NCBI GenBank assembly: GCA_038845865.1
Contig: JAWBQJ010000001.1
Span: forward strand, 310,001-374,000
DNA: 64,000 bases
Reading direction: 5' to 3'
From: Desulfurococcaceae archaeon
GTDB taxonomy: Archaea; Thermoproteota; Thermoprotei_A; Sulfolobales; Desulfurococcaceae
The position numbers were made by a program, and so were the translations under genes. The number at the start of each line of letters is the position of its first letter. The first letter of the stretch is position 1. Positions 1-64,000 of this stretch are shown piece after piece. The notes beneath the pieces are model-generated. The model worked only from the letters and a program-made list of their open reading frames with translations, did not search any database and was not told the DNA's origin.

Positions 1-868
1 CCTTGCACCCGGCTAGCGTCTTCGTTAAGAACCTTGCAGGAAGCGGATATAAAAGGCCTAGCTTAACGATTCTCGCGTTTAAACCACGTTCTACTGCAAT
101 CTCCTTCACGTAGTTATACGCTACACCCTCCGTAACCACACAGACATCGCCGGATCCCTCGACCTTGTTTAGGTCGTACTTTTCCGCCGCTATCTCCACG
201 CGCGCCAGCTGGTCGTCAAGCCATTTATGCCTTTCAAGGTTCCACTTCATGCCGGCTCTCACAAACCTGGGAGGGTTTTTTGTGAACCTGGGCTCCCGGT
301 TCAGCCTCCTCACCTCGCCGAGCACTACGTCTCCCACAGCGTGGTTTACCCTCGTGGTAGTCCTCAGTATTACAGGTAAGCTCAACTCTTCGCTTAGATC
401 AAAGGCTATCTTGGTATAGTCCTTGGCCTCCTGGGGGCTTGATGGCGAGATCATCGGTAACTTAGCCAATTTCGCGTACCACCTACTGTCCTGCTCGGTT
501 TGCGTGGTGTGGGGTCCCGGATCGTCGGCGACCAGTACTACGAGGCCGCCGTCCACGCCGGAGTATGCCGCGGAAAGAACAGGATCTGACGCCACGTTTA
601 GGCCCGGTGCTTTCATGGTTGCCATAGCTCGTAGCCCGGTAATTGCAACCCCATAAGCTACCTCGAATGCAACGCGCTCGTTTACTGCCCACTCTACGTA
701 CATGTCAACAAGGTGACTACTGTACCTTTGAAGAGCCATTATAACTTCGCTAGAAGGCGTACCGGGGTACCCGGTAACAACCTTCGTGCCCGCTTCTATG
801 ATACCACGCGCAATGGCCTCGTTACCCATTAGGGCGAGCCTGGTTCCCGGGGGCGCCAGGAGGCTCAT
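1..868 (-). CDS. iorA: Indolepyruvate:ferredoxin oxidoreductase alpha subunit, C-terminus cut by window edge
   Basis: Thiamine-diphosphate subunit of the enzyme that oxidatively decarboxylates aryl pyruvates (from Trp, Phe, Tyr) to aryl-CoA while reducing ferredoxin in anaerobic archaea. The first 289 residues are visible. The N-terminal region reads VTGYPGTPSSEV, followed by EWAVNE, the conserved glutamate region of the pyrimidine-binding domain, and ATMKAPGLNVASDP, all typical of IorA. The ATG at 868 follows a GGTG site, and a TATA-like element (CATATATAG on the minus strand, near 885-895) lies upstream. The reading frame runs off the left edge, so the ferredoxin-like C-terminal domain and any iorB partner are outside the window. 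Family is clear; substrate range is not shown by sequence. Confidence 0.9.
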   Translation of the reverse strand, partial: MSLLAPPGTRLALMGNEAIARGIIEAGTKVVTGYPGTPSSEVIMALQRYSSHLVDMYVEWAVNERVAFEVAYGVAITGLRAMATMKAPGLNVASDPVLSAAYSGVDGGLVVLVADDPGPHTTQTEQDSRWYAKLAKLPMISPSSPQEAKDYTKIAFDLSEELSLPVILRTTTRVNHAVGDVVLGEVRRLNREPRFTKNPPRFVRAGMKWNLERHKWLDDQLARVEIAAEKYDLNKVEGSGDVCVVTEGVAYNYVKEIAVERGLNARIVKLGLLYPLPARFLTKTLAGCK

Positions 869-932
869 TTAGTGAGCACCACTAGCCTATATATGGGCTA
901 AACCTAAAAACGGTATTTCACGCTATTACGCA

Positions 933-1220
933 CTACCGGCTACCCTTAGATGCCTCAGACTGCTTAGCCTCCTCTTCAAGCTTCTTCAACTCTTCCTCGA
1001 TCTCCCTTTCTATTTCTTCAATAGGTTTGGGCGGAGGTGTCGTGGCAAGCGTGTAACCAATCCACCCCAGTATGCCGAAAACGGCGACTACTGCAACTAT
1101 GAGAGTTAACTTCGTTAACCAGACCCAGAAATCGCCAAAGAGCATTAACCACGCGTACGCGACGATCACGACTATGGATATTGCTACGAGCAGCCACCCT
1201 ATCAGCTGATCTCTACTCAT
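933..1220 (-). CDS. Small two-helix membrane protein with acidic/basic C-terminal tail
   Basis: Unrecognised protein of about 95 residues. It has two hydrophobic segments (roughly residues 7-28 and 36-57 of the short form) and then a highly charged Glu/Lys tail (EEIEREIEEELKKLEEEAK) that should be cytosolic and alpha-helical. Two in-frame ATGs exist; I chose the inner one (1220) because a GGTGA ribosome site sits 9 nt before it but abuts the outer one (1229). It lies downstream of the S27e gene on the same strand, but a TATA-like TTTATAAA near 1275-1285 suggests its own promoter. Function unknown; it might be a small membrane-associated scaffold. Confidence 0.6.
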   Translation of the reverse strand: MSRDQLIGWLLVAISIVVIVAYAWLMLFGDFWVWLTKLTLIVAVVAVFGILGWIGYTLATTPPPKPIEEIEREIEEELKKLEEEAKQSEASKGSR

Positions 1221-1293
1221 AAATGACATTCACCTGTGTTCAAGGAAACTCTGAGAACACATGGGCGTAATAAACTTTATAAATGAACGTTTA

Positions 1294-1494
1294 CTAACCG
1301 AGCTCGGCAACGATCTCTGCGTTAACGATCCTCGCCTTACCCCCGGTAGGTTCAACGAGCTGTGTTCCACAAACCTTGCACTTTCCGGGAAAGGTAGCGT
1401 GGTCGAAGACTACATTTTCAGCACCGCAGTTTTTGCAGACTACCTTGTAGAACCTGCTCTTGGGCATTGGTATAAGTAGCTTTCTCTTCTTCAC
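1294..1494 (-). CDS. rps27e: Small ribosomal subunit protein eS27 (S27e)
   Basis: Zinc-binding ribosomal protein of the small subunit, found in archaea and eukaryotes. The 66-residue length is normal for archaeal S27e. Two CXXC pairs (CKNC and CKVC) form a C4 zinc ribbon, and the stretch around VVFDHATFPGKC is a family hallmark. It starts with GTG, whose G is also the last base of the TAG stop of the L44e gene (1-nt overlap), so the two are translationally coupled, an arrangement common in archaea. Identification is secure. Confidence 0.95.
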   Translation of the reverse strand: MKKRKLLIPMPKSRFYKVVCKNCGAENVVFDHATFPGKCKVCGTQLVEPTGGKARIVNAEIVAELG

Positions 1495-1784
1495 TATTTA
1501 GCCACCTCCACGAGCTCGGCCTTCTTCAGCCTAATGCCTCTTCTGTGCACTATGTAACTGCACTTATTGCATTTAAGTTTTAAGACGACTTTCTTGGTTG
1601 TCTTTGCAAACCTCTTCTGCTCGGGCTTTCTCTTGGATCCGTAACCCCTCTTTTTCCTCTCGTACCTTCTCTCACCTTCGGCAATGCCCCTCCTCTTACC
1701 GTGCTTGTATATCGTTACTGAGTGCTCTGTGTGTGCTCGACATCTCGGGCAGTAGGTCACTATAACTTTGGGGTATTTCGCCAC
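1494..1784 (-). CDS. rpl44e: Large ribosomal subunit protein eL42 (L44e)
   Basis: Zinc-binding protein of the large subunit near the tRNA E site. The sequence has CPRC near the N-terminus and CNKC near the C-terminus, the two halves of the C4 zinc site, with the basic segment KKRGYGSKRKPEQKRFAKTTKK between them (positions about 45-66). I place the start at GTG 1784, not ATG 1799: an AGGTG ribosome site lies 6 nt before the GTG, and this gives the usual short archaeal N-terminus leading into TYCPRC. It forms an operon with S27e (1-nt overlap). Identification is secure; only the start is a judgement. Confidence 0.93.
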   Translation of the reverse strand: MAKYPKVIVTYCPRCRAHTEHSVTIYKHGKRRGIAEGERRYERKKRGYGSKRKPEQKRFAKTTKKVVLKLKCNKCSYIVHRRGIRLKKAELVEVAK

Positions 1785-1823
1785 GGTAAACACCTGCATA
1801 TAGCGCTACTGCACTAGTTTAAG

Positions 1824-2351
1824 CTAGAGTTTTGAGTGTTTTAAACCTAACGCGTAAGCAACCACGTTTGTTAAAACGTGGAGGGCGAGGATCAAGAGTA
1901 GCGTTGTGACCACATAAAGAGGCCTTAACACGACGTCCCCGATGCCCAGTAAGTAGTAATACGCCGTTACAGCAAGCGCGAAATCCCACTGGTCGAGTAG
2001 GGGCGCGGGATCTCCGGGTTTGATGCTAAGTCTTCGCTTAATAAACGCCCCTAGGAGGTCTCCTAGAAGAGCAGAGAAGCCAGCACCTAGGGCTAACAAC
2101 GGGGTTAGGGGCTCGCCTAAGAACGCTCCTATGCAGGAGCCGGCAATATAAGCCCCGATGACGCCCAGGAGCAGCCCTTCCCACGTCTTGTTTTTCCCAA
2201 AAATGGGCTTATTGTCGACGAAGAGCTTGCCTCCGTCAATTGGCTTGGTCCCTCCAATCAGGACGGGGAAGGCGTTTGCGATCATTGGGGGTAGGTAGTA
2301 CCTCAGTACCCACAGTAAGTAGTCTTCGGGTTCAATCAAGCCATTCGACAC
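1824..2351 (-). CDS. carS: CDP-archaeol synthase (CDP-2,3-bis-O-geranylgeranyl-sn-glycerol synthase)
   Basis: Membrane enzyme that activates digeranylgeranylglyceryl phosphate with CTP to give CDP-archaeol, the branch point to archaeal phospholipids. The 175-residue protein has about five hydrophobic segments and the family motifs: ANAFPVLIGG followed by the polar GKNKTWEGLLLG loop and the GDLLGAFIKRR ... LDQWDF block. It overlaps the end of the upstream RadB-like gene by 20 nt, so the two are co-transcribed, with L44e/S27e probably following in the same transcript. CarS with ribosomal genes is a common archaeal neighbourhood. Strong family match. Confidence 0.92.
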   Translation of the reverse strand: MSNGLIEPEDYLLWVLRYYLPPMIANAFPVLIGGTKPIDGGKLFVDNKPIFGKNKTWEGLLLGVIGAYIAGSCIGAFLGEPLTPLLALGAGFSALLGDLLGAFIKRRLSIKPGDPAPLLDQWDFALAVTAYYYLLGIGDVVLRPLYVVTTLLLILALHVLTNVVAYALGLKHSKL

Positions 2352-2946
2352 CAGTTTCCGTTATTTTGAAGGAAAGTTTATTAAAGCTCGCTGGAACGGG
2401 GGTTTTCGCGGGCTTAATGTACCTTCTACCGGCTTCTTCGGTGAAGACCCCTATGACGGTGTCGAAGTAGTAATCCATGATCCTCGATCCGGATGCCTCT
2501 AAGTCCCCCCTCTCCCCCACTCTAACCTGTGCGGTGGCGAAGAGCTTTCCCCTGTGCCCCGCTACCGCTTCAAGCAGCAAGCTGATGATAAAAACCTGCT
2601 TTGTGAGAGCGCTTTCTCTAAGCGCCTCTACGCGGAATAGTGCATTTATACTATCGACGAAAACGAAGACCGGTCTTAGCAGGTATGTTGCGATGGCTAG
2701 TCTTAAGAGGGTATCCATGTCGTATGCTTCGGCGAACAGCGCTTTCTCGTACTTTTCCGGGTTTTTTGCAACTCTCTCGTAGTGGAGGGTCTCTTCAGTT
2801 GATATGTAAACGCAGTCGTGAAACCTACACACGTTGCTGGCAATGGCTAATAAGAGGGTGGTTTTGCCAGCGCCTGCAGGGCCGTAGAAAAGTACCGCCG
2901 TCGAGGGCTCGATCACGCCGTCTAGTAACCTGTGACCACTGTACAC
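2332..2946 (-). CDS. radB: RadB-like RecA-superfamily ATPase
   Basis: Short RecA/RadA-fold ATPase (204 residues) without the N-terminal DNA-binding domain of RadA, the form called RadB, thought to help recombinational repair and RadA/Hjc function. Walker A is YGPAGAGKTT (residues 21-30) and Walker B is VFVFVDS (93-99), followed by an SINALFR stretch. The glutamate pair STEE (49-52) fits the RecA catalytic region. The start is the GTG at 2946. A TATA-like element (CTTATATA on the minus strand, about 2949-2956) is unusually close, so the true start could be the GTG at 2916. A KaiC-like role cannot be excluded. Confidence 0.75.
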   Translation of the reverse strand: MYSGHRLLDGVIEPSTAVLFYGPAGAGKTTLLLAIASNVCRFHDCVYISTEETLHYERVAKNPEKYEKALFAEAYDMDTLLRLAIATYLLRPVFVFVDSINALFRVEALRESALTKQVFIISLLLEAVAGHRGKLFATAQVRVGERGDLEASGSRIMDYYFDTVIGVFTEEAGRRYIKPAKTPVPASFNKLSFKITETGVEWLD

Positions 2947-3021
2947 GTCGTATATAAGCTATCACCAAGACAATCTAATAATGACGAGGAGCTTATAGCT
3001 AGAAGCAACGGTCGGTGCGTT

Positions 3022-3669
3022 TTGCAAAGGAGATTACTAGTACTGGCAGTATACGATCCGAAGTGGTTCATGCAGGCCATAAAACTGGCTAAACGACGCG
3101 GTATCGCGTTCAGCTATTACTACCCGGGAGAAGACCTGCCTCGGGGGAGCGTTGTCTATACAGATTTTGAGTACATTTTAGGGGAACTTGAGGGTAGGAA
3201 GGACTTGTTGATAATATACGATCCGCAGAGAAGCTGTAAAAAGCTGGAAGAGGCCATACTAGCGTCCATGTACAGTAGTGGTTATAGAAGCGTGATCGTC
3301 GGCGTAGATCCCGGTGATGTACTCAGCTACGTCATTCTCGGAGACGACTACCTCCTGCTTTACGGTGAAGGCGGGTTAAAAGACCTTGACGAGGACTTTA
3401 ACTACGTACTGAGCTGCGTTCCGCACGATGAGATCAGGGTTAAGGTCGGCACGGGTCACAAGTGCGGCGAAGTTGTAGAGTACATTAAGAAGAAGTACGT
3501 TAACATCCCACTAGAGCTAGTTGACGAGACGAGCACATCTCCGAGTAGAAGTAGGATAGACGAAGTAGTTCACTCTGCAAGGAGATTACGCGGCCTCAAA
3601 CCCTTCAGGCACAAAGACATATATGCAGCCTATAGGATAGCGCTGAGTAAGGGCGTAGAGGTGCTGTAG
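3022..3669 (+). CDS. Predicted RNase H-fold (RuvC/YqgF-like) protein, crenarchaeal
   Basis: About 215 residues, not a family I can name with certainty. The pattern suggests an RNase H/RuvC fold: VIVGVDPGD as the first acidic strand, ELVDETSTS like the VDE-TS signature of YqgF, and a C-terminal HKDIYAAYRIAL where YqgF/RuvC proteins carry the last Asp in an Asp-x2-Ala-Ala helix. I infer a possible nuclease acting on DNA or RNA junctions. The frame is open back to GTG 2932, but TTG 3022 is preferred because GGTG ends 4 nt before it, and this avoids overlap with the divergent RadB-like gene. It sits 5 nt before the Clp1-type RNA kinase gene, so the two probably form an operon. Confidence 0.6.
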   Translation: MQRRLLVLAVYDPKWFMQAIKLAKRRGIAFSYYYPGEDLPRGSVVYTDFEYILGELEGRKDLLIIYDPQRSCKKLEEAILASMYSSGYRSVIVGVDPGDVLSYVILGDDYLLLYGEGGLKDLDEDFNYVLSCVPHDEIRVKVGTGHKCGEVVEYIKKKYVNIPLELVDETSTSPSRSRIDEVVHSARRLRGLKPFRHKDIYAAYRIALSKGVEVL

Positions 3670-3674
3670 TAGAA

Positions 3675-4916
3675 ATGCCCATCCTGAAACTAGCGAAGGA
3701 TGAGGCGGTTAAGCTGTACGGTCCAATGTCTGTAGTGGTCAGAAACGGCTGTATAGATGTCCAGGGAAAGCTCGCCTGCACCGGTGAGAAATTCATTATA
3801 CACAAGGCTAGGAACTACGTCGCAGAGGCCGTGGACAGCTGCGAACTCGAGGTCGCGATGATCAACGATTCGCAGATACAGACGCTGGATTCCTCCGACC
3901 CCTACCGAGTGAAGAAAAACATCGCGCGGGAGATCGCGAAACGCGGATTTAATCGCGTAGTGGTAGTGGGTTGCGTAGACTGCGGTAAGACCTCCTTTAC
4001 CACTGTGCTTTACAACACTCTATTAGCGTGCGGGCGCAAACCCGTAGTTATTGACGGGGACGTAGGGCAGGCGGACATAGGTCCCCCGGGATTCGTGTCG
4101 GCGGGCTACTCCGAGAAGCCCGTGTACTGGATTAACGAGTTAAGGCCCCTAATTATGAGGTTTATAGGTGACATAAAGCCCCAGGGCTACACGCAGATCA
4201 TTGTAAACGAGATTGTGAGACTAGTCGAGGTAGCTGAGGGGGAAGGCTTCGACAGCGTAGTGGTGGATACTGATGGCTGGGTAAGAGACGAGCACGGAAT
4301 ACTGCACAAAAATACGCTGGTAGAGGCCTTGAAACCGGACGCGGTGGTGGTTCTCGGTGAAGAACTGGGTGGCTACTTCACGCGTTTTAGGAAGCTAGGA
4401 ATCGCTGTCTACGAGGTTCAAGCCCCAGTATATAGGAAAGTAAGAAGTCGCGAGGAACGGAGAGTACTGAGAAGCCTAAGATACCGCGAGTTCCTTGAAG
4501 GCGCCCAGGTGGTAAGGGTAAAAATGGACAACGTTCTGATCGAGGGTTGTAGTGTGTTCCACGGCCTAGAGGTAGACACGTCTAGTGTGTCGAACTTCAT
4601 AGAAGGCAGGGTAGTCTACGCCTCCAAGCTACCCGGCGTCCTCAACGTCTATGGCATAGTTAAGAGCTACCAAGGCGATGAGCTAAAGAAGCTGGGCTAC
4701 GAGAAAGTCCGAGTATACAATCAAGGCTTTGAGAAGGGCTTGTACTGCGCAGTCGGTTCGTTGAACGGCCCCGAATACCCCTGCTTAGTTGAGAAATTCG
4801 ACTTTGAATCTCGCGAGGTGGTTTTAAGAACAAGGTATACAGGTAAAATAGACGTGTTGAGGCTGTCTAGAATGAAGCTCACCCCTGAGTATTTAGAGGA
4901 GTATCTCGAGGTGTAG
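3675..4916 (+). CDS. Polyribonucleotide 5'-hydroxyl-kinase (Clp1/Nol9/Grc3 family)
   Basis: P-loop kinase that phosphorylates 5'-OH ends of RNA (and DNA), with eukaryotic relatives in tRNA splicing, mRNA 3' processing and rRNA maturation. Walker A is GCVDCGKTS (about residues 99-107), and the diagnostic IDGDVGQADIGPPG block lies near 125-138. An N-terminal beta-rich domain and a C-terminal domain of about 150 residues match the archaeal enzymes (length 413). It follows the RNase H-fold gene by 5 nt and precedes the UbiD gene by 3 nt, so it may be transcribed with the isoprenoid genes although functionally unrelated. It may act on intron-containing tRNA halves such as those of the tRNA-Met in this window. 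Confidence 0.88.
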   Translation: MPILKLAKDEAVKLYGPMSVVVRNGCIDVQGKLACTGEKFIIHKARNYVAEAVDSCELEVAMINDSQIQTLDSSDPYRVKKNIAREIAKRGFNRVVVVGCVDCGKTSFTTVLYNTLLACGRKPVVIDGDVGQADIGPPGFVSAGYSEKPVYWINELRPLIMRFIGDIKPQGYTQIIVNEIVRLVEVAEGEGFDSVVVDTDGWVRDEHGILHKNTLVEALKPDAVVVLGEELGGYFTRFRKLGIAVYEVQAPVYRKVRSREERRVLRSLRYREFLEGAQVVRVKMDNVLIEGCSVFHGLEVDTSSVSNFIEGRVVYASKLPGVLNVYGIVKSYQGDELKKLGYEKVRVYNQGFEKGLYCAVGSLNGPEYPCLVEKFDFESREVVLRTRYTGKIDVLRLSRMKLTPEYLEEYLEV

Positions 4917-4919
4917 GCA

Positions 4920-6206
4920 TTGGAGCTGGAGTACCTCAAAAAAACAGCATCACGGATGGGCAAGCGCGTAATTGAGCATGGCCTCATAGAGCGCGAATAC
5001 GATGTTACCAGGATTAGTTATATGAACAGAGATGCCCTGGTTTTCTTTAAGGTCAAGGAGCTGGAAGATGTAGTGTTATTTTCTAATCTCCTGTCAACGC
5101 GTAAGGACATTATTTCACTCCTAGGCGTTAATAGCCTGGAAGAAGCGTATCTGGCGGTCGAAAGGGCTCAGCAAACTCCTACATCACTCGAACAGGTGAA
5201 CTTCAAGGACTACTTCGATGAGGTTGAAGTAGACCTTTCGAGGCTACCATTTTTAAAGTTTTACAGGGAAGACGGGGGTTACTATTTAACCAGTTCAGTG
5301 TACATAGTGTGCCACGAATCTACGTGTAATGCGAGTTATCACAGAACGATGTACTTATCCAAAAATAGAGTAGTTCTAAGAGTAGTACCGCGGCATTTAT
5401 ACCACATCATCTCGAAGTTTTTCGAGGAAGGTAGGGACGCACCAGTAGCGCTGGTCCTCGGGCTCGACCCCTACCACGAAATGGCAGCTGCCACGAGCCC
5501 TCCACTAGGTATTTTCGAGGTAGGGGTTGGTGCATCCCTAGGTGGTGAACGAAAGGTTGCTAGAACTCCAAAATACGGTATTCCCGTACCCGCGAACGCG
5601 AGCATTGTTATCGAAGGAGTCATCCCCAGAGGCGAGAGGGCCCTTGAAGGCCCCTTCGTAGACATGTTAATGCTGGTGGACGGGGCCCGTGAGCAACCAA
5701 TCTTCATCGCGGAGAGCATGTACCTGTCGAGAAGGCGCCCTCTGCTGGTTCACGCGATCGTGCCGGGCCTCTGGGAACACCAGCTATTCATGGGATTTCC
5801 CCGAGAAGCGCACATGTACATAGAACTAAAGCGAGTATTACCGTGCGTTAAGGCTGTCAGGTTGACGGAAGGGGGATCCATGTGGTTGCATGGAGTCGTG
5901 TCTATTAGCAAGGAGTGCTCGGAGGGTGATGCGAAGTTAGCCGCGCTTGTTGCGATCTCCGGGCACCCGAGTATTAAGCACTTAGTTATAGTGGACGATG
6001 ACATTGATGTGGATGACTTGGAAGACGTTGAATGGGCGATAGCTACTAGGGTTAAAGGCGGAAGCGACGTACTCGTCTTGAGAGATGTGCGGGGAAGTAC
6101 TCTTGAGCCTAGAAGCAGGGAGGGCGTTGGGGACAAGGTAGTGGTAGTAGCTATAACACCCAGAAACGAGCCCTACGACAAGTATAGGCGCGCGGAGATA
6201 CCGTAA
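4920..6206 (+). CDS. UbiD-family decarboxylase, probably anhydromevalonate phosphate decarboxylase
   Basis: A 428-residue member of the prenylated-FMN-dependent UbiD family. Family signs are the PFLKFYREDGGYYLTSSVY region, SYHRTMYLS, and the metal/prFMN-binding core around GVGASLGGERKVARTPKYG ... ERALEGPFVDML. TTG is the start, 3 nt behind the RNA-kinase stop. Directly after it come both subunits of aconitase X. In Aeropyrum pernix such a UbiD protein decarboxylates trans-anhydromevalonate 5-phosphate to isopentenyl phosphate after aconitase X (phosphomevalonate dehydratase) makes it (published archaeal mevalonate pathway). The neighbourhood strongly supports that role here. The prFMN-making UbiX is not in the window. 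Confidence 0.85.
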   Translation: MELEYLKKTASRMGKRVIEHGLIEREYDVTRISYMNRDALVFFKVKELEDVVLFSNLLSTRKDIISLLGVNSLEEAYLAVERAQQTPTSLEQVNFKDYFDEVEVDLSRLPFLKFYREDGGYYLTSSVYIVCHESTCNASYHRTMYLSKNRVVLRVVPRHLYHIISKFFEEGRDAPVALVLGLDPYHEMAAATSPPLGIFEVGVGASLGGERKVARTPKYGIPVPANASIVIEGVIPRGERALEGPFVDMLMLVDGAREQPIFIAESMYLSRRRPLLVHAIVPGLWEHQLFMGFPREAHMYIELKRVLPCVKAVRLTEGGSMWLHGVVSISKECSEGDAKLAALVAISGHPSIKHLVIVDDDIDVDDLEDVEWAIATRVKGGSDVLVLRDVRGSTLEPRSREGVGDKVVVVAITPRNEPYDKYRRAEIP

Positions 6207-7384
6207 TGTACCTCACCGAAGAGCAGGAGAGAATACTACAAGGCGAGTACGGGTGGGCTGCCGCCAAGGCGCTAGAGCTTATAGTTAAGGTGGGCGATGC
6301 TGTCGGTGCTCGAGAACTCGTCGAGATAAAGCACGCCCACGTATCAGGAATATCGTACTCTAACATCGGCAAGTACGGGCTAGAGTTCATACGGGACTTC
6401 TACGGGAAAGGGGGCAGGGCGAAGGTGTACACAACAATAAACCCGGGTTGCTTAGACTACTCCGGGCTGTCTAGAATTGTAGAGAACAGGTACGTGGAGG
6501 AGCAGCGCAAAATAGACGAGGCTCTGATCGGGATGGGGTTCAAACCCGTGCTCACCTGCATTCCATATTACTACAGACCCCCTACAGCGGGCGAGCACCT
6601 GGCATGGGGGGAAAGCAGCGCCGTAATATATGCCAACTCCTTTTTCGGAGCCTACACTAATAGGGAAGGCGGCCCAGTAGCGCTTGCTGCATCCATAGTC
6701 GGGTACACGTACAAGGCCGGGCTACACCTAGACGAGAACAGAGTTGCCAGGGTAAAGGTAGAGGTGCCTGTGAAATTACTACACCTACCGGCTGGAGCTC
6801 TAGGCCTGTGGATTGGAGAGTTCGTTAATGAAGTGCCTTACGTCGTCGGGCTCAAGAACATTGATATCAGTGAGCTTAAAGCGCTCCTAGCTTCCATGGC
6901 TTCCACCGGGAGTCACGCACTCGCGGTGTTAGAGGGTATTACGCCACGTAACACATACCGCCTCGAGCTGGAAGACAGGGTTACAGTAGAGGAAGACCTG
7001 CTAGAAAATTACCTAGGCGATGACTTATCGGGCGACGACAAAGTATTAGGCTACATTGGCTGTCCGCATGTACACCCGGTGGAGCTACTCGTAGTAATTA
7101 AATTACTGGGAAAGTACGGTCGCCCTAAAAGAGGAAAGCTACTAGTTACGGTTCCACGAGAGTACGTGTCCAAGTTCCGGGGTATCATTTACGAGCTTAA
7201 AGCACGTGGCGTTGATGTGGCTGCAGGTACCTGTCCCGTCGTTTCACGCCTTCGTGAGAGGTTTGACGCAGTGGTCACTAATAGCGGTAAAGCAGCGTTT
7301 TACATTAAGAAAGTATACGGTGTTAGGGTAAGGCTCGCTAAGCTAGAGGGGGTCGTAAAGTATGTATGCGGGAGTAAGGGTTAG
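6206..7384 (+). CDS. Aconitase X large subunit, probable phosphomevalonate dehydratase large subunit
   Basis: A 392-residue catalytic subunit of an aconitase-X type enzyme. It should hold a [4Fe-4S] cluster and remove water from 5-phosphomevalonate to form trans-anhydromevalonate phosphate. Recognisable blocks are KHAHVSGISYSNIGKYG, TTINPGCLDYSG (Cys near residue 82), LTCIPYYYRPP (Cys near 118), and GEHLAWGESSAVIYANS followed by GAYTNREGGP. A late TCPV cysteine is the expected third cluster ligand. The ATG overlaps the UbiD stop by 1 nt (TAATG), and the small subunit overlaps its end by 23 nt, giving tight translational coupling of the three isoprenoid genes. Confidence 0.9.
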   Translation: MYLTEEQERILQGEYGWAAAKALELIVKVGDAVGARELVEIKHAHVSGISYSNIGKYGLEFIRDFYGKGGRAKVYTTINPGCLDYSGLSRIVENRYVEEQRKIDEALIGMGFKPVLTCIPYYYRPPTAGEHLAWGESSAVIYANSFFGAYTNREGGPVALAASIVGYTYKAGLHLDENRVARVKVEVPVKLLHLPAGALGLWIGEFVNEVPYVVGLKNIDISELKALLASMASTGSHALAVLEGITPRNTYRLELEDRVTVEEDLLENYLGDDLSGDDKVLGYIGCPHVHPVELLVVIKLLGKYGRPKRGKLLVTVPREYVSKFRGIIYELKARGVDVAAGTCPVVSRLRERFDAVVTNSGKAAFYIKKVYGVRVRLAKLEGVVKYVCGSKG

Positions 7385-7760
7385 GGTAAAGCCGATCATC
7401 CCGGGGGAGTGTAAAGGCAGTCTTTTAATACTAGATCGTCACATAAGCTTTTTCGGCGAAGTGGACCCCGAAACGGGATGTTTGAAGGAGGGAGATATAG
7501 ACATCTGCATTGACGGCAAAGTACTCGCTTTTAGGGGTAGCCGGGGTAGCACAGTCGGCCCATACGTCCTTTACGCCTTGAAGAAAAATGCGAAGGCGCC
7601 GTTGTGCATGCTAGTTGAAGAGGTGGAGCCCATGCTCGTAGCCGGGTGCGTTCTCGGGGATATACCGCTATATGTCGTTGAACCTTTTTCGGTGCTTTCT
7701 GGGATTCCTGATGGAGCGCACGTAGAAGTCAGGGAGGGGGAGCTCTATGTACGCTGGTAG
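7362..7760 (+). CDS. Aconitase X small (swivel) subunit, probable phosphomevalonate dehydratase small subunit
   Basis: A 132-residue swivelling-domain subunit of aconitase X. It carries the family patterns FFGEVDPETGCLKEGD, FRGSRGSTVGPYVLYAL (the RGS serine loop next to the active site) and AGCVLGDIPLYVV. It completes the active site with the large subunit encoded just upstream. The first ATG (7362) lies inside the last codons of the large-subunit gene, and the 3' end overlaps thymidylate kinase by 14 nt. The split two-gene form is normal in archaea; many bacteria carry a fused single protein. Strong identification. Confidence 0.88.
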   Translation: MYAGVRVRVKPIIPGECKGSLLILDRHISFFGEVDPETGCLKEGDIDICIDGKVLAFRGSRGSTVGPYVLYALKKNAKAPLCMLVEEVEPMLVAGCVLGDIPLYVVEPFSVLSGIPDGAHVEVREGELYVRW

Positions 7761-8361
7761 TGGACTATTCGTAGTACTAGAGGGTATTGATGGCTCCGGT
7801 AAGACGACGGTAGCTAGCATGCTAGTGGAAAAGCTCAGTAAATTGGGCTATAGCGTTGCCTACACGTACGAACCAACGGACTCCGAGGTGGTTACCTTAA
7901 TGAAGACGAAGTACAGGGATCTCCGTGACCCCTACATAGATGCACTGACGTTTGCACTAGACAGGCTACTACACGTCAAGATCACGATAAAACCTCTTTT
8001 AGAGAAGGGCTACGTAGTAGTCTCGGACAGGTACTTCTACAGTAGCGCTGCGTACCAGTCAGCGTGCGGTGCACCGTTAGAATGGGTATTGGAGGTCAAT
8101 GCATGGGCGTTGAAGCCGGATATCGCCGTTTACCTCGACGTAGAGCCCGAGCTAGCATTGAAAAGGAAGCTCGGCTCTTCTTCCCGCTTCCCGGAGTTCG
8201 AGGAGGTGCTACTCTTACGGAGGGTTCGCGAGGCGTACTTGGAGCTCGTCAAGCGCGGTCTACTAATTAAAGTTGACGCTTCCAGGAGCGTAGAAGAGGT
8301 CTACAGCGACGTTGAAGGCGCCGTTCTAGGAGCGTTAAGATCAAGGGCTACTTCTTGGTAG
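7747..8361 (+). CDS. tmk: Thymidylate kinase (dTMP kinase)
   Basis: Phosphorylates dTMP to dTDP in dTTP synthesis. The 204-residue protein has the P-loop LEGIDGSGKTT (residues 11-21), the DRYFYSS motif of the base-binding region, TYEPTDSE after the second strand and YLDVEPELALKR near the lid. The lid segment is short (KLGSSSRFPEF). It overlaps the aconitase-X small subunit gene by 14 nt, so it belongs to the same transcript as the isoprenoid genes without an obvious functional link. Its 3' end also overlaps the convergent UPF0148 gene by 14 bp. Confidence 0.93.
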   Translation: MYAGSGLFVVLEGIDGSGKTTVASMLVEKLSKLGYSVAYTYEPTDSEVVTLMKTKYRDLRDPYIDALTFALDRLLHVKITIKPLLEKGYVVVSDRYFYSSAAYQSACGAPLEWVLEVNAWALKPDIAVYLDVEPELALKRKLGSSSRFPEFEEVLLLRRVREAYLELVKRGLLIKVDASRSVEEVYSDVEGAVLGALRSRATSW

Positions 8362-8701
8362 CGTGTTTTAGCCTCTGAATGCGTTCAAGCACCTCTAGCC
8401 ACCTGATCAACTCCGCCGGGTCTACGTCAGAGTTACCGGTCAACGTTTCGATTGTTTTAAGGGCGTGAACCTCCAAGCGCTCCAGTACATTAGCTAGGTA
8501 TGTCCTAGCGTAGACTTCCCTGACCTCCTCATCCGTTTTCACGACGTGAACCCTGCCGTGAACTGGGCACACTATCTCGCCGCTCTTAAGCTTAAATAAC
8601 GGTAAGTTGCAGCCCTCCACGGGGCATATCTCGGCCAGCATCACCGCGCCGGACTTCAGGAGCTCTGCCATTATTTTCGCCGGATCCCTGCTTAGCCCCA
8701 T
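8348..8701 (-). CDS. Sjogren syndrome/scleroderma autoantigen 1 family protein (UPF0148)
   Basis: A 117-residue archaeal member of the autoantigen p27 family, function unknown. The conserved core is LLKSGAVMLAEICPVEGCNLPLF ... EIVCPVHG (about residues 14-49), containing a four-cysteine zinc ribbon (CPVEGC and CPVHG with the spacing of the family). The C-terminal half is a predicted helical region (VLERLEVHALKTIETL). ATG 8701 follows an AGGTG site, and a TATA element (GGCTTATATG on the minus strand, about 8722-8731) lies upstream. It faces UPF0147 divergently; the two unknown families are frequent archaeal housekeeping genes. Confidence 0.85.
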   Translation of the reverse strand: MGLSRDPAKIMAELLKSGAVMLAEICPVEGCNLPLFKLKSGEIVCPVHGRVHVVKTDEEVREVYARTYLANVLERLEVHALKTIETLTGNSDVDPAELIRWLEVLERIQRLKHATKK

Positions 8702-8798
8702 AAACAGACACCTGAAAACATATAAGCCAAGCTACTCTTCCTTCTAAACAAGAAGACTGTGTATACGTATTTATAAAGAGTAACAGGAGGTGGGGTTC

Positions 8799-9068
8799 TT
8801 GAGTAGGATTATAGATAATGAAGCGCGGATTAAGAGCGCGATTTACATGCTTGTAACTATAATTAACGATACGGCCGTGCCCAGAAACATTAGGCGGGCG
8901 GCAACGGAGGCGCTCAATTACCTGCGCGATGAAAGGCATTCACCGGGCGTTAGAGCTGCTAACGCCATTAGTGCGCTGGACCAGGTTAGCCAAGACCCCA
9001 ACATGCCGCTGAGCGCGAGAACGAAGATCTGGCAGATAATAGCGCTCTTAGAGACCATAAAGGATTGA
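8799..9068 (+). CDS. UPF0147 family helical protein
   Basis: Small all-helical protein of about 89 residues belonging to an uncharacterised family conserved in archaea. The motif [20 protein letters not shown] followed by [20 protein letters not shown] is diagnostic. TTG at 8799 is chosen because a strong GGAGGTG ribosome site ends 6 nt before it; the upstream GTG at 8790 lies inside that site. A TATA box (TTTATAAA near 8770-8777) precedes it. No enzyme motif is visible; a nucleic-acid or ribosome-associated role would be a guess. Confidence 0.85.
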
Positions 9069-9116
9069 AGCCGCTTAGTGGCCGTGCTTAACTCCTCGAG
9101 CTAGGTAGATCCCTGC

Positions 9117-10553
9117 ATGGTAAGTGTGAGGGTAAGGGGGATTTACGCGACCGCCATTTCGAAGATACTGCTTGAGAGCGGCTTCAAGCTCGTAGAAGCG
9201 AGCGAGAAGGTTAGAGAGAGGCTTGGAATTGATCTTGACGCTGCACCATGTGATGTTACGGTAAAAGACTGCGAGAACGTAGACGAGCTTCTCGTTGTAG
9301 GGTTTCCAGGAGAGGCAGGGCTCGTCTACAAGGTGTTATTAGATAGCTTAAAGTACGTGTTTAGGTGGGAGTCGCCTGTAGAGTTGCACGCTGTTTACGT
9401 TGGTAGAGTTACCAGCAAGCAAGGAGAACTATGCGTAGTCGACATCGGTGGAACTCACGGTTCTCTGTACCCATGTAAAGAAGAAGTTGGTAGTAAAGTA
9501 GTAGTGGGCGTGAAAAAGCCCCCGTTAAAGCCCCAAGAACGGCTTATCTTGACGAGGAACTTCAGGATTGTTGGTAAGTATATTGCCCTAGTGCACGGAG
9601 AGCCCAGAATCTCCTTTTCCGAGCACATACGCGACTCAAGTGTAAGGGCGAGGCTCTCGGTGATCGCGGCGTCGAAGCTCGCGGGTAGTGGTTTAGGAAT
9701 ACATTTTAGAAGTAGCTCTAAGTACGCTGATAGCAGGTCCATCGCTAGCGAAGTAGACGTGCTCCTAGAAGAGTACAGGAACCTGTTAAAGCGCGCAGAA
9801 GAAGCGCGCGAGCCCGCGAAGCTTAGAGACGGCGAGTTCATAGCTATATTAGGGCTTACGAGCCTGGCTAAGCAGCTACTTGACGGGTATAGGAGACAAG
9901 TTACGTACACGATTGACATGCACCACAGCTTAAAGTCCATGGGATTAAGCGACTTGGTGGACTTCGCCGAGCACCTACTCATGCACAGTAGTGGGGGCAG
10001 GGGCGAGGGTACAGGTGCCGGCGTAGCTACTTACATCGTCAAGAGCCTGCTAGAAACAGGTACGGTAGAATTCCTCCATGTAAGGCCTACTGGCGAGGTA
10101 ATAAGGCTCCAGCCGGGCAGGGTCGTAAACGCCAGGGTCGAAAGCAACAAGCTAGTCATGGTGGTGGAAAGGACCATCAAGTCGGAGGGAACATACGACG
10201 GGCTGAATGTCGAGAGAAGGCCCGGTGACGTGGACTACGTCGTGGTGGATACCGGTAAACCCGTGCTTTCCCACAACTACCATAGGGCTGGTAGCTGGCT
10301 GGGATCGTACATAAACATAAATACGCCCCCAGAAGTAGCGCCCGGGGTGGTTAAGTACCATGACCTGCTAATAGACGTCGTAATACACCCTTCGGGAGAA
10401 ACCAGGCTAGTTGACGTGGAGGAACTTGAAAGGCTACGTGAACAGGGAGCGGTAACGGACGCGTTATACCTGTACGCTAAAAGAGCTGTCGAAGACGTGC
10501 TCGCAAACCCCTACGGCTACGTTTATAACCCGTCGAGGAATCTAGAGAAATAG
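9117..10553 (+). CDS. fau-1: FAU-1 family probable ribonuclease (RNase E/G-type domain plus DUF402)
   Basis: Archaeal RNA-binding endoribonuclease of 478 residues; in Pyrococcus and Thermococcus FAU-1 binds AU-rich RNA and cleaves 5S rRNA precursor. The N-terminal half contains an S1-like RNase E/G-type section (YVGRVTSKQGELCVVDIGGTHG) and the signature PRISFSEHIRDSS. The middle region has DMHHSLKSMGLSDLVDFAEHLLMHSSGG, and the C-terminal DUF402 ends in PLVDVEELE-type sequence (here TRLVDVEELERL). ATG 9117 follows a weak GGTAG site. A tRNA-Leu gene begins 2 nt after its stop, so the mRNA must either read through the tRNA or end inside it. Confidence 0.9.
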   Translation: MVSVRVRGIYATAISKILLESGFKLVEASEKVRERLGIDLDAAPCDVTVKDCENVDELLVVGFPGEAGLVYKVLLDSLKYVFRWESPVELHAVYVGRVTSKQGELCVVDIGGTHGSLYPCKEEVGSKVVVGVKKPPLKPQERLILTRNFRIVGKYIALVHGEPRISFSEHIRDSSVRARLSVIAASKLAGSGLGIHFRSSSKYADSRSIASEVDVLLEEYRNLLKRAEEAREPAKLRDGEFIAILGLTSLAKQLLDGYRRQVTYTIDMHHSLKSMGLSDLVDFAEHLLMHSSGGRGEGTGAGVATYIVKSLLETGTVEFLHVRPTGEVIRLQPGRVVNARVESNKLVMVVERTIKSEGTYDGLNVERRPGDVDYVVVDTGKPVLSHNYHRAGSWLGSYININTPPEVAPGVVKYHDLLIDVVIHPSGETRLVDVEELERLREQGAVTDALYLYAKRAVEDVLANPYGYVYNPSRNLEK

Positions 10554-10555
10554 GT

Positions 10556-10640
10556 GCGGGGGTGCCCGAGCTTGGTCAAAGGGGTCGGGCTTAGGACCCG
10601 ATGGCGTAGGCCTGCGTGGGTTCGAATCCCACCCCCCGCA
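10556..10640 (+). tRNA. tRNA-Leu(TAG)
   Basis: Class II tRNA of 85 nt. The acceptor GCGGGGG (10556-10562) pairs with CCCCCGC before the discriminator A (10640). The anticodon stem TCGGG/CCCGA encloses loop CTTAGGA with anticodon TAG. A long variable arm and the GTGGG-TTCGAAT-CCCAC T arm follow. CCA is not encoded and no intron is seen. The 5' end is 2 nt after the FAU-1 stop codon, so any promoter lies inside the FAU-1 coding sequence or the tRNA is cut from the FAU-1 transcript. Confidence 0.95.
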
Positions 10641-10693
10641 CTCGCATACCCTTATTTTCCCTAGGGCTACTTCCTATAACTTTGGTGGTCTAA

Positions 10694-11821
10694 TTGAAGC
10701 TCTACGAGTATGAAGCCAAGGAAATAGCCTCTAAATACGGAATCCCGGTACCGCGAGGTAAGATCGCTAAAACACCCGATGAAGTTGCATACATTGCAAG
10801 GGAGCTCGGACCTGTAGTGATTAAGGCACAAGTACTTGTTGGTGGACGGGGGCTCGCTGGTGGCGTTAAGGCCGCGTCAACCCCCGAAGAGGCCTTTAGG
10901 ATCGCCAGCTCGCTACTAAGCTCGAGTATACGCGGCGAGAAGGTAAACGCCTTGTTAGTTGAAGAGAAGGTCTGCATTGCGAGAGAGCTCTACCTGTCCC
11001 TAACGGTAGACCGTACCGCTAGGAAGCCCGTGTACCTTGTCTCCGAAATAGGTGGCGTGGAGATAGAAGAGCTCGCGAAAAAGTACCCGGAGAAAATGCA
11101 CAGAATATACGTTGACCCCGAAATAGGCTACACGGATTACATGAGCCGCGACGCCCTCGTAGCCTTGAACCTGCCCTGGAGCGCCCTAGGAGAGCTCTCA
11201 CCGCTCATGAAGTCCATGTACAGGATAATGCTCGACTACGACGCCGAGCTGGTGGAGTTTAATCCACTCGCATACACGTGTGAAGGTAAGCTCGTGGCGC
11301 TGGACGCCAAGATCATCATAGACGACAACAGCCTCTACAAGCACCCCGAGCTACAGAGGCTCCATGGAAGGGACCTATCAGACTACGAGAAGAAGGCTAA
11401 AGACCTTGGCTTCAGTTACGTAGAGTTAGACGGCGATATAGGCGTTATTAGCAACGGTGCGGGTTTAACGATGGCCACGATGGATTCGATACTGTATTAT
11501 GGTGGTAAGCCGGCAAACTTTCTAGACATTGGCGGTGGCGCTTCAAGGGATCGAGTTAAGGAAGCCGTAAAGCTCATGCTAACCCACCCGAGATCAAAGG
11601 TCTTGCTGATAAACATCTTCGGTGGAATAACGCGCTGCGATGAGGTGGCCGCGGGCATCGTAGAGGCTTTAAGAGAAGTTGGCGTTTCCAAGCCCATAGT
11701 CGTGAGAATGCTCGGTACTAACGAGGAGGAAGGCAGGCGTATATTGAGAGAACACGGTATAGATGCTTACTTTGAAATGGATGACGCCGTTAAAGCCGTC
11801 GTGGAGCGCTCCAGGAGGTGA
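10694..11821 (+). CDS. sucC: Succinyl-CoA synthetase beta subunit
   Basis: ATP-grasp subunit of succinate-CoA ligase, interconverting succinyl-CoA + NDP + Pi and succinate + NTP + CoA. The 375-residue protein begins MKLYEYEAKEIASKYGIPVP, the standard start of SucC, followed by the ATP-grasp stretch VIKAQVLVGGRGLAGGVK, the metal-binding EFNPLAY, and the C-terminal GISNGAG-type (here GVISNGAGLTMATMD) and LINIFGGITRCDEVA CoA-ligase segments. The TTG start follows GGTGG by 5 nt. It overlaps the sucD ribosome site, forming a two-gene operon. Confidence 0.95.
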   Translation: MKLYEYEAKEIASKYGIPVPRGKIAKTPDEVAYIARELGPVVIKAQVLVGGRGLAGGVKAASTPEEAFRIASSLLSSSIRGEKVNALLVEEKVCIARELYLSLTVDRTARKPVYLVSEIGGVEIEELAKKYPEKMHRIYVDPEIGYTDYMSRDALVALNLPWSALGELSPLMKSMYRIMLDYDAELVEFNPLAYTCEGKLVALDAKIIIDDNSLYKHPELQRLHGRDLSDYEKKAKDLGFSYVELDGDIGVISNGAGLTMATMDSILYYGGKPANFLDIGGGASRDRVKEAVKLMLTHPRSKVLLINIFGGITRCDEVAAGIVEALREVGVSKPIVVRMLGTNEEEGRRILREHGIDAYFEMDDAVKAVVERSRR

Positions 11822-11826
11822 CCTCC

Positions 11827-12705
11827 ATGGGAATACTCGTTAACTCGAAAACACGGGCCATAGTGCAAGGTATAACGGGGAGGGAGGGGAGCTTTCACAC
11901 CAAGTTGATGCTAGAGTACGGGACTAAAATAGTAGCCGGGACCTCGCCGGGTAAGGGAGGAAGCTACGTCCACGGTGTACCGGTGTACAACACCGTCTAC
12001 GAAGCTGTGAGGGAGCAGGGCCCAGTGGATGCGTCAGTAGTATTTGTTCCGGCCAGGTTCGCGCCGGACGCCGTGTACGAGGCCGTGGACAACGGGCTGA
12101 AGCTCGTAGTAGTAATAACAGAAGGGGTATCCCTACACGAAGAAGTGAGGTTTGTGAATTACGCTAAGAAGCGTGGTGTCATAATCGTCGGCCCTAACAC
12201 GCCGGGCTTAATGACGGTTGGCGAGTGTAAACTCGGCATAATGCCTGCACACGTGTTTTCCAGTGGACGTATAGGCCTCGTATCGAGAAGCGGTACACTA
12301 ACATACGAGATCGCGAGGGAGCTCGGGAAGGCCGGGCATGGGATCTCAACGGTCATAGGCCTCGGAGGAGACCCGGTGACGGGTCTAGACTTCATAGAGG
12401 TTTCGGAGATGTTCCTCCAAGACCCGGAAACGGATGCTGTAGTGCTAATTGGGGAAATAGGAGGTGATGCCGAGGAGAGGTTCGCAAAGTACTATGGCGG
12501 ACTTTCTTCGAAGAAGCCCGTAGTAGCGTACATTGCCGGTAAGACCGCGCCACCGGGTAAGAGAATGGGTCATGCAGGCGCAATAATATCGATGGGTATG
12601 GGAGACTACAAGTCCAAGAAGGACTCCTTAGAGAGGGCGGGGGTACCAGTAGCCGAGACCCCTTCGCAGGTACCTTTATTACTCGCCGGCCTCTTGAAGA
12701 AGTAG
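11827..12705 (+). CDS. sucD: Succinyl-CoA synthetase alpha subunit
   Basis: CoA-binding and phosphohistidine subunit of succinate-CoA ligase. An N-terminal Rossmann CoA-binding domain carries [20 protein letters not shown], and the phosphorylated His is in [23 protein letters not shown] and VLIGEIGG are further family blocks. ATG 11827 is chosen because AGGAGGTG (11813-11820) ends 6 nt before it; the GTG at 11818 is part of that site. The length of 292 residues is normal. In anaerobic crenarchaea the enzyme serves an oxidative or reductive TCA-type route or the dicarboxylate/hydroxybutyrate cycle. Confidence 0.95.
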
Positions 12706-12767
12706 TAAAGTTTTTTACTTCACACAGCACTATAACAGCTTGGCGTAGTGCCGTGAAGGGGTTTTAC

Positions 12768-13304
12768 ATGAGTGTGCTCGAGAAGGTAGGGCCCGGCGAA
12801 AAGGCTCCCGAAGAGGTCAACGTGCTGATCGAAATACCCGTTGGTAGCGGCGTTAAGTACGAAGTCGACAAGGAAACCGGTGTGCTCTTCGTTGACAGGG
12901 TGCTTTACACGTCGATGGTGTACCCCTTTAACTACGGCTTCATACCAGGCACGTTAGAGGAAGACGGTGACCCCGTGGACGTGCTTGTTGTTTCCTACGA
13001 TCCACTAATACCCGGCTCTGTGATAAGGGTTAAGCCAGTGGGAGTCTTGGAGACCGAGGACGAGAAGGGCTTTGACGCGAAGGTCGTAGCTGTGCCGGCC
13101 GATAAGATCGACCCGAGATTCCAGAACATAAAGGACGTCGCGGACCTCCCAGAAGCCATTAAGGAGAGGATCGAGCACTTCTTCGCGCACTATAAAGAAC
13201 TGGAAAGGGGAAAGTGGGTCAGGGTACTGGGCTGGAAAGACAGAGGCGCGGCCTTAGAGAAGATTAGGAAAGCCATTGAAAGGTATAGGAAAGGCAAGGA
13301 GTAG
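12768..13304 (+). CDS. ppa: Family I inorganic pyrophosphatase
   Basis: Soluble Mg-dependent pyrophosphatase that hydrolyses PPi released by polymer synthesis. The active-site signature DGDPVDV lies in [17 protein letters not shown], and [10 protein letters not shown] and [17 protein letters not shown] agree with archaeal family I enzymes (178 residues, hexameric in relatives). ATG 12768 follows an AGGGG site; GTG 12753 is an alternative but lies in the ribosome site region. A T-rich terminator-like run and a TATA-like CTATAA fill the 62 bp after sucD, so transcription is probably separate. Confidence 0.94.
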
Positions 13305-13314
13305 TAGAGGGTAG

Positions 13315-13644
13315 GTGATGCGGCCCGAAGAGGCGGCAACTACCAGGGAGAGGATTGTTGAGATTTTAAGGAGGAGTAGTAGACCGCTCACAGTTGATGA
13401 GATAGCGAGGGAGCTCGGTACCGATATAGCGGCCGAAGACGTGTACGAGCACCTAGTGCACGCCGCGAGATCACTACGTGCCAGGAGCGGTGGGCGGGAA
13501 ATATTAGTGATGGAGCCTCCTTACTGCAAGAAGTGCGGTTACGTGTTCAAAAACCTGAATAGGCCTAGAAAACCCAGTAGGTGTCCTCGCTGCAAAGGCG
13601 AGTGGGTGGCAGCCCCTAGGTTTACCATTGTCAGGAGAGGCTAG
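13315..13644 (+). CDS. Winged-helix/zinc-ribbon transcriptional regulator (predicted)
   Basis: A 109-residue archaeal regulator with an N-terminal winged helix-turn-helix (RERIVEILRRSSRPLTVDEIARELG, residues about 11-35) and a C-terminal zinc ribbon with two CXXC pairs (CKKCGYVFK and CPRCKGEW). This matches the family of predicted archaeal HTH/Zn-ribbon proteins. It begins 10 nt after the pyrophosphatase stop (GTG 13315 or ATG 13318) and is likely co-transcribed. Its last bases overlap the convergent last gene of the RiPP-like operon (CTAG shared stops). Target genes unknown. Confidence 0.8.
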   Translation: MMRPEEAATTRERIVEILRRSSRPLTVDEIARELGTDIAAEDVYEHLVHAARSLRARSGGREILVMEPPYCKKCGYVFKNLNRPRKPSRCPRCKGEWVAAPRFTIVRRG

Positions 13645-13994
13645 TAAACTGCTAGGAGCTTTTTAATTTCTCTCTTAAACTCCTCAGGGTCCCTGAGCAG
13701 CAGTTCTAACAGTTCCCTCGGATCTTTATGCCCTCTCGTCAGAGCGGTGACAGGCTTTAAGAAGGCCTCTAACATGATCAGGCTTGCCACCTCGGAGTTG
13801 GAGTAGATTTTCTGTATTACCTCGAAAACAAACTCCGGCTTCGTAATAAACGCTTCGAGTAAGCTCGATTTCAGTTTCAGCTTACAGTGCAGCTCTAGCA
13901 GTTCAAGTAGCCCGGGAAACTTGTTCTTTGCGTGCAACTTAATGTAGTCTACTACGCTCCCCGCCGCATCTACTGTACTAGTTAGCATTAACAC
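13641..13994 (-). CDS. Small helical protein, last gene of the radical-SAM peptide operon
   Basis: An unrecognised 117-residue protein rich in Leu/Lys helices. It begins 4 nt after the ABC permease stop, with GAGGTG before the GTG start, so it is the fifth gene of the operon running from 17102. It has no signal peptide and no clear membrane segment. It is related to the C-terminal half of the protein at 29396-30061: KFPGLLELLELHCKLKLKSS here against KSPGLAYTLDLYCMKFNNSD there, and KPEFVFEVIQKIYSNSEVAS against NPEAFKALLIRVYGSLQTVE, with both ending in an L-x-DP-x-x-(F/L) helix. A self-immunity, chaperone or adaptor role for the peptide is a guess from position. Confidence 0.7.
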   Translation of the reverse strand: MLMLTSTVDAAGSVVDYIKLHAKNKFPGLLELLELHCKLKLKSSLLEAFITKPEFVFEVIQKIYSNSEVASLIMLEAFLKPVTALTRGHKDPRELLELLLRDPEEFKREIKKLLAVY

Positions 13995-13998
13995 GAGC

Positions 13999-14745
13999 TC
14001 ACCTCTTCTCGATCACCGTTAAAACCCCGCCGCGAGTCTTGTACCACGTTAATGCGAAAAGTGCGAGCGAGAGCGCCGTTAGGTACGCGATCGACACCTC
14101 TGCAGGTACACCTTCGCTTAAGCCTATGCCCAGCCTGAGTAAGCAGACAATGTGCGTTACGGGGTTAGCAACTAAAATCTCTCTTAGTGGTTTGGTTAGC
14201 CCGAAGAGCCTGTAGTATAGTGGCGTGGCGACGATGACGAGCATCATTAGGGACATGAGTACGGGTTCTAATTTGTACCTGCTCCGAACGCTGAGCCCGA
14301 GAATTAGTGCCGTGAATGAGAAGATCGTCGTGGAGTACAGTAGTCCTAGCGCCATGTACGCTCCGTGTACGCTACCCGCGATGAGCACGAGTGTTACTAC
14401 TCCGAGAACTACTGGTGTGGAGCTGAAAATCAACTGCGAGATGACGTTTGATGCTAGAAGCACTCTCAGCGAAACGGGTAAGGTGGCATAGAGCTCTAGC
14501 GCCTGCTCTTCAAACATGTTTGCTATGGATATAGCCGTCGGGTACACCAGCGCGGAGAACGACGTCATTACCAGGAAGCCAGTTAAGCCGGTTGCCAGTG
14601 ACTCGGGGTTACCACCTGAAAACATCACTACTACGACGAGGTACGTGAAGGGCAGTACAACCGTGACCATTACGAGAGTCATCCAGAAAAGCCTGTACAT
14701 CTTGAGCGTGAAGGACACGGACTTTAACAGGGTGGAGAGCTTCAA
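13999..14745 (-). CDS. ABC-2 type transporter permease of the peptide operon
   Basis: Integral membrane protein of 248 residues with about six hydrophobic segments and no hydrolase or peptidase domain, as in ABC-2 exporters. Starts are MKLSTLLKSVSFTLKMYRLFWMTLVMVTVVLPFTYLVVVVMF-like (first helix near residues 20-42), and the last helix is followed by the short tail TRGGVLTVIEKR. TTG 14745 overlaps the ATPase stop (TTGA), showing coupled synthesis with the ATP-binding gene. Together they should export a small molecule or peptide; the gene order places the radical-SAM-modified peptide as the likely cargo (inference). Confidence 0.85.
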   Translation of the reverse strand: MKLSTLLKSVSFTLKMYRLFWMTLVMVTVVLPFTYLVVVVMFSGGNPESLATGLTGFLVMTSFSALVYPTAISIANMFEEQALELYATLPVSLRVLLASNVISQLIFSSTPVVLGVVTLVLIAGSVHGAYMALGLLYSTTIFSFTALILGLSVRSRYKLEPVLMSLMMLVIVATPLYYRLFGLTKPLREILVANPVTHIVCLLRLGIGLSEGVPAEVSIAYLTALSLALFALTWYKTRGGVLTVIEKR

Positions 14746-15650
14746 GGCTGTACACCCCTGATGTAGGACTCTAAGAGGGTCTCTATCGAGGGGTATTCGA
14801 GGTATATTTTAACGTCGTCCCTGAGTTCTCCGTTGAAGGCCAAGTTTTCGAGGTCTACTAGTGCGTCTAGTAAGGACCTGTACCTAGCAACTACAAGCCC
14901 CTCGTTGACAGCTATAACGCTTCTTTTCAGCAGCTGGGCCACCTTGTCAGCATACTTCGTCATCAACCTCACTTCTGCACCACCTTCTACTTTTTCGAGG
15001 GTTGAGAAGTGGTTCACTACCCTCCCGTAGACCATCAAGTACACCCTGTCGCATAGCCTCTTCACCTCTTCGAGGTCATGGCTTACCAGTAGTATGGTCT
15101 TCCCCCTGCTCTTTTCGTGTGCAAGTATGTCCCAAACCAATCTCTTCTTGAATATGTCGATGAAGCTCGTAGGCTCGTCTAGTATTAAGAGCTCGCTGTT
15201 CTTTATGAGTGAAAGCGCTAGTAGCAGTAGCTTTCTCTGACCCACGGACAGCTGGTAGCCCATTTTATCCCTAACGCCCCACAAGCCTAGGGATTGTAGT
15301 ACTTCATGTACCCTAGTGTACGGTGTGCCGGATAGATCCGCGATGAACTTAGCCACTTCTATGACCTTGTGCGAAGGGTACACTAGTGGTAGTTGCGGCG
15401 TGTATGAAACCTCCTTCCTGATGACGTCTTGTTTTTCAACGGGGTTAGAGCCTAAAACTGTGATCTTACCGCTCGTCGGTTTAAGCACACCGATAACTTG
15501 CCTGACTAGCGTTGTTTTGCCGGCACCGTTGGGCCCCATGAGGCAGACGGCTTCACCTCTATAGACCTCCACCGACACGTTGACATTAGCCTTAATGCCG
15601 TTAGGATAGATCTTCGTAACCTTTTCCGCGGCCACTACGAGGTCACTCAC
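14742..15650 (-). CDS. ABC transporter ATP-binding protein of the peptide operon
   Basis: ATPase of an ABC-2 exporter, 302 residues from the GTG at 15650, which lies inside the end of the radical SAM gene (8-nt overlap with its TGA). Walker A is LMGPNGAGKTTLV, the signature is YQLSVGQRKLLLLALSLI (LSVGQ in place of LSGGQ), Walker B is ELLILDEPTSFID, and the H-loop is ILLVSHD. A C-terminal extension of about 80 residues is of the type seen in drug/peptide exporters. Longer upstream frame (to 15707) would run through the maturase coding end and is not needed. Confidence 0.9.
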   Translation of the reverse strand: MSDLVVAAEKVTKIYPNGIKANVNVSVEVYRGEAVCLMGPNGAGKTTLVRQVIGVLKPTSGKITVLGSNPVEKQDVIRKEVSYTPQLPLVYPSHKVIEVAKFIADLSGTPYTRVHEVLQSLGLWGVRDKMGYQLSVGQRKLLLLALSLIKNSELLILDEPTSFIDIFKKRLVWDILAHEKSRGKTILLVSHDLEEVKRLCDRVYLMVYGRVVNHFSTLEKVEGGAEVRLMTKYADKVAQLLKRSVIAVNEGLVVARYRSLLDALVDLENLAFNGELRDDVKIYLEYPSIETLLESYIRGVQP

Positions 15651-16962
15651 CGGGCTCCACCAGCTCCCTGTACTTCGATACCGCGTAGGCGCGTAGGAGC
15701 CTCTCAAGGTGCTCTTCGCCGTAAAGTACTTTGAGGCACGTGGGCACGTTTTTCGACTTCAAGTAGATGCAACCACCGTAGCACATGGGCGCGTACTTGC
15801 AGTTCTTGGTGCACGGGGGATCGTAGACTACTGGGTGGAACTTCTCCGGCGATACCACAATGGTTTTTTCATCCACTATCCTGCCTATAGGTGTCCCGTA
15901 CATGTACGCTGGACATAGGTAGACGTTTAGCTTTTCATCCACCGCGTACCCGTTTACGTACTTGCATATGCACGGGCCTTTAACGAAGACCTTGGAGATC
16001 TTGAATCCTCTTTCAACCGCGTACTCTAGTACTTCCACTATTTTCCTCGATACGCTCATATAGTACTCGTGGTAGTTCTTCGACGTCTTGAACGGCGTGT
16101 AGTTAGCGACCTGCTCGGGGTGTACAGGTGACAGGTCCACGGCTACGACCTTTTTTTGTAACCCCAAGTCTGCTAGGAAGTCCACTAGCTCGCGTGCCCT
16201 CTCGATATTGTGTTCATCGACGTTAACCCTTATGCCGATGCTCTTGTGGTGCTTATCTACGAAGGCGAGTGTGTTGTCCACTATCGTGCTGAATGATCCG
16301 CGGCCGTTCTTGAAAGGTCTTCGACCATCATGAACCTCCTTTACGCCGTCTACGGTTACTTGTATCGTATTAACCGCTGTAACTACCTCTTCCACGTCTT
16401 TGCTGTAAATAGTGCCGTTAGTTATTACTGCGAGCTCCTTCTTAATACCGTACTCGGAAGCGAGCCTCTCTACGTCTTTAACCACTTTCTTCGCCATTGA
16501 GGTATTTAGTAGCGGTTCACCACCGTAAAGTGCTATGGCTATGAAGTCTGTTCCCCCTTTAACCCTCCTCTCGAGTAGGCCGTGTAGACTGTGCCACTCT
16601 CTCTCTGAAAGATCGTAACCATCCATGCTGGGTCTTAGAGATTGGTAGCAGTATATGCAGGCGAGGTTGCAGCGGCTCGTGAGGCCTAGGAAGAGCGAAA
16701 TGGCCTTTTTAGTGAATCTGAGTTCGCGTGATAGACGGTGATGTACCTCGTCTTCGAGGATGCCATCGTCTAGAATGACGTTAACCGAGAGAAGTTGCCT
16801 GTAAATTTCAGTGTCTGAAAGGAGGGGCCTTAAATCACCCCGCTTAATGGCGAGGCCTACTTCCCTATCAACTAAAAGGAGGGAACCGTGAAAGGTGTTG
16901 TAAACGAGGTCGAAGGAGGAGTTGAAGGGAAAAACCAAGTTGAACTTGGACAGCTTGACCAC
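15643..16962 (-). CDS. Radical SAM/SPASM peptide maturase
   Basis: Radical SAM enzyme of 439 residues with the [4Fe-4S] motif SRCNLACIYCYQ (Cys 98, 102, 105; CX3CX2C), GGEP at 147-150 (SAM binding) and a C-terminal SPASM domain with eight cysteines (331, 333, 350, 384, 388, 394, 398, 409; ends CTKNCKYAPMCYGGC), which binds auxiliary clusters. Residues 1-85 form a separate domain beginning FNLVFPFNSSFDLVYNTFHGSLLLVD, as in maturases of sactipeptides and ranthipeptides. GTG start. It lies 20 nt behind a 39-codon three-Cys peptide gene and 8 nt into an ABC exporter ATPase. I infer thioether or other radical crosslinking of that peptide; an anaerobic sulfatase-maturase role is less likely since no sulfatase is near. 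Confidence 0.9.
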   Translation of the reverse strand: MVKLSKFNLVFPFNSSFDLVYNTFHGSLLLVDREVGLAIKRGDLRPLLSDTEIYRQLLSVNVILDDGILEDEVHHRLSRELRFTKKAISLFLGLTSRCNLACIYCYQSLRPSMDGYDLSEREWHSLHGLLERRVKGGTDFIAIALYGGEPLLNTSMAKKVVKDVERLASEYGIKKELAVITNGTIYSKDVEEVVTAVNTIQVTVDGVKEVHDGRRPFKNGRGSFSTIVDNTLAFVDKHHKSIGIRVNVDEHNIERARELVDFLADLGLQKKVVAVDLSPVHPEQVANYTPFKTSKNYHEYYMSVSRKIVEVLEYAVERGFKISKVFVKGPCICKYVNGYAVDEKLNVYLCPAYMYGTPIGRIVDEKTIVVSPEKFHPVVYDPPCTKNCKYAPMCYGGCIYLKSKNVPTCLKVLYGEEHLERLLRAYAVSKYRELVEPGE

Positions 16963-16982
16963 TATAGATTACCCTAATTACC

Positions 16983-17102
16983 CTAGTCTGGCGCTATGAT
17001 GAGGCCTCCGCAAACGAGCGAGCAGTACGGACCACAGAAGTTGGGCTCTCTCACATTTATTTTACTCTTCTCGAGGACTATAATGCGTGTTTTAACCTTC
17101 AT
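16983..17102 (-). CDS. Candidate RiPP precursor peptide, 39 residues, three cysteines
   Basis: Short gene directly upstream of the radical SAM maturase. ATG 17102 follows GGGGGTGAAA, one of the best ribosome sites in the window, and a TATA box lies at 17135-17142. The first 20 residues (starting MKVKTRIIVLEKSK) are basic and look like a leader. The remainder, NFCGPYCSLVCGGLIIAPD (residues 21-39), has Cys 23, 27 and 31 in a CX3CX3C array followed by Gly-Gly. The stop is 20 nt before the maturase GTG. Leader-plus-Cys-core next to a SPASM maturase and an ABC exporter is the layout of a sactipeptide/ranthipeptide locus. The gene is below usual length cut-offs. No known precursor family comes to mind. 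Confidence 0.8.
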   Translation of the reverse strand: MKVKTRIIVLEKSKINVREPNFCGPYCSLVCGGLIIAPD

Positions 17103-17134
17103 TTTCACCCCCACTACCTACTGTGGTATGCGGC

Positions 17135-17185
17135 CTTATAAACGTTTCGAGTATTTCCGAATAACCAAAACTACTAATTTATAAA
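17135..17185. promoter_or_regulatory. Back-to-back promoters of the peptide operon and its regulator
   Basis: On the minus strand TTTATAAG (17135-17142) with BRE-like CGAAAC (17144-17149) should drive the peptide operon, with transcription starting near 17112. On the plus strand TTTATAAA (17178-17185) should drive the regulator gene, starting near 17210. Between them, TATT-TCCG-AATA (17152-17163) is a short inverted repeat that could be an operator. Positions are seen; function is inferred. Confidence 0.6.
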
Positions 17186-17231
17186 GCCCTAATTAGCTAT
17201 CGAAGTCATTAGTAAGATACTGGGGGGAGTT

Positions 17232-17795
17232 GTGAGCGGCGATCCGGTGGGTGAGTACAGTAAGCGCGTATTCATAGGAACACATGGTTTGTTTACCAGG
17301 GGGCTTGCCACGTTGGAGAATCCCACGAGAAAGGCGATAGTGTACTTGCTGGCAATGCGCGGGCCTCTCACGCTTAAGGAGCTCTCAGAAGAGCTGAATT
17401 TAGCACCTTCAACGGTTCACGAGCACCTCAGGAGGTTAAAGGAAATCGGTTTCATCGAAGAGGCATCGGAGCACCCCAAGAAGTTTAAAGTCGAAATTTA
17501 CTATAGGTTAACGCTACCATACATATTGTTCAGCGAGCTGTCCTCTCTGAGGGAACGCTTATCTACGCAGATAGATGTCCTTAAAAAGCACGTAGCTGGC
17601 CTAATCGACGAAATAGGGGGTATTCTAGCAGAGAGATCTGAGCTCAAGTGCCTGGAGACCGTGCCGGAACATCTCAGGAAAAAGGTGCTACGTAACCTCT
17701 CACTGGCGTTGGTAGTACAGGCCTCAGTCATTATTCTAAGGGAGCTCGCTGGGGAGTCTTTTGTTTACGCTTTAATCAACGACTTGGAGGACTAG
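17232..17795 (+). CDS. ArsR-like winged-helix regulator divergent from the peptide operon
   Basis: A 187-residue protein with a winged helix-turn-helix near residues 36-80 (NPTRKAIVYLLAMRGPLTLKELSEELNLAPSTVHEHLRRLKEIGFIEE region) and a helical C-terminal half with a hydrophobic stretch (NLSLALVVQASVIILREL), suited to dimerisation or ligand sensing. GTG 17232 is preceded by GGGGGGAG. It is transcribed away from the peptide operon with only about 130 bp between, so it is the obvious candidate regulator. Both TATA boxes lie in that gap. The effector is unknown. Alternatively it controls only itself. Confidence 0.8.
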   Translation: MSGDPVGEYSKRVFIGTHGLFTRGLATLENPTRKAIVYLLAMRGPLTLKELSEELNLAPSTVHEHLRRLKEIGFIEEASEHPKKFKVEIYYRLTLPYILFSELSSLRERLSTQIDVLKKHVAGLIDEIGGILAERSELKCLETVPEHLRKKVLRNLSLALVVQASVIILRELAGESFVYALINDLED

Positions 17796-17807
17796 CAGCG
17801 AGCTGTT

Positions 17808-18827
17808 CTACTGCTTAATCACCTGCATCACGTTCTGCGCTTTTACCCGCTTCACGTTCCCCGCCTTTAGTCCGTGCGCTATTAGTGCCAGCGCTATCGT
17901 CGCGTCAACGTGCACCATCTTCTTCTTCGCTAGTGGTGATACCTTGCCCCAGCTCACCGCCTCTTCTAGTGTTGCCCCGCTTAAACCACCCCATTGCGGC
18001 ATATCCGTTGTGAATTGCACTATGTACTCGAATCCCTTATAGTAGTCTTGTACTCTGTCCTCGTACTCCGCTATTAGCGTCTGTGCTACCGTTACGAGGT
18101 TGACGTAGTCCTTGGGTACGCCTCCACCAACGTATATCGCGGACAGCTTCTTACTGCGTCTTCCGATCTCCACTAGCTGGTGGAAGTCCTTCACCATGTC
18201 CAGCACTACTCTCTTGCCCTTCCTGTACGCTAGTAGAAGCGCCATGCCGTAAGCGCTATCTACGAGCGCCGGCGAGAATACAGGTACCTCCGCCCTGTAC
18301 GCTGCGGCCACTATGCTGTCAACGCCCTTTTCAGTGAGGTACTTGCCGAACTCGTGAAGGAACTCAGCCGTCGAGTACACGCCGTCTGGTAGTGTCTCCA
18401 CGAAGTCCTTTATCAGCAGCTCCATTCTCCTGTAGTCCACTTCGCTCGCGACTGTGTCGTAGAATCGGTCATACTTGAGTTTTAACAGCATCTCATCATC
18501 TATGCATGGGTGTACTTTGTAGTACTTGAAGCCCATCGCTTCGTACACGTCTTCGCTTATGATAGCGCCCGTGGACACTACCACGTCTACGTACCTTTCC
18601 TCGATGAGCCACCTGATGATCTTCCACATTCCGGCCGTGCTCATCGAACCTGCTAATCCGAGGAAAATTGTGCTGTCGGGGTCTTTGAACATCTCTATTA
18701 GTACCTTGTAGGCTTCACCGAGAGCGCGCCCTTGAAAAGAACAGTTAGACATCTCTAGTAGTAGCTCGTGCACGCTCCGATCCTTCACTTCGAGGGCCCT
18801 TACTACGCCATATGCGAAGTGGGGCAT
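17808..18827 (-). CDS. dys: Deoxyhypusine synthase
   Basis: Transfers the aminobutyl group of spermidine to a lysine of aIF5A (NAD-dependent), the first step of hypusine formation. The active-site lysine is in EEAVSWGKVSP near the C-terminus; IFLGLAGSMSTAGMW, VVVSTGAIISEDVYE and YVGGGVPKDYV are NAD- and substrate-site motifs. I start at ATG 18827, which follows GAGAGGTGAA; in-frame TTG 18839 and GTG 18848 are alternatives, and the TATA element TTTAAATA (minus strand, about 18873-18881) would place the transcript start near 18850. Length 339 residues, normal for archaea. Confidence 0.93.
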   Translation of the reverse strand: MPHFAYGVVRALEVKDRSVHELLLEMSNCSFQGRALGEAYKVLIEMFKDPDSTIFLGLAGSMSTAGMWKIIRWLIEERYVDVVVSTGAIISEDVYEAMGFKYYKVHPCIDDEMLLKLKYDRFYDTVASEVDYRRMELLIKDFVETLPDGVYSTAEFLHEFGKYLTEKGVDSIVAAAYRAEVPVFSPALVDSAYGMALLLAYRKGKRVVLDMVKDFHQLVEIGRRSKKLSAIYVGGGVPKDYVNLVTVAQTLIAEYEDRVQDYYKGFEYIVQFTTDMPQWGGLSGATLEEAVSWGKVSPLAKKKMVHVDATIALALIAHGLKAGNVKRVKAQNVMQVIKQ

Positions 18828-18895
18828 TTCACCTCTCAAGGTTAACACCCTTGTTAACTAGGAGAGCTGGGTATTTAAAGTGGAGTGCTAGGGAG

Positions 18896-19006
18896 TGCCG
18901 CCGCCGGGATTTGAACCCGGGGCAACCGGATCTCTCCTAGGCCGACTCCGCACGCACTCGTAAGCCCGTATGAGTCCGGCGCTCTGCCAGGCTGAGCTAC
19001 GGCGGC
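18896..19006 (-). tRNA. tRNA-Met(CAT), elongator type, with 37-nt intron
   Basis: The acceptor GCCGCCG (5' end 19006) pairs with CGGCGGC, discriminator A at 18896. The anticodon stem CCGGA/TCCGG encloses CTCATA-intron-A, so a 37-nt intron sits at the canonical position 37/38. T arm CCGGG-TTCAAAT-CCCGG. Mature length 74 nt, no CCA encoded. It lacks the GGG:CCC anticodon stem of initiators. Elongator Met is preferred over Ile2(CAT), which usually starts GGGCCC. A TATA box TTTATAAGG is 25-35 nt upstream. Confidence 0.92.
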
Positions 19007-19046
19007 GCCCCCATTCTATGTATAATGAGTTTCCTTATAAATGCTG

Positions 19047-19628
19047 TCATCTACGGGGCGCCGCGAACTCCGCTATTACTAGCCCCCTCGTGAACTCCAC
19101 TCTTCCAATCTGCGTGTCGAGCCCCTCTAGGATACCCCTTATGAACTCCGCCAGGTAGGCCGTGTCCTCTTCGTTAAGTGCTGGCGATACGCAGCGTAGC
19201 TTATAGAAGTCTCCCCCATCGCTGACCTCCACCTCGCTCAGATCCCACCTGGATACTTCAAGGAGTGCCTTGAGGGTCTTGACGGGGCTTCCCGACGTTT
19301 CCCGTAGGTACATTCCATAGGCCTTACCGGCCTCGCGCCACCTCTTTAGCTTTTCTTCCCGCGTAGTACACGTGTAGCTCTCGAAGCACTCCAGTACCGG
19401 TTTGGGCGTGAAAACCCCTCCAAGGGCCTTGAGGTACTTGAACGCCTTCAGCGTTTCCAGCGCTTCTTCGAAGCTGTAACCCAGCTCGTTTACTTTTAGA
19501 AAGTGGCTTATAGAGTACTCTACTAGCTTGCTGATGGGTGTACCGCTTCTCCTGGCTACTTCGATGAGCCTGTCTACGAGGCTTTTGGGAACGTATACTA
19601 GCTTCTTTTCCTCCCTCTCACCGCTCAC
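19047..19628 (-). CDS. Unknown protein, paralogue of its upstream neighbour (putative ribbon-helix-helix N-terminus)
   Basis: A 193-residue protein I cannot name. The N-terminus KKLVYVPKSLVDRLIEVARRSGTPISKLVEYSISHFLKV resembles a ribbon-helix-helix DNA-binding domain (strand, then two helices). The remainder is an alpha/beta region of about 140 residues. The neighbour at 19625-20212 has the same plan (ARRDLVDRLMAIANEKGTSLYSLVNDVFESYIKLEELG), so the pair arose by tandem duplication. GTG 19628 overlaps the neighbour's TGA (GTGA), with GGTGG just before. I infer a heteromeric regulator pair; there is no direct evidence of DNA binding. Confidence 0.6.
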   Translation of the reverse strand: MSGEREEKKLVYVPKSLVDRLIEVARRSGTPISKLVEYSISHFLKVNELGYSFEEALETLKAFKYLKALGGVFTPKPVLECFESYTCTTREEKLKRWREAGKAYGMYLRETSGSPVKTLKALLEVSRWDLSEVEVSDGGDFYKLRCVSPALNEEDTAYLAEFIRGILEGLDTQIGRVEFTRGLVIAEFAAPRR

Positions 19629-20212
19629 TTTACCACCTTCTTCTCGAAGACGACCTTAACGACGCCAGCCGCTTCAACCGTTCCCGCAAAGGAGTACTCG
19701 AACTCTTCAAGAGCTCCTTTAAGCATCTCCACCACCAGCTTCGCGAGGTTGCCCGTTAGCTCGGGCCCTGCGATGACCAGGTCTAGGTGGTTATCGCTAA
19801 CGTGCACTAATACCTCGCCAAGCCAGCTGAAGGCGCTTTCGAGGTCTTTTACTAGCGTGTTTAAGGGGTCTTTCACGTCGAGACTCCTGTAGTACTTGCC
19901 TAGTCTCGCACCTACGCTAAGCCACCTGCCCGCGTGGCTTTCAGCACCTTTCTCGTACACTTCCCTCACGGCGTGGTCCCAGAGCTCTCTGGGTACCAGT
20001 ACGTATCCTGCCCGGCGCACTCTGTCGTAGAAGAGTAGTTTTTCGAGCACGCTTTGAATGTTCACGCCCAGTTCTTCGAGCTTAATGTACGATTCAAAGA
20101 CGTCGTTTACTAGGCTGTAGAGGCTCGTGCCCTTTTCATTGGCAATGGCCATTAACCGGTCCACTAGATCGCGCCTAGCAAAAAGCGACTTCCTCTCGTT
20201 GATGACCGGCAA
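19625..20212 (-). CDS. Unknown protein, first of a tandem paralogous pair
   Basis: About 195 residues with the same two-part architecture as the next gene: a possible ribbon-helix-helix segment (SLFARRDLVDRLMAIANEKG) and a C-terminal alpha/beta domain ending in VEAAGVVKVVFEKK. TTG 20212 is chosen since GGGTG ends 6 nt before it; GTG 20221 is part of that site. A TATA element, GCTTATATAC on the minus strand (about 20243-20252), lies upstream, so this promoter probably serves both genes. No enzyme motif. The cysteine content is nil here but four cysteines occur in the partner. Confidence 0.6.
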   Translation of the reverse strand: MPVINERKSLFARRDLVDRLMAIANEKGTSLYSLVNDVFESYIKLEELGVNIQSVLEKLLFYDRVRRAGYVLVPRELWDHAVREVYEKGAESHAGRWLSVGARLGKYYRSLDVKDPLNTLVKDLESAFSWLGEVLVHVSDNHLDLVIAGPELTGNLAKLVVEMLKGALEEFEYSFAGTVEAAGVVKVVFEKKVVK

Positions 20213-20322
20213 GTAAAGCACCCAGGTATTAGTAGTAGTGATCTAGTATATAAGCGTGTTAGGGTAGCGCAGGCCATTTTATTCAGCTAGTTTTAGGTAA
20301 GTGCAAGGAGCTAGGAGTATGT

Positions 20323-20350
20323 GTATTTTAAAAAGAGAGAAGAAAAAGTA
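20323..20350 (-). terminator. T-rich terminator of the surface-layer gene
   Basis: On the minus strand, 20-50 nt behind the stop of the 968-residue surface protein, there is a pyrimidine run containing TTTTTCTTCTCTC and TTTTT. Archaeal RNA polymerase terminates on such T-tracts. No hairpin is needed or seen. Confidence 0.45.
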
Positions 20351-20369
20351 CGTGGTTTGTCTTCAAGGC

Positions 20370-23276
20370 CTACCCGGCTATTTTCCTGCGTACCGTTATT
20401 ACCGTAAACGCCGCTAGCGCCGCCGAGATTATCGAGAACACTACTGCAACCCATATGGCAGCTGATAGTCCCGGTAGAGTGCCCGTTGCATCTTTAACCG
20501 CCGACACGTCGCCCTTCACAGCCGCTACGTCTGTTTGTATGGTCGGTACTCTGCCCTTGACGTCGCTCACGTCGGCCTTGATCGTGCCAACGTCGGTCTT
20601 AATGGTTGCCACGTTGCCGTCAATCCTCTCCACCACGCCCGTAAGCTCTCCCACAGCTGTCTGTATTTTTGCAACCCCGTCCTTGATGTCCGTTACAACG
20701 GGCTTAATTGCCGACACGTCAGCCTTGATATCGCCTACCGCGGTCTTGATCGTTACGACGTCGCCGCTTATGCTCGTTATTGTCGGCTTAATGGCCGATA
20801 AGTCCGCCTTAATGTCTCCCACATCAGTCTTGATGGTCGCTATAGTGCCGTTAATAGCTGTTAACACAGCGTTACCTGACTCAACAAGGCTTCTAATGGT
20901 GGTGACGCTCGCTTCAACCGCGCCAACTCTCGTTAGTAGGGTTGCCACGTTACCTCTAATTTCAGTTATCACGGGTTCCAGCGCGGTGATTCTGGCTCTG
21001 ATGTCACCTACAGTTGTCTTTATCTCGGCCACGTCGCCTTTAATAGCTGTTAACACAGCGTTACCTGACTCAATTAAGTTCTTGATGTCATCTACCTTAG
21101 CTTCGATCGTGCCGATCTTCGTTAGTAGAGTTGCCACGTTACCTCTAATTTCAGTTATCACGGGTTCTAGAGCTGATAGTTTAGCCTTGATCTCGCCTAC
21201 GTCGCTCTTAACCACTACGAGGTCGCCGATTATCGTGTCGACTTTTCCGGCTAGTACGTCTATTTTGAGTACGCTTTCACATATGGTGTCCCCAGTACAT
21301 ACTACTCTGAAGGTTATGTAGTCGCGGAGTACCCTGTTACCAACACCCGTTGCCGGCGCCGTGTTTTCGTAAAGTGCAACGGCGTGCACTCCTGGCCTGA
21401 AGCCGGCTGCAAATAGGGTTATGCTGATACGCCCGCACGAATCACACCTGAGGTCTGGGAACAGTAGCTGGTTGTCAACGGCAAACGTGTAAGTCGTGTC
21501 ATCGTCTAAGCCCGTACCCGTAACGGATACTGCCCTACCATCACCTGGGAACTCCGCGGGAGTGACCGCTAGTTTCGGCAGTACCCTGAAGTACGCGTAG
21601 GATATCGTTGGAGTGCCTGTGCAGTTCCAGTAATTGGCGCATGCCACTATGAGGCGCAGTCCACCGGCATCAAAGGGTACAGTGAAGGTCACCGTTACAT
21701 TGAACCGGCCGTCCGGCCCCGTTGTGCCGTTAGCTACATTAACATAAAGCCCAGACACATACGCATATCCTGGTATTGAAGTTGTCGGCTTTCCAACAAT
21801 GCCCGGTGTGAGGGGACACTCGTATTCCCACCATATACCAACGAGTGTGTTTGCCGGGAACCCGTACACTCTAACCTCTACTGTGTCGCCTATCCTGCCG
21901 GAGGTCGGTATTACTATCATCGTCGGATTCACGTATATGTTAAACGTGTAGTACACTCCGGCGTTTTCGGCCCTAACAGTGTGTATTCCTACCGATAGCT
22001 CGGGTACCGTTAGTGTCGCGTTAAAGAACCCTGTGGCATTTACGGTGGCTTCGCCTATTAGGGTAGTACCGATGTAGAACTTCACCTTGTCAGCCGGGTT
22101 CCACCAGGAGCCAGCTACGACGATTGTATCAAATACGTACACGTTCACAGTTAGTGACGCATTACCGGAGCCCTGCATTAGGCTTACAAATCGTTGCGCT
22201 ACATGGCCGTAAGTCACTGACCTCAGCTCCACGAAGGTCCTCGCGTACTCTCTGTAAGAGACAGTGCCGACAGTGCCCCAGGCGGATATGTTGTAGAGGA
22301 CGGTGATATCCAGATCAGCGTAGGGAACACTGGTGTTAGTGCCCACCCAGTTCATTAGCAGGTCTATTACTCTGAACGTGTAAGTGAACCTGCCCTGCGC
22401 GTCAGTCCACACCTGGCCTACTAGTACATTTGTCACGTTTTCGGGAGGTATACCAGTTGCCCCCGTGTACGTTACACCGGTATACGTTATGTTTACTAGC
22501 GCGTTTGGCCTTAGAGCTACACCTCTAATAGTCACTAACGCGCCGCCAGGACCTGACCTGGGCGTTATGTCTATGGAGCCCAGTATGTCTACCGTTTGCT
22601 GCGTTACGGCTACGGCGGTTGCAGTGCCATCAAACACCTTGATATACCTGTACTCTACTGTGATGTCGAAGGGTATTGGGCCTACCACTACAACTGCGTT
22701 CTGGTACGTTGCGCCTGCAACGGGGTCTGTGAGCGGCCCTGTCACGATGCCTATGTGGAACATTCCTTCACCGCCCTTGAGTACGGGGTTTCTAATAGTC
22801 TTGTTTGCTAGTGGCGAGAACAGCTCGGTCAGGTAAAACGGCCTAGCATACATGATGTCGTCTGGGCTTAGTGCTGAGTAACCGTCTTTACTGATGTAGA
22901 GGTCGAACTGCGCGCCGTCGAATGACACGAAGCGTTGCTCTGTGGGTTGATATAGGTCTAAGACGAACACTATTGTGAAGTACCAGTAGTAGCCCGTAGC
23001 GGGTGTGGGGACGTCTACACCGTCTACCTTTTCAACGAACATCTCTCCGGCTCTGACCGACACGTTAGAGCTTGCGATTATTATTTGATCACAAGATTGT
23101 ATTACTCCAGTGCTGGGATCGGGCAGGCAGTGGAGTGCCGCTAACCTGGGGTTTCCTCGTGCAGCGTACACTACTGGCATGTTTACTAGTAGCGGTGTTA
23201 CGGCTACGAGCAGTGAGAGGGCTACGAGCACTAGTAGGGGTATTGAGGTTACCTTATGGAATACTTCCCTATTCAT
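20370..23276 (-). CDS. Surface-layer/stalk protein with coiled-coil C-terminal region and membrane anchor
   Basis: A secreted 968-residue protein. Residues 1-38 are a Sec signal (hydrophobic VTSIPLLVLVALSLLVAVTPLLV). About 60-640 is beta-rich with Ig-like repeats (PRSGPGGALVTIRG, NPTMIVIPTSGRIGDTVEVRVYG, and TPAEFPGDGRAVSVTGTG as domain starts). From about 665 to 935 lies a long heptad coiled coil (VGDIKADVSAIKP-type repeats), then one membrane helix (about 938-960) and a basic tail VRRKIAG. This is the design of stalk/anchor S-layer proteins such as tetrabrachion or SlaB. A strong promoter and GAGGTG site precede the ATG. A subtilase gene lies just upstream, as with tetrabrachion and its bound protease. 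Confidence 0.85.
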   Translation of the reverse strand: MNREVFHKVTSIPLLVLVALSLLVAVTPLLVNMPVVYAARGNPRLAALHCLPDPSTGVIQSCDQIIIASSNVSVRAGEMFVEKVDGVDVPTPATGYYWYFTIVFVLDLYQPTEQRFVSFDGAQFDLYISKDGYSALSPDDIMYARPFYLTELFSPLANKTIRNPVLKGGEGMFHIGIVTGPLTDPVAGATYQNAVVVVGPIPFDITVEYRYIKVFDGTATAVAVTQQTVDILGSIDITPRSGPGGALVTIRGVALRPNALVNITYTGVTYTGATGIPPENVTNVLVGQVWTDAQGRFTYTFRVIDLLMNWVGTNTSVPYADLDITVLYNISAWGTVGTVSYREYARTFVELRSVTYGHVAQRFVSLMQGSGNASLTVNVYVFDTIVVAGSWWNPADKVKFYIGTTLIGEATVNATGFFNATLTVPELSVGIHTVRAENAGVYYTFNIYVNPTMIVIPTSGRIGDTVEVRVYGFPANTLVGIWWEYECPLTPGIVGKPTTSIPGYAYVSGLYVNVANGTTGPDGRFNVTVTFTVPFDAGGLRLIVACANYWNCTGTPTISYAYFRVLPKLAVTPAEFPGDGRAVSVTGTGLDDDTTYTFAVDNQLLFPDLRCDSCGRISITLFAAGFRPGVHAVALYENTAPATGVGNRVLRDYITFRVVCTGDTICESVLKIDVLAGKVDTIIGDLVVVKSDVGEIKAKLSALEPVITEIRGNVATLLTKIGTIEAKVDDIKNLIESGNAVLTAIKGDVAEIKTTVGDIRARITALEPVITEIRGNVATLLTRVGAVEASVTTIRSLVESGNAVLTAINGTIATIKTDVGDIKADLSAIKPTITSISGDVVTIKTAVGDIKADVSAIKPVVTDIKDGVAKIQTAVGELTGVVERIDGNVATIKTDVGTIKADVSDVKGRVPTIQTDVAAVKGDVSAVKDATGTLPGLSAAIWVAVVFSIISAALAAFTVITVRRKIAG
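20799..21176 (-). repeat. 189-bp internal duplication in the coiled-coil stalk
   Basis: Two adjacent copies (21176-20988 and 20987-20799) encode 63-residue units starting SALEPVITEIRGNVATLLT and TALEPVITEIRGNVATLLT. Stretches of 30 or more bases are identical at a spacing of exactly 189 bp. Sixty-three residues are nine heptads, so stalk length can change without breaking coiled-coil register. Confidence 0.85.
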
Positions 23277-23315
23277 GGATACACCTCACTCGAAAAATAC
23301 GTATAGCGAGCTTGG

Positions 23316-23323
23316 TATTTAAA
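23316..23323 (-). promoter_or_regulatory. TATA box of the surface-layer gene
   Basis: TTTAAATA on the minus strand inside GGTTTAAATACC, 40-47 nt before the ATG. This gives a leader of about 15-20 nt carrying GAGGTG (23282-23287). Expected for a highly expressed gene. Confidence 0.6.
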
Positions 23324-23454
23324 CCCCATGTCTACACCTTCTTGGCACACTCCTAGATCTGTATACAATGGGCGACCCGGCGGCTGCCTCCAGTAGCGCA
23401 GAGGAGTTGGAGGAACAGTGGGGTTTAAAAAAGCTTGGTGACGTGTAGGCTTTC

Positions 23455-26400
23455 CTACCACACGGTTAGCGGCAGGTATAGCGGTATGCTATACCACTCA
23501 AAGTACACTCTCGCCGTCCCTCCATCAATCCAGCCGACAGTTGTTACCGGCATTTTCATCAGCGCTTCTAGCGGTACTATGTACGCGCCTTTCGGCGCCG
23601 TGTCAGTAGGCTTCACTACCACCCTAACGTCTAGTACCGTACTAGTTACGCTCACGACTTCGGTGTAAACTACCAGCCCGTATTTGAGCAGGTCGGGTAT
23701 ATAGTAGGTTCCCGTATCCGTGTATACCATTCCCGTGTTAGTCGCGTTCAGTACTGCTGGTAGTAGGTCTTTGACCTGCGTTCTAATACTTAGTAATAAC
23801 TCGTACCCTTTAACGGCGGCGTTATAGCCTGCTGTAATCCTCGTAACCACGGGTATTAGTTCCACTGTGAATGGCTCAGCGTAGTCTACTCCGCGGAACT
23901 GTATATTCCTCACGACAACCCTGTAAACGCCTGGAGTGAGAGCCGGTGACACCACCATCGATAAGCCGGGTTCAACGCTGTCCCAGAACCTAGTCGGGTT
24001 GTAGCTACCCCCGCCACGCGGGTCTCTCGAGAGCTCCGCGGCTAGCTGCACGCTGTTAACCGTGTACTCGTATACCCTTAGGGTGGCCGGGTCCACCATG
24101 TAGTAGGTGTAGGGGCCGTACACGTGCACGTCCACGTTGCTGGCGTACTCGGGCTTGTCGTACACGGGCCAGGTTACCCTCACGCCAAGGGCCCATGGGT
24201 CTCTGAGTGCGGGGTGTACTATGACCTTGAACACCCTCCAATCGCCTGATTCGTACCTCCACGTGTAGTCGAATGCCCCTCTCAAGTAAGTGTTCTTCCT
24301 GGGCGTGTTCTCCGTGTAGGGCTTAATGGCGTATATCCTTTCCTCTCTGAGCTCCACGGGCACGAAGAACGATACTGGTACCAGTGCACGGAAACCTTTC
24401 GCGGCCTCCTCCACCACTACGTAGCCGCTGTAGAACCCTGGGTTTGCGGGCGCCCTGACAATGAGGTTGACTACTGCCTTCTCACCCTTGCCAACCAGTA
24501 CTCTCGAGGGCGTCGCGTAGACCTCTGCCCAGGGCTTGTACTGGTACCCTACGACCCTTGCCTTGACGGGTATTAATCCCCTATACGTGGCACCTGATAC
24601 TCCCAGCCTCACGACGAGGTATCTCGGTAGCGTGGTGGGCTCTACGCCCATGTACGCCCTAACCAGGTGCTCGATCTCGCTGATCTGCCCTTCAAGGTCG
24701 CCCATTTGCACCCTGAGGGCGTTTCCTCCGAGTATATTGTAGTATATTCTGGCGGTTTCGAGCCATGAAAACCTGCCATCAGCACCGACGTCGATCCAGT
24801 ACGCTAGTTCGAGTATGCTCGACGAGATCGTGTTATTGTACGCCCCGGTTCTACCGCCCGCTTCGAAGTACTCGAAGGGGTATATCACCTCTATTTCGAA
24901 GTAGTCGTACTTCTTCAATGCTTCGGCGTCTACGACCATGTGCCCGTACACCGTTGCGGCTGTGACGTTTAGTGTGATGCTGTCACCGCTACACGAGGTT
25001 ATGACAGCCGGCTCAACTACGCCTTTAACCAGGTCACAGAAGCTCCTCGTCTCCACAGCCTCCAGCCTAGTGGAGTACACCTTGTAGTCGCCGGCACCTT
25101 CGATCGTGATAGTCCTTGTAACGGCCCTGGCGGCTACTTCGGGTATGAATACTTTTGGCTCAAACCACTCCCCGGACGGAATCTCACCATACGTTACTGA
25201 ACTGTAAGTGCCAGAGAGCTCTGAGAGCAGGTCTTTTAGCAAGTCCCTCGAGTACACCCTGGGGTATGACGGGTCTAGTACGGCGGTCACGGCCTTGTAC
25301 GCGTTCACGAAGCCCGCTCCTTGTGATAGCTCGTCAAAGCCCATGTCGTGGGCATTGTTCATCAACACTGTTTTCAGTAGGTATGGCGGTATCCTCGAAC
25401 CGTACTTGGACTTGTAAGCCGATACTACTAGTGCGCCGACACCGGCGGCCATGGGCGTGGCTTGGCTGGTACCACTGAACAGCGCGTGTACCAGCCTCCC
25501 GTTAAGTGTCCTGTAGCCGAGTGCCTGCCACGTTCTACCCGTAGCCCAGGCAAACGCGCCGACGGCGACCACGTCCGGCTTAACCACGCCGAGCTCTGTT
25601 GGGCCGCGGTTGCTCCAGCTTATGACCTGCCTGCTTGAACCGGGCCACGCGTAGCCGTAGATCGGCCTATATGTGAACTCCGTGGCCGCGCCAACGCTTA
25701 TTGATAGTGAAGATGCTGCTGGCGAGGCTATGGTACCGTAGCCCGGTCCACCGTTACCCACGGCTATGAAGTGAGCCGTGCCCGTTACCAGCGTTGTGTA
25801 GTCGAAGAGCAGGCTCTCGGGGTCCATTCCGCTGTTCCAGCCCCACAGAGCCCAGCCGCTAATTCCATAGGAGTTACTGGTTATGTCTACTTGGTGCTGC
25901 CCAGTGTAGGTCCATTTCCAGGACCAGCCCTCGAAGGCTATCCACGGGTTTGTTAGTAGCGCTGGCCACAGGTACGTGGAGCCCGTACCGTAGGGGGTCG
26001 CGATGTCGAACCCCGTGAAGAAGTACACTGAGACAGCTACCGTGCCGAAGTACAGCGCTGGCGAGGCCGCGATCTTCGTTGCGGGTGCTTGGCCCGACAT
26101 GCTCCTAACACCGTACCCTGTCTCTGCATAGTAGTCTCTACCGGCCGCTGTGGTAGCGCAGAAGGTCCCGTGGCTGTGGTAGTCGTACTCTATTACGACG
26201 TAGTCTCCGTAGGGGTCTAGTCCAGGCCACACGAGTGCTACTGTTTCACCACTCCAAGTTTCAAGTGAAAGCAGCGTGTACGTGCTGATACCGTAGAGTG
26301 GCGGTAACGGCGTGACGTGCTCTTTCAAGGCACCCGTCTTTTCGAGTATTATGCCGAAGGCAGCATCGTACACGTAACCTGCTAGCGTGCCAACAGAGTA

Positions 26401-27645
26401 GTCGTAGAGCCCGTCCCCGTTGAGGTCCCTTGCAACGACTTCGTTACCGTACTTAATGGGTGTTTCGTCAGCGAATGAGAAATCGGGTGATCGGCCCACG
26501 TCTCCCGGTATGCTTACACTGCAGGGTGCTGGCTCGAGGGCCCATCTCAACAGGTATAGTGCAGTAGAGGTGTCAGCGTACAGCGTGTCGTAGTACCCGT
26601 CCCCGTTACTGTCGACGACTATTACCGGTACGGTGTAGTATATCGTGGCGATGGCCGTGGACACGTACTGCATCATTAAACCGAACCTTACCACGCCACT
26701 ACTAGGTATGCTTCCAATGTACCACTTGTTACCTTCAGGGAAGGGTAACCAGCCCGTGAATGCTCTGCAACCGGATACGCTGACGTACAGGCCGGCGGTC
26801 CATTTGAATACGTAGTACGGCGGATAGAACAGGTAGAGCTGTGCAGGGTCTACTACTATGTACCCGTCTCCCGTGGGCATCGCCTTGACCGGCGTTAGTA
26901 CTAGTCCTAGGCTACTAACGTCAAATACCAGTGGTAGCCCGTACTCGTCCCTAGCTATCGCGTCTAGCCCTAACCCGGGTGAAGCGTAATCCACGCCGGT
27001 ATCGATGATGGCTAATTTTACGTCCTCGCCCCTAACACCGTACTGCGTCCACACATCTATCGCCCCGGTTATGTTAACGGTGTAGTGGTAGCTTCCCGTA
27101 CCACCGCTCCCTACTTGCAACACCTCGCCCAGTAGCTGGTCGGTTCCGAGCACCTCATCCGCCATTCTCTGCTCCCTATTGATCAAGGCGTCTAGCCTGG
27201 TGTCGGGTAGTATGGCTAAGACCCCCGGCGTGCGCGCCAGCTCGTCCAGCTGATCCCTCGTTATCGCCGCGATGACGACGTCGTACACGTGGGTGGGTAG
27301 CGCCGCGACGAGACCTAATACCTTGCCCTTTAAGGCGGTTAAGGGAGTGCTCTTATCAACAACAATAATTACCTGCCCTACCTTGACGCCTTCTACCAGG
27401 TTAAATACATCTCTGCTAGGCTTAGTGAACGATAAGAGCGCGGGGTCTTCTACGTATGCACCGTGGTTCCAGTAGTTCTCGTCAAGGAGTGCGGGGCTCA
27501 CGTAAGCTCTACTGTACCTCGGAGCTAGCTCCGAGCCGGTACTTCCCGCCAGGGCCATTGAAGGTGTTAAGGGAACTAGTAGGAGTGATGTTAGAACTAG
27601 AACTAACACGTACTTAGGTACTCTGTTGAACGCTCTATAGCTCAT
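23455..27645 (-). CDS. Giant secreted subtilisin-like serine protease (STABLE-like)
   Basis: Extracellular S8 protease of about 1396 residues. N-terminal signal (PKYVLVLVLTSLLLVPLTPSMALA), then a propeptide-like region (about 60-165) and the catalytic triad: Asp in AIIDTGVDY (about 215), His in YHSHGTF (about 491), Ser in FSGTSQATPMAAG (about 723). The 275-residue insertion between Asp and His is very large; the C-terminal 600 residues are beta-rich without an anchor. I start at ATG 27645, 6 nt after GGGGTG. The gene precedes the coiled-coil surface protein on the same strand, as expected if the protease rides on the stalk like STABLE on tetrabrachion. Likely digests peptides for growth. Confidence 0.9.
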   Translation of the reverse strand: MSYRAFNRVPKYVLVLVLTSLLLVPLTPSMALAGSTGSELAPRYSRAYVSPALLDENYWNHGAYVEDPALLSFTKPSRDVFNLVEGVKVGQVIIVVDKSTPLTALKGKVLGLVAALPTHVYDVVIAAITRDQLDELARTPGVLAILPDTRLDALINREQRMADEVLGTDQLLGEVLQVGSGGTGSYHYTVNITGAIDVWTQYGVRGEDVKLAIIDTGVDYASPGLGLDAIARDEYGLPLVFDVSSLGLVLTPVKAMPTGDGYIVVDPAQLYLFYPPYYVFKWTAGLYVSVSGCRAFTGWLPFPEGNKWYIGSIPSSGVVRFGLMMQYVSTAIATIYYTVPVIVVDSNGDGYYDTLYADTSTALYLLRWALEPAPCSVSIPGDVGRSPDFSFADETPIKYGNEVVARDLNGDGLYDYSVGTLAGYVYDAAFGIILEKTGALKEHVTPLPPLYGISTYTLLSLETWSGETVALVWPGLDPYGDYVVIEYDYHSHGTFCATTAAGRDYYAETGYGVRSMSGQAPATKIAASPALYFGTVAVSVYFFTGFDIATPYGTGSTYLWPALLTNPWIAFEGWSWKWTYTGQHQVDITSNSYGISGWALWGWNSGMDPESLLFDYTTLVTGTAHFIAVGNGGPGYGTIASPAASSLSISVGAATEFTYRPIYGYAWPGSSRQVISWSNRGPTELGVVKPDVVAVGAFAWATGRTWQALGYRTLNGRLVHALFSGTSQATPMAAGVGALVVSAYKSKYGSRIPPYLLKTVLMNNAHDMGFDELSQGAGFVNAYKAVTAVLDPSYPRVYSRDLLKDLLSELSGTYSSVTYGEIPSGEWFEPKVFIPEVAARAVTRTITIEGAGDYKVYSTRLEAVETRSFCDLVKGVVEPAVITSCSGDSITLNVTAATVYGHMVVDAEALKKYDYFEIEVIYPFEYFEAGGRTGAYNNTISSSILELAYWIDVGADGRFSWLETARIYYNILGGNALRVQMGDLEGQISEIEHLVRAYMGVEPTTLPRYLVVRLGVSGATYRGLIPVKARVVGYQYKPWAEVYATPSRVLVGKGEKAVVNLIVRAPANPGFYSGYVVVEEAAKGFRALVPVSFFVPVELREERIYAIKPYTENTPRKNTYLRGAFDYTWRYESGDWRVFKVIVHPALRDPWALGVRVTWPVYDKPEYASNVDVHVYGPYTYYMVDPATLRVYEYTVNSVQLAAELSRDPRGGGSYNPTRFWDSVEPGLSMVVSPALTPGVYRVVVRNIQFRGVDYAEPFTVELIPVVTRITAGYNAAVKGYELLLSIRTQVKDLLPAVLNATNTGMVYTDTGTYYIPDLLKYGLVVYTEVVSVTSTVLDVRVVVKPTDTAPKGAYIVPLEALMKMPVTTVGWIDGGTARVYFEWYSIPLYLPLTVW

Positions 27646-28016
27646 TACAGGCACCCCTGTTTATGAGAAAGCATAGAAGAAGTTAATAAGTCTTAACAAG
27701 TTTTCGTGTTCACTAAAGCTACCCTCACTGTAGTCCGAGATCGCGTACTGTTCCGTTCTCGCGGATTGTTCCAGGCCTTTCGGTGCCTTCGGGGCGGTTA
27801 AATAGGCGCTTATAGCGCGCAGTTGCCCGTGCCCACTAGCTAGGTCCCGTTAGCGCACTCACCAGATCTCGCGTTTCCGGGATCCACGATCACCCGCGGG
27901 GAGGTGACCCGGGGAAACCGCGATGAGCCTCCCAGTAAACGTAGAGGAGCTCAGAGCGGGAAAGGCGTTCCAGTCGCCGCGCTAAACACGGTCGGTTACT
28001 CGCGGATATGCGACCC
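27646..28016. other. 371-bp intergenic region, GC-rich, no gene recognised
   Basis: The first about 70 bp hold the protease promoter (minus strand TTATTAA) and ribosome site. The rest is GC-rich with several short self-complementary stretches, for example GGAGG (27899-27903) with CCTCC (27928-27932) around a TGA...ATGAG arrangement that could fold as a kink-turn. I find no tRNA, SRP or RNase P signature. A small RNA is possible but unproven. Confidence 0.35.
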
Positions 28017-29210
28017 TTAGTTGCTCGATACGCTTATTCTCACTGTGAGCGAGCCCGTTAAAGCCTCTACACCCACCACTACGTAGGCTTCTTCCATGGC
28101 AAGCTCTCTAAGGCTTATAGTTGCAGAGTATACTTCATTCCAGTTACTTGCCATTATTGGAGCGTCCCTTAATCTCAGCCTGAGAATCCACGGCATTACA
28201 TAGCGTTCAGGGTACCACACTGTGGCCCAGTAAGTGCTCCCCAGGGAGTAGAACTGCCCCGTGGTTGGTATGGTAGCCGGGTCAACGTAAGTCACCGGGA
28301 AGTGTAGCAGGTAGCTGGATTCGTAGACGTACATCACGGGAGTGAAGGCTACGGTAGAGCTGGCTACTACGCTAATGTTCACCTTGATGCTTAAGACGTC
28401 CACGCCGCGGACCCTAATGACCCTGTAGACCTGCAAGTACGCGCCGTTAGAGAGCACTTCGATGCTGTCCCCCATCACGGTGTAGTTCACCGATACACCG
28501 CACCCGTTAAAAGCACCGCTCACTCTGCTGTAAGTGAGCACCGATGGAATGCAGTACACTGGGTCGGAGTACGCGTACGTAACCCGGCGGAAGAGGCCTA
28601 CATTAGGAGATTGCGTGAAGAGCTCTATGCCTGGACCCTCGATGAGCGCGTTCACGGAGCTGGAGTTGCCTACGAAGACCTTAAAGCCAACGGGCAACAC
28701 CGCCCACACACCTTCACCGCTATCGCCGCTTGGAAGCCTCAGGTATCGTAGTAGCTCGGGGTCCACGTAAACCTTGTTCCTTATGGTTTCGGGGGCGCGT
28801 GATAGGTTCGGGTCTAGCCTAGGCACGTAGTAGTAGGCTATACCGTTCTTGGACAATACCACTATGCTCACCGGCTCGGAGAACGCTGGTAACTCGACTT
28901 CGTAGGCACTCGTTATGAGCATGTCTAGGCGCTCGCAGTGAACTGGGTTATTCAGCGCGTCTTTAACCACGATCTCGGTGACGTGGACTGGGAGGTAGGG
29001 CTGTATTACCAGCTTGAAAGAGCTCTCGTTCACATAACGCAGCGAAAGAACGGGCGGGTATATTACGTAGTAGAACCTCTCAAGACCACTGTTCAACTGG
29101 CTATTCACGCCCTCCACCGAGTTAGTCATCCAAGCGCAAAAGCCCATGATCAAGCCCACTACCACCATTAACGCTAAGTAAGCACCTACAATGGACTCTA
29201 CACCGTGCAT
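28017..29210 (-). CDS. Pilin-like surface protein with class III-type N-terminus
   Basis: A 397-residue protein whose N-terminus MHGVESIVGAYLALMVVVGLIMG looks like a very short class III signal: Gly, then a Val-Glu-rich start of a hydrophobic helix, as in archaeal pilins processed by PibD. The rest is a beta-rich extracellular domain with many Tyr, Val and Ser residues and a few cysteines (including FNGCGVSV), and no second membrane helix. ATG 29210 follows GGTGGG. It is unlike the five-gene pilin operon further on in sequence but similar in plan. Its upstream neighbour encodes an unrelated helical protein 185 bp away. Assembly or adhesion function is inferred. Confidence 0.65.
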   Translation of the reverse strand: MHGVESIVGAYLALMVVVGLIMGFCAWMTNSVEGVNSQLNSGLERFYYVIYPPVLSLRYVNESSFKLVIQPYLPVHVTEIVVKDALNNPVHCERLDMLITSAYEVELPAFSEPVSIVVLSKNGIAYYYVPRLDPNLSRAPETIRNKVYVDPELLRYLRLPSGDSGEGVWAVLPVGFKVFVGNSSSVNALIEGPGIELFTQSPNVGLFRRVTYAYSDPVYCIPSVLTYSRVSGAFNGCGVSVNYTVMGDSIEVLSNGAYLQVYRVIRVRGVDVLSIKVNISVVASSTVAFTPVMYVYESSYLLHFPVTYVDPATIPTTGQFYSLGSTYWATVWYPERYVMPWILRLRLRDAPIMASNWNEVYSATISLRELAMEEAYVVVGVEALTGSLTVRISVSSN

Positions 29211-29395
29211 GGAGCACGCCCACCAGCAACTAGGAGCGGTTTACAAGGAGGAGAGCCTGGTGAAACTACTCTAACTACCCGTACCGTTGAAGGTGAAGAT
29301 CTGCCTCAAGCCAGCGTATAGCACCAGGTAAGCGCGCGGATGCTGCTCAGGCTTGAAAAGCAGTGCTCACTACTCGTTAAAAGAGCTCCAGGTCG

Positions 29396-30061
29396 CTATT
29401 CCCGTTTCAGCATTTCTCTCAGTCTTTCACGTAGGCTGCTCGGATCGGTCATGAACACCTCGACCAGGGAGTCTACCGCTTCCGAATTCTCGTCTCCTAG
29501 TATGAGTGAAAGGTACATTTTTGCAATGAGTTCCACGGTCTGTAGCGACCCGTAAACCCTAATTAAAAGGGCTTTAAAGGCTTCGGGGTTGTCTAGTAAC
29601 AAGGCTATGCAATCACTATTGTTAAACTTCATGCAGTATAGGTCAAGGGTATAAGCTAGTCCTGGACTTTTAGCATTAATACGGTTCTTAAGCTGCTTGG
29701 AGAAGGTTTCATAGAGTGCTTGAAAGACCAAGTCGGTGAAAGTCAGCTTCTTCACGCTTTTCTCGGATCCGTATAGAAGTGAAAGTAAGATTATGTTTCT
29801 GGTAAACTCCTCGCTCACGGCCTCTCCACTCTTCATCTCTAAAAACTGGATCATCGCTGACAGCTTGGGCATGTTCTTCGGGCCAATGCTCTTTTGCAAG
29901 ATACTCTTGATCTCCTCCTTGGAGAGGGCCTTAACTAGCTCTTTGAATAGGGCAATTCTTCCGTGAACGTCTTCGTTTAAAGGCTCCTCTAGAGTGATAG
30001 GTGGTTGAAGTGGGTTGGGGTCTTTGCTTCTTGCGGCTTTTCTGATATCAGTGAACTTCAC
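29396..30061 (-). CDS. Unknown helical protein, homologue of the last RiPP-operon gene
   Basis: About 221 residues, all-helical, no signal or membrane segment. The C-terminal 110 residues align with the 117-residue protein at 13641-13994 (KSPGLAYTLDLYC, NPEAFKALLIRVYGS and the closing DPSSLRERLREML correspond to KFPGLLELLELHC, KPEFVFEVIQKIYSN and DPEEFKREIKKLL). The N-terminal 110 residues are extra and contain AKKALS-type helices (LFKELVKALSKEEIKSILQK). GTG 30061 is preceded by GAGGTG, better than TTG 30082. A TATA-like TTATTAAG lies near 30175-30185. I see no radical SAM or transporter partner beside this copy. Confidence 0.65.
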   Translation of the reverse strand: MKFTDIRKAARSKDPNPLQPPITLEEPLNEDVHGRIALFKELVKALSKEEIKSILQKSIGPKNMPKLSAMIQFLEMKSGEAVSEEFTRNIILLSLLYGSEKSVKKLTFTDLVFQALYETFSKQLKNRINAKSPGLAYTLDLYCMKFNNSDCIALLLDNPEAFKALLIRVYGSLQTVELIAKMYLSLILGDENSEAVDSLVEVFMTDPSSLRERLREMLKRE

Positions 30062-30228
30062 TATCCACCTCACCACAGGCAATTATGTACTTGAACACCC
30101 TGGCAATCTTACCCACCTAATCATTGGTAGTGGAAGAAGCGCTTTCCCCATAAATTGGCAAATACCAGTGTTCCTTAATAAGTTTAATCGTACTCGGTAT
30201 AGTATGTAGCGGTAGTGCCGATCTCTCC

Positions 30229-30260
30229 GCGCCTAGGAGGTAAAGTTTCTCCTGAGGCGC
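30229..30260. other. Stable hairpin with 11-bp stem
   Basis: GCGCCTAGGAG (30229-30239) pairs with CTCCT-G-AGGCGC (30249-30260) with one bulged G and a 9-nt loop. It lies in the gap between the Tfx-like regulator and the promoter of the 29396-30061 gene. It could be a processing site, part of a small RNA or a terminator on either strand. Nothing else is recognised in 30083-30346. Confidence 0.4.
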
Positions 30261-30346
30261 CTCCATGGAAGCCGGCTGACCTTCCTGCCCGCTACTGTGC
30301 CGGGCTCGTAGCGGTTGATTGGATGCTCTGGTTGATCGCGAGGTTT

Positions 30347-30652
30347 TTACGCCGTTTCAGCTATCGCCTTTTCTTTTTCCTTAATCTTCCTGTACATCTC
30401 TATCGAGGATACCAAGTCCGCTATGTCATCAATCTTTACGAGTCCTTTCTCTATCGCGAGCTTCAACGTCTCTATAGCCATGTCTATTTTCTCTTCAATC
30501 TTTTTCTTTACAATGCTAACAGTCGGCTGGGACTTACCGAGCATTTTAGCCGCTACGGTGACGTTGTTGTACCTAAGCAGTACATCTAGAACTTTAACCT
30601 CCTCCTCCGTAAGGAGCGTTCTTCCAAACTTTTTCTTCCTCGTAAAGCTCAC
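30347..30652 (-). CDS. Tfx-like DNA-binding transcriptional regulator
   Basis: A 101-residue protein with a helix-turn-helix of the Tfx type: RTLLTEEEVKVLDVLLRYNNVTVAAKMLGKSQPTVSIVKKKIEEKI, in which TVAAKMLGKSQPTVS is the turn. The C-terminal half is a charged helix. Tfx from Methanothermobacter regulates the fmd operon; the target here is unknown. GTG 30652 may be leaderless, since the TATA box (TTATATAG, 30675-30682 on the minus strand) places the transcript start at about the GTG. The divergent APC transporter gene is 400 bp away. Confidence 0.75.
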   Translation of the reverse strand: MSFTRKKKFGRTLLTEEEVKVLDVLLRYNNVTVAAKMLGKSQPTVSIVKKKIEEKIDMAIETLKLAIEKGLVKIDDIADLVSSIEMYRKIKEKEKAIAETA

Positions 30653-31069
30653 CCCCTTCCAGCGAGATACCTTTCTATATAATTGTAAATATTTAAAACA
30701 ACTTATATGTCTTTCTGCGCGTTTTCTGCGCTGTAAGCATAACTGGGCGAGGAGAAGCTATATCTCGCGCCATTTGACGGTAGCTCCAACTTCTGGAGAC
30801 TCAACACGTTTCCGTAGCTTCTCTGTAACCCGTTCTAGCCGGGAAGAAGGGTGTTTATTCAGGTAGTTCACGCACTACTTGCATTACTTAATAGATATTA
30901 CAGTTCTCGTCTATGGAGCGGTGCCGATCCCCAGCTATTACCTCCCAAAGGAGCTCACATAAACTTAAAGTCACCCCCGAGTCCTTAGTAGCGTTAAAGC
31001 TTCTTGACCTTTAAAGGTATGAAAAGATATATCTGAGTAAAGCCTTATTAATACTTAAGGGTGACTTCT
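30653..31069. promoter_or_regulatory. 417-bp divergent intergenic region with two perfect palindromes
   Basis: It holds the Tfx promoter (30675-30682) and, before the transporter gene, ACCTTTAAAGGT (31007-31018, 12-bp perfect palindrome) and AGATATATCT (31025-31034, 10-bp perfect palindrome). The second could also contain the TATA element. A CCTTATTAATACTTAAGG imperfect inverted repeat follows (31043-31060). These are operator candidates for the transporter. No gene or RNA is recognised in the middle of the gap. Confidence 0.5.
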
Positions 31070-32689
31070 GTGGGCGAGGAGGTAGTATTTGTCCGAAGAG
31101 CCTCGGGCCTAGTTAGAGAGCTAGGCTGGTACGATGTAGCTATATGGGCTTTAGCGACGCCAGCTGCATCGGGTATGACATATTATGCCGTAAAGATTCT
31201 GGGTGACCCCTCAGCCTATGGAGGTAACATAGCGTTATCCTTCTTCATTGCGGGGTTGATGTTCCTCCCACCCATGATAGGCTTCATAATGATCGCGGCG
31301 TCTTTTCCAAGGTCCAGTAGCCTGTACGTCGTCGCTTCAAGAACCCTTCACCCAGTGTTTGGGTTCCTACCGTTCTGGTACTTCATAATAGGTGGAGGTG
31401 CAGCACTGTGTTCCGGTTTCCTACTATTCATTGGAATTAAAGCTATGAGTGGGCCCCTAGCCGTTGCAGGACTCATTTCCGGTAGTAAGGACCTTATCAA
31501 CATGGCGGAAGCGTTAATAAACCCGACAAACCAGATGATCGTCGCGATCGTCCTCGTACTCGTGATCTGGGCAATCAACTACACCGGTATGAGGGTAATT
31601 AAGTGGGTTATGAGGATACTTACTACTATACCGTTAACGGTCACCCTGATAGGCCTTATAGCACTACTTTTCGTAGGCCCTAACGGCGGCCTTTCGAGGT
31701 TCGACGCCGTGTACGGTCCCGGCGCGTCGGGCAGGGTCATGGAGGTGGCTTTTAAGAGCCCTGTGGCAGAAGCCCATGGAGTATCAGTTCTGCAACCAAA
31801 TGATCTGTTAACTGGAACCTACAACATGCTACTATGGACTCTATGGGCTTGGACGGGCTTAGAGGTGTTAACTTTCGTGGGCAGCGAGGTCAAGGATCCT
31901 TCCAAGAGCTACGTAAAGGGCTACATAGCCGGGTTTATAGCGGTGATGGCTCTCTACGTGGCTAATGCGTTAATACTGCCATGGGTTTACAACTATGATT
32001 TCCTGGCTGCCTACTCCTACATGAAGTCCGAGTACGAAGACGTTTTGAGAAGCGTTTTAGGCGGCAAGTTAACGCCGGATCCTTCAGTTCCATTCTATTT
32101 AAGCATAGCGGCTGGTCACCCCGCGCTAGCAGTAATCATCGGCTTAGCTTACTTCCTGTGGTATGTTAACACCGTCATACCTATATGGGTAGCCGGCGTT
32201 AGAGGATTCTTCTCAATGGCATTCGATAGAGCTTTACCTGAAAAGCTCTCCGAAGTCTCCTCGAGGTGGGCTGCTCCAACCTGGGCTAACCACGTAGTGG
32301 CCGTACTTGCGGCCTTTGGCGCTGTTATGACTCTGCTAGAAAACATGGGATTCGCCGCGGCTACTGCGTTAATATCATTCATGGACTTCAGCTGCTTAAT
32401 GTTCGTCTGGCCGGTGGGCCTGGCGCTTCTACTACTACCGTGGTGGAGGCCAGAGCTGTTCGAGAAAATGGTGTTCCCGTCGAAAGTAGCGGCCGCTATT
32501 ATAGGGGCCTTGACGTTCGCCGTGGGCTGGTTCTTCATGATCATGACGTCTTACCCAGACCCCTTAATAGTGCTCGTGAACATTCTCGTTGGCTTAATAG
32601 GCCTACTGATTTACACCTACCAGTGTGCTAGGAATAGGGCCAAGGGCATAGACCCGGCCAAAATATACACACAGATACCCCCGGCTTAG
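31070..32689 (+). CDS. Amino acid/polyamine permease, APC superfamily
   Basis: A 539-residue membrane protein with about 12 hydrophobic helices. The early segment VRELGWYDVAIWALATPAASGMTYYAVKI resembles the first helix of APC carriers, and WTGLEVLTFVGSEVKDPSKSYVKGYIAG is the hallmark helix 6 with its E-(V/T)-K-(D/N)-P loop. The protein should import amino acids or related solutes by cation symport or exchange. GTG 31070 follows GGGTGA by 5 nt; GTG 31061 is the alternative. A family of short palindromes lies upstream. It fits a peptide- and amino-acid-fermenting lifestyle with the giant subtilase. Substrate unknown. Confidence 0.85.
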   Translation: MGEEVVFVRRASGLVRELGWYDVAIWALATPAASGMTYYAVKILGDPSAYGGNIALSFFIAGLMFLPPMIGFIMIAASFPRSSSLYVVASRTLHPVFGFLPFWYFIIGGGAALCSGFLLFIGIKAMSGPLAVAGLISGSKDLINMAEALINPTNQMIVAIVLVLVIWAINYTGMRVIKWVMRILTTIPLTVTLIGLIALLFVGPNGGLSRFDAVYGPGASGRVMEVAFKSPVAEAHGVSVLQPNDLLTGTYNMLLWTLWAWTGLEVLTFVGSEVKDPSKSYVKGYIAGFIAVMALYVANALILPWVYNYDFLAAYSYMKSEYEDVLRSVLGGKLTPDPSVPFYLSIAAGHPALAVIIGLAYFLWYVNTVIPIWVAGVRGFFSMAFDRALPEKLSEVSSRWAAPTWANHVVAVLAAFGAVMTLLENMGFAAATALISFMDFSCLMFVWPVGLALLLLPWWRPELFEKMVFPSKVAAAIIGALTFAVGWFFMIMTSYPDPLIVLVNILVGLIGLLIYTYQCARNRAKGIDPAKIYTQIPPA

Positions 32690-32758
32690 CTTCCATACCT
32701 TTTTAGCCTTTTCATTACATTTATTACCCGATTTGACCGAATCCATCGCGGTGGTATT

Positions 32759-33712
32759 TTGCGACTCAGAATATTCTTTTCAGCCGATGTGCACGGATCA
32801 TCACATGTATGGAGAAAATGGATCCGCGTAGTAGAAGTCTACGCTATTAACGTACTAATCTTGTCCGGCGACCTAACCGGCAAGGTTCTTATTCCAATAA
32901 CTAAGAGGGCCGGTGGAGTTTACACGGCAAGGTATTTTGGGAGGGTTTGGGAGCTTAGAAGCGAGGAGGAAGTCAAAAGGTTCGAAGAAAGGCTTGAAGG
33001 TGCTGGAGCCTATTACATTAGGGTTGATGAAAGGGAATTAGAGGATCTGAAGAACAACCCTGATAGGGTAAATAAAATTTTTATTGAAAAAATGACCGAG
33101 AGGCTAAGAACATGGCTTGATTTGCTGGTCGAGAAGGTAGACACTAGTAAAGTGGCTACTATCGTAATGCCCGGAAACGACGATGAGCCCGCCATAGATG
33201 ACGTGATCGTGGAATACAGCGACAGGGGCGTAATATACCCGGTCGGCAAGGTCGTGGAGCTGGAGGGCGTAGAGATGATCTCGTGCCCCTACGCGAACCC
33301 GACACCCTGGAACACTCCCAGAGAGCTGAAAGAACAGGAACTGGAGAAGTACCTCGAAAAGCAGATCTCGAGGGTCAAGGCAACCTCGAGGTCGATATTT
33401 AACATACACCCTCCACCGTATAACACCCACCTAGACCTAGCGCCGAAGCTCGGAAAGGACCTCAAGCCCATTACAATAGCCGGTAGCGTTCAATACGAAC
33501 ACGTAGGGAGTAAGGCCGTTAGGAAAGTCATCGAGAAATATCAGCCCATAGTGGGGCTACATGGACACATACACGAGTCATCCGGAGTGGATAAGATAGG
33601 TAAAACCGTAGTAGTGAACCCGGGTAGTGAGTACAGCGAGGGGGTTTTAAGGGGCTATATAGTGGAGATCGAGAACACCAGGTTAATCAATTACTGGAGA
33701 GTTGAAGGTTAA
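32759..33712 (+). CDS. Calcineurin-like metallophosphoesterase
   Basis: A 317-residue phosphoesterase with the dimetal motifs in order: ADVHGS (residues 8-13), ILSGDLTGK (GDL), MPGNDDE (GND, here near 138-142), and GLHGHIHESSG (GHIH) close to the C-terminus, plus FNIHPPP as the intermediate histidine. An insertion of about 65 residues with the (R/E)-rich segment REVKRFEERLEGAG lies between the second and third motifs. TTG 32759 follows GGTGG. It is followed after 4 nt by a nucleotidyltransferase-like gene, suggesting a nucleotide or RNA-related pair. Natural substrate not predictable. Confidence 0.85.
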   Translation: MRLRIFFSADVHGSSHVWRKWIRVVEVYAINVLILSGDLTGKVLIPITKRAGGVYTARYFGRVWELRSEEEVKRFEERLEGAGAYYIRVDERELEDLKNNPDRVNKIFIEKMTERLRTWLDLLVEKVDTSKVATIVMPGNDDEPAIDDVIVEYSDRGVIYPVGKVVELEGVEMISCPYANPTPWNTPRELKEQELEKYLEKQISRVKATSRSIFNIHPPPYNTHLDLAPKLGKDLKPITIAGSVQYEHVGSKAVRKVIEKYQPIVGLHGHIHESSGVDKIGKTVVVNPGSEYSEGVLRGYIVEIENTRLINYWRVEG

Positions 33713-33716
33713 ATAC

Positions 33717-34556
33717 ATGAGCTCTCCTAAAAGAGTGGGGCTTCCGCCGGCCGCCTTCATCGACGAGGTGATCAGCATTGTTAACCGGGCTAGGGATAAG
33801 GGCGTAGTTTTAAGGGTACTGGGGGCCACGGCGGTGTACATACACACAATGGATAGACCTGGTAGCATAAAGATATATCAGTATTTGAAGAGGTTTAAAG
33901 ACGGTGAAATACTCTTCACGGACCTGGACTTAATCGGGTACAGCAAACAGAGAAGTAGCATAATAAGCCTCTTCGAGAAGGAGCTGGGGTTTAAGGTAGA
34001 CCCGTACATAAAGGCGCTTTTTGGCGCTAGGAGGCTAGTGTACTATCACCCTCAAAATCTCTACAGCGTTGACGTGTTTTTCGACAAGCTCGAATTCAGT
34101 CATGACATCGTCTTCGGTAACAAGCCGGGTAAGGGAAGGCTAGAACTAGATTACCCCACAATAAGCCTCGCAGACCTCTTACTCGAAAAGCTGCAAATAC
34201 ACAAAATAAACAGGAAAGACCTCGTCGACTTGGCAGTCCTGCTTCACGGGCACTGGCTGTGCAAGGAGCGTGGCGAAAGGGATAGAGACTGCATAGACGA
34301 CGACTACGTAGCAAGCGTTCTAGCTAGTGATTGGGGCTTCTGGTACGATGCTGTATTGAACCTGAACAAACTAGCTAGTTTCGTATCAGCTGAGCTTTCA
34401 ATCGTAGACGCTAATGCCTCGAAAACTGTCCAGGACAGAATACGCGCTCTGATGGACTCGATAGAAAAGAAGCCGAAGAGCAAGGAATGGATTAAGAGGT
34501 CGAAGATAGGGACCTCAAAGCCTTGGTATAGAGAAGTAGAGGAAATCGAGCGTTAA
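33717..34556 (+). CDS. Nucleotidyltransferase-like protein (AbiEii-like fold)
   Basis: About 279 residues. The N-terminal half has VLGATAVYIHT and then FTDLDLIGY, resembling the G-G/A ... T-x-DLD-(L/F) pattern of minimal nucleotidyltransferases of the AbiEii/MNT type, with EFSH-type and SVDVFFDKLEF as a third acidic strand. The C-terminal part is helical and ends with a basic tail (KKPKSKEWIKRSK). ATG 33717 follows AAGG; the upstream TTG 33702 overlaps the phosphoesterase stop. A toxin role is not supported: no antitoxin gene is adjacent. It could modify tRNA or protein. Fold assignment is inference. Confidence 0.6.
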   Translation: MSSPKRVGLPPAAFIDEVISIVNRARDKGVVLRVLGATAVYIHTMDRPGSIKIYQYLKRFKDGEILFTDLDLIGYSKQRSSIISLFEKELGFKVDPYIKALFGARRLVYYHPQNLYSVDVFFDKLEFSHDIVFGNKPGKGRLELDYPTISLADLLLEKLQIHKINRKDLVDLAVLLHGHWLCKERGERDRDCIDDDYVASVLASDWGFWYDAVLNLNKLASFVSAELSIVDANASKTVQDRIRALMDSIEKKPKSKEWIKRSKIGTSKPWYREVEEIER

Positions 34557-34837
34557 TTCAGAAGGTAATCGGGTTTTAAACTACACAGTAGTATTCTGAG
34601 CAAACAAGTTCGCCTTGGTGTGTACACTAAGCAATCCGAGAAGCCTTGCAAGTAGCACGGGCTGTAAGTACTCGATTTACTTGCCAAGTGTTCATGGACC
34701 TAGCACTTGCACGGATCGGCGTAACGGCGGAACATGCCAGCGAACTATTTTTGCTGTTTACAGTAACCTGGCACCCTCGTATCTGGGTTTCATGGGTTTT
34801 ATTAGCTACTTTATAAATCTCCTAAATTGTATGAAGC

Positions 34838-35476
34838 ATGAGGGACCGGGCGAGAGGGCTCCTTGAGCAGGCACCAGTGCAGGTATTGATGTCGATGCAG
34901 ACATACAGTTGTTGCGGGCTGAAACGGGGGTTATCGGAAGTTACAGCAATTGCTATCTTAGTTGGTATTGTCCTAGTCTTATCGTTATCTTTCCTGGTGT
35001 TCATGCAAGGTAGCTTCATTTCCGTGCAAGACCTGCATACCCTTCAAAGACTGGTCTTAACCGAGAAGCTGAATACCGTGGTTAGGCTCATAGATTCTTC
35101 GGAAGACCGCGCAGTTTTCCTCTTTAGAAGGCTAGATACAGGTGACAGGGTAGCTTTCTTCGTGTACAATGAATCGGGGTACGTAGAGTGCTCCGGCATA
35201 GTTGCGAGTATTAACGGAGGCGAGATCGCGGATACCCACCTGCACAGAGTCGAAGACGTCATGGTCGTATCAGAAAACGATGTTTACAGCTTCAAGTACT
35301 ACGCCAGGAGTGCGGGGTACCCAGATACCGGCAACGTACACGTGTGTACTTTAAAAATTACTAAGAACGCGCTCGTGACACTAACGGGCATCACAACAGA
35401 GAGGTTTTCAATATTCGTTGTGGTGTACGTAAATGACGTACCGTACTTGGTTAACGTCTACGAGTATGCCCGCTAG
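34838..35476 (+). CDS. Pilin-like protein 1 (class III signal)
   Basis: A 212-residue protein with the prepilin cleavage context GLKRG-LSEVTAIAILVGIVLVLSLSF: Lys-Arg-Gly before a hydrophobic helix, expected PibD processing after Gly. The mature part is a beta-rich domain ending FSIFVVVYVNDVPYLVNVYEYAR, matching the end of the next protein (LYTVAIYSNKPYIVGIYEV). TATA TTATAAAT (34811-34818) places transcription at about ATG 34838, possibly leaderless; ATG 34889 with its own weak site gives a shorter signal peptide. First gene of the five-gene pilin-like region. Confidence 0.7.
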   Translation: MRDRARGLLEQAPVQVLMSMQTYSCCGLKRGLSEVTAIAILVGIVLVLSLSFLVFMQGSFISVQDLHTLQRLVLTEKLNTVVRLIDSSEDRAVFLFRRLDTGDRVAFFVYNESGYVECSGIVASINGGEIADTHLHRVEDVMVVSENDVYSFKYYARSAGYPDTGNVHVCTLKITKNALVTLTGITTERFSIFVVVYVNDVPYLVNVYEYAR

Positions 35477-35498
35477 CAGATTGATTAAATTTACTAAA

Positions 35499-35675
35499 TT
35501 TATTAACCTGGTAAACGTAATGGATAAACAGTAGGTGTAGTTGTCTTGGTTTTAAGGTTTATTAACCTGGTAAACGTAATGGATAAACAGTAGGTGTAGT
35601 TGTCTTGGTTTTAAGGTTTATTAACCTGGTAAACGTAATGGATAAACAGTAGGTGTAGTTGTCTTGGTTTTAAGG
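35499..35675 (+). repeat. Perfect 59-bp tandem repeat, three copies, carrying promoter and start signals
   Basis: Three identical units at 35499-35557, 35558-35616 and 35617-35675. Each holds TTTATTAA (offset 1-8, TATA-like), AGGTG (offset 35-39) and TTG (offset 48-50) followed by GTTTTAAGG. In the third copy the TTG (35664) is the start of pilin-like gene 2. In copies 1 and 2 the same TTG opens a 15-codon frame that stops in the following unit. Identity of all copies indicates recent or ongoing recombination. Confidence 0.97.
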
Positions 35676-36314
35676 GGGGAGAGCGCGTTACTGACTGCTA
35701 TTATATTTATTGGCGTTGCCCTCGTTATAGGAGTTGCCATGCTGAGCTACTTCACATCTATTGCTACCTACTACAGGGATCAAGTAGACCTATCTAGCCA
35801 CCTGCAGAGCGAAGCTTCAAACGTATTCGTAAACATCATTTCATACGATACCGCATCATCATCGCTTTGGTTCCTGCTCAAAAGAACTGATGGATCGAGA
35901 AGCAGCTTCTTCGTTATTGTAGATATGGGTTCTGAGTACTCGAACTGCTCAAACATATACGTCTCCAACCCTTACCACGATCAAGATGGCATTCTCTGCA
36001 ACTCCAATAACGACTGCGTCCAGGCTACTCCCGTGTATCGCGGACCCATGAACGGGGTGTATGTTCCGTGGGAAGGTGTAATAGTCGACTTCTCCTCGTA
36101 TGCGAAGACAGCGGGGTACACTTTATCCGATACTGTTTACGTGTGCAGGCTCAGCAATGTGTGCGAGTTCTCCGGTTCGCAGGGGCTCTGCTCCGAGAAC
36201 ACTATAGTTAAGATACAGTTACCTAGCTATGCTGGCGTGATCAGGTTATACACTGTCGCGATCTACAGTAACAAACCATACATTGTAGGCATCTACGAGG
36301 TGACGGTTTCTTGA
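35664..36314 (+). CDS. Pilin-like protein 2 (class III signal)
   Basis: A 216-residue protein beginning MVLRG-ESALLTAIIFIGVALVIGVAM: Arg-Gly, then Glu near the start of a hydrophobic helix, as in archaeal type IV pilins (expected cut after Gly 5). The extracellular domain has four to six Cys (NCSN, LCNSNNDC, VCRLSNVC, LCSEN), perhaps disulfides, and ends LYTVAIYSNKPYIVGIYEV like protein 1. TTG 35664 lies in the third copy of the 59-bp repeat, with AGGTG before it. The gene overlaps the next by 4 nt (TTGA). Probably a surface filament or adhesin subunit. Confidence 0.75.
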   Translation: MVLRGESALLTAIIFIGVALVIGVAMLSYFTSIATYYRDQVDLSSHLQSEASNVFVNIISYDTASSSLWFLLKRTDGSRSSFFVIVDMGSEYSNCSNIYVSNPYHDQDGILCNSNNDCVQATPVYRGPMNGVYVPWEGVIVDFSSYAKTAGYTLSDTVYVCRLSNVCEFSGSQGLCSENTIVKIQLPSYAGVIRLYTVAIYSNKPYIVGIYEVTVS

Positions 36315-37900
36315 AAGGTCAAGGAAGCATCATTGTGGCGGTTGTCTTCCTCTCAATAATAATGGTGTCCGTTGCACCGCTAGTTTTGCACATATACGGC
36401 ACAGCAACTAACATGGCATCCGCACCCGATGCCCCCGTATACAGGTTTCTCACTCTACAAGCTAAAATGATAAGCAGGGAAATTGTGGCGTTCTATAACG
36501 CTACGGACTCCACCCTGCTATTGGTAAATCGGGGGGGAGCGGGTATAAAGGTAGAACGGGTAGTGATATACGCTGACTGCGACGGTCGGGGCGTCTACAT
36601 AGACCCCGGAGTTAAAGATCTAGACATGCCTTCAGGGCTCGAGATAACAATGCAGATACCTCTTCCTACGCAATCGGTCTGCGGAAACCTGAAAACGAAT
36701 ACGTTATACCTCATAACATCAGAGGGGTTAGTAATAAGTAGCACGGTCATAACATACGAAGACATAGAGATGCTATCGAGGCAGGAATCGCAGACTACTA
36801 CAATAGTCCGGACGACCCTGCCCTCCGCCGTGATGGCCCTACCGTTTAAGGTGGGTCCAGGGGATAACACGAGTGACTTGTACTCTCTTCTGGGTGGTAA
36901 GGGATTTGAGGTATGCACACTAGACAGCATGGAGAACCCGACGAAGGTCGTCTCTTGTGCAAGCCTTGAAGGGGGCATGAAAGGAGGTGCCGGTACGGGT
37001 TACGTATGGAGCCTACGGAGAGTATACGTGAACACTAACATAAACATAAGTAACGTCATTAGAAACCTCTGGATAGGCTACGACCCGCGGAATGTTTCGA
37101 GGTACAACATAGTGATAACAGCGGATAGCGCGACACTGGCCACGCCTTCATACAGTACATCTTCTCCTGTCAGGATAAAGATATACGGCTTCGTGCCGGT
37201 AACGCCCCAGGGCATTCTCAGACTTGGCGGGACCTGGATGAGTGCACCAGACCAGGACATAGCAAAGTACACTTTCGTGAACGCCGCGTTGGTTTTAAAC
37301 GGTACGGCTGAAAGAGTTGAAATATATGAAAGGACCAGTGGCAACGAGACGGATTACAACCCGTACATAATGTTCATAAACACCGATAGAAGCCGGGGAT
37401 TCGCCGGAATACTCTTCACGACGATAGATAGAGCGTGGGGATTTTACTCTTCCAGGAACGAGCACGTGGATACCCTGCTTGATTACTCCATAAAATCCCT
37501 AGTCCTAGTGTACAAAGACTACTCATTGTCCAATATCAAGTACTCCAGCGTCACTATAGCGGTTAACTATAGGTTTCACGACAATGAGGGTAGCGATGCC
37601 CAGGGAACTTCAGTTGACAAGCCTATAATGCTCGTCGGCCTCGTTGACGCGAGCGGCGTTATTTACAGCTATAGAAGCTTCACGTTCAGGGAGCTAACGA
37701 GGTATGAGGACACATACCCTCCAACCGCACAGGCGCAGAGCAGCATGATCTTCATACCCCTACCACCCGCTGAGCAGGGAGAAAAAGTGTACTACGTGTT
37801 CATAGCGATCCAGGACCCCTACCACTATAACGGCTACCTCGACGACCTCGACTTAACACTTTACATAGAGTCGTTGGTGATCGTTCCAGTTACGAGGTGA
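36311..37900 (+). CDS. Large pilin-like protein 3 (class III signal, about 530 residues)
   Basis: Starts MKGQGSIIVAVVFLSIIMVSVAPLVLHIYG: Lys-Gly, then a Gln-Gly-Ser start of a hydrophobic helix, similar to pilin/archaellin-like signals. The 490-residue ectodomain is beta-rich with several Asn-X-Ser/Thr sites. It ends YYVFIAIQDPYHYNGYLDDLDLTLYIESLVIVPV, homologous to the ends of the next two proteins. TTG start overlaps the previous stop (4 nt), and its own stop overlaps the next gene's ribosome site. Such a large ectodomain is unlike ordinary pilins and suits an adhesive thread or tip protein. Confidence 0.7.
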   Translation: MKGQGSIIVAVVFLSIIMVSVAPLVLHIYGTATNMASAPDAPVYRFLTLQAKMISREIVAFYNATDSTLLLVNRGGAGIKVERVVIYADCDGRGVYIDPGVKDLDMPSGLEITMQIPLPTQSVCGNLKTNTLYLITSEGLVISSTVITYEDIEMLSRQESQTTTIVRTTLPSAVMALPFKVGPGDNTSDLYSLLGGKGFEVCTLDSMENPTKVVSCASLEGGMKGGAGTGYVWSLRRVYVNTNINISNVIRNLWIGYDPRNVSRYNIVITADSATLATPSYSTSSPVRIKIYGFVPVTPQGILRLGGTWMSAPDQDIAKYTFVNAALVLNGTAERVEIYERTSGNETDYNPYIMFINTDRSRGFAGILFTTIDRAWGFYSSRNEHVDTLLDYSIKSLVLVYKDYSLSNIKYSSVTIAVNYRFHDNEGSDAQGTSVDKPIMLVGLVDASGVIYSYRSFTFRELTRYEDTYPPTAQAQSSMIFIPLPPAEQGEKVYYVFIAIQDPYHYNGYLDDLDLTLYIESLVIVPVTR

Positions 37901-37905
37901 TGCCC

Positions 37906-39375
37906 GTGGCAGTGAAACACGGCGTAAAAGGAGTGGTCGAGGCCGTTGCGGCAATACTGGCCTTTGCTTTAATATCGGCGTCACTAATGTTCATTCTGCT
38001 GTACTTTTATTCAACAACTTACCAGCAGGTAGCACCTATACCAGGCGGCTACGCGGGCGAGAACCTGGTACTGTTCATGGTGAAGGACCATGATGGTAAC
38101 ATGGCGTTGAGCGTTAAGAATGTTGGCTCGGTCGTAACGCAAATAGATTACGTACTGGCATTTAATAGCGATTACTTGGACAAGGCCGTCATTAGCTTGG
38201 AGAGCACTGCAGTGTGCACTGCTAACCAACGTATAATCGCTCCTGGACGCGTAGCTAATGTGACTTGCACCGGTAATTACCTACCTATAGCTGTAGTTAC
38301 CAGTAACGGAAGGGTTTTCTCGGTAGATCCGCAGCTTCACGCGATCTCGTTGAGGCGAGTTATCGGCATACACTTAGAGACGGTGTACGGGGGTATCAAC
38401 ATCACGACTACATCGCAGATACTAGCCTACCTAGAGGACAGCACGCTACTACGTAGCGGCGCGATTAATACATCCCTACTACTGACCCCCGTGGTAAACT
38501 ACACGGACACAGAAATATATGTTGAAGGAGAATTAAACGCCTCGCTAGTAATTATCGGGAAGAACCCTCTGAACAATAGAACAAACATGCTCATAATAGG
38601 CAACGGAACAGCGGGATCCTACATTGCAGTAATCACGAGAGAAAACCGTATTTCCTTGTCCACGGTAGTGCGGTACAGGCTGAAAATAGAGAACTTTACG
38701 GGAGACGTGAATTTTGAGGTAGGTATACATGCATGCTATGTGAATGAAAACAAGGCGTGCAAGGTTGTTTTCGGGGGTGTTGCTAGTAGGGTTACACTGT
38801 ATGGTGCTAATGTAAATGCTTCGGGGGTCGTTGGCCTAGACCCTTACGTATTCGTAGGGGACATCAACAATAATGGTAACGTTGAAGCGATACTCGTCAC
38901 CCAGGACTTTGGAGTAGGTAACAGCACCACGATAAACGACCGCTTAGGCCCCCTCCACTACCTAGATGCGACCGCGGAGCCCATTAGACTGGTCTTCACT
39001 AACGTGCCCATAGACAGTGGAGCCTACTCTTCAGCCATTCTCAGCGTTAGAATGTTCTTCTGGGATAACTCACTCGACGATATAAGCGATAACGACAACA
39101 GAATACTCATAAGGGTTGGCTTGTACGACAATGTAAGCAAGTCTTTTGTATACGCTACCTCTCTTAGTTATTACGAGCTCTGCAGGTACAGGCACGTGAA
39201 ACCATTCTCCATATCGTACATAGCCAAAGACTTCGCGATATTCATACCGAAAACGGGAAGCACATACTACGTGGCGGTAGAGCTCCTGGACCCCTTCTAC
39301 GCGGATGGCACGAAGAACGATGCAGATATAATAGTGGGCATAGAGTATATAGGCATAGGACTGGCTACGAGGTGA
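37906..39375 (+). CDS. Large pilin-like protein 4 (class III signal, about 489 residues)
   Basis: N-terminus MAVKHGVKG-VVEAVAAILAFALISASLMFILLYFY with Lys-Gly before the hydrophobic helix and Glu at mature position 3. The ectodomain contains FVGDINNNGNVEAILVTQDFGVG, a Ca-binding EF-like D-x-N-x-N-x motif, and ends YYVAVELLDPFYADGTKNDADIIVGIEYIGIGLATR. Protein 5 has the matching FTGDIDGNGLVDLIFITEDAYYG and a similar C-terminus. GTG 37906 is preferred because GAGGTG ends 6 nt before it; GTG 37897 and ATG 37900 lie in the site. Fourth gene of the operon. Confidence 0.7.
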   Translation: MAVKHGVKGVVEAVAAILAFALISASLMFILLYFYSTTYQQVAPIPGGYAGENLVLFMVKDHDGNMALSVKNVGSVVTQIDYVLAFNSDYLDKAVISLESTAVCTANQRIIAPGRVANVTCTGNYLPIAVVTSNGRVFSVDPQLHAISLRRVIGIHLETVYGGINITTTSQILAYLEDSTLLRSGAINTSLLLTPVVNYTDTEIYVEGELNASLVIIGKNPLNNRTNMLIIGNGTAGSYIAVITRENRISLSTVVRYRLKIENFTGDVNFEVGIHACYVNENKACKVVFGGVASRVTLYGANVNASGVVGLDPYVFVGDINNNGNVEAILVTQDFGVGNSTTINDRLGPLHYLDATAEPIRLVFTNVPIDSGAYSSAILSVRMFFWDNSLDDISDNDNRILIRVGLYDNVSKSFVYATSLSYYELCRYRHVKPFSISYIAKDFAIFIPKTGSTYYVAVELLDPFYADGTKNDADIIVGIEYIGIGLATR

Positions 39376-39379
39376 TCCT

Positions 39380-41056
39380 TTGTCCCACGGGAGGGGGTCC
39401 AAGGGCATTTCAACCGTAATCGCCTCTTTCCTACTATCCATGGTCATCCTAGTCGTGTTTACCTACGTGTTCCTAAGCATAGTTGCTTCTACTCAAAGCG
39501 GCTCTCTAGCCCTCAAGAACGTTATAAGGTATTCTCATAAACACGAGATCGCCCAACTTATAGCTAACAAGTCAGTGGATAGGACGTACCTCCTCAACAT
39601 CGGGGCAAGCGACATAGCTGTGGACAAGGTCGTCGTGAGGACTTCTGACGGGTTCATCGAAGTCAGGGATTTCCTAGATGTATGTAGTGGTTCAAATACC
39701 ATAAGGGCACAGGAGGAAGCTGAGTGTAGCGTGGAGTACGATTACATAGCGGTAATAACGGTGGAAGGAGTCGTCATTTACCCGCAAGTTCCGAAGCCGG
39801 TTATAGAAACCCTCATTCAGTATTCTAGCACAACGTACATGGTGTCGTTGGTATTTAACATTACAAACCCCGAGGAGCTATCCAGCCTATTCGATGTCAG
39901 CGATTACCTCGTGGACAAGCCATACACGCGTGTACAGTATGTTAGAGGGGTGAAATCGGATAAGTTACTGCTACTACCCCCTGGGCAGGAAAGCGAGTTC
40001 TACAACGCTACGCTTGAAGCAGATAACATACCTTTCGGAGTCGTCGTTGTAGGGTACGATCCCAGCTGGATCAGGGAGAAGAGCGCTAATCCTGCAGTGG
40101 AATCTCAACCCAGATTCATCATAATGATCGCGGGGCCCGGCTTCACGGGCTCGGACTCGGTACGCATCAATAACAGAAACTATCCGCTGAGCGGAAACGG
40201 CTTTAGAATAGTGATCCGGAACTACACGGGAGTAATAGAAATAAGGCAAGTTAGGCAAACGGGTAATTGGCAGGAGATCGGGACAATAGCGTGTAGTTCA
40301 ACTATACCGGGCTACTGTCCTAGCAACTACCTGCCTGCCATAGGTGCGTGGTATTACGGTTCAACTGATAGAGGCCTCAACTTGAGGCTGTACTTGAACG
40401 GCTTTGCGACGTATATAGCTAGGTTCATGAGAATAGCCTCTGGAAACGCGCCAACCGGTGAGACAAACTACTACCCCTTCCTCTTTACCGGGGATATTGA
40501 CGGCAATGGATTGGTTGACTTGATATTCATAACTGAGGATGCTTACTACGGTGATAAGAACAGAATCAACGACATGTACGGTAGTGATGATTTAAGCGAT
40601 TGGAGCACCGAGCCCCTGGTCATAAAGCTGTTGCAGGTGGGCAGAGCGCTGGGATATGAAGAGGGCTATGTAGATGGGGGCAGGTTCGCGGGCTTGGCAC
40701 TATACATAAACCTCTTCTTCCACGACAACTCTCACCCCGATGAAACGCAACTCGAAGACATCGACAGAACAGATTGGGTACTCAGAATTCTGCTCATTGA
40801 CGAGTACGGTAATGAGTACGTTGTTAGGGAATACAGGTACCAGGAAATATGCAACTACCATAAAACGCGTGTAACTAGCTTCGGAAAGGACAACTACTTT
40901 GTAAAGATATCCCAGTCAATATACATCCCCATACCTTCAGCTGGAAAGTACTGGGTTGCAATAGCGCTTCAAGACCCCTATGGAACGGGTAGAACAAACG
41001 ATGCAGACGTAACGATAGGTATAGAATTTATAGGAGTACTTCCCTTCATCAGGTAG
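39380..41056 (+). CDS. Large pilin-like protein 5 (class III signal, 558 residues)
   Basis: Begins MSHGRGSKG-ISTVIASFLLSMVILVVFTYVFLSIV: Lys-Gly, then ISTVIA, a canonical archaeal prepilin helix. The ectodomain holds FTGDIDGNGLVDLIF (possible Ca site) near residue 370 and ends YWVAIALQDPYGTGRTNDADVTIGIEFIGVLPF, homologous to proteins 3 and 4. TTG 39380 follows GAGGTG by 5 nt. It is the last gene of the run. No prepilin peptidase, assembly ATPase or TadC-type platform gene is in the window, so these must use machinery encoded elsewhere. Confidence 0.72.
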   Translation: MSHGRGSKGISTVIASFLLSMVILVVFTYVFLSIVASTQSGSLALKNVIRYSHKHEIAQLIANKSVDRTYLLNIGASDIAVDKVVVRTSDGFIEVRDFLDVCSGSNTIRAQEEAECSVEYDYIAVITVEGVVIYPQVPKPVIETLIQYSSTTYMVSLVFNITNPEELSSLFDVSDYLVDKPYTRVQYVRGVKSDKLLLLPPGQESEFYNATLEADNIPFGVVVVGYDPSWIREKSANPAVESQPRFIIMIAGPGFTGSDSVRINNRNYPLSGNGFRIVIRNYTGVIEIRQVRQTGNWQEIGTIACSSTIPGYCPSNYLPAIGAWYYGSTDRGLNLRLYLNGFATYIARFMRIASGNAPTGETNYYPFLFTGDIDGNGLVDLIFITEDAYYGDKNRINDMYGSDDLSDWSTEPLVIKLLQVGRALGYEEGYVDGGRFAGLALYINLFFHDNSHPDETQLEDIDRTDWVLRILLIDEYGNEYVVREYRYQEICNYHKTRVTSFGKDNYFVKISQSIYIPIPSAGKYWVAIALQDPYGTGRTNDADVTIGIEFIGVLPFIR

Positions 41057-42067
41057 CTACGTATTTTCCCCTTCATTTTAGATTACTTCCCACACAGATG
41101 ATTACGGCCTATTACGCCGAGATCCCTGGACAGGCTGTAGGAAACTATATGCTCAAACTATATGCTCCTCTGTTTCAACACGACGTACGTTGCGGCAACG
41201 AGTTCACCTCTATGATCGGGCTTTACCGTGCGGTGGACGATGAGAGTGGCGTTGGGGTGCTTTTAGGCTTGCATGCTTGGTTGTGGTTATTCCAAGAGGG
41301 GTCTAAGCGGCTTACATGTATTCTTAAACGGAACCTTGACTACAAGCTACCCAGCGACATCGCCGGCAACGTGATCCTGGTAAGTGAGATCACGGGCATG
41401 TTACGTCACTCCACCACTAAGAGCCCCCGGACAAGTACTGCGATCTCTAAGTAGCTTAGCCGGGTGAAAGAATCGCTGATCCCACTGAAAGCGAGGGCGA
41501 GGAGTCCTAATCATGCCGAGTAGCCTAGTACTTGCTTTCAATGGAACTAGGAGGCCCGGTCCCTGGAACCGGATCTCGGAGACATAGTCGCATGTAACGA
41601 CCTTCTACAAGTTGCAACGGCTCTTCGTCCTTGCTTTTCTCGTAGACTTTACCTATTTTTGGCAAGTTCACCTAAAGGCTCCGTAGCGCTGTGGTAACGT
41701 AACAGATGGGCTGAGTTCGGACCTTTAACGATGTGGGCTCAGATCAGCTGCTGACGTGCAATTCATGGTTATGAAGGGTGTGCTGTAGGTTTCCGAGCCT
41801 AGCGGCCTAAGCGTTGTGTGGGTTAGATTGCATTATTTTCACATTTCAGTATGTAGCTTAGTCTGTAGAATTGCATGGCCATATTCTCTGCAGCCATTTC
41901 TACGGGAACGGATCCAGCAGTTCTCTCGATTTCACAAGCTCGTTATAACTCTACGGTAAAGTCTGGATAGCAGTTACTTCGTGTGCTATCAGCGTTATCG
42001 TGTTGTTTTCCTCCTCTTCTATTGTGGTGACCTCAGTATTTCATGGTGTGCGACATGTAGAGGAGAG
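41057..42067. other. About 1 kb without an intact gene, probably decayed coding DNA
   Basis: Between pilin-like gene 5 and tRNA-Gly. The longest frame (41098-41454, plus strand, 118 codons, contains YKLPSDIAGNVILVSEITG) has no promoter or ribosome site and uses CGT/CGG arginine codons unlike neighbouring genes, which prefer AGG/AGA. A short protein-like stretch is also visible on the minus strand near 41520-41670. I recognise no family. It may be the remains of a lost gene or an insertion. Confidence 0.4.
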
Positions 42068-42143
42068 TGCGGCGGCCGGGATTTGAACCCGGGATCTCCG
42101 GCTTGGGGGGCCGGCGTCCTAGTCCAGGCTAGACGACCGCCGC
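42068..42143 (-). tRNA. tRNA-Gly(CCC), unusual C33
   Basis: The acceptor GCGGCGG (5' end 42143) pairs with CCGCCGC, discriminator A at 42068. The anticodon stem CCGGC/GCCGG encloses loop CCCCCAA, reading anticodon CCC but with C in place of the near-universal U at position 33. T arm CCGGG-TTCAAAT-CCCGG. 76 nt, no intron, no CCA. Glycine identity fits the overall sequence. Confidence 0.9.
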
Positions 42144-42172
42144 ACCTGTAATGGGATTATTGCATGGGGACC

Positions 42173-42496
42173 TTATTTAGTCTTTTCTTGCAGGCTTCTC
42201 GGAGGTGTTACCGGTACGTATGTTGGCGATCTCCTGCCACCACTGTATAGTTTCAGCAGACCTAGCTTTACCGCTTCTCTTAGTACTTTCCTCGCATCGC
42301 TTACTTTTATGCCGAGCGATTGTGCGAGGGTATAAGGTGTGTAGTACCTTACGTTGCCTTTTTCCACCTCACTCTTCACATGTCTAACGAGGTCTTCAAT
42401 ATCGATTGTTGTGCGTAGTAAGAGCTCCTCGCTAATTTCAATTCTCTCTTCCACTTTCTTTTCCGCGCGCTTAGGTCTAGGCTTAGCTGTAGACAT
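42173..42496 (-). CDS. rps25e: Small ribosomal subunit protein eS25 (S25e)
   Basis: A 107-residue ribosomal protein with a winged-helix core: YYTPYTLAQSLGIKVSDARKVLREAVKLGLLKLYSGGRRSPTYVPV, matching archaeal S25e. The N-terminal 20 residues are Lys/Arg-rich (AKPRPKRAEKKVEER), as usual. ATG 42496 follows GGTG; a TATA box (CTTTTAAAG on the minus strand, near 42538-42547) sits at the end of the ABC permease gene, giving its own promoter. It lies just upstream of tRNA-Gly on the same strand. Confidence 0.9.
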   Translation of the reverse strand: MSTAKPRPKRAEKKVEERIEISEELLLRTTIDIEDLVRHVKSEVEKGNVRYYTPYTLAQSLGIKVSDARKVLREAVKLGLLKLYSGGRRSPTYVPVTPPRSLQEKTK

Positions 42497-42549
42497 GCAT
42501 TAAGCACCGCCACTGCCTCTACTATCATCGGGCAAGGGGCTTTAAAAGC

Positions 42550-43323
42550 TCACTTAATGAGGTTTCTAAGGTAGACCTTGTACGCGAACGCAACCGCCAG
42601 CGTAGCCCAGGCGAGCAGGCCCCCAACGTTGAACACGATGTCTATTGAAGAGTAGTAGCCGAAACCATACCTGTAAATGTTCGCGGCCATCGTTATGGGC
42701 GAGTAGTAGACTATGGGGGATGCAGCTCCCAGCCTAGCCCTAATGGCCCTCTCGGGGTAGAAGACATTTGACACGAAGAAGAACGTGAAGTAGACAAGCG
42801 ACCTTATCGCGGCCTGTAAGTTGAAATCACGCGTAAGGGTAGAGAGCGTTATCGATAGGCTTGACATCGTTGTGGCGAGGAGCACTGTTGTCACCAGCAC
42901 GAGGACCCACTTCTCGGGTCCGGGCAGCCCCATCAACAGCACGGCCAGTACTAGGAAGCCCGCTTGATAGAGGAATCCCCGTAAAACGCCACCTAGAACC
43001 CTACCGGCCACCAGGGAACCACGGGTAACAGGTAGAGAAACCAAGTAGTGGGTTACTTCGCGCCTTAGCTCCACGCCTACCTCCCTTCCAATGCTAAACG
43101 CCGATATGAATATGGAGAGGCACAGTATGCCCGGAGTGATGAACCTTATGTAATCCGGTATCTGTGCCGGGTCTACTATCCCCCTGAATATGACTGCGAA
43201 CACGACTAAGTCGGCAATGTTCATCGCCACTTGGCCGGCAAGCCAGAAGACGTTTCTCCAGAAGCGTTCCAGGTCTCTCTCAGCTACTAGTATAGCGGCT
43301 CTGAGCAGCTCTCTCACTTCCAC
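42550..43323 (-). CDS. ABC-2 type transporter permease (second of two)
   Basis: Integral membrane protein of 257 residues with about six helices and the ABC-2 pattern EVTHYLVSLPVTRGSLVAGRVLGGVL near the third helix. It overlaps the preceding permease gene by 10 nt. With that gene and the ATPase at 44127-45068 it forms a complete exporter (one ATPase, two different membrane subunits). Cargo unknown; drug, lipid or antibiotic exporters use the same set. Confidence 0.85.
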   Translation of the reverse strand: MEVRELLRAAILVAERDLERFWRNVFWLAGQVAMNIADLVVFAVIFRGIVDPAQIPDYIRFITPGILCLSIFISAFSIGREVGVELRREVTHYLVSLPVTRGSLVAGRVLGGVLRGFLYQAGFLVLAVLLMGLPGPEKWVLVLVTTVLLATTMSSLSITLSTLTRDFNLQAAIRSLVYFTFFFVSNVFYPERAIRARLGAASPIVYYSPITMAANIYRYGFGYYSSIDIVFNVGGLLAWATLAVAFAYKVYLRNLIK

Positions 43324-44123
43324 CCACCCGCTTCGAGCTTCTTTTCGTAGTACTCTATAGCGAGCACGAGCAGCCCCATCGCAAGGCCTACGAGGTATAC
43401 CAACGAGGGGAGGAGCCCATACCTTACCACTAAGTAGTACTCAGGGAAGGCCATTACCCGGAAGAAGTCCGCGAGGTGCGATATGGGGTTTAGTAACGCC
43501 ACGGCATAGTAGGGCTCTATGCCGGCGGCCTCCACTACTGGTAGCGGGTAGAACACCGTGCTCAACCTCACGAGGAGGGCATCTATGGCGCCCATTAAGA
43601 TGTCCGTCAAGTCAGTTGATTTGAGCGTGAATACTACGAGTAGGACGAAGCACACAACTCCGGCGGAAAACACCATTGCCGCCCCAACGGAGATTAGCAC
43701 CGTGAGCGCGTTCTTAACACCGAGCACGGCGTAAACTAGAAGCATCATCGGTAGCGTGAACAAGAGTGCGGAGAGGCTACTACCCACTACTCTTCCCACA
43801 GCGAAAACACCCCGTTTAACCGGTAGTGAAAGGTGGTATTCCACCACACCATCGTCAAACTCGTCCGCGATAATGTAACCCCTCGAAATGCCGGTTGAGT
43901 AGAGCAGTGCGGTATATACTCCTAGCAGGTAGAAATGATAGTAGTCTACTCCGCCCACGAGCTCCTTCACGCTTGTGCTCACTATCGCGGAGATCGCCCT
44001 CGCAAATACCAGTACCTGTACCGTGAACCAGGCGATTCTCATCGCTAAAAACACCCTCTGGTTTTTAAGCTTCATCAAGTCCCAGCTGGCGACTACAATT
44101 ACGTCCCGGAGGTCCCTGAACAC
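43314..44123 (-). CDS. ABC-2 type transporter permease (first of two)
   Basis: A 269-residue membrane protein with about six helices and the segment EFDDGVVEYHLSLPVKRGVFAVGRVVGSSLSALLF, parallel to EVTHYLVSLPVTRGSL in the second permease. The two subunits are paralogues. It begins 3 nt after the ATPase stop and overlaps the second permease by 10 nt. The complex is likely ATPase2-permease1-permease2. The role as an exporter is inferred from the ABC-2 class; no substrate hint in the neighbourhood. Confidence 0.85.
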   Translation of the reverse strand: MFRDLRDVIVVASWDLMKLKNQRVFLAMRIAWFTVQVLVFARAISAIVSTSVKELVGGVDYYHFYLLGVYTALLYSTGISRGYIIADEFDDGVVEYHLSLPVKRGVFAVGRVVGSSLSALLFTLPMMLLVYAVLGVKNALTVLISVGAAMVFSAGVVCFVLLVVFTLKSTDLTDILMGAIDALLVRLSTVFYPLPVVEAAGIEPYYAVALLNPISHLADFFRVMAFPEYYLVVRYGLLPSLVYLVGLAMGLLVLAIEYYEKKLEAGGWK

Positions 44124-44126
44124 TCG

Positions 44127-45068
44127 CTACACCTCCTCCCTTAGCCTGGCACCGGTTATGTAAGTGAATACGTCGTCAAGAGTGGGCTCTTTGACCATGA
44201 CCTTCAAAACCCTAATGCTACTCCTCCTGAGCAGATCCAATACGTCGATTACCTTTTCCTCCGCCTTTTCCACGAATATTTTCAAAGACCCTTCACCTAC
44301 TTCCACCTTTCCGTAGTTGACGAGGCTGCTCACCACGCTAGTTGGTAGGATACCATCATAGTGCACTTCTATGACGTCTCCGCTGGGAATGGAGTCCTTC
44401 AACTCACCTACAGTGCCGAGCGCTCTAAGCTTGCCTTTGTATACTATTGCGACTCTTTCACAAACCCTCTCAGCTTCGAACATATCATTGGTTGCAATGA
44501 TAACCGTCGTGCCCTCCTTCTTGAGCTCTCTGATTACACTCCACAATGCGTGTTTGGAAAGAACATCAACTTGCGCCGTGGGCTCGTCCAATATTGCGAC
44601 CTTGGGTTTCTGGATTAGCACCTTAGCGAGCTCTACCTTTTTCCGCGTACCACCACTTAGCTGGTAGAACTGCTTATTGCGGTGTTCCCAAAGGCTTAAA
44701 AGCTCCATTACTTCACGTACTACTCGCTTGGCTTCACTACCAGAGTAGCCCACTACGCGTGCATGCCACATCAAGAGGTCATGGGCTTTGTCGATCCACA
44801 TAGCCTTGGGTTCCTGAAAAGCTATTCCCACTAATCTCCTGACGACGTAGTCTTCCTTGGTAACGCTATGCCCGTACACGTATACGTCTCCGCTCGTCGG
44901 CTTATACACGGTTGCAATGGTGAGGAGCGTTGTAGTCTTACCAGACCCATTCGGTCCCAGCAACCCGAATACCTCGTTATCATATATGTCCAGGCTCAAG
45001 TTATCCACTGCTACGAAGTTACCAAACTTCTTAGTTAAATTAACAACTTCCACAGCCTTTGGCTTCAA
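44127..45068 (-). CDS. ABC transporter ATP-binding protein
   Basis: A 313-residue ATPase. Walker A is GLLGPNGSGKTTTLL, the signature is FYQLSGGTRKKVELAKVLI (LSGGT), Walker B is VAILDEPTAQVDVL, and the switch histidine is replaced by Asn in VIIATND. The C-terminal region (residues about 225-313) resembles the regulatory tail of drug-exporter ATPases. It is divergent from the Mrp operon, with TATA-like ACTTTAAAAGC between. Asn in place of the H-loop histidine is notable, because that residue normally supports ATP hydrolysis. Confidence 0.88.
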   Translation of the reverse strand: MKPKAVEVVNLTKKFGNFVAVDNLSLDIYDNEVFGLLGPNGSGKTTTLLTIATVYKPTSGDVYVYGHSVTKEDYVVRRLVGIAFQEPKAMWIDKAHDLLMWHARVVGYSGSEAKRVVREVMELLSLWEHRNKQFYQLSGGTRKKVELAKVLIQKPKVAILDEPTAQVDVLSKHALWSVIRELKKEGTTVIIATNDMFEAERVCERVAIVYKGKLRALGTVGELKDSIPSGDVIEVHYDGILPTSVVSSLVNYGKVEVGEGSLKIFVEKAEEKVIDVLDLLRRSSIRVLKVMVKEPTLDDVFTYITGARLREEV

Positions 45069-45130
45069 GTCCCCCGCCCTCAGATAAGCTTTTAAAGTTC
45101 GCCTATTCTAATAAACCTGGGCTGAGATAC

Positions 45131-45409
45131 TTGTATGAGTACGCGGAGCTAGTAGTGCTTATTGGCGCCCCGCTGTACTTGGTTGCTGTCGTCCTCTACA
45201 CTATTAGGCTCGTAAAGGGACCCACTATACCGGACATGGTACTTGCCGTAGACTGCCTATCCTACGACTTAGCAGTATTTCTAATGGCTCTTTCACTGTA
45301 CTACAGAACGCCGTTCTTAGTTACCCCGCCTCTAATGCTCGCTTTGTGGGTTTACCTACTCGACGTATACGTGTCTAAGTACCTTATATCGAAAGAGGTG
45401 GGCGCGTGA
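45131..45409 (+). CDS. mrpF: Mrp-type cation/H+ antiporter subunit F
   Basis: Small membrane subunit (92 residues, three helices) of the Mrp/Mnh antiporter or of the ion-pumping module of membrane hydrogenases. The segment IRLVKGPTIPDMVLAVDCLSYDLAV is the conserved MrpF core (usual form RGPTxxDRVxAxD). I start at TTG 45131, which gives the normal length and clears the divergent ABC gene; an open frame extends to TTG 45059. The TATA-like CTTTTAAAG (45091-45099) puts the transcript start shortly before it. First gene of a seven-gene operon. Confidence 0.82.
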   Translation: MYEYAELVVLIGAPLYLVAVVLYTIRLVKGPTIPDMVLAVDCLSYDLAVFLMALSLYYRTPFLVTPPLMLALWVYLLDVYVSKYLISKEVGA

Positions 45410-45765
45410 TCGGGCCGGTGATCTTCTGGATCGGGTCAGCGCTGTTCATCGTTGGCGGGGTCTTCGACATACTCGCCGCTATAGGCATGTTGAGGTTTCC
45501 CAACTTCTACGTTAGGCTACATGCCGCAACCATAGGGGCAATATACGGGGCCGTACTGCCCTTAATTGGGATAGCGTTAATGGCGCTAGGCCTTCCCGAA
45601 CTCCCGGGACACCTTACCATAGCGGGGGCGTCTTTCATAACGGCGGTAGTACTGCTCGTAGTAGCACCTGTCGGGAGCCACGTGCTCGCACATGCAGCCC
45701 GTAGATCGCGTAGCGTGCAGTGGAAACCACTAGTAGATGCTATTGAAGAGGAGGAGGGCGCGTGA
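45406..45765 (+). CDS. mrpG: Mrp-type antiporter subunit G
   Basis: A 119-residue, three-helix subunit with the family motif MLRFPNFYVRLHAATIGAIYG (equivalent to RFPDxxxRLHAATK in bacteria). It is required for assembly of Mrp complexes. GTG 45406 overlaps the mrpF stop (GTGA). The C-terminal tail is basic then acidic (RRSRSVQW ... EEEEGA). The gene order F-G is the same as in archaeal Mbh/Mrp modules. Confidence 0.88.
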   Translation: MIGPVIFWIGSALFIVGGVFDILAAIGMLRFPNFYVRLHAATIGAIYGAVLPLIGIALMALGLPELPGHLTIAGASFITAVVLLVVAPVGSHVLAHAARRSRSVQWKPLVDAIEEEEGA

Positions 45766-46019
45766 TCCTAACACTACTAATGATGGTAGTATCTTCGCTA
45801 CTGAGCTTGGTCTTCGTCTACATGGCCGTCACGGAACAAGACTTGCTTAAAGCTGTTGCGTTTTCCGCCGGTCAGAGTATATGTTACGCAATATTGTTGC
45901 AAGCCATGGCGGCCACGGACATCGTAATGACCTATGTAGCGGTCTCGGTAGGCCTGTACTCCGCGCTACTCGTGTTCGTATTGAGTAAAACCGAAAGGTT
46001 CGAGGAGATAGGGAGATGA
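45762..46019 (+). CDS. DUF4040/MbhD-like small membrane subunit
   Basis: An 85-residue, three-helix protein of the class found between subunits G and B in archaeal Mrp and membrane-bound hydrogenase clusters. Segment QDLLKAVAFSAGQSICYAILLQAM matches the typical DLL-A-(I/V)-x-x-G-x-x-S pattern and VMTYVAVSVGLYSALLVFVL the following helix. It corresponds to part of the long MrpA of bacteria, split off in archaea. GTG 45762 overlaps mrpG (4 nt), and its stop overlaps the next ATG (ATGA). Confidence 0.8.
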   Translation: MILTLLMMVVSSLLSLVFVYMAVTEQDLLKAVAFSAGQSICYAILLQAMAATDIVMTYVAVSVGLYSALLVFVLSKTERFEEIGR

Positions 46020-46762
46020 CTAAGAGAACTCTAATACTACTGGCACTTCTCGTCGCGTCGATCATATCACCGCTCGTCGTCGTGAATTTTACCCCTATAG
46101 ACATTCCGCGAGCGATGAGAGAGCTCGGTAGATACTATGTCGTGAACACCATCAGAGACACTGCAAGCCCGGAGGCTGTGGCTGCTGTTGTATGGGATTA
46201 TAGGGGACTAGACACCGTATACGAAACCGTAGTGCTATACTTGGCCATTGTAGGCGGTTTAGCTGTATTTAGACTAAGTAAAGCACCGAGCATGCAGGTT
46301 GTGATCGGCTTAACCGTGCTGTCCCGGACGGCTACTAAGATAATCATCCTGCTAATATCCTCCATTTCGGCTGCAATAGTACTTCACGGGCACTTAACGC
46401 CCGGTGGAGGCTTTCCGGGGGGTTCGGCGCTTGCCGTGACGTCGATGCTCATCGTCCCCGTATTCTCAGTGCACAGCATTATCGAGAGGGGGATAACATC
46501 AACTAGGCTCATTGCTATAAGAGGTCTTGCACTGACTGCTCTCGGGCTAGTCGCGTTGCTACCTGTATTTAGAGGCCTTGAGCTAGTCACTAACCAGAGG
46601 TTCTATCCGGCGCGAGTAGGCTTTATCACCGTTAGTGGAAGCATTTCACTTTACAACCTCTTCGAGTTTTTTGCCGTAGCATCAGGCTTCACTGCCGTGG
46701 CACTTTACCTCTCCATACCCGAGGAGTGGTACAAGGAACGGTTCAGCGAGCATGGTGGGTGA
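46016..46762 (+). CDS. mrpB: Mrp-type antiporter subunit B (MnhB-like), extended
   Basis: Membrane subunit of 248 residues. The hallmark HGHLTPGGGFPGGSALAVTSMLI (positions about 124-146) identifies MnhB. The N-terminal 80 residues with another helix (LLALLVASIISPLVVVNFTPIDIP) and YRGLDTVYETVVLYLAIVG resemble the MbhE-type segment found at the end of MrpA in bacteria. So MbhE- and MbhF-like parts appear fused. ATG overlaps the previous stop by 4 nt. About six helices in all. Confidence 0.85.
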   Translation: MTKRTLILLALLVASIISPLVVVNFTPIDIPRAMRELGRYYVVNTIRDTASPEAVAAVVWDYRGLDTVYETVVLYLAIVGGLAVFRLSKAPSMQVVIGLTVLSRTATKIIILLISSISAAIVLHGHLTPGGGFPGGSALAVTSMLIVPVFSVHSIIERGITSTRLIAIRGLALTALGLVALLPVFRGLELVTNQRFYPARVGFITVSGSISLYNLFEFFAVASGFTAVALYLSIPEEWYKERFSEHGG

Positions 46763-46763
46763 G

Positions 46764-47162
46764 ATGCTCGAGAAGTATACATATGTTCTAGTGGTGTTCG
46801 TCCTCGCATTGAACGCCCTGATCTCCATTTACGGTATAGTCTACAGGAGGAGTCTTGTCAAGAAGTTAATAGCATTAACGATCCTCTCCGATACGGTGTT
46901 CATTTCGATAATACTAGTAGGCTTCACGCTCACTCACCCGCTAGTACCGCCAGTATATACGAGCATGGAAGCTCCTGAGACAGAGTTCCTTGTAAAGCAC
47001 GCTTCAGACCCCCTACCTCAAGCGCTGGTACTAACAGGCATAGTAATAGGGCTCGCAGTTAATGCCCTGATAGCCTTCGGCATCATACAGGCCTACAGGT
47101 TGTCAGGAACGACAGATGCGAGGAAACTCATAAAACCACTGGTAGAGGAGGTGAGCGAGTAG
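46764..47162 (+). CDS. mrpC: Mrp-type antiporter subunit C (NuoK-like)
   Basis: A 132-residue homologue of complex I subunit NuoK with three helices: VLVVFVLALNALISIYGIVYRRSLVKKLIALTILSDTVFISII, a loop, and DPLPQALVLTGIVIGLAVNALIAFGIIQAYR, which is the conserved DPLPQALVLTAIVIG motif of MrpC. ATG 46764 lies 5 nt after GGTGGGTGAG; ATG 46752, overlapping mrpB by 11 nt, is an alternative. Stop shares a base with the next GTG. Confidence 0.9.
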   Translation: MLEKYTYVLVVFVLALNALISIYGIVYRRSLVKKLIALTILSDTVFISIILVGFTLTHPLVPPVYTSMEAPETEFLVKHASDPLPQALVLTGIVIGLAVNALIAFGIIQAYRLSGTTDARKLIKPLVEEVSE

Positions 47163-47647
47163 TGTTCAGGCACATTGTTACGGCCTTGTTGGTTTTCATC
47201 GTTTACGTGTTATTTGTCGGCTCTCTATCAGTGTATACTGCCTTAACGGGCATGATTGTGGCCGCGATTCTCAGTACCCTGTTCGCAAGGTACATCATTA
47301 CGAACGAGCATAAAGCTATGGATATACGTAGACTTTTCTACATGGTCTACTACTTTTTCAAGTACATGTCCATTATTGAGATGCGTGCACACCTAGACGT
47401 CGTGAAGAGGATATTCACAATGGACATAAAACCTGGAATAGTGAGGGTTCCTGTTAGAGTAAGTTCTAGGTACGCTAGGTTACTCGTAATGGGCTCTATA
47501 ACCAACACTCCCGGCACCGTCGTGGTCGATGAGAAGGGAGGCTATTTCTACGTTAACTGGATAAACACCATCACTGACGATCCGGAGGTGGCTAGAAAGT
47601 ACATCAGCGAAGAATTCGAACACTATGCTTACAAGATCTTTGAATGA
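47162..47647 (+). CDS. mrpE: Mrp-type antiporter subunit E
   Basis: A 161-residue subunit with two N-terminal helices and a cytosolic domain. The core segment KYMSIIEMRAHLDVVKRIFTMDIKPGIVRVPVRVSSRYARLLVMGSITNTPGTVVVD is the classic MrpE signature (GI-x-x-(V/L)-P ... A-x-(I/L)-x-x-PGT-x-x-(V/L)D). GTG 47162 starts on the last base of the mrpC stop. It precedes the large subunit gene by 9 nt. Confidence 0.9.
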   Translation: MFRHIVTALLVFIVYVLFVGSLSVYTALTGMIVAAILSTLFARYIITNEHKAMDIRRLFYMVYYFFKYMSIIEMRAHLDVVKRIFTMDIKPGIVRVPVRVSSRYARLLVMGSITNTPGTVVVDEKGGYFYVNWINTITDDPEVARKYISEEFEHYAYKIFE

Positions 47648-47656
47648 GGTGGCCTC

Positions 47657-49204
47657 ATGACTGGTAACCTGATCGGGCTTCTACCATTCATACCAGTATT
47701 TGCGGCGTTTTTACTCCCATTGATCTACATGGCGTCGAAGAAAAGGCTTGTAGTAATGTACTACACCGTGATAGCGGTTACCATAGTATTGGTGCTCAGC
47801 GTGCTCGTGGCTATTGAAGCTTACAGGGCAAACAACCCTCTCGTGTTCATGGCTGGTGGGTGGCCAGCACCGATTGGAATAATCTACACTGTAGACCGCT
47901 TCACGGCCGCGCTGGGAGTGGTCTCGACCGTAGTCATCGCCGCCATAGCACTATACAGTGTAAGCTACATCGTAGACGACGGCTATCCCTGGTACTCCAT
48001 TCTGCTACTAGGTGTTACATCCGGAATTCTCGGCGTTACGTATACCGGAGACATGTTCAACTTATTTGTAATGCTCGAGGTCACGGGCATATCAGCTTAC
48101 TCCCTCGTCATGTACTACAGGCACAGGGCACTGTCTATTGTCGCGGGGCTTAAGTACGCTTTCATAGGATCTCTCGGCACAACGTTATACTTGCTGGCGA
48201 TGGGGCTAGTTTACAGCTTCTATGGGACGCTGAACTTCGTTGACTTTTCGCTCAGGTTGGTGGTACAACCGGATTTCATGCACGCATTAGCCTACGGAAT
48301 TATCATGGTACTGGCGCTCTGGGCCTTTAGTATAAAGAGCGGCGTATTCCCAAACCACTTCTGGCTACCGGACGCGCACCCCGCAGCCCCTACACCGATA
48401 TCGGCGCTACTGAGCGGCCTCGTGGTGAACGTTGGTGTCATTGGGCTTTACAAGTTTGTCTACATTGCCTCCTGGAACACGCCAGTAGATCCCTTAAATT
48501 CTGCCAGGAGGCTGGTTTTACTGGTAACGGTAGTTATGGGTGCTCTTTCAGCTCTATTCGGTGCTTTATTGATGGGCATTCAAAGAGACGTGAAGAGGCT
48601 TATAGCGTACTCGACGGTAATGAACCTTGGGTTCTTGTTCATGGGCATTGGTTGCGGCACGAGTCGCGGCCTTCAAGCCACGCTGTACTATATAGCAGCA
48701 CACTCGCTAGCCAAGGCAACGCTATTCCTCAGCGTAGGCGTGTTAATAAAAGCTACCGGCACTAGAGAGCTTGAAAAGCTCTCAGGACTCGGGCTTAAAT
48801 ACCCCATCGCGGGAACGGCGTTAGCGGTGTCAACCCTCGCGCTCGCGGGCATACCGCCACTTCCAGGATTTCTCGCAAAGCTCCTCCTTTACGAGGCCTT
48901 ATTCGAGTACAATGTGATCCTGTCAATGATGATGGTCATCGCGAGCGCGATCGGTTTACTGTCTTACATGAAGTTGTTCTACACAATACTCCTAGGTGTG
49001 CCTGTAGTTAAGATCGTTAAGATCGACATGAAGGCTGCCTACGTGTCCCTAGTGGTGCTTACACTACTAGTTACCGCGTTCGGAGTTGCATTTCTATTCT
49101 CGCCTCAACTACTGCAGGACCTGTTTAAGAGGGCTGCAGACCAGGTGTCAGTAGGCATTGAGAGCTACATCGAGTACGTTAATGCCACTCTAACGAGGCC
49201 GTGA
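47657..49204 (+). CDS. mrpD: Mrp-type antiporter subunit D (NuoN/NuoM-like ion pump)
   Basis: A 515-residue polytopic protein with about 14 helices of the complex I antiporter-like family. Key residues are visible: Glu in NLFVMLEVTGISAYSL (broken/TM5 region), Lys in LWAFSIKSGVFPNHFWLPDAHPAAP (TM7-8), HSLAKATLFLSVGVL and the ARxRRLIAYSTVMNLGF-type block (here DVKRLIAYSTVMNLGF). It moves protons against Na+ or another ion. ATG 47657 follows GAGGTGG. It is the last gene of the operon. A separate MrpA-type second pump is absent. Confidence 0.9.
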   Translation: MTGNLIGLLPFIPVFAAFLLPLIYMASKKRLVVMYYTVIAVTIVLVLSVLVAIEAYRANNPLVFMAGGWPAPIGIIYTVDRFTAALGVVSTVVIAAIALYSVSYIVDDGYPWYSILLLGVTSGILGVTYTGDMFNLFVMLEVTGISAYSLVMYYRHRALSIVAGLKYAFIGSLGTTLYLLAMGLVYSFYGTLNFVDFSLRLVVQPDFMHALAYGIIMVLALWAFSIKSGVFPNHFWLPDAHPAAPTPISALLSGLVVNVGVIGLYKFVYIASWNTPVDPLNSARRLVLLVTVVMGALSALFGALLMGIQRDVKRLIAYSTVMNLGFLFMGIGCGTSRGLQATLYYIAAHSLAKATLFLSVGVLIKATGTRELEKLSGLGLKYPIAGTALAVSTLALAGIPPLPGFLAKLLLYEALFEYNVILSMMMVIASAIGLLSYMKLFYTILLGVPVVKIVKIDMKAAYVSLVVLTLLVTAFGVAFLFSPQLLQDLFKRAADQVSVGIESYIEYVNATLTRP

Positions 49205-49209
49205 AGAAG

Positions 49210-49581
49210 CTAGTTTACTAGAACTATTTCGACGACATCACCGTCTTTCAGCTTAAGCTCTTTTCTCAAGTTAATGTGTGAGATCACCTCAACTACCTCA
49301 CACCCGTACATAGTTACAGCTGGCTTTACGAGTAAAACGGGTATGCCCATTAAGTAACCAGGACACGCATATGCAGCTCCTAAACCTGGCTTAGGTGGAG
49401 GTATAACCACCAACTTACTCCTATCCACGAGCTCGTAAAAGCAACGATCTAGGAGGACGTTAAGGGTGCCCGGATAAGGGCACGAGGAGAGAATGCGTGA
49501 TAGTTGCTCGTTGTAGAGCTTAACGTAGTGTGCGCCTTCACCGGTACCCGAGAACACCTTACCTCGTAAAACCCCGCACAT
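49210..49581 (-). CDS. ribK: CTP-dependent riboflavin kinase
   Basis: Archaeal enzyme making FMN from riboflavin using CTP in place of ATP; the compact 120-residue form lacks the FAD synthase domain. Motifs: GVLRGKVFSGTGEGAHYVKLY (nucleotide loop), FPGTLNVLL-type (here YPGTLNVLL) and the ending INLRKELKLKDGDVVEIVL, typical of RibK. The start is ATG 49581; a GTG 2 codons into the region does not change the domain. A TATA box (TTTATAAAG, minus strand, near 49640-49648) lies upstream. It is convergent with mrpD. Confidence 0.9.
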   Translation of the reverse strand: MCGVLRGKVFSGTGEGAHYVKLYNEQLSRILSSCPYPGTLNVLLDRCFYELVDRSKLVVIPPPKPGLGAAYACPGYLMGIPVLLVKPAVTMYGCEVVEVISHINLRKELKLKDGDVVEIVLVN

Positions 49582-49658
49582 ACAGGGTCATCGAAGCCCA
49601 CTTGATTCGGGGAGGGACCTGAGGAGGTTATGGTAAAAACTTTATAAAATCCATTCAT

Positions 49659-51485
49659 TTACTTTAACTCCACGACCTTTTCGAGAACTGGTATTACAAA
49701 GTCGAGTTTAAGCTTCTGTAGGGTTTCTCTTCTCGGCACTCCCCGCTCATCCCATCCGCGAGCTTCATAATATGCGTCTAGCATTCTATTGAACTTCTCG
49801 AAGTCCAGTTTATAACCGGTATATGGGCCCTTCGTTAGTGGGTGCTTAAACCATCTTAACGGTGGGTAGTCCATTTCCCTACTCCAATTACCGTGCTCTC
49901 TTATCCAGTACGCCCTGATCAACGTGTATATCCTACTGGCAGCTACTCTGATCTCTTCGAGCGTCCACGTAACGCCCGTTACCGCTGAAAGGAACCTCGG
50001 GTAGTAATCAAGGTCTAGTCCGACCTCTACCCACGGTAATCTACATGTGGTCAATGACTCGAACATACCTCCCCTAATATCTTGCAGGTACACCACTCTT
50101 TCAACCTTTTCCTTCGTGTAACCTAACCTGTCTGTTCTCACCTCGTAGCTTATAACCCAGCAGTCTTTGTGATGAGCACCTATAGGCGAGGTCCCGTAAG
50201 CCAACGCCATCGCTGGTGCTACGTGGCAGTCGTATGCTGAGACTTCTAGGCCCTTGACGTGCATCGCGAACTCCTCCGCTTCTTCACCGAGGCTTTTGGC
50301 CATTCTCATCACGCCATCTGCTAGGAACGCTCCCAAGCCGCGCCTATGAGCTATCTCCACGACGAGCCTCTTGATCTCCCTATGGTCCCCCCACTCGAGC
50401 TTCTCCTCAACGAGGTTTCTCTCACTAGCCTCCATGTAGAAGCCTAGCACGTTGCCGAGGCTTATCGTATCCACGCCTACTAGGTCGGCCAACTTGTTTA
50501 TCTCAGCTACACGCCTCAAGTCCTGTAAGAGAATGTTGCTTCCCAGCATTGCGACGTTCTCGTAATCCAGTTCGCTCTCCTCGCCGGCTATGTCTAGCAC
50601 CACGTTACCGCATTGCATGTTACAGTAAGGGCAACCGCGCCTCACCACCTTGAGCTTCTCCATCAGGTCTCCGCTAATGGTCTCGTAGTATTCCCAGACA
50701 CCCTCCCTGAAGTTCATTGTAGGTAAGCAGCTATTTTGCTGGCTCCACACGATAGTAGCCATTGTGCCCTGCCTTATCCAGAAGTCGTAGTTTTCGCTCT
50801 TCAATATCTTTCTATAGGCTTCTTCGGCAACTTTTCTAAGTTCCTCCTTGCTAGCAATAGGTGGTTCTCGAGTACCCTTAACAACTATTGCCTTCAGCTT
50901 TTTGCTACCCATGACAGCGCCCATTCCCGGCCTACCAGCGCTCCTACCCCGCTGGCACACTACCGTGGCGTACCTGACCAGGTTCTCGCCACCAGGCCCT
51001 ATGAGTAGGGTACCTACATTTTTGCCGCACTCTTTTAAGAGTTTATCTTCGGCTGTAAAGGTGTCGAGGTTCCACAAATGCTCGGCATCTCTGAACTCAA
51101 CATTGCCATCTTCGATGTAGAGGTACCCAGGCCTCTTAAGAGCACCCGTTATCACGAGTGCGTCGTAACCCGTTCTTCTCAGATGGTAGCTTGCCATGCC
51201 CCCAACATTACCATCGCCATAACCACCTGTTAATGGGCTCTTTGAAGCTACCTGTAGCTTACCACTACTAGGTAATGTTAACGCTGTGAGCGGCCCCGTA
51301 GCTATAACTAGGTGATTGTATGGCGAGTACGGATCTACGCCGACGGGGTTTAAGTCCCAGAGCAACCTTACAGCCAGACCTCTACCACCGATATAATCGG
51401 CGTAGTAGGAGGCGTTGATCACCATTTCTCTGACCTTCTTAGTCGTGAGGTCTATGTAGAGTACTCTACCCCACCAGCCATGCAA
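49659..51485 (-). CDS. Tungsten-dependent aldehyde ferredoxin oxidoreductase family enzyme
   Basis: Oxidises aldehydes to acids with reduction of ferredoxin using a tungstopterin and a [4Fe-4S] cluster. It has about 608 residues, normal for AOR. The N-terminus HGWWGRVLYIDLTTKK is canonical; FATGPLT-type (here IATGPLTALTLPSSGK) and GGYGDGNVGG bind pterin. Cluster cysteines are in CPYCNMQCG (CX2CX3C) and the fourth in TTCRLPW. TTG 51485 is chosen by alignment to the family start. A strong TATA (TTTTATATATAA, minus strand, near 51526-51537) lies in the tail of the decayed TnpB. AOR, FOR or WOR subtype is undecided. Confidence 0.9.
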   Translation of the reverse strand: MHGWWGRVLYIDLTTKKVREMVINASYYADYIGGRGLAVRLLWDLNPVGVDPYSPYNHLVIATGPLTALTLPSSGKLQVASKSPLTGGYGDGNVGGMASYHLRRTGYDALVITGALKRPGYLYIEDGNVEFRDAEHLWNLDTFTAEDKLLKECGKNVGTLLIGPGGENLVRYATVVCQRGRSAGRPGMGAVMGSKKLKAIVVKGTREPPIASKEELRKVAEEAYRKILKSENYDFWIRQGTMATIVWSQQNSCLPTMNFREGVWEYYETISGDLMEKLKVVRRGCPYCNMQCGNVVLDIAGEESELDYENVAMLGSNILLQDLRRVAEINKLADLVGVDTISLGNVLGFYMEASERNLVEEKLEWGDHREIKRLVVEIAHRRGLGAFLADGVMRMAKSLGEEAEEFAMHVKGLEVSAYDCHVAPAMALAYGTSPIGAHHKDCWVISYEVRTDRLGYTKEKVERVVYLQDIRGGMFESLTTCRLPWVEVGLDLDYYPRFLSAVTGVTWTLEEIRVAASRIYTLIRAYWIREHGNWSREMDYPPLRWFKHPLTKGPYTGYKLDFEKFNRMLDAYYEARGWDERGVPRRETLQKLKLDFVIPVLEKVVELK

Positions 51486-51517
51486 GAACAACCACCCATT
51501 CTGTAGTAAGGAAGGGT

Positions 51518-52785
51518 TCAGCTCTTATATATAAAATATAAGTTCGCTTTTATATAACATAAATTCTTAAGTAGTTCTCTTATTATTGAGTTTATGTAAG
51601 TTGATGTCATCGCTTCATTTTTGTTCCCCTGCATTCCGCTCGGGTTTTCATCGGGCTTGAGGGTGACCCCAGGCACCCCATATCTTGAGTATCTTAGAAA
51701 TAAGTTAATGCACGCGATCACGTCTCTATCTCCTGTGAAACCACATCTACTGCAACTCAGTACTCTACTACCGTTATCTTTTAACTTGCTTCCACATCTC
51801 GGACAAGTTGATGATGTTTTCCTCGGATTAACAAACTCAACCACTAATCTTCTCTCAAGTGCCTTGTATCCTATGGTGAACTGTAGTTTTTAATACCATA
51901 GGGATAATTTTTGTTGAATAAGCTACCACCGTTGACTCTGCTTCCCAGATTGTTCAAGTCCTCTAAGACTACAATAGCTCTATATCTACTGGCTGTTTCA
52001 GCGACCCTATCATCAATCCTGTGAGCGTAATCACACACAATATTCCTTAATTCTTTCACCGTGCTTCCTGATAGCTCTTCTAACTCCCTTGATGAACCCT
52101 CATGATTTAGAGTATCTCTTCTGTATTCTCTCGATTCATATTCTATGCGTTAGTATCTTCCTGAGAGGTGTCTTGTACCGCTTCAGCTTCAACAACTCCC
52201 ACCTGGTGCGAAAACAGCTAGAGTAACGTTATCAAAAAATTAACATCAATAGTTGCAATAGTTCTAGTTTTCCTCGGTTTAACTATTTGCCCGAAGTATA
52301 CTGATACATAAACCTTGTCTTCAACTACCTTCACAGCTATTTCGTAGCTACTCCAATCTCTATACTTCTCTTTAATAGTTTAGCTTAACCTCTCTACCAT
52401 TATATATGCAACTTCAGAACCAGCACTCTGCTGTCGAGGTCCAGCTTGTAGTCGTATCTATCCTAGCTGTTAACCTCCTTAGAACTGGTTTCTTTCCACC
52501 GTTCCGCTTACTAGATTTAACAACTGCTTTAGCATAGACGTAGATTTGCTTCACATGGTGTGCTCTAAAACCGTACCTCTTAAGTTCTGAGTAGAACATT
52601 CTGTGTAGAGTTGTTATCGAGGGTATTTCGTTTAAACTCCCCAACCTGTTTACCGCTAGTTGAACTGCATCACGGTAGAGCTTCAGGAACTCAATTAATG
52701 CACCGTGGTCATTGCTACTCTCGGGGAGAGCCCTTATCTTGAGGATTTCAACAAGCTCCCCCTCCCTCACCAAGTAGCTCACCAT
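51518..52785 (-). pseudogene. Decayed TnpB (IS605/IS1341-type) gene
   Basis: Fragments of one TnpB in three frames. The N-terminal part, about 52785-52414, reads YRDAVQLAVNRL ... FYSELKRYGFRAHHVKQIY. A middle part reads KVYVSVYFGQIVKP, then IDVNF (RuvC-I Asp), broken by an added TT near 52240. The RuvC-II region reads YRAIVVLEDLNNL (52059-51871 frame). The C-terminal zinc finger reads STCPRCGSKL ... SCSRCGFTGDRDVIACINL (51844-51600). Further stops and shifts lie between. No TnpA is present. tRNA-Ile begins about 200 bp away. A host gene function is not expected. The RNA end of the element (reRNA region near 51500-51600) may persist. Confidence 0.88.
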
Positions 52786-52985
52786 ACCTAGAATTATAAA
52801 GAAGGTTTTATAATCTCTTCTCTCCAGTATCCGTATAGGTGGATATATATGGCTAGAGTTGAAATCATCAAGTGTAGCGTTATAAAGTAGCGGTATAAAC
52901 CTAATGAAAACCAAAACAGTTGCACTAGGCGTACAATTTGCCGGTGGCAAATTTAAAAGTTTAGTCATAGTAATATTGCAAGAGA

Positions 52986-53059
52986 GGGCCCGTAGCTCAG
53001 CTTGGTGGAGCGCCCGGCTGATAACCGGGAGGTCCGGGGTTCAAATCCCCGCGGGCCCA
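52986..53059 (+). tRNA. tRNA-Ile(GAT)
   Basis: The acceptor GGGCCCG (from 52986) pairs with CGGGCCC, discriminator A at 53059. The anticodon stem CCCGG/CCGGG encloses CTGATAA with anticodon GAT. T arm CGGGG-TTCAAAT-CCCCG. 74 nt, no intron, no CCA encoded. A TATA-like AAATTTAAAAG (52948-52958) is placed correctly, 28-38 nt upstream. Confidence 0.96.
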
Positions 53060-53065
53060 TACACC

Positions 53066-53983
53066 CTAGCCGCTATCCAAGTCCCTACTTGCTGCTTTCT
53101 TTAGAATCTCATTTACTTTTACGATGGGGATTGCAAGGTTCTCGCCGAACTCGTAGAAGACATCTCCACCAATGAACACTATGTCGGGTTGCTGAGATCT
53201 CGAGAGTAAAGTGAACATGTGCCTCGTGGTTTTTATTGGAATGGCTTTTAGGGAGTTCTTCAGATCGTAGACTATGATGTCCGATAAGGCGCCTTTTTCG
53301 ACGAAGCCGCTATCAGCGCCGCTTACACGGTAAAGATCTGTGAGGATCTTGTAGGATGCTTCGGGATTGCTGACCTCCCTGTAAACCTCTTCAATGGCCG
53401 TGGTGATGTTACCGTATCCCCGCGCATCCACCAGTATGCATGAGCCCTTAATGTTACCTGGTTTACAGACCAGTGAATCGTACTCCCCTAGTCTCCGGTC
53501 ATCGTAGTATAACCAGCTCCCGTCAACTTCGAGTAAGAGTGTGAAGGGGCCTCTACTAGGTACCGTACCCCTCTCTGCAATGATACCTATTCTAACGCTG
53601 TTCTCTCGTGCAACATCCACGGCGATTTCAGGGTGCCTGGTGTGTGCTACGGGAAGGGTCACCCCACTCATATAAGCGTTTACAACGCCTACTTTAGTGA
53701 GCTTTCTAAGCTCTTCTCTCGTAAATACCGAGAGGTCTAAGTCGTTCACACCCCTTACAACGTACTCAACGAGATCTACTAGTAAGCTATAGCCGTGAAC
53801 AACCACGGCGTCGCCTTCGAAATCGTATACTAGTTCTGCGAGCTCATATTCAGGCTCTGGCTCGCCCTCACGGGCGTCCTCGATCCTAGACCCATGCATG
53901 AACACATACCCGTACTTGAAACCGTTACCCGCGAGAAACCAGACATTCTTAAGTAAACTCTTAGTAGCTACTCCGCTAGACAT
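53066..53983 (-). CDS. Amidohydrolase-fold protein lacking obvious metal ligands
   Basis: A 305-residue protein. The C-terminal part reads GALSDIIVYDLKNSLKAIPIKTT ... QQPDIVFIGGDVFYEFGE, very like the composite beta-sandwich end of dihydroorotase/adenine-deaminase type amidohydrolases. Upstream VEYVVRGVNDLDLSVFTREELRKLTKVGVVNAYMSGVTLPVAHTRHPE has the shape of the barrel start. The usual HXH after the first strand is absent (VVVHGYSLL), and only scattered His remain, so it may be non-catalytic or use other ligands. ATG 53983 follows GAGGAGTG. It stands alone between tRNA-Ile and an intergenic sRNA candidate. Confidence 0.6.
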   Translation of the reverse strand: MSSGVATKSLLKNVWFLAGNGFKYGYVFMHGSRIEDAREGEPEPEYELAELVYDFEGDAVVVHGYSLLVDLVEYVVRGVNDLDLSVFTREELRKLTKVGVVNAYMSGVTLPVAHTRHPEIAVDVARENSVRIGIIAERGTVPSRGPFTLLLEVDGSWLYYDDRRLGEYDSLVCKPGNIKGSCILVDARGYGNITTAIEEVYREVSNPEASYKILTDLYRVSGADSGFVEKGALSDIIVYDLKNSLKAIPIKTTRHMFTLLSRSQQPDIVFIGGDVFYEFGENLAIPIVKVNEILKKAASRDLDSG

Positions 53984-54063
53984 GCTTCACTCCTCTCTAG
54001 CATTACCTAGAAGGTGGGGTTCTTAATTAACTACGCCCTCATCTAGAGCCAGTGCATCACCCT

Positions 54064-54133
54064 TTACTCAGCATATCCGCTGATAATCATCGGTCAGCAC
54101 TAGCCGGGTCTTTCCATGAACGGTCATCACCCA
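54064..54133 (-). ncRNA. Candidate C/D box sRNA
   Basis: On the minus strand: C box GTGATGA (54130-54124), D' box CTGA (54097-54094), C'-like CGATGAT (54092-54086), a 14-nt possible guide, and D box CTGA (54071-54068). The C-to-D' gap of 26 nt is longer than normal. It lies in the 230-bp gap between the amidohydrolase-fold gene and SAM hydrolase. Target not assigned. Confidence 0.4.
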
Positions 54134-54213
54134 TCAGGCCGCCCGTCGTTTCCATCCCCGGCCATTATTAGTTATTGCCTGCGGAGTAATATATACCCTG
54201 TAGGTGAGGGTGG

Positions 54214-55020
54214 TTGAGAAGGATAATCGCGCTCATAACGGATTACGGGTACAAGGATCCCTACGTAGGGGTCATGAAAGCCGTTATAAAGTCCATTAAC
54301 CCCGAAGCAGAGATAATCGACGTCACCCACGGCATTGAAAGGCACAACATCCTCGAAGCTGCGCTAACGCTCACCGTATCGGCGAAGTACTTCCCACCGA
54401 GTACGATATTCGTGGTCGTCGTGGACCCTGGCGTTGGAAGTGGTAGGAGAGCTGTTCTAATAGAGACTAGCAACTACGTGCTCGTAGGCCCGGATAATGG
54501 CTGCCTCACAGTACTGAGCGAGAGGGATGGCGTGAAACGGGTTTTTGACATATCGAACTCTAAATACAGGCTTTCCCAGGTATCCCATACATTTCATGGC
54601 AGGGACATATTTGCACCGATTGCAGCGTGGGTTAGTAAAGGCATACCGCTAGAAGACATAGGCGTGGAGGTAGAATACGACGAGCTGGTCAAGATCGGTG
54701 TTGACAAGCCACAAATAGATGTAGAAAGGAGGGTAATCGAAGGAGCAGTAATTTACATAGATGTGTTCGGGAACGTGATGACCAACATCACAGAGGGGGA
54801 TCTCGGCGCATTTAAACCCAGCCACGGGTCCAAGCTAGTGCTAGTAATCAACAACAAAAGCTACTCATGCACGTATGAAGCCAGTTTTAGCAGAGTACCC
54901 GTAGGCGAACTCGCATGCTACATTAATTCTTGGGGTTACTTCGAGGTAGCGGTGAATATGGGAAACGCCGCTAAGCTCTTAAATGTAACCCCTAACAAAC
55001 CCGTAGCCGTGAGATTCTAG
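54214..55020 (+). CDS. S-adenosyl-L-methionine hydrolase (SAM hydroxide adenosyltransferase, DUF62)
   Basis: Splits SAM to adenosine and L-methionine. The 268-residue protein shows LITDYGYKDPYVGVMKAVIKSI, IDVTHGIERHNILEAA, VVVDPGVGSGRRAVLIE and GPDNGCLT, all diagnostic; the catalytic Asp-Arg-His relay corresponds to TDYG, DPGVGSGRR and FHGRDIFAPIA. The C-terminal beta barrel has DVFGNVMTNI. TTG 54214 follows GAGGGTGG. TATA ATATATACC (54189-54197) precedes it. Single-gene transcript. It may tune SAM pools or remove a non-native SAM form. Confidence 0.92.
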   Translation: MRRIIALITDYGYKDPYVGVMKAVIKSINPEAEIIDVTHGIERHNILEAALTLTVSAKYFPPSTIFVVVVDPGVGSGRRAVLIETSNYVLVGPDNGCLTVLSERDGVKRVFDISNSKYRLSQVSHTFHGRDIFAPIAAWVSKGIPLEDIGVEVEYDELVKIGVDKPQIDVERRVIEGAVIYIDVFGNVMTNITEGDLGAFKPSHGSKLVLVINNKSYSCTYEASFSRVPVGELACYINSWGYFEVAVNMGNAAKLLNVTPNKPVAVRF

Positions 55021-55256
55021 TAGTTGTTTATGTCCACTCGCCGGGTTTTCCTGGCTATTAAACTAGCCCAGTACTCGAACCAAGGTCACCGAGGCTGCTC
55101 AAGTGGCTAAAAGACATCGAAACCAAAATCCAAAGAACAGTTGCTGCATGAAGGTGCATTTTCGTGAATTTAATAAGTTTACAATGTTATGCATGAAATT
55201 TATATACCTCCAGCACATCTACTAGTATATGAACTCGCTTCAACCGGGTATTTTAA

Positions 55257-56183
55257 ATGATACTGGTCATTAGGAACCTAGTGAAGTACTTCGATTCACG
55301 GAAAGTGCTTGATGACGTTTCGTGGACCGTGGAGACGCCTGGTGTATACAGCTTACTTGGCCCTAACGGAGCGGGTAAAACCACTCTACTTGGCATAGTA
55401 AGCGGAGTGGTGAACTTCGATAAAGGAGAGGTACGCGTTAAGGGTTTACCGCCCGGGGACCCAGTTGCGCGGAGAGCAATTGGTTACTGCCCTCAGGAGC
55501 CCGGCTTAATAGATAGCATATCAGGGTACGATAACGCGCTATTCTATGGCAGGCTATATGGCTTGACCACGAACGAGATCATCAGCAGGACGAGGAACAT
55601 GGCTGAATTGTTAGGTCTGAGAGATGCGGATCTGAGGATGAAGGCCGGAAAGTATAGTGGTGGCATGAAAAAGAAGCTGGCACTAGTGGTATCATTACTC
55701 CACGACCCTGAAGTGCTGATATTGGATGAGCCTACGACAGGGCTGGATCCCGGTGTCCGCCGAAACGTATGGGACTTAGTACTCAAGCTTAGAGAAGAAG
55801 GTAGAACAGTGATTCTGGCAACGCACTACATGGACGAGGCAGACAGGCTATCCGACCGAGTGGCGATAATTGACCGCGGAAAGATACTCGCGGAAGGAAA
55901 GCCCGAGGAACTCAAGGAGAAGTACGGACCTCCCTCTGTCGTGGAGCTAGTCTTTGACAGTGAAGTGCACAGTGCGGCGACACGCATCATTGAGAAGTAC
56001 ACCATTAAACACTACATTGAAGGAAAAACAGCCAGGTTGCACCTAGACGAGCCCGATAAGCACCTCCCAGCACTAATGGGCGAGCTCTTCTCCAACGGGT
56101 ATCACGTAGTAGAATTTAAGCTCACCAAACCCACCCTGGAAGACGTTTTCTTAAAACTGACCGGCAGGGGGTTGAGGGAATGA
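55257..56183 (+). CDS. ABC transporter ATP-binding protein
   Basis: A 308-residue ATPase: Walker A LLGPNGAGKTTLLGI, signature KYSGGMKKKLALVVSLL (SGGMKKK), Walker B VLILDEPTTGLDP, H-loop ILATHYMDEADR. The residues 225-305 tail ends PTLEDVFLKLTGRGLRE, as in DrrA-type drug exporters. ATG 55257 may be served by TATA TTTATATA (55199-55206), giving a leader of about 25 nt. It overlaps the permease gene by 4 nt. About 236 bp of noncoding sequence precede it with no other feature found. Confidence 0.9.
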   Translation: MILVIRNLVKYFDSRKVLDDVSWTVETPGVYSLLGPNGAGKTTLLGIVSGVVNFDKGEVRVKGLPPGDPVARRAIGYCPQEPGLIDSISGYDNALFYGRLYGLTTNEIISRTRNMAELLGLRDADLRMKAGKYSGGMKKKLALVVSLLHDPEVLILDEPTTGLDPGVRRNVWDLVLKLREEGRTVILATHYMDEADRLSDRVAIIDRGKILAEGKPEELKEKYGPPSVVELVFDSEVHSAATRIIEKYTIKHYIEGKTARLHLDEPDKHLPALMGELFSNGYHVVEFKLTKPTLEDVFLKLTGRGLRE

Positions 56184-57487
56184 CGTGGATCAAGCAGGTC
56201 TATGCGTTCATCGTACGCGACCTTAAAATCGTTGTAGCCGATAAGGTGACGTTATTCTGGCTCTTAGCGTGGCCCATACTCTGGATCATACTAGTAGCAT
56301 ACATATTCGTACCTCCAGGAGCTACATCACCCGTAAAACTCGCCGTGGGAGTGGTAAACTATGATACTGAAGTAGAGGGGCTAAACTTCACGAGCGCCCA
56401 CTTCGTGGAGATAATGTCAAAGGTAAGGTACGGAGGGGAGCAGATCTTCAATGTGAAGAACTACAGTGATGAAGCTTCACTAATTAGCGACTTGAGGAGT
56501 GGCAAGCTAGACGCGGGGATAGTGATCCCCGCGAACTTCTCGTTGAATCTAACAGTTGGCACTGCTAGAATGGAGGTTTTCATCGGCGCCAGGGATCCTT
56601 ACTCAGCCTCCATCAGCTACAGCGTAATTAGTGGCTTTCTAAACGAGTTCTCGCATAGAGTAGGCTTAATTAAAGCCAACGTTACGCTATTCTATTTCGA
56701 GGAGTCATTGAAGTACATCAATCAAAGCTACGTCCTGCCGGGTACGACCCTCTCAGAGTTCGTGGAGATTATTAGGGCATATATCTACGGCATAGCATCG
56801 CCGCTGAATGTTACGTACGAAGAGGTTAAGCCCGAGGCGCTCGCCACCAGGGCTAATATCATTGGCTGGTATACCATCGGGGCAATCGGCATGATGTTCC
56901 TTTACATGGGCTTTTCGCGAGGAGCCACAGCCGTTTACGAGGAGAAAGCTTATGGCACGCTTAGAAGAATATTGGCGTCGCCCATAACGCCGCGCGTGCT
57001 GGTCACAGCGCTGATGCTGTCAAACATGGTTATTTTACTCGTATCAGCCCCCCTAATACTGCTAGCGGGAGTATACATCGCTGGTGCGAACATATCGTTC
57101 AACCCCACTAACCCCGCTCACTGGCTCATACCGCTACTCCTCATTGTGGTAGCCTACATGAGCATTGGAATAGGGCTTGTTCTCTCACTATTTACCAAAA
57201 CATTGAGAGGCGGAGCTAGCCTTGGCACTGTACTCGGATTAGTACTGTCGTTCACGGCAGGGATATGGTTTCCGAGGACGTGGATGCCTTCGTGGCTGCG
57301 ATTAGTGGCCGACTACTTCCCCCCCACATGGGTTATTGACACCATTAGGAACATTGTGATATACGGTGCTGGTCTCAACGACGTGTGGATAGACCTGGCC
57401 AAGATACTGCTTGCGCTAATAACCGTTATTCACGTGAATATAGCTGTTTATAAAGTAAAGATAAGAAGCGTAATTACAAGTTATTGA
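56180..57487 (+). CDS. ABC-2 transporter permease with large extracellular loop
   Basis: A 435-residue membrane protein. An N-terminal helix (FWLLAWPILWIILVAYIFV), then an ectodomain of about 190 residues (with SLISDLRSGKLDAGIVIPANFSLNL, typical of this class) and five or six C-terminal helices including EKAYGTLRRILASPITPRVLVTALMLSNMVILLV, the ABC-2 core loop. It overlaps its ATPase by 4 nt (ATGA). Of the YhgE/DrrB-like type with one fused half. Export of lipids, sterol-like compounds or drugs is possible; not resolved by sequence. Confidence 0.88.
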   Translation: MTWIKQVYAFIVRDLKIVVADKVTLFWLLAWPILWIILVAYIFVPPGATSPVKLAVGVVNYDTEVEGLNFTSAHFVEIMSKVRYGGEQIFNVKNYSDEASLISDLRSGKLDAGIVIPANFSLNLTVGTARMEVFIGARDPYSASISYSVISGFLNEFSHRVGLIKANVTLFYFEESLKYINQSYVLPGTTLSEFVEIIRAYIYGIASPLNVTYEEVKPEALATRANIIGWYTIGAIGMMFLYMGFSRGATAVYEEKAYGTLRRILASPITPRVLVTALMLSNMVILLVSAPLILLAGVYIAGANISFNPTNPAHWLIPLLLIVVAYMSIGIGLVLSLFTKTLRGGASLGTVLGLVLSFTAGIWFPRTWMPSWLRLVADYFPPTWVIDTIRNIVIYGAGLNDVWIDLAKILLALITVIHVNIAVYKVKIRSVITSY

Positions 57488-57534
57488 GAGTACTGAGGAA
57501 AACATTCGACCCATCAACGATCATGTAGGTGATG

Positions 57535-57592
57535 GGCTCAGAACTCAAGACCGTCATCACTCTGCAGCCAACCCGAGCGCTCATCACTAGTT
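57535..57592 (-). ncRNA. C/D box sRNA (double-guide 2'-O-methylation guide)
   Basis: On the minus strand: C box GTGATGA (57587-57581), 13-nt guide (GCGCTCGGGTTGG), D' box CTGC (57567-57564), 3-nt spacer, C' box GTGATGA (57560-57554), 12-nt guide (CGGTCTTGAGTT), D box CTGA (57541-57538). Box spacing is standard for archaeal sRNAs of about 58 nt. It lies in a convergent gap between the ABC permease and the Cas4-like gene. Predicted targets are RNAs containing CCAACCCGAGCGC and AACTCAAGACCG. Confidence 0.78.
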
Positions 57593-57655
57593 ACTTGACC
57601 TCTGTTAAAAATAGGCTTGGCGGGCTTATCAAGCTTACCGCTCCGTAGTATAGTA

Positions 57656-58252
57656 TTACGTTCTCCTCTGTTGCTCCGGCACGTAGTATGGGCAGAGCTT
57701 CCTATAAACGCAATAAGTGCACTCCCAGCTGTAACGTGGATGGTAACAATCTTCAACGAGGCCCCTGGCTTCTAGTTCCAGGTCAATGGGCTTTCTAGTC
57801 ACGGAGTATTCTACTACCTTGTCCGGTGTTATGTACACTAAGATTCCCTGCTCAAACCCGGTAAGCTCTAGGTATATGTTTAACTGCTTGATGTGGTGTT
57901 CCTTTGGAATGCCCATTGAGGATCTCGCTGTCTTCACTTCTATTACAACCCCACCAGCCCTGTCAATGGCGTCTACTCTCCCCTTAATGGTGTACACCTT
58001 GTCATCTAACCTAATGGTCCTGGAGACCTCCACTTCAACCTCGATACCCTTTTCCTTGAATAGTGTTTCCATGCCCCAGTGAGCTATGCTACCTAGCGCT
58101 ACAACAGGCTCGAACGTTAACGTTAGCTCCGGGTAGTGCTTCCTCATGTGGAACTTGTGCGTGCATAGTACTAGGTCTGTTACGTAGATTACGTACGGGC
58201 TTCTGGCCTCTTCAAGCTTGCTGAGCTGCTCGCTCACAATCTTCTCATACAT
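57656..58252 (-). CDS. Cas4-like RecB-family iron-sulfur nuclease
   Basis: About 198 residues. Motifs run in order: a single N-terminal Cys in VTDLVLCTHKF, GSIAHWGMETLF, the RecB/PD-(D/E)XK core GRVDAIDRAGGVVIEVKTAR (Asp ... Glu-Val-Lys), QLNIYLELTG (QhxxY) and the C-terminal CTYCVYRKLC cluster with three more Cys. One plus three cysteines is the Cas4 [4Fe-4S] arrangement. It may be a DUF83 5'-3' ssDNA exonuclease. I start at ATG 58252; a frame open to 58354 adds an Arg/Ser/Thr-rich stretch that looks noncoding. No CRISPR array or cas gene is in the window, so a general repair role is inferred. Confidence 0.8.
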   Translation of the reverse strand: MYEKIVSEQLSKLEEARSPYVIYVTDLVLCTHKFHMRKHYPELTLTFEPVVALGSIAHWGMETLFKEKGIEVEVEVSRTIRLDDKVYTIKGRVDAIDRAGGVVIEVKTARSSMGIPKEHHIKQLNIYLELTGFEQGILVYITPDKVVEYSVTRKPIDLELEARGLVEDCYHPRYSWECTYCVYRKLCPYYVPEQQRRT

Positions 58253-58363
58253 TAGTTTGACCACGATGTTACTAGATCTGTACAAGCTCGTCCAGCCCCT
58301 AGTACTCTTACGCGGTGAAGTGGTCAATAAGCTTTTATGGACTGTTCGTCTCAAATGCTTAGT

Positions 58364-58936
58364 CTACTCGACTCTAGGTCGGCATTTACCGGTTTCGAGG
58401 CATATTTCAAGGTACGTCTTATCGATAGTGCTGATAGCGGTGTTCCTTTCGATTTTCCCAAGTAGGTCGTTTAGCTTAGTGACATCCTCCATCCTATCCA
58501 GCTCAACTTCCAGGAAGAACCCTACACCGAACAGTGTATCTAGTGTAGCCTTCATTCGGGGGGCTTTGTAAAGCTCACGCATCTTAGCAAACTCGGCTAT
58601 AGGCTTAAATCCGAGCTTCTCCACGATGCTTCTTAGAGTAGTCCACGCTAATTCGTCAACGACTATTTCCAGCTCTGTTCTAATTTTAAGCCCGGTGATA
58701 CCACGTTCCCTAGGGCCTTTATACGATACTGCATAGTGCGAGCTAGCATTGCATTTTCTTGTCCTAAACCTCAACGCTTCATCGGTTTTAACAAAGTCTC
58801 TGCAAGGATGCGCATAGTATATGTCTACCTCTAGGCAGGTATCTTCGTACTCGAAGCCATGCGAAGTTAAGACTCTTCTCGCTACCTCGGGATCGCGTAT
58901 AGCTAGCTTAACCTCCAGCTCCTTTTCCTCGTGCAT
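58364..58936 (-). CDS. CYTH-domain (triphosphate tunnel) protein, CyaB-like
   Basis: A 190-residue CYTH protein. ExExK signature is ELEVKLAI (residues 5-12), followed by YYAHPCRDFVKTDEALRFRTRK (basic strands) and AVSYKGP, RTELEIVVD, and a FFLEVELDRMEDV strand with acidic metal ligands, all of the triphosphate-tunnel fold. Possible reactions are thiamine- or inorganic triphosphate hydrolysis; adenylate cyclase is possible in the CyaB branch. ATG 58936 follows AGGTG. It lies 8 nt behind the HDAC-like gene and upstream of the Cas4-like gene, so it is mid-operon. Confidence 0.85.
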   Translation of the reverse strand: MHEEKELEVKLAIRDPEVARRVLTSHGFEYEDTCLEVDIYYAHPCRDFVKTDEALRFRTRKCNASSHYAVSYKGPRERGITGLKIRTELEIVVDELAWTTLRSIVEKLGFKPIAEFAKMRELYKAPRMKATLDTLFGVGFFLEVELDRMEDVTKLNDLLGKIERNTAISTIDKTYLEICLETGKCRPRVE

Positions 58937-58944
58937 GCTTACAC

Positions 58945-59970
58945 CTAGGTTGACGCCCCAGAAAACCTTTCCAGTGTTTTAGTAGCTATTTCAAGGGCCT
59001 TTCTGTACAGCGAGGGCGGGGTTGACGTGTGGTGCTCGTAAGTCTGCTCTATTCCGCGTAAACCGTGAACGAATGCCACTATGCCTCTTTGCAACCCGGC
59101 CCCGTAACCGCCTTCAAGCACTATGAGGGTTGGAGCTTTCAACCTTCTTATGAGCCTTCCAAGACTGTAAAAGGAGGTTTCCGTTAACCTGAGGTCTGCC
59201 AGCCCATCGTCTTCGAACGCGTCGAAACCAGCTGACACGACCAGCGCATCTGGCGAGTACTTTTCAAACAGATCTGAGACCATGGGTAAAATGCTCATGA
59301 AGAGGTCGTCGCCGCCTGCGGGAGGTAACACGATGTTTAACTTGAACCCGTACCCCTCGCCTTCACCTAGTTCTTCCGGGTACCCGGTGTGCGGGTATAG
59401 TGTACTAGGGTCCTGGTGGAAGTCAACTTGCAAAATCCGTTCCTTATAAAGTAGCTCCATCGTGCCGTTTCCATGGTGTGCATCGAAATCCAGTACCGCG
59501 ATCTTACTAAAACCCCTGTCTTTAAACCCCTCTACTGCGGCTACTGCGTTATTCATGAGGCAGAAGCCCTGCGTGGGTGCACCCAGTGCTTTACCCCTCT
59601 TACCTGCATGGTGTCCTGGTGGACGAGAAATCATGAAAACAGCGTCTTCATCACTCGCATACCTGTATGCAAGGTATAGTGTTGCGAGCGCGAGTTTTAA
59701 GCTATCCTTGGTAATGTACGTGTCTTCGTCTATTGTCGCGCTGGCGCTCCGAGAAAGCGTTATTAAGCGCTCCACGTAGTCCTTGGCGTGCACCCTACAC
59801 GCAATTCTAAAACCTTCTTTGAAATCCACCTGTTCACCACTTACATCGCTGAATTCTACACCAAAAGATGTCAGCGCTCTCCGTATTCTTACGACGCGGT
59901 TCGGGTTTTCCGGGTGCTCGAACCCCGGTTTATGCATGTACGTCGACTCTCTTACAATTAGCACCTTCAC
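58945..59970 (-). CDS. Histone deacetylase/AcuC-family zinc hydrolase
   Basis: Zn-dependent deacetylase or amidohydrolase of 341 residues. RPPGHHAG (catalytic His pair), FCLMNNAVAAVE, VLDFDAHHGNGT (Zn Asp and His) and VVSAGFDAFEDDGLADL (second Asp, substrate loop) are complete. VLEGGYGAG closes the active site. GTG 59970 is preferred: AAGGTG lies 6 nt before it, and it removes overlap with the DHH gene (frame open to 60018). Acetylpolyamines or acetyl-lysine proteins (for example chromatin protein Alba) are plausible substrates. Same transcript as CYTH and Cas4-like genes likely. Confidence 0.9.
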   Translation of the reverse strand: MKVLIVRESTYMHKPGFEHPENPNRVVRIRRALTSFGVEFSDVSGEQVDFKEGFRIACRVHAKDYVERLITLSRSASATIDEDTYITKDSLKLALATLYLAYRYASDEDAVFMISRPPGHHAGKRGKALGAPTQGFCLMNNAVAAVEGFKDRGFSKIAVLDFDAHHGNGTMELLYKERILQVDFHQDPSTLYPHTGYPEELGEGEGYGFKLNIVLPPAGGDDLFMSILPMVSDLFEKYSPDALVVSAGFDAFEDDGLADLRLTETSFYSLGRLIRRLKAPTLIVLEGGYGAGLQRGIVAFVHGLRGIEQTYEHHTSTPPSLYRKALEIATKTLERFSGAST

Positions 59971-59980
59971 GGAAAGCACC

Positions 59981-60994
59981 TTAAGATGTGTAAAAGAGCG
60001 CCTGGTATAGCGTTCCAACCAGGTTTTTCTTGTCGATATCTTTCGGAACCCTCACTATTGCCAGGTTCGGGTGACCGGCTATGTCCAAGGCAATGCCTTC
60101 AGCGAGCAGGTACTTAGCAACACGATAGGCCCTTCCGCCCGGTGCCTTGATGATTAGCAATGCGTAGCCCCTATTAGTGCTGGCTAGCATAGCCACGGGG
60201 GCTTTAAGTATTAGTGATAGCTTTGATGCGAGCGCGGTTGCACCCCGTTTTTTCCAGGCATGACGTGCATCTACAAACCGAAGGTCTCCAACTTTGACGG
60301 CTGTCACCGCGAGCCCCATTGCGATCTCCGTGACCTCCTTGTCCCTCTCCTCAATTATCTTCTTCACGGTGCTCCAAGTCGACTCATTTAACGGCATTGG
60401 TGAAGGCGTGGGGTCTGCGAGCCAGTTTATAGTCTTCAACCACAGCTCCTCGTTTCTAACCGCCGTTAGCGCCTTGGAAATCATTTTTGCGAGCTCGAAC
60501 AGCTTCATTAACCTCTCGGGTATCCGCTTACCCGCATCCATGTACTTTATTACCTCTACGAACTCGCGTAGCTTTGCATGTACGCTTACACCGTGCCTCA
60601 CGATCTCCTCGTACAGGAGAGTAGAGGTTGGTTTCTTGTAATCAACTATGACCTCGTCGAATACGTTTTTCAACTCGCTGGCTTTCTGAACGCTCGCGAT
60701 GTGGTGGTCTATGAACACTGCCCGTGAAGTCCCGAAGTGTGCTTTAAGGAGTTTAGTTATGTTCCCAAGCACTTCGCTATAGGGTATATCCAGGAAGAAC
60801 ACGGCCTCGTAGCCTCCTTTAATCTGCGAAAGTATGTACTTTATTTTATCTGGGTCTACGGGGATTTTTTCGAGGACCGCGCTGCCCTCTAACGGGTACC
60901 TCTTAGCGTGTTCCTGGCTATACGCTAAAAGCGCCACTGCCACCACGCCATCCGCATCCCAGTCTCCTAGTACGAGTACTCGTTTCTCCTCCAA
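59981..60994 (-). CDS. DHH-family phosphoesterase
   Basis: A 337-residue protein with the DHH signature. Motif I GDWDADGVVA (residues 8-17), an Asp in FFLDIPYSEV, motif III FIDHHIASV (DHH) and a later region with VDYKKPTST, then a C-terminal DHHA1-type domain ending SLILKAPVAMLASTNRGYALL. Close relatives include archaeal RecJ/GAN-like nucleases and nanoRNA/cyclic dinucleotide hydrolases; sequence alone does not decide. TTG 60994 follows AGGTG by 8 nt. First gene of the operon running leftward through HDAC, CYTH and Cas4-like genes and divergent from nurA. Confidence 0.8.
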   Translation of the reverse strand: MEEKRVLVLGDWDADGVVAVALLAYSQEHAKRYPLEGSAVLEKIPVDPDKIKYILSQIKGGYEAVFFLDIPYSEVLGNITKLLKAHFGTSRAVFIDHHIASVQKASELKNVFDEVIVDYKKPTSTLLYEEIVRHGVSVHAKLREFVEVIKYMDAGKRIPERLMKLFELAKMISKALTAVRNEELWLKTINWLADPTPSPMPLNESTWSTVKKIIEERDKEVTEIAMGLAVTAVKVGDLRFVDARHAWKKRGATALASKLSLILKAPVAMLASTNRGYALLIIKAPGGRAYRVAKYLLAEGIALDIAGHPNLAIVRVPKDIDKKNLVGTLYQALFYTS

Positions 60995-61072
60995 GGTGTA
61001 AGCACCTCTAGGGCCAGCCTAGTCAGTTATGTAAAACTGTTTTAGGTGTAATAACTATTCGAGGGTAAAATT

Positions 61073-62257
61073 TTGAAGTACATCGCCGACATAGTTGAAG
61101 AGCTAAGGCGCGGCGTCTCAAAAGGACTTAGGATTACCAAGGAAGACGTAGCTAGTAAGCCGGTTGAGCTCTTAGACGAGGCCCCCGAGAGGCAGGTAGA
61201 GGTGCTTGAAGGGCCCCTGGTAAAGGGCCTTGAAGTAATGCACCGTAAACCCGTATCGGATGTCTTCGCGCTTGACAGCGGTTCGAGGGTCATCGAAACC
61301 CCATACGTGTTCATAGCCGTAGGTGCCGGGAGCGTTTTCAGCAGGTTCAGCGGGAGGGGCATTGACGTCCCGCACACGGCATCCATACTGGGGCTTGAAG
61401 AGCCTCTTTGTAAACACATAGTCGTCGTACCCGAAGTAGAGCTCGGAGAAGGCGATGCGAGTGCTTTAAAAAGCCTGCCAGGAGTGCTCTCCAGCAATCC
61501 CATTGGGGTACCGTATACGAGCGAGTACAATAAACACCTCATACTAGTAGAACTTAGGCTAGCGGTGGAGAATTGCATTCTCAGCTTGTTTCACGAATCC
61601 AGACATTGCGAACCCGGTACAGTCGTGTTCGTTGACGGACCTCTCATCTACCCTCTACACGTTTCGGGGGAGATCGGGGTCCCAGGTAAAGATAGGGCAA
61701 GGATGTACCTAGAGGGCCTTCGCGAATTAAATATGCTGAGGGTTAGGACGTTAACAAAACTGGTGGAGAAAGGCATCGTGGTTATAGGTATCGTGAAAAG
61801 GCTTCTAAGAAGCTATTACCTGTCCAGCCTAGACCCGGCTAGACTATCTTTGAGCAAGGTTAACGATGAAGTGTACGTCTTAACCTTACTAGCAGGTAGG
61901 GGCTACGCGTCCGATAAACCGCTCCTCATAGGACCTGTAAAGGTAAAGCACGACGTGGAGAAGATGAATAGAATCGTGTGGTACGTTGTCATGCCCAGGC
62001 GGTTATACCCCTTAGCAAGCGGTCTAGGTAACCACGTCGTGTACCGCGTTGAAATACCTGAAAACAAATCATACACTAGCGAAGAGGCGCTGAACCACGT
62101 CTTCTACGACAGCGTTTACACCGGTTCACTACTACCTTTAAGCCTACTCGCGGTGGACCGTAGAGTTAAGAAAATCACCAGTTCCATAGTTACATACCTG
62201 CTCTACATGACGGGCCTTCCAGAGGAATCAACGGGTCAGTATATAAGCATTTTATGA
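61073..62257 (+). CDS. nurA: NurA 5'-3' nuclease
   Basis: DNA end-resection nuclease that works with the HerA translocase and Mre11-Rad50. The 394-residue protein shows FALDSGSRVIETPYVFIAVGAG (first acidic motif) and TVVFVDGPLIYPLHVSG (second), and a late HVVYRVEIPE. TTG 61073 follows GAGGGTAA. HerA begins either by a 4-nt overlap (ATGA at 62254) or 29 nt after the stop, consistent with a nurA-herA operon. mre11 and rad50 are not in the window. Confidence 0.9.
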   Translation: MKYIADIVEELRRGVSKGLRITKEDVASKPVELLDEAPERQVEVLEGPLVKGLEVMHRKPVSDVFALDSGSRVIETPYVFIAVGAGSVFSRFSGRGIDVPHTASILGLEEPLCKHIVVVPEVELGEGDASALKSLPGVLSSNPIGVPYTSEYNKHLILVELRLAVENCILSLFHESRHCEPGTVVFVDGPLIYPLHVSGEIGVPGKDRARMYLEGLRELNMLRVRTLTKLVEKGIVVIGIVKRLLRSYYLSSLDPARLSLSKVNDEVYVLTLLAGRGYASDKPLLIGPVKVKHDVEKMNRIVWYVVMPRRLYPLASGLGNHVVYRVEIPENKSYTSEEALNHVFYDSVYTGSLLPLSLLAVDRRVKKITSSIVTYLLYMTGLPEESTGQYISIL

Positions 62258-62286
62258 AAAATCTACAGGAAGGAGGGTTCAACTCC

Positions 62287-64000
62287 TTGAACTCGCACAG
62301 TATACTTAAATCGCTCGAAGACAGGCTCCAAACAGCTATAAAAATAGCGAGTAGTCTCGGCGAAATAGTCGGTTACGTTTCAAGGACAAGCCCCTCGTAC
62401 ATAGACGAGGAGGGGGGTTACGTAGTATTTGACGTGGACCCGGTTATGTACTTCCAGAATTTCCTTTCACTAGCGCAGGCTGGAAGCGTTCTTGGAGTGG
62501 TCGACATCAAGTCCCTTGACATGGTTAGCTTAAAGGTAATAGGTGTTGAGAGGAAAGACATACTTGCCGAGCTAGACCTGCCAGACATGTACTTACCAAT
62601 GCCACACGCAGAGGCTTCAGGACTTTTGACGAAAACGCGCATTAAAGCCAAACCACTACTAGCATATAACCTAGAGAAGGGTGAAGTGATCGCAGCAAAC
62701 TACGTCATCGAGCCGCAGAGCCCCGTGGTGCTGCTTAAGGACCCCAACATAATACAGAAGATCATGGGGTTGCCCTCGGAGGGTGTATTCCTAGGCTATG
62801 CCACGGTAGGTGATACCCCTGCGTTCGGCGGCAACGCCCTCCTTTTCCTACCTCTTAAAGCACTATATCAGCATGTACTGGTCCTTGGCACTACTGGTAG
62901 CGGTAAGACAACTCTACTTAAAAACATGATCGCGTCTATGTACTGCGGTTATAAATTGAACAATGAAAAGGTAAGTGTCGTCGTGTTCGATCCCAACAAA
63001 GACTACGTTACAATGCCCTTAAAGCCCTTGTGGAGCCCCGTAATAGGCATTTCCGAGGAAGAGCTTGAGCTGGCTAGGAAGGTGCGTAGCAGTGTAAAAG
63101 GTGTTCAGGGGGTAATCGTGCTACTTCCTATAACCAGAAACGTAGTTGAAGAACAGGGGGAAAAAGCCGAGAACTGGGCGCGGGTGCTCAAATCTATTTC
63201 AGAGGATTACTTAAACAGCGTACTCGGGCCAGTCACTAGCAGGTTTGAGTGGAACTACGAGGTGAAGGAGCTAGAAGTAGCCGAGGAGCCTACTTCACAA
63301 GGAATATTGAGGTTCGTAAGATCAAAAGTACTGGTAAACTACGGCACTGAAGTCGACGAAATAGAATACTACATTATTCCCTACGCTCTCAGGTTCGCAG
63401 ATTTCACTCCGCGCGAATTAATAGCGCTTAACCCCTACTTTACGCGGCAAGCCAAAGACGCATTGCAAAGAGTCCTCCACGCCCTTACCGCGAAGAACGC
63501 GCACCTCGAAACCATATACGATCTTTACGAGGCGCTGAAGGAGGCTAGGTTCAGGATGGATGAGAGGCAAAGCAGGCAGAGGGGCATAGTACTGGACCCC
63601 AATAGAGAGTACGTTGTTGAAATAGTCCGTGACTTAGCAATACATAAAAGCACGTTGGAAAACATGATCAGGCAGGTCGCCGCGATAATAGACACTGGGA
63701 TATTCGACGTCTACGTTAGGGGCCACGGAGAAAGCAAGTATCTTCACGAACCACCAGTAGGAGGTATGCTCGAAAAGCACTTTGAGGTCTTTAAAGGCTA
63801 CCCCATAGTAGTGGACTTGGAGTACCTCCAAGTACACTCGCGAGCAGACCCTGAGAAGACGATTAGCATAGTTGCGTTCAGAATACTCAATAAGATCTTC
63901 GAATGGAAGCTTTTACAAAGTAGACTTAAACTCGAAACTCGGCCGGTGTTCATGTTCATAGACGAAGCACACAGATTCTTCCCGAGTAGAGGGGGAGGAG
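62287..64000 (+). CDS. herA: HerA bipolar DNA translocase/helicase, C-terminus cut by window edge
   Basis: The first 571 residues of a hexameric FtsK-like ATPase that drives NurA in end resection. An N-terminal HAS barrel (GEIVGYVSRTS) is followed by Walker A VLGTTGSGKTTLL (residues about 199-211) and FDPNKDY; Walker B is FMFIDEAHRFFPSR at the very end of the window. TTG 62287 is preferred: GGAAGGAGGG (62268-62277) lies 9 nt before it; ATG 62254, overlapping the nurA stop, is an equally in-frame alternative. The arginine finger and C-terminal region lie beyond 64000. Confidence 0.92.
   Translation, partial: MNSHSILKSLEDRLQTAIKIASSLGEIVGYVSRTSPSYIDEEGGYVVFDVDPVMYFQNFLSLAQAGSVLGVVDIKSLDMVSLKVIGVERKDILAELDLPDMYLPMPHAEASGLLTKTRIKAKPLLAYNLEKGEVIAANYVIEPQSPVVLLKDPNIIQKIMGLPSEGVFLGYATVGDTPAFGGNALLFLPLKALYQHVLVLGTTGSGKTTLLKNMIASMYCGYKLNNEKVSVVVFDPNKDYVTMPLKPLWSPVIGISEEELELARKVRSSVKGVQGVIVLLPITRNVVEEQGEKAENWARVLKSISEDYLNSVLGPVTSRFEWNYEVKELEVAEEPTSQGILRFVRSKVLVNYGTEVDEIEYYIIPYALRFADFTPRELIALNPYFTRQAKDALQRVLHALTAKNAHLETIYDLYEALKEARFRMDERQSRQRGIVLDPNREYVVEIVRDLAIHKSTLENMIRQVAAIIDTGIFDVYVRGHGESKYLHEPPVGGMLEKHFEVFKGYPIVVDLEYLQVHSRADPEKTISIVAFRILNKIFEWKLLQSRLKLETRPVFMFIDEAHRFFPSRGGG

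Follow-up and report, generated by a model that had tools for sequence, protein, structure and literature searches.

The closest described relatives of the system reported here are radical SAM/SPASM enzymes that act on short peptides. The CefB, geopeptide, TIGR04463 and Clo7bot maturases (NF038107, TIGR04280, TIGR04463 and TIGR04334) have, according to their family descriptions, short cysteine-rich partner peptides, and PapB and CteB (SCIFF) likewise act on cysteine-bearing precursors, PapB by linking cysteine to aspartate or glutamate (PMC9413430). Thuricin CD-type sactipeptides combine a C-x3-C-x3-C core motif and a short precursor with an ABC transporter in the cluster (PMC3132745). Archaeal RiPPs comprise haloarchaeal lanthipeptides and ranthi- and sactipeptide-type radical SAM clusters predicted in bulk, TACK archaea included; the characterised archaeal RiPPs in that work are LanM products (PMC12144867). 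In the open-access literature, we found no study of a crenarchaeal radical SAM RiPP, and nothing relevant on crenarchaeal sactipeptides, Sulfolobus RiPPs or geopeptides.

The locus described here lies on an archaeal contig, in a 64-kb stretch (G000:C1:310001-374000) that was analysed as a whole and is called the window below. Five minus-strand genes extend from 17102 down to 13641, in the 5' to 3' order precursor, radical SAM/SPASM maturase, ABC ATPase, ABC-2 permease and small helical protein, and are divergent from a regulator gene. The features, in window coordinates, are as follows.

16983..17102, minus strand: RiPP precursor, 39 residues, MKVKTRIIVLEKSKINVREPNFCGPYCSLVCGGLIIAPD
17067..17084, minus strand: leader motif IIVLEK (residues 7–12), putative RRE-binding strand
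16986..17042, minus strand: core region NFCGPYCSLVCGGLIIAPD (residues 21–39), with Cys23, Cys27 and Cys31
15643..16962, minus strand: radical SAM/SPASM peptide maturase, 439 residues (Pfam Radical_SAM, 4e-14)
16708..16962, minus strand: N-terminal maturase domain of about 85 residues, putative RRE (PqqD-like) by topology
14742..15650, minus strand: ABC transporter ATPase (DrrA-like), 302 residues (ABC_tran, 1.4e-28; drrA is the best NCBIfam match)
13999..14745, minus strand: ABC-2 type permease, 248 residues (ABC2_membrane_3, 7.7e-05, below gathering)
13641..13994, minus strand: putative NitrOD5-family, archaeal death-domain-like helical protein, 117 residues
17136..17142, minus strand: TATA-like box of the precursor operon
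17145..17162, plus strand: conserved inter-promoter element TTTCGAGTATTTCCGAAT, probable regulator-binding site or BRE of the precursor promoter
17178..17185, plus strand: TATA-like box TTTATAAA of the regulator gene
17232..17795, plus strand: divergent ArsR-type winged-helix regulator, 187 residues (HTH_5/ArsR, E 1.2e-13)

The precursor and maturase genes are separated by 20 nt, the maturase and ATPase genes overlap by 8 nt (counting the ATPase from the GTG at 15650), the ATPase and permease genes overlap by 4 nt, and 4 nt separate the permease gene from that of the helical protein. The preliminary description of this DNA had claimed this packing on one strand, together with a divergent ArsR-like regulator, back-to-back TATA boxes and the lack of a leader peptidase; each of these was found as described, and no protease is linked to the cassette. 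The surroundings are archaeal in type, with a deoxyhypusine-synthase-like neighbour at the locus, KaiC paralogues, and TATA boxes. The adjoining pyrophosphatase gene has as its best solved structure match 1qez, the Sulfolobus acidocaldarius enzyme.

The precursor gene starts at an ATG with a Shine-Dalgarno-like run, GGGGGTGA, in front of it, and an in-frame GTG lies at 17114. The encoded peptide, a leader of about 20 residues followed by a C-terminal cysteine core, has no match in NCBIfam or Pfam, and the precursors of related loci are likewise without an NCBIfam match. The open reading frame is not a chance occurrence, because three congeners (G003, G002 and G007) have it before their maturase gene as well (E 3e-12 to 3e-7). 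The congener peptides are 43–56% identical to the window copy and share the invariant pattern ILE...E-NFCxxxCxxVC; in the core, Asn21, Phe22, Cys23, Cys27, Val30 and Cys31 are invariant in four genomes. A second candidate in G002 (C1:82944, E 0.0017) has no maturase near it, overlaps a coding gene on the opposite strand, and was taken as chance. In the leader, the pattern hydrophobic-hydrophobic-x-[LI]-[EQKR]-[KREA], an expression picked post hoc with the sequences already in view, occurs in 12 of 13 precursors, compared with 0.8% of 3221 background small open reading frames.

The maturase carries CxxxCxxC at residues 98–105 and auxiliary-cluster cysteines at 331, 350, 384, 388, 394, 398 and 409. 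In 28 aligned homologues, C98, C102, C105, C331, C350, C388, C394, C398 and C409 are invariant, and C384 is present in at least 90%. The predicted model (pLDDT 89.6) begins with strands and then helices, next the radical SAM barrel, and last the SPASM region. The N-terminal strands are predicted at residues 2–4, 8–12, 17–22 and 27–32, helices follow, and the model aligns structurally with CteB over its full length; by this topology, we infer that the N-terminal domain is RRE-like. Structural matches are headed by CteB and TigE, and profile matches by CteB.

Like the CefB, geopeptide, TIGR04463 and Clo7bot enzymes, which it resembles over the full length from the N-terminal domain to the end of the SPASM region, the maturase falls into a clade of RiPP maturases, yet it reaches only 107–184 bits where the curated cut-offs of these families are 400–600: 184 against 600 for CefB, 163 against 400 for the geopeptide maturase and 158 against 525 for TIGR04463. 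The scores are lower for PapB (NF047865; 108 bits, cut-off 340), the SCIFF maturase (TIGR03974; 84 bits, cut-off 425) and the anaerobic sulfatase maturase (TIGR03942; 60 bits, cut-off 349). On these scores, each of them far under the curated cut-off, assignment to a named NCBIfam family of maturases was rejected. In a maximum-likelihood tree, the enzyme groups with CefB-, geopeptide- and TIGR04463-like and other archaeal enzymes (97/99), apart from the CteB/SCIFF-like enzymes and anSME; its nearest rows are enzymes of G498, a genome discussed below, and the deeper order within the clade, which has several long branches, is not firm. By sequence, then, the maturase belongs with the RiPP maturases and not with the sulfatase maturases, a separation that the preliminary description had named as its own check.

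The window system differs from the CefB-to-Clo7bot group also in being archaeal and in having a NitrOD5-type partner. Its core lacks the Cys-x3-Asp/Glu pattern that would suit PapB chemistry, and CteB, although the nearest solved structure, sits with its SCIFF-like relatives in a separate clade. The C-x3-C-x3-C motif of thuricin CD-type peptides is present (CGPYCSLVC, C23/C27/C31); however, there is one maturase rather than two, the organism is an archaeon, and only 8 residues follow the last cysteine, too few for the three-bridge hairpin of thuricin CD. Unlike the LanM-made archaeal RiPPs, the system has a radical SAM enzyme. The preliminary statement that no such crenarchaeal system is described stands for a characterised system of this make-up, and is limited to that, because radical SAM RiPP clusters in TACK archaea have been predicted by software and published in bulk (PMC12144867).

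Within the genus, the block occupies the same place, between PF0610-like and deoxyhypusine-synthase-like genes, in three of seven congeners. All five genes are present in G003, and G002 and G007 have the precursor, maturase, helical protein and regulator without the ABC genes. In G004, G005 and G006, the two flanking genes adjoin directly and the entire unit, including the regulator, is absent. Co-conservation in fixed order, the other check named at the outset, is accordingly borne out, with the block syntenic in four genomes and missing as a unit in three. Identity to the window copy is 54–57% for the maturase, 47–54% for the regulator and 33–35% for the helical protein in G003, G002 and G007. 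Four flanking proteins gave a tree, rooted on G012, with moderate bootstrap values of 81–85% at the relevant forks; it fits a cassette that was ancestral in the genus and lost once in G004–G006, and an exporter that was lost in the pair G002 and G007.

A permease homologue occurs only in G003 among 37 genomes, and none was found in G002 or G007. Relocation of the exporter in these two was considered and rejected, since there is no permease homologue and the best ATPases are merely generic (at most 38% identity). The exporter is thus not obligatory, judging from the two congeners without it, and export is perhaps non-essential, because both retain peptide, maturase, helical protein and regulator with no close exporter homologue. 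Of the "dedicated exporter" proposed earlier, the presence of the ABC genes stands, here and after related maturases elsewhere in the phylum, but they are missing from two of the four cassette-bearing congeners.

Beyond the genus, a precursor (KIGIAVLEKEITSVEDPNFCGFCGMFCASILCMG) lies before the same ABC pair in G128, a member of a different family of the order that also has the regulator; the G128 and G003 ATPases share 52% identity, and no maturase adjoins the precursor and ABC genes. In this copy (L192 6966-8782), precursor and regulator are intact and both ABC genes are frameshifted; it is either a decaying cluster or an assembly error. A survey of 398 genomes of the phylum, which we take to be Thermoproteota, placed related maturases (140–267 bits) in four families other than f11, a family treated below. 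The maturase precedes an ABC ATPase and permease in G498 (first copy), G247 and G422, and a fused ABC exporter in G459; the G226 maturase has a short frame that runs on into the ATPase. A short cysteine-bearing open reading frame lies just upstream at all five loci, for example MKVIILEKGSKAWYRYTACNTVGCGQNCTPVGCGSFISPY in G226 and VLVLERAKSTMLTEPNFFCGSFISPVRT in G498, and an ArsR-type regulator is encoded divergently from the second G498 copy. The precursor at L216 2541-3999, MEIIPLREGSCTFDDCGVCDCFQSICNYCAPPKEPSTW, has six cysteines; after it come a maturase and a fused TMD-NBD exporter, an exporter of another type within this family of systems.

Within the class, the sole other carriers are 16 genomes of f11, a second family of the order and by inference the Sulfolobaceae. 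Their maturase is preceded by a 24–25-residue open reading frame, M...KVVKIERKMGRCNYSPSWG[EQ], conserved across genera at the loci compared (L224 1414-1488; L231 1422-1496; L235 1414-1488; L227 2715-2789, minus strand; L236 2692-2769, minus strand). Directly before the radical SAM/SPASM enzyme, this peptide (KKVVKIERKMGRCNYSPSWGQ and similar) is nearly invariant in six genera, and it is probably a RiPP precursor of its own. Beside the same maturase lies a conserved protein of 168–181 residues with a CxxC-type cysteine cluster and no Pfam match (L050 6669-7175; L051 6739-7284).

The small protein at the end of the operon is present and helical, as first described, but it appears to be of the NitrOD5/death-domain-like family and is not a known RiPP component. 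It scores 16.7 bits against PF11537 (gathering score 27), and 11 of 22 family members match this model at E up to 1 (best 3e-7). The predicted structure has seven helices (pLDDT 87.6), and its best fold match is PH0832 (2p9x; TM 0.56/0.66, E 0.036). At E up to 0.1, 30 of 61 genomes have paralogues, with five copies in the window genome, and about 9 of the 16 paralogous sites inspected have a KaiC-type ATPase as neighbour, judged on N-terminal sequence and confirmed by Pfam at one. In the window itself, the C-terminal half of a 228-residue protein (29396-30082, minus strand) is a paralogue of it. Because of its NitrOD5/death-domain-like similarity and these KaiC-type neighbours, the helical protein looks like a signalling-type protein that was recruited to, and kept with, the peptide and maturase.

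The regulator is kept in all cassette-bearing congeners and is missing where the cassette is missing. Between the divergent promoters, right before the TATA box that serves the precursor operon, the element TTTCG-N4-TTTCC[GT]AAT (in the window, TTTCG...TTTCCGAAT) occurs in the four cassette congeners and in G128, that is, at five loci including one in another family. The 64-kb window contains it once; 30 simulated windows contained no copy. Direct control by the regulator through this element, as repressor or as activator, is likely, because the footprint is conserved together with the regulator.

With the gene set, its co-inheritance, the enzyme class, the cluster ligands, the core cysteines and the promoter element established from sequence, the locus is very probably a genuine RiPP biosynthesis cassette that would modify a peptide through cross-links, export it where an exporter is present, and regulate its production. 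The RRE-like domain would grip the leader strand IIVLEK, and the 5'-deoxyadenosyl radical, together with the auxiliary FeS clusters, would form intramolecular cross-links. Cysteine thioethers are the probable outcome, and CteB, the nearest structure, is a thioether-forming enzyme; a single thioether topology cannot suit all loci, because the number of cysteines per precursor ranges from 1 to 6. Further points against the reading as a whole are the G128 copy, which has no maturase beside it, the two congeners without an exporter, and the lack of a linked protease. A host protease would then cut off the leader near EPN, the ABC-2 pair, where present, would export the product, and the regulator would act on both transcripts by way of the shared element. 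For the helical protein, we propose a role as adaptor or immunity partner, linked with peptide and maturase and not with export; the product most likely acts outside the cell, as an antagonist or a signal.

That the product instead remains intracellular, a peptide with a redox, metal or cofactor-like role of the PQQ or mycofactocin type, with the ABC pair dispensable or moving something else, is suggested by G002 and G007, which hold the cassette without the exporter, and by the near-invariant f11 peptide, which would suit a fixed role. However, in the majority of distant relatives, in the window genome and in G003, the genes after the maturase are ABC genes, the flanking-gene tree fits loss of the exporter rather than gain, no dedicated peptidase or dehydrogenase is linked, and presence in the genus is patchy; we regard an intracellular role as unlikely. 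It is extremely improbable that the enzyme is a sulfatase maturase or a general enzyme next to a chance frame. anSME, a SPASM enzyme like the maturase, does rank among the nearest solved structures, but the sequence scores and the tree separate the two, the small frame is conserved in place in four genomes, and no sulfatase gene lies in the cassette. A defence-system reading was set aside, as the PADLOC matches reflect just generic ATPase, viperin-fold and wHTH similarity.

The peptide could also be a signal, internal or quorum-like, that the death-domain-like adaptor and a network of KaiC ATPases would read. NitrOD5 has been placed in an archaeal "Death domain-like" family, and KaiC ATPases have been described as signalling hubs (PMC5847659); moreover, the multi-copy family of the helical protein often adjoins KaiC-type genes, and the protein is retained where the exporter was lost. 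Against this, the cassette has no KaiC gene, a NitrOD5-type protein was not recognised in the distant clusters inspected, and an immunity role would give the same picture. Such a signalling module is conceivable, if doubtful, and the exported antagonist or signal remains our preferred reading. Also doubtful is a wider proposal, of a Thermoproteota-wide class of archaeal radical SAM RiPPs that share a leader strand of very small length (hydrophobic-LE[KR]); at least within this genus, the adaptor would couple a signal peptide to KaiC-centred signalling.

In sum, the cassette is very probably a real archaeal radical SAM RiPP system, apparently without a characterised example, in a domain where characterised RiPPs are few and where we found none made by a crenarchaeal radical SAM maturase in the open-access literature. 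It offers a precursor–enzyme pair from a thermophile that is amenable to test, and thermostable radical SAM maturases are potential tools for peptide cross-linking. The shared leader motif provides a handle for finding more such systems, and the unexpected partner protein may tie peptide making to archaeal signalling.

Follow-up and report, generated by a model that had tools for sequence, protein, structure and literature searches.

A perfect threefold repeat of a promoter-like initiation module ahead of a pilin-like gene operon in a Desulfurococcaceae archaeon

Three head-to-tail copies of a 59-bp unit stand directly upstream of a pilin-like gene in the genome of a Desulfurococcaceae archaeon. 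Positions 35499–35675 (+) of the window, by which we mean the whole 64,000-nucleotide stretch that was analyzed, consist of exactly 3.0 copies of the unit at 100% identity (TRF score 354), and an array this perfect cannot be attributed to chance. The gene that follows, gene B, overlaps gene C, which overlaps gene D, and gene E starts 4 bp after D, so that the array heads a four-gene operon, B–E. On balance we consider it probable that the array is a promoter tandem repeat, that is, a recent local expansion of the initiation module of B–E whose copy number would set at most a graded output. Possibly, the three units act as core promoters in series that raise the output of the operon. The array is apparently the first archaeal example of a kind of repeat known from bacteria and fungi, an assignment that rests on one draft genome.

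The repeat unit and its promoter-like features

The unit begins exactly at the TATA-like box TTTATTAA (offset 0) and ends after codon 4 of gene B (M-V-L-R); in each copy, AGGTG and TTG lie at offsets 34 and 47, respectively (Table 1). A sequence-only reading of this DNA had described three perfect copies with these elements at matching offsets, and both TRF and a recheck of the offsets bear this out; it had also stated that only the third TTG opens the pilin-like gene, which the sequence confirms. The first two TTG codons open identical 15-codon frames. Each frame terminates 11 nt short of the TTG that follows, and its stop codon overlaps the ribosome site of the following copy, an arrangement that would permit reinitiation. 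The third TTG starts the 216 codons of gene B; from the upstream in-frame stop (TAA, 35643) to the conserved motif of the signal peptide, no other ATG, GTG or TTG is in frame.

Table 1. Features of the array, its neighboring genes and other tandem repeats (window positions unless a relative's locus is given)
Feature	Position	Strand	Description
Gene A	34838..35476	+	Upstream pilin-like, 212 aa; arch_flag_Nterm E 0.00089, 18.7 bits vs cut-off 20
Repeat copy 1	35499..35557	+	TTTATTAA 35499-35506, AGGTG 35533-35537, TTG 35546, 15-codon frame 35546-35593; promoter-model score 5.64 with native flank
Repeat copy 2	35558..35616	+	TTTATTAA 35558-35565, AGGTG 35592-35596, TTG 35605, 15-codon frame 35605-35652; promoter-model score 10.35
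Repeat copy 3	35617..35675	+	TTTATTAA 35617-35624, AGGTG 35651-35655, TTG 35664 = gene B start; promoter-model score 10.35
Gene B	35664..36314	+	216-aa pilin/archaellin-like protein, signal peptide MVLRG/ESALLT; heads operon B-E
Gene C	36311..37900	+	529 aa, overlaps B stop; class III signal-peptide-like N terminus (by eye); syntenic ORF in L017
Gene D	37897..39375	+	492 aa, overlaps C stop; syntenic ORF in L017; weak BasB match, E 0.0079, below cut-off
Gene E	39380..41056	+	558 aa, 4 bp after D; syntenic ORF in L017; weak UpsB match, E 0.012, below cut-off
Other TRF row 1	L119 12919-13340, relative G028		132 bp, 3.2 copies, perfect unit; CRISPR array, same spacer pair three times in row
Other TRF row 2			25-bp unit; inside an ORF
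Other TRF row 3	L113 11308-11400, relative G026		Perfect G-rich 36-bp repeat, 2.6 copies; outside predicted ORFs, 282 bp from nearest ORF start

The array takes up most of the 187-bp gap between genes A and B, both of which lie on the plus strand. Partial copies are absent at both of its flanks; the first duplication thus involved no recognizable microhomology between the ends that it joined. The sequence to the left of copy 1, ATTTACTAAA, lies outside the unit. Copy 1 keeps the native flank, TTACTAAA, whereas copies 2 and 3 are flanked by the junction TTTTAAGG, i.e., the end of the preceding unit, which corresponds to codons 2–4 of gene B. A coding protein repeat was ruled out, the unit length not being a multiple of 3 and the frames containing stops.

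The elements of the unit are positioned as is typical of this genome. TATA-like words peak about −50 to −35 from gene starts (464 kb of the genome) and the box of the unit lies at −47; GGTG peaks at −15 to −11 (47 occurrences in 218 upstream regions), with the GGTG of the unit at −12; and C is favored at +8/+9 of the TATA sites of the genome, matching TTTATTAACC. These positions agree with the earlier claim that every copy carries a promoter, a ribosome site and a start codon, and each copy is likely to be a core promoter.

We scored the boxes using an own-genome motif, aatTAaaggTTTTTAA, trained on 186 upstream regions with gene B excluded. Copies 2 and 3 reach 10.35, above both the 95% level (7.2) and the 99% level (8.7) of random 50-mers, and copy 1, at 5.64, falls between the 75% and 90% levels. 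The lead of copies 2 and 3 comes from the repeat junction: since the TATA box is the very first element of the unit, these two copies acquire a new flank there. A score at the level of the junction is reached by 12 of 4850 possible local duplications, in a test that is post hoc and uses a weak model. The promoter model is indeed crude, its best site being often misplaced on 16 tRNA genes. Own-genome models retrained on either half agreed in part: those from the second half gave 12.9 and 13.2 for copies 2/3 versus 8.9 and 7.2 for copy 1, and those from the first half gave 7.8 versus 8.1 (copy 1) with 14 positions and 9.5 versus 8.1 with 16. In an anchored test, the preference upstream of the box was only mild and about as large in the reverse-strand control, while models from G002 (57 regions) and from G010, G020, G024 and G026 pooled (113 regions) were different, poorer motifs with no clear preference for copies 2/3. 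The classical BRE consensus RNWAAW would favor the ACTAAA of copy 1. That the repeat junction gave a better promoter than the original flank is offered as a suggestion.

A plausible course of events is a local, recent tandem duplication, followed by further expansion through slippage or unequal crossing-over. The module copied would comprise the TATA box, a start point about 25–28 nt downstream, the GGTG site, the TTG and codons 1–4. We infer that transcription from the last promoter (TATA at −47) would yield a short leader of about 14–18 nt carrying GGTG, and that additional transcripts from the other two promoters would have longer leaders, in which one or two of the 15-codon frames are included.

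The array may be unstable in copy number, and a sequence check indicates that copy numbers from 1 to 5 all retain the TTG and frame of gene B together with at least one TATA box. Since gain or loss of whole units keeps gene B intact, copy number would, if anything, grade the output of B–E and not switch it ON or OFF. The phase-variation switch put forward in the sequence-only reading is not sustained by this result, and we ruled out a phase-variable ON/OFF contingency locus on the same grounds.

Distribution and age of the array

In its own genome (1.45 Mb, 8 contigs), the 59-bp unit is found at one place only. We surveyed 101 stretches totaling 2.064 Mb using TRF: 464 kb of the own genome and 80 stretches of 13 relatives. 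Units of at least 25 bp with at least 85% match gave four rows, the pilin-operon array included, and this array is the one array of a unit of at least 25 bp in the 464 kb of the own genome, so that repeats of promoters are no widespread feature there. The 132-bp repeat of G028 is a tandem expansion inside a CRISPR array, and at no gene start in the 2.064 Mb did TRF detect a second array of these dimensions. Searches with the array sequence gave no match beyond chance level in the other seven genomes of the genus.

Two other origins were rejected. A mobile or dispersed element is ruled out by the single place in the own genome, by family matches that are weak and at chance level, and by the absence of the 37-nt core from viral contigs. 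Derivation of the unit from the end of gene A, based on a 13-nt similarity (ACCTGGTAAACGT and ACTTGGTTAACGT), fares no better, as 101 of 500 shuffles reach its score.

Homologues of gene B are present in 21 of the 214 genomes of the order (E <= 1e-8, own genome included). Within the family they are confined to two of the eight members of one genus, namely the own genome and G006, and the remaining homologues belong to other families; the gene is common in family f3, which includes a record titled Ignisphaera sp. A weak, broken fragment (E 6.4e-5) is found in G017. The patchy occurrence of the pilin-like cluster (34838–41056) suggests transfer or repeated loss.

We read the region upstream of B in 20 homologue loci. 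L049, whose contig begins with the gene itself, was left out, as were the second loci listed for gene A (L067–L069); for L055 and L057, which show no standard start codon near the match, the upstream distances are rough. None of the homologue loci examined has a tandem repeat ahead of B, and the array therefore looks like a recent local expansion, as the sequence-only reading had concluded from the identity of the copies. At 11 of the 20 loci, a promoter-like site with a score of at least 7 is present no more than 90 bp ahead of B, which suggests that having a promoter immediately before this gene is an older trait; the 8 loci with a co-directional ORF that ends 5–63 bp upstream include 4 with such a site. 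The A and B homologues of G006 are divergent (L005 287–2136), so that B must use its own promoter there, and the contrast with the co-directional arrangement in the own genome indicates that the A–B junction was rearranged within the genus. Ignisphaera sp. Bin S33 (L017) keeps the order A–E with an A–B gap of 6 bp and no strong site (score 4.6), from which it appears that B can also lack a promoter of its own.

Competing explanations and known parallels

The array could also be a neutral recent duplication, of which only the most downstream copy matters for B–E while the other two are passengers, to be lost by slippage. It is unique to its own genome among the genomes examined, the surveyed 2.064 Mb hold no other such array at a gene start, the edges of the repeat coincide with the ends of the unit, with no partial copy beside them, and nothing points to selection, all of which speaks for a neutral event. 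Less easily accommodated are the exact start of the copies at the TATA box, with all initiation features retained, and the junction site, which is better than the original by the own-genome model, although the supporting figure of 12 in 4850 is subject to the limits given above. We regard neutrality as possible, if somewhat unlikely. An archaeal contingency locus would go further than the promoter tandem repeat that we favor: a TBP/TFB-type promoter, ribosome site and start codon would vary in copy number within the population and produce stepwise surface-filament output, the junction having built a stronger promoter as the first codons of the pilin (GTTTTAAGG) became the flank of the copied TATA box. 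We know of no archaeal contingency locus of the promoter copy-number type, and we think this reading doubtful.

Because the genome assembly is at draft level (8 contigs) and the perfect 177-bp array with its flanks is longer than common short reads, the array or its copy count might be a short-read assembly error, the true number being one, two or more than three. The array lies, however, inside a 560-kb contig, and the usual failing of assemblers is to collapse perfect tandem copies, not to create them, a point argued likewise in a report on Mycobacterium tuberculosis (PMC12817950); we consider an assembly error quite improbable. We give even less credence to a post-transcriptional or operator device, in which the array would provide three regulator binding sites, or a series of leader frames, 15 codons each, through which translation of B would be tuned on mRNA reading through from gene A. 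Such a series would suit the stop codon of each short frame, 11 nt ahead of the TTG that follows and overlapping the ribosome site there, and the co-directional A and B, whose arrangement would let read-through from A cross the array, but in relatives whose A and B are co-directional the gap is 5–63 bp and holds no such frames, and promoter features account for the content of the unit more simply.

Read as a promoter tandem repeat, the array has its nearest counterpart in M. tuberculosis; identical head-to-tail copies stand immediately upstream of gene B. The M. tuberculosis promoter repeats have units of 57 bp (dop), 58 bp (lpdA-glpD2) and 54–56 bp (cysG-efpA) in variable copy number, with copy-number variation shown within populations, at 10^-2 to 10^-3 per chromosome (PMC12817950). 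In both systems the units are of nearly the same length and are arrayed head to tail right before a gene or operon, and dop has three copies in one strain, there within one annotated version of the coding region (PMC12817950). They differ in that the M. tuberculosis promoters are bacterial, whereas the archaeal array consists of a probable TATA promoter in a unit that also contains a ribosome site, a start codon and four codons. The sequence-only reading had held that no such crenarchaeal mechanism is known; this stands insofar as the open-licence literature searched yielded no archaeal promoter tandem repeat, but among prokaryotes M. tuberculosis offers a precedent (PMC12817950).

Resistant alleles of Aspergillus fumigatus cyp51A (TR34/TR46) likewise carry a short promoter tandem duplication, but they are fungal and the repeat contains transcription-factor binding sites and not a start codon (PMC9239056, PMC5146965). 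Borg repeats resemble the array in being perfect, recently formed, locus-specific and head-to-tail in an archaeal setting, many of them intergenic; unlike the array, they are many per element, extrachromosomal and virtually absent from host chromosomes, and the main text of the paper describing them never uses the word promoter (PMC9879509). Short tandem duplications have been recorded among spontaneous mutations in pyrE of Sulfolobus acidocaldarius (PMC3139894).

In bacteria and fungi, changes in promoter copy number are an accepted route to rapid changes in expression; if such change operates on the core promoter of an archaeal surface-filament operon, it would extend to archaea. Haloarchaeal rRNA operons have archaeal promoters arranged in series, several ahead of a single transcription unit, but these, unlike the array, are not known to be perfect identical copies that include a start codon. 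Alleles with one, two or three copies and a constant start codon would form a natural series for finding out whether TATA promoters in series have additive effects or interfere with one another. The flank upstream of the TATA box is the only difference between copy 1 and copies 2/3, so that its effect can be studied as well.

Gene products and other genes of the window

The N terminus of the gene B product, MVLRG/ESALLTAIIFIGVALVIG, is that of a class III signal peptide: short, with K/R-G before a hydrophobic helix in the alignment. The predicted structure combines a long N-terminal helix (residues 5–53) with a beta domain (mean pLDDT 67.5). Its structural neighbors include subunits of the archaellum (9eq7, Z 7.5; 7txi, Z 6.4) and of a type IV pilus (8fk7, Z 6.1) alongside unrelated entries of similar Z, and all matches have Z < 8, below the level that excludes common arrangements. 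Gene B has no Pfam hit, no Foldseek match at E <= 0.001 and nothing relevant in a solved-structure profile search, and its match to NCBIfam UpsB (E 0.0076, 16.3 bits) is below the cut-off of 70.

The product of gene A is 212 aa long versus 394–400 aa in three relatives, with about 200 columns missing from the middle of the alignment and the frame kept. Elsewhere in the window, at 13999–16962, genes resembling ABC transporter permeases and ATPases adjoin a protein with a CxxxCxxC radical-SAM-like motif (by eye), and this region is possibly a peptide-modification locus.
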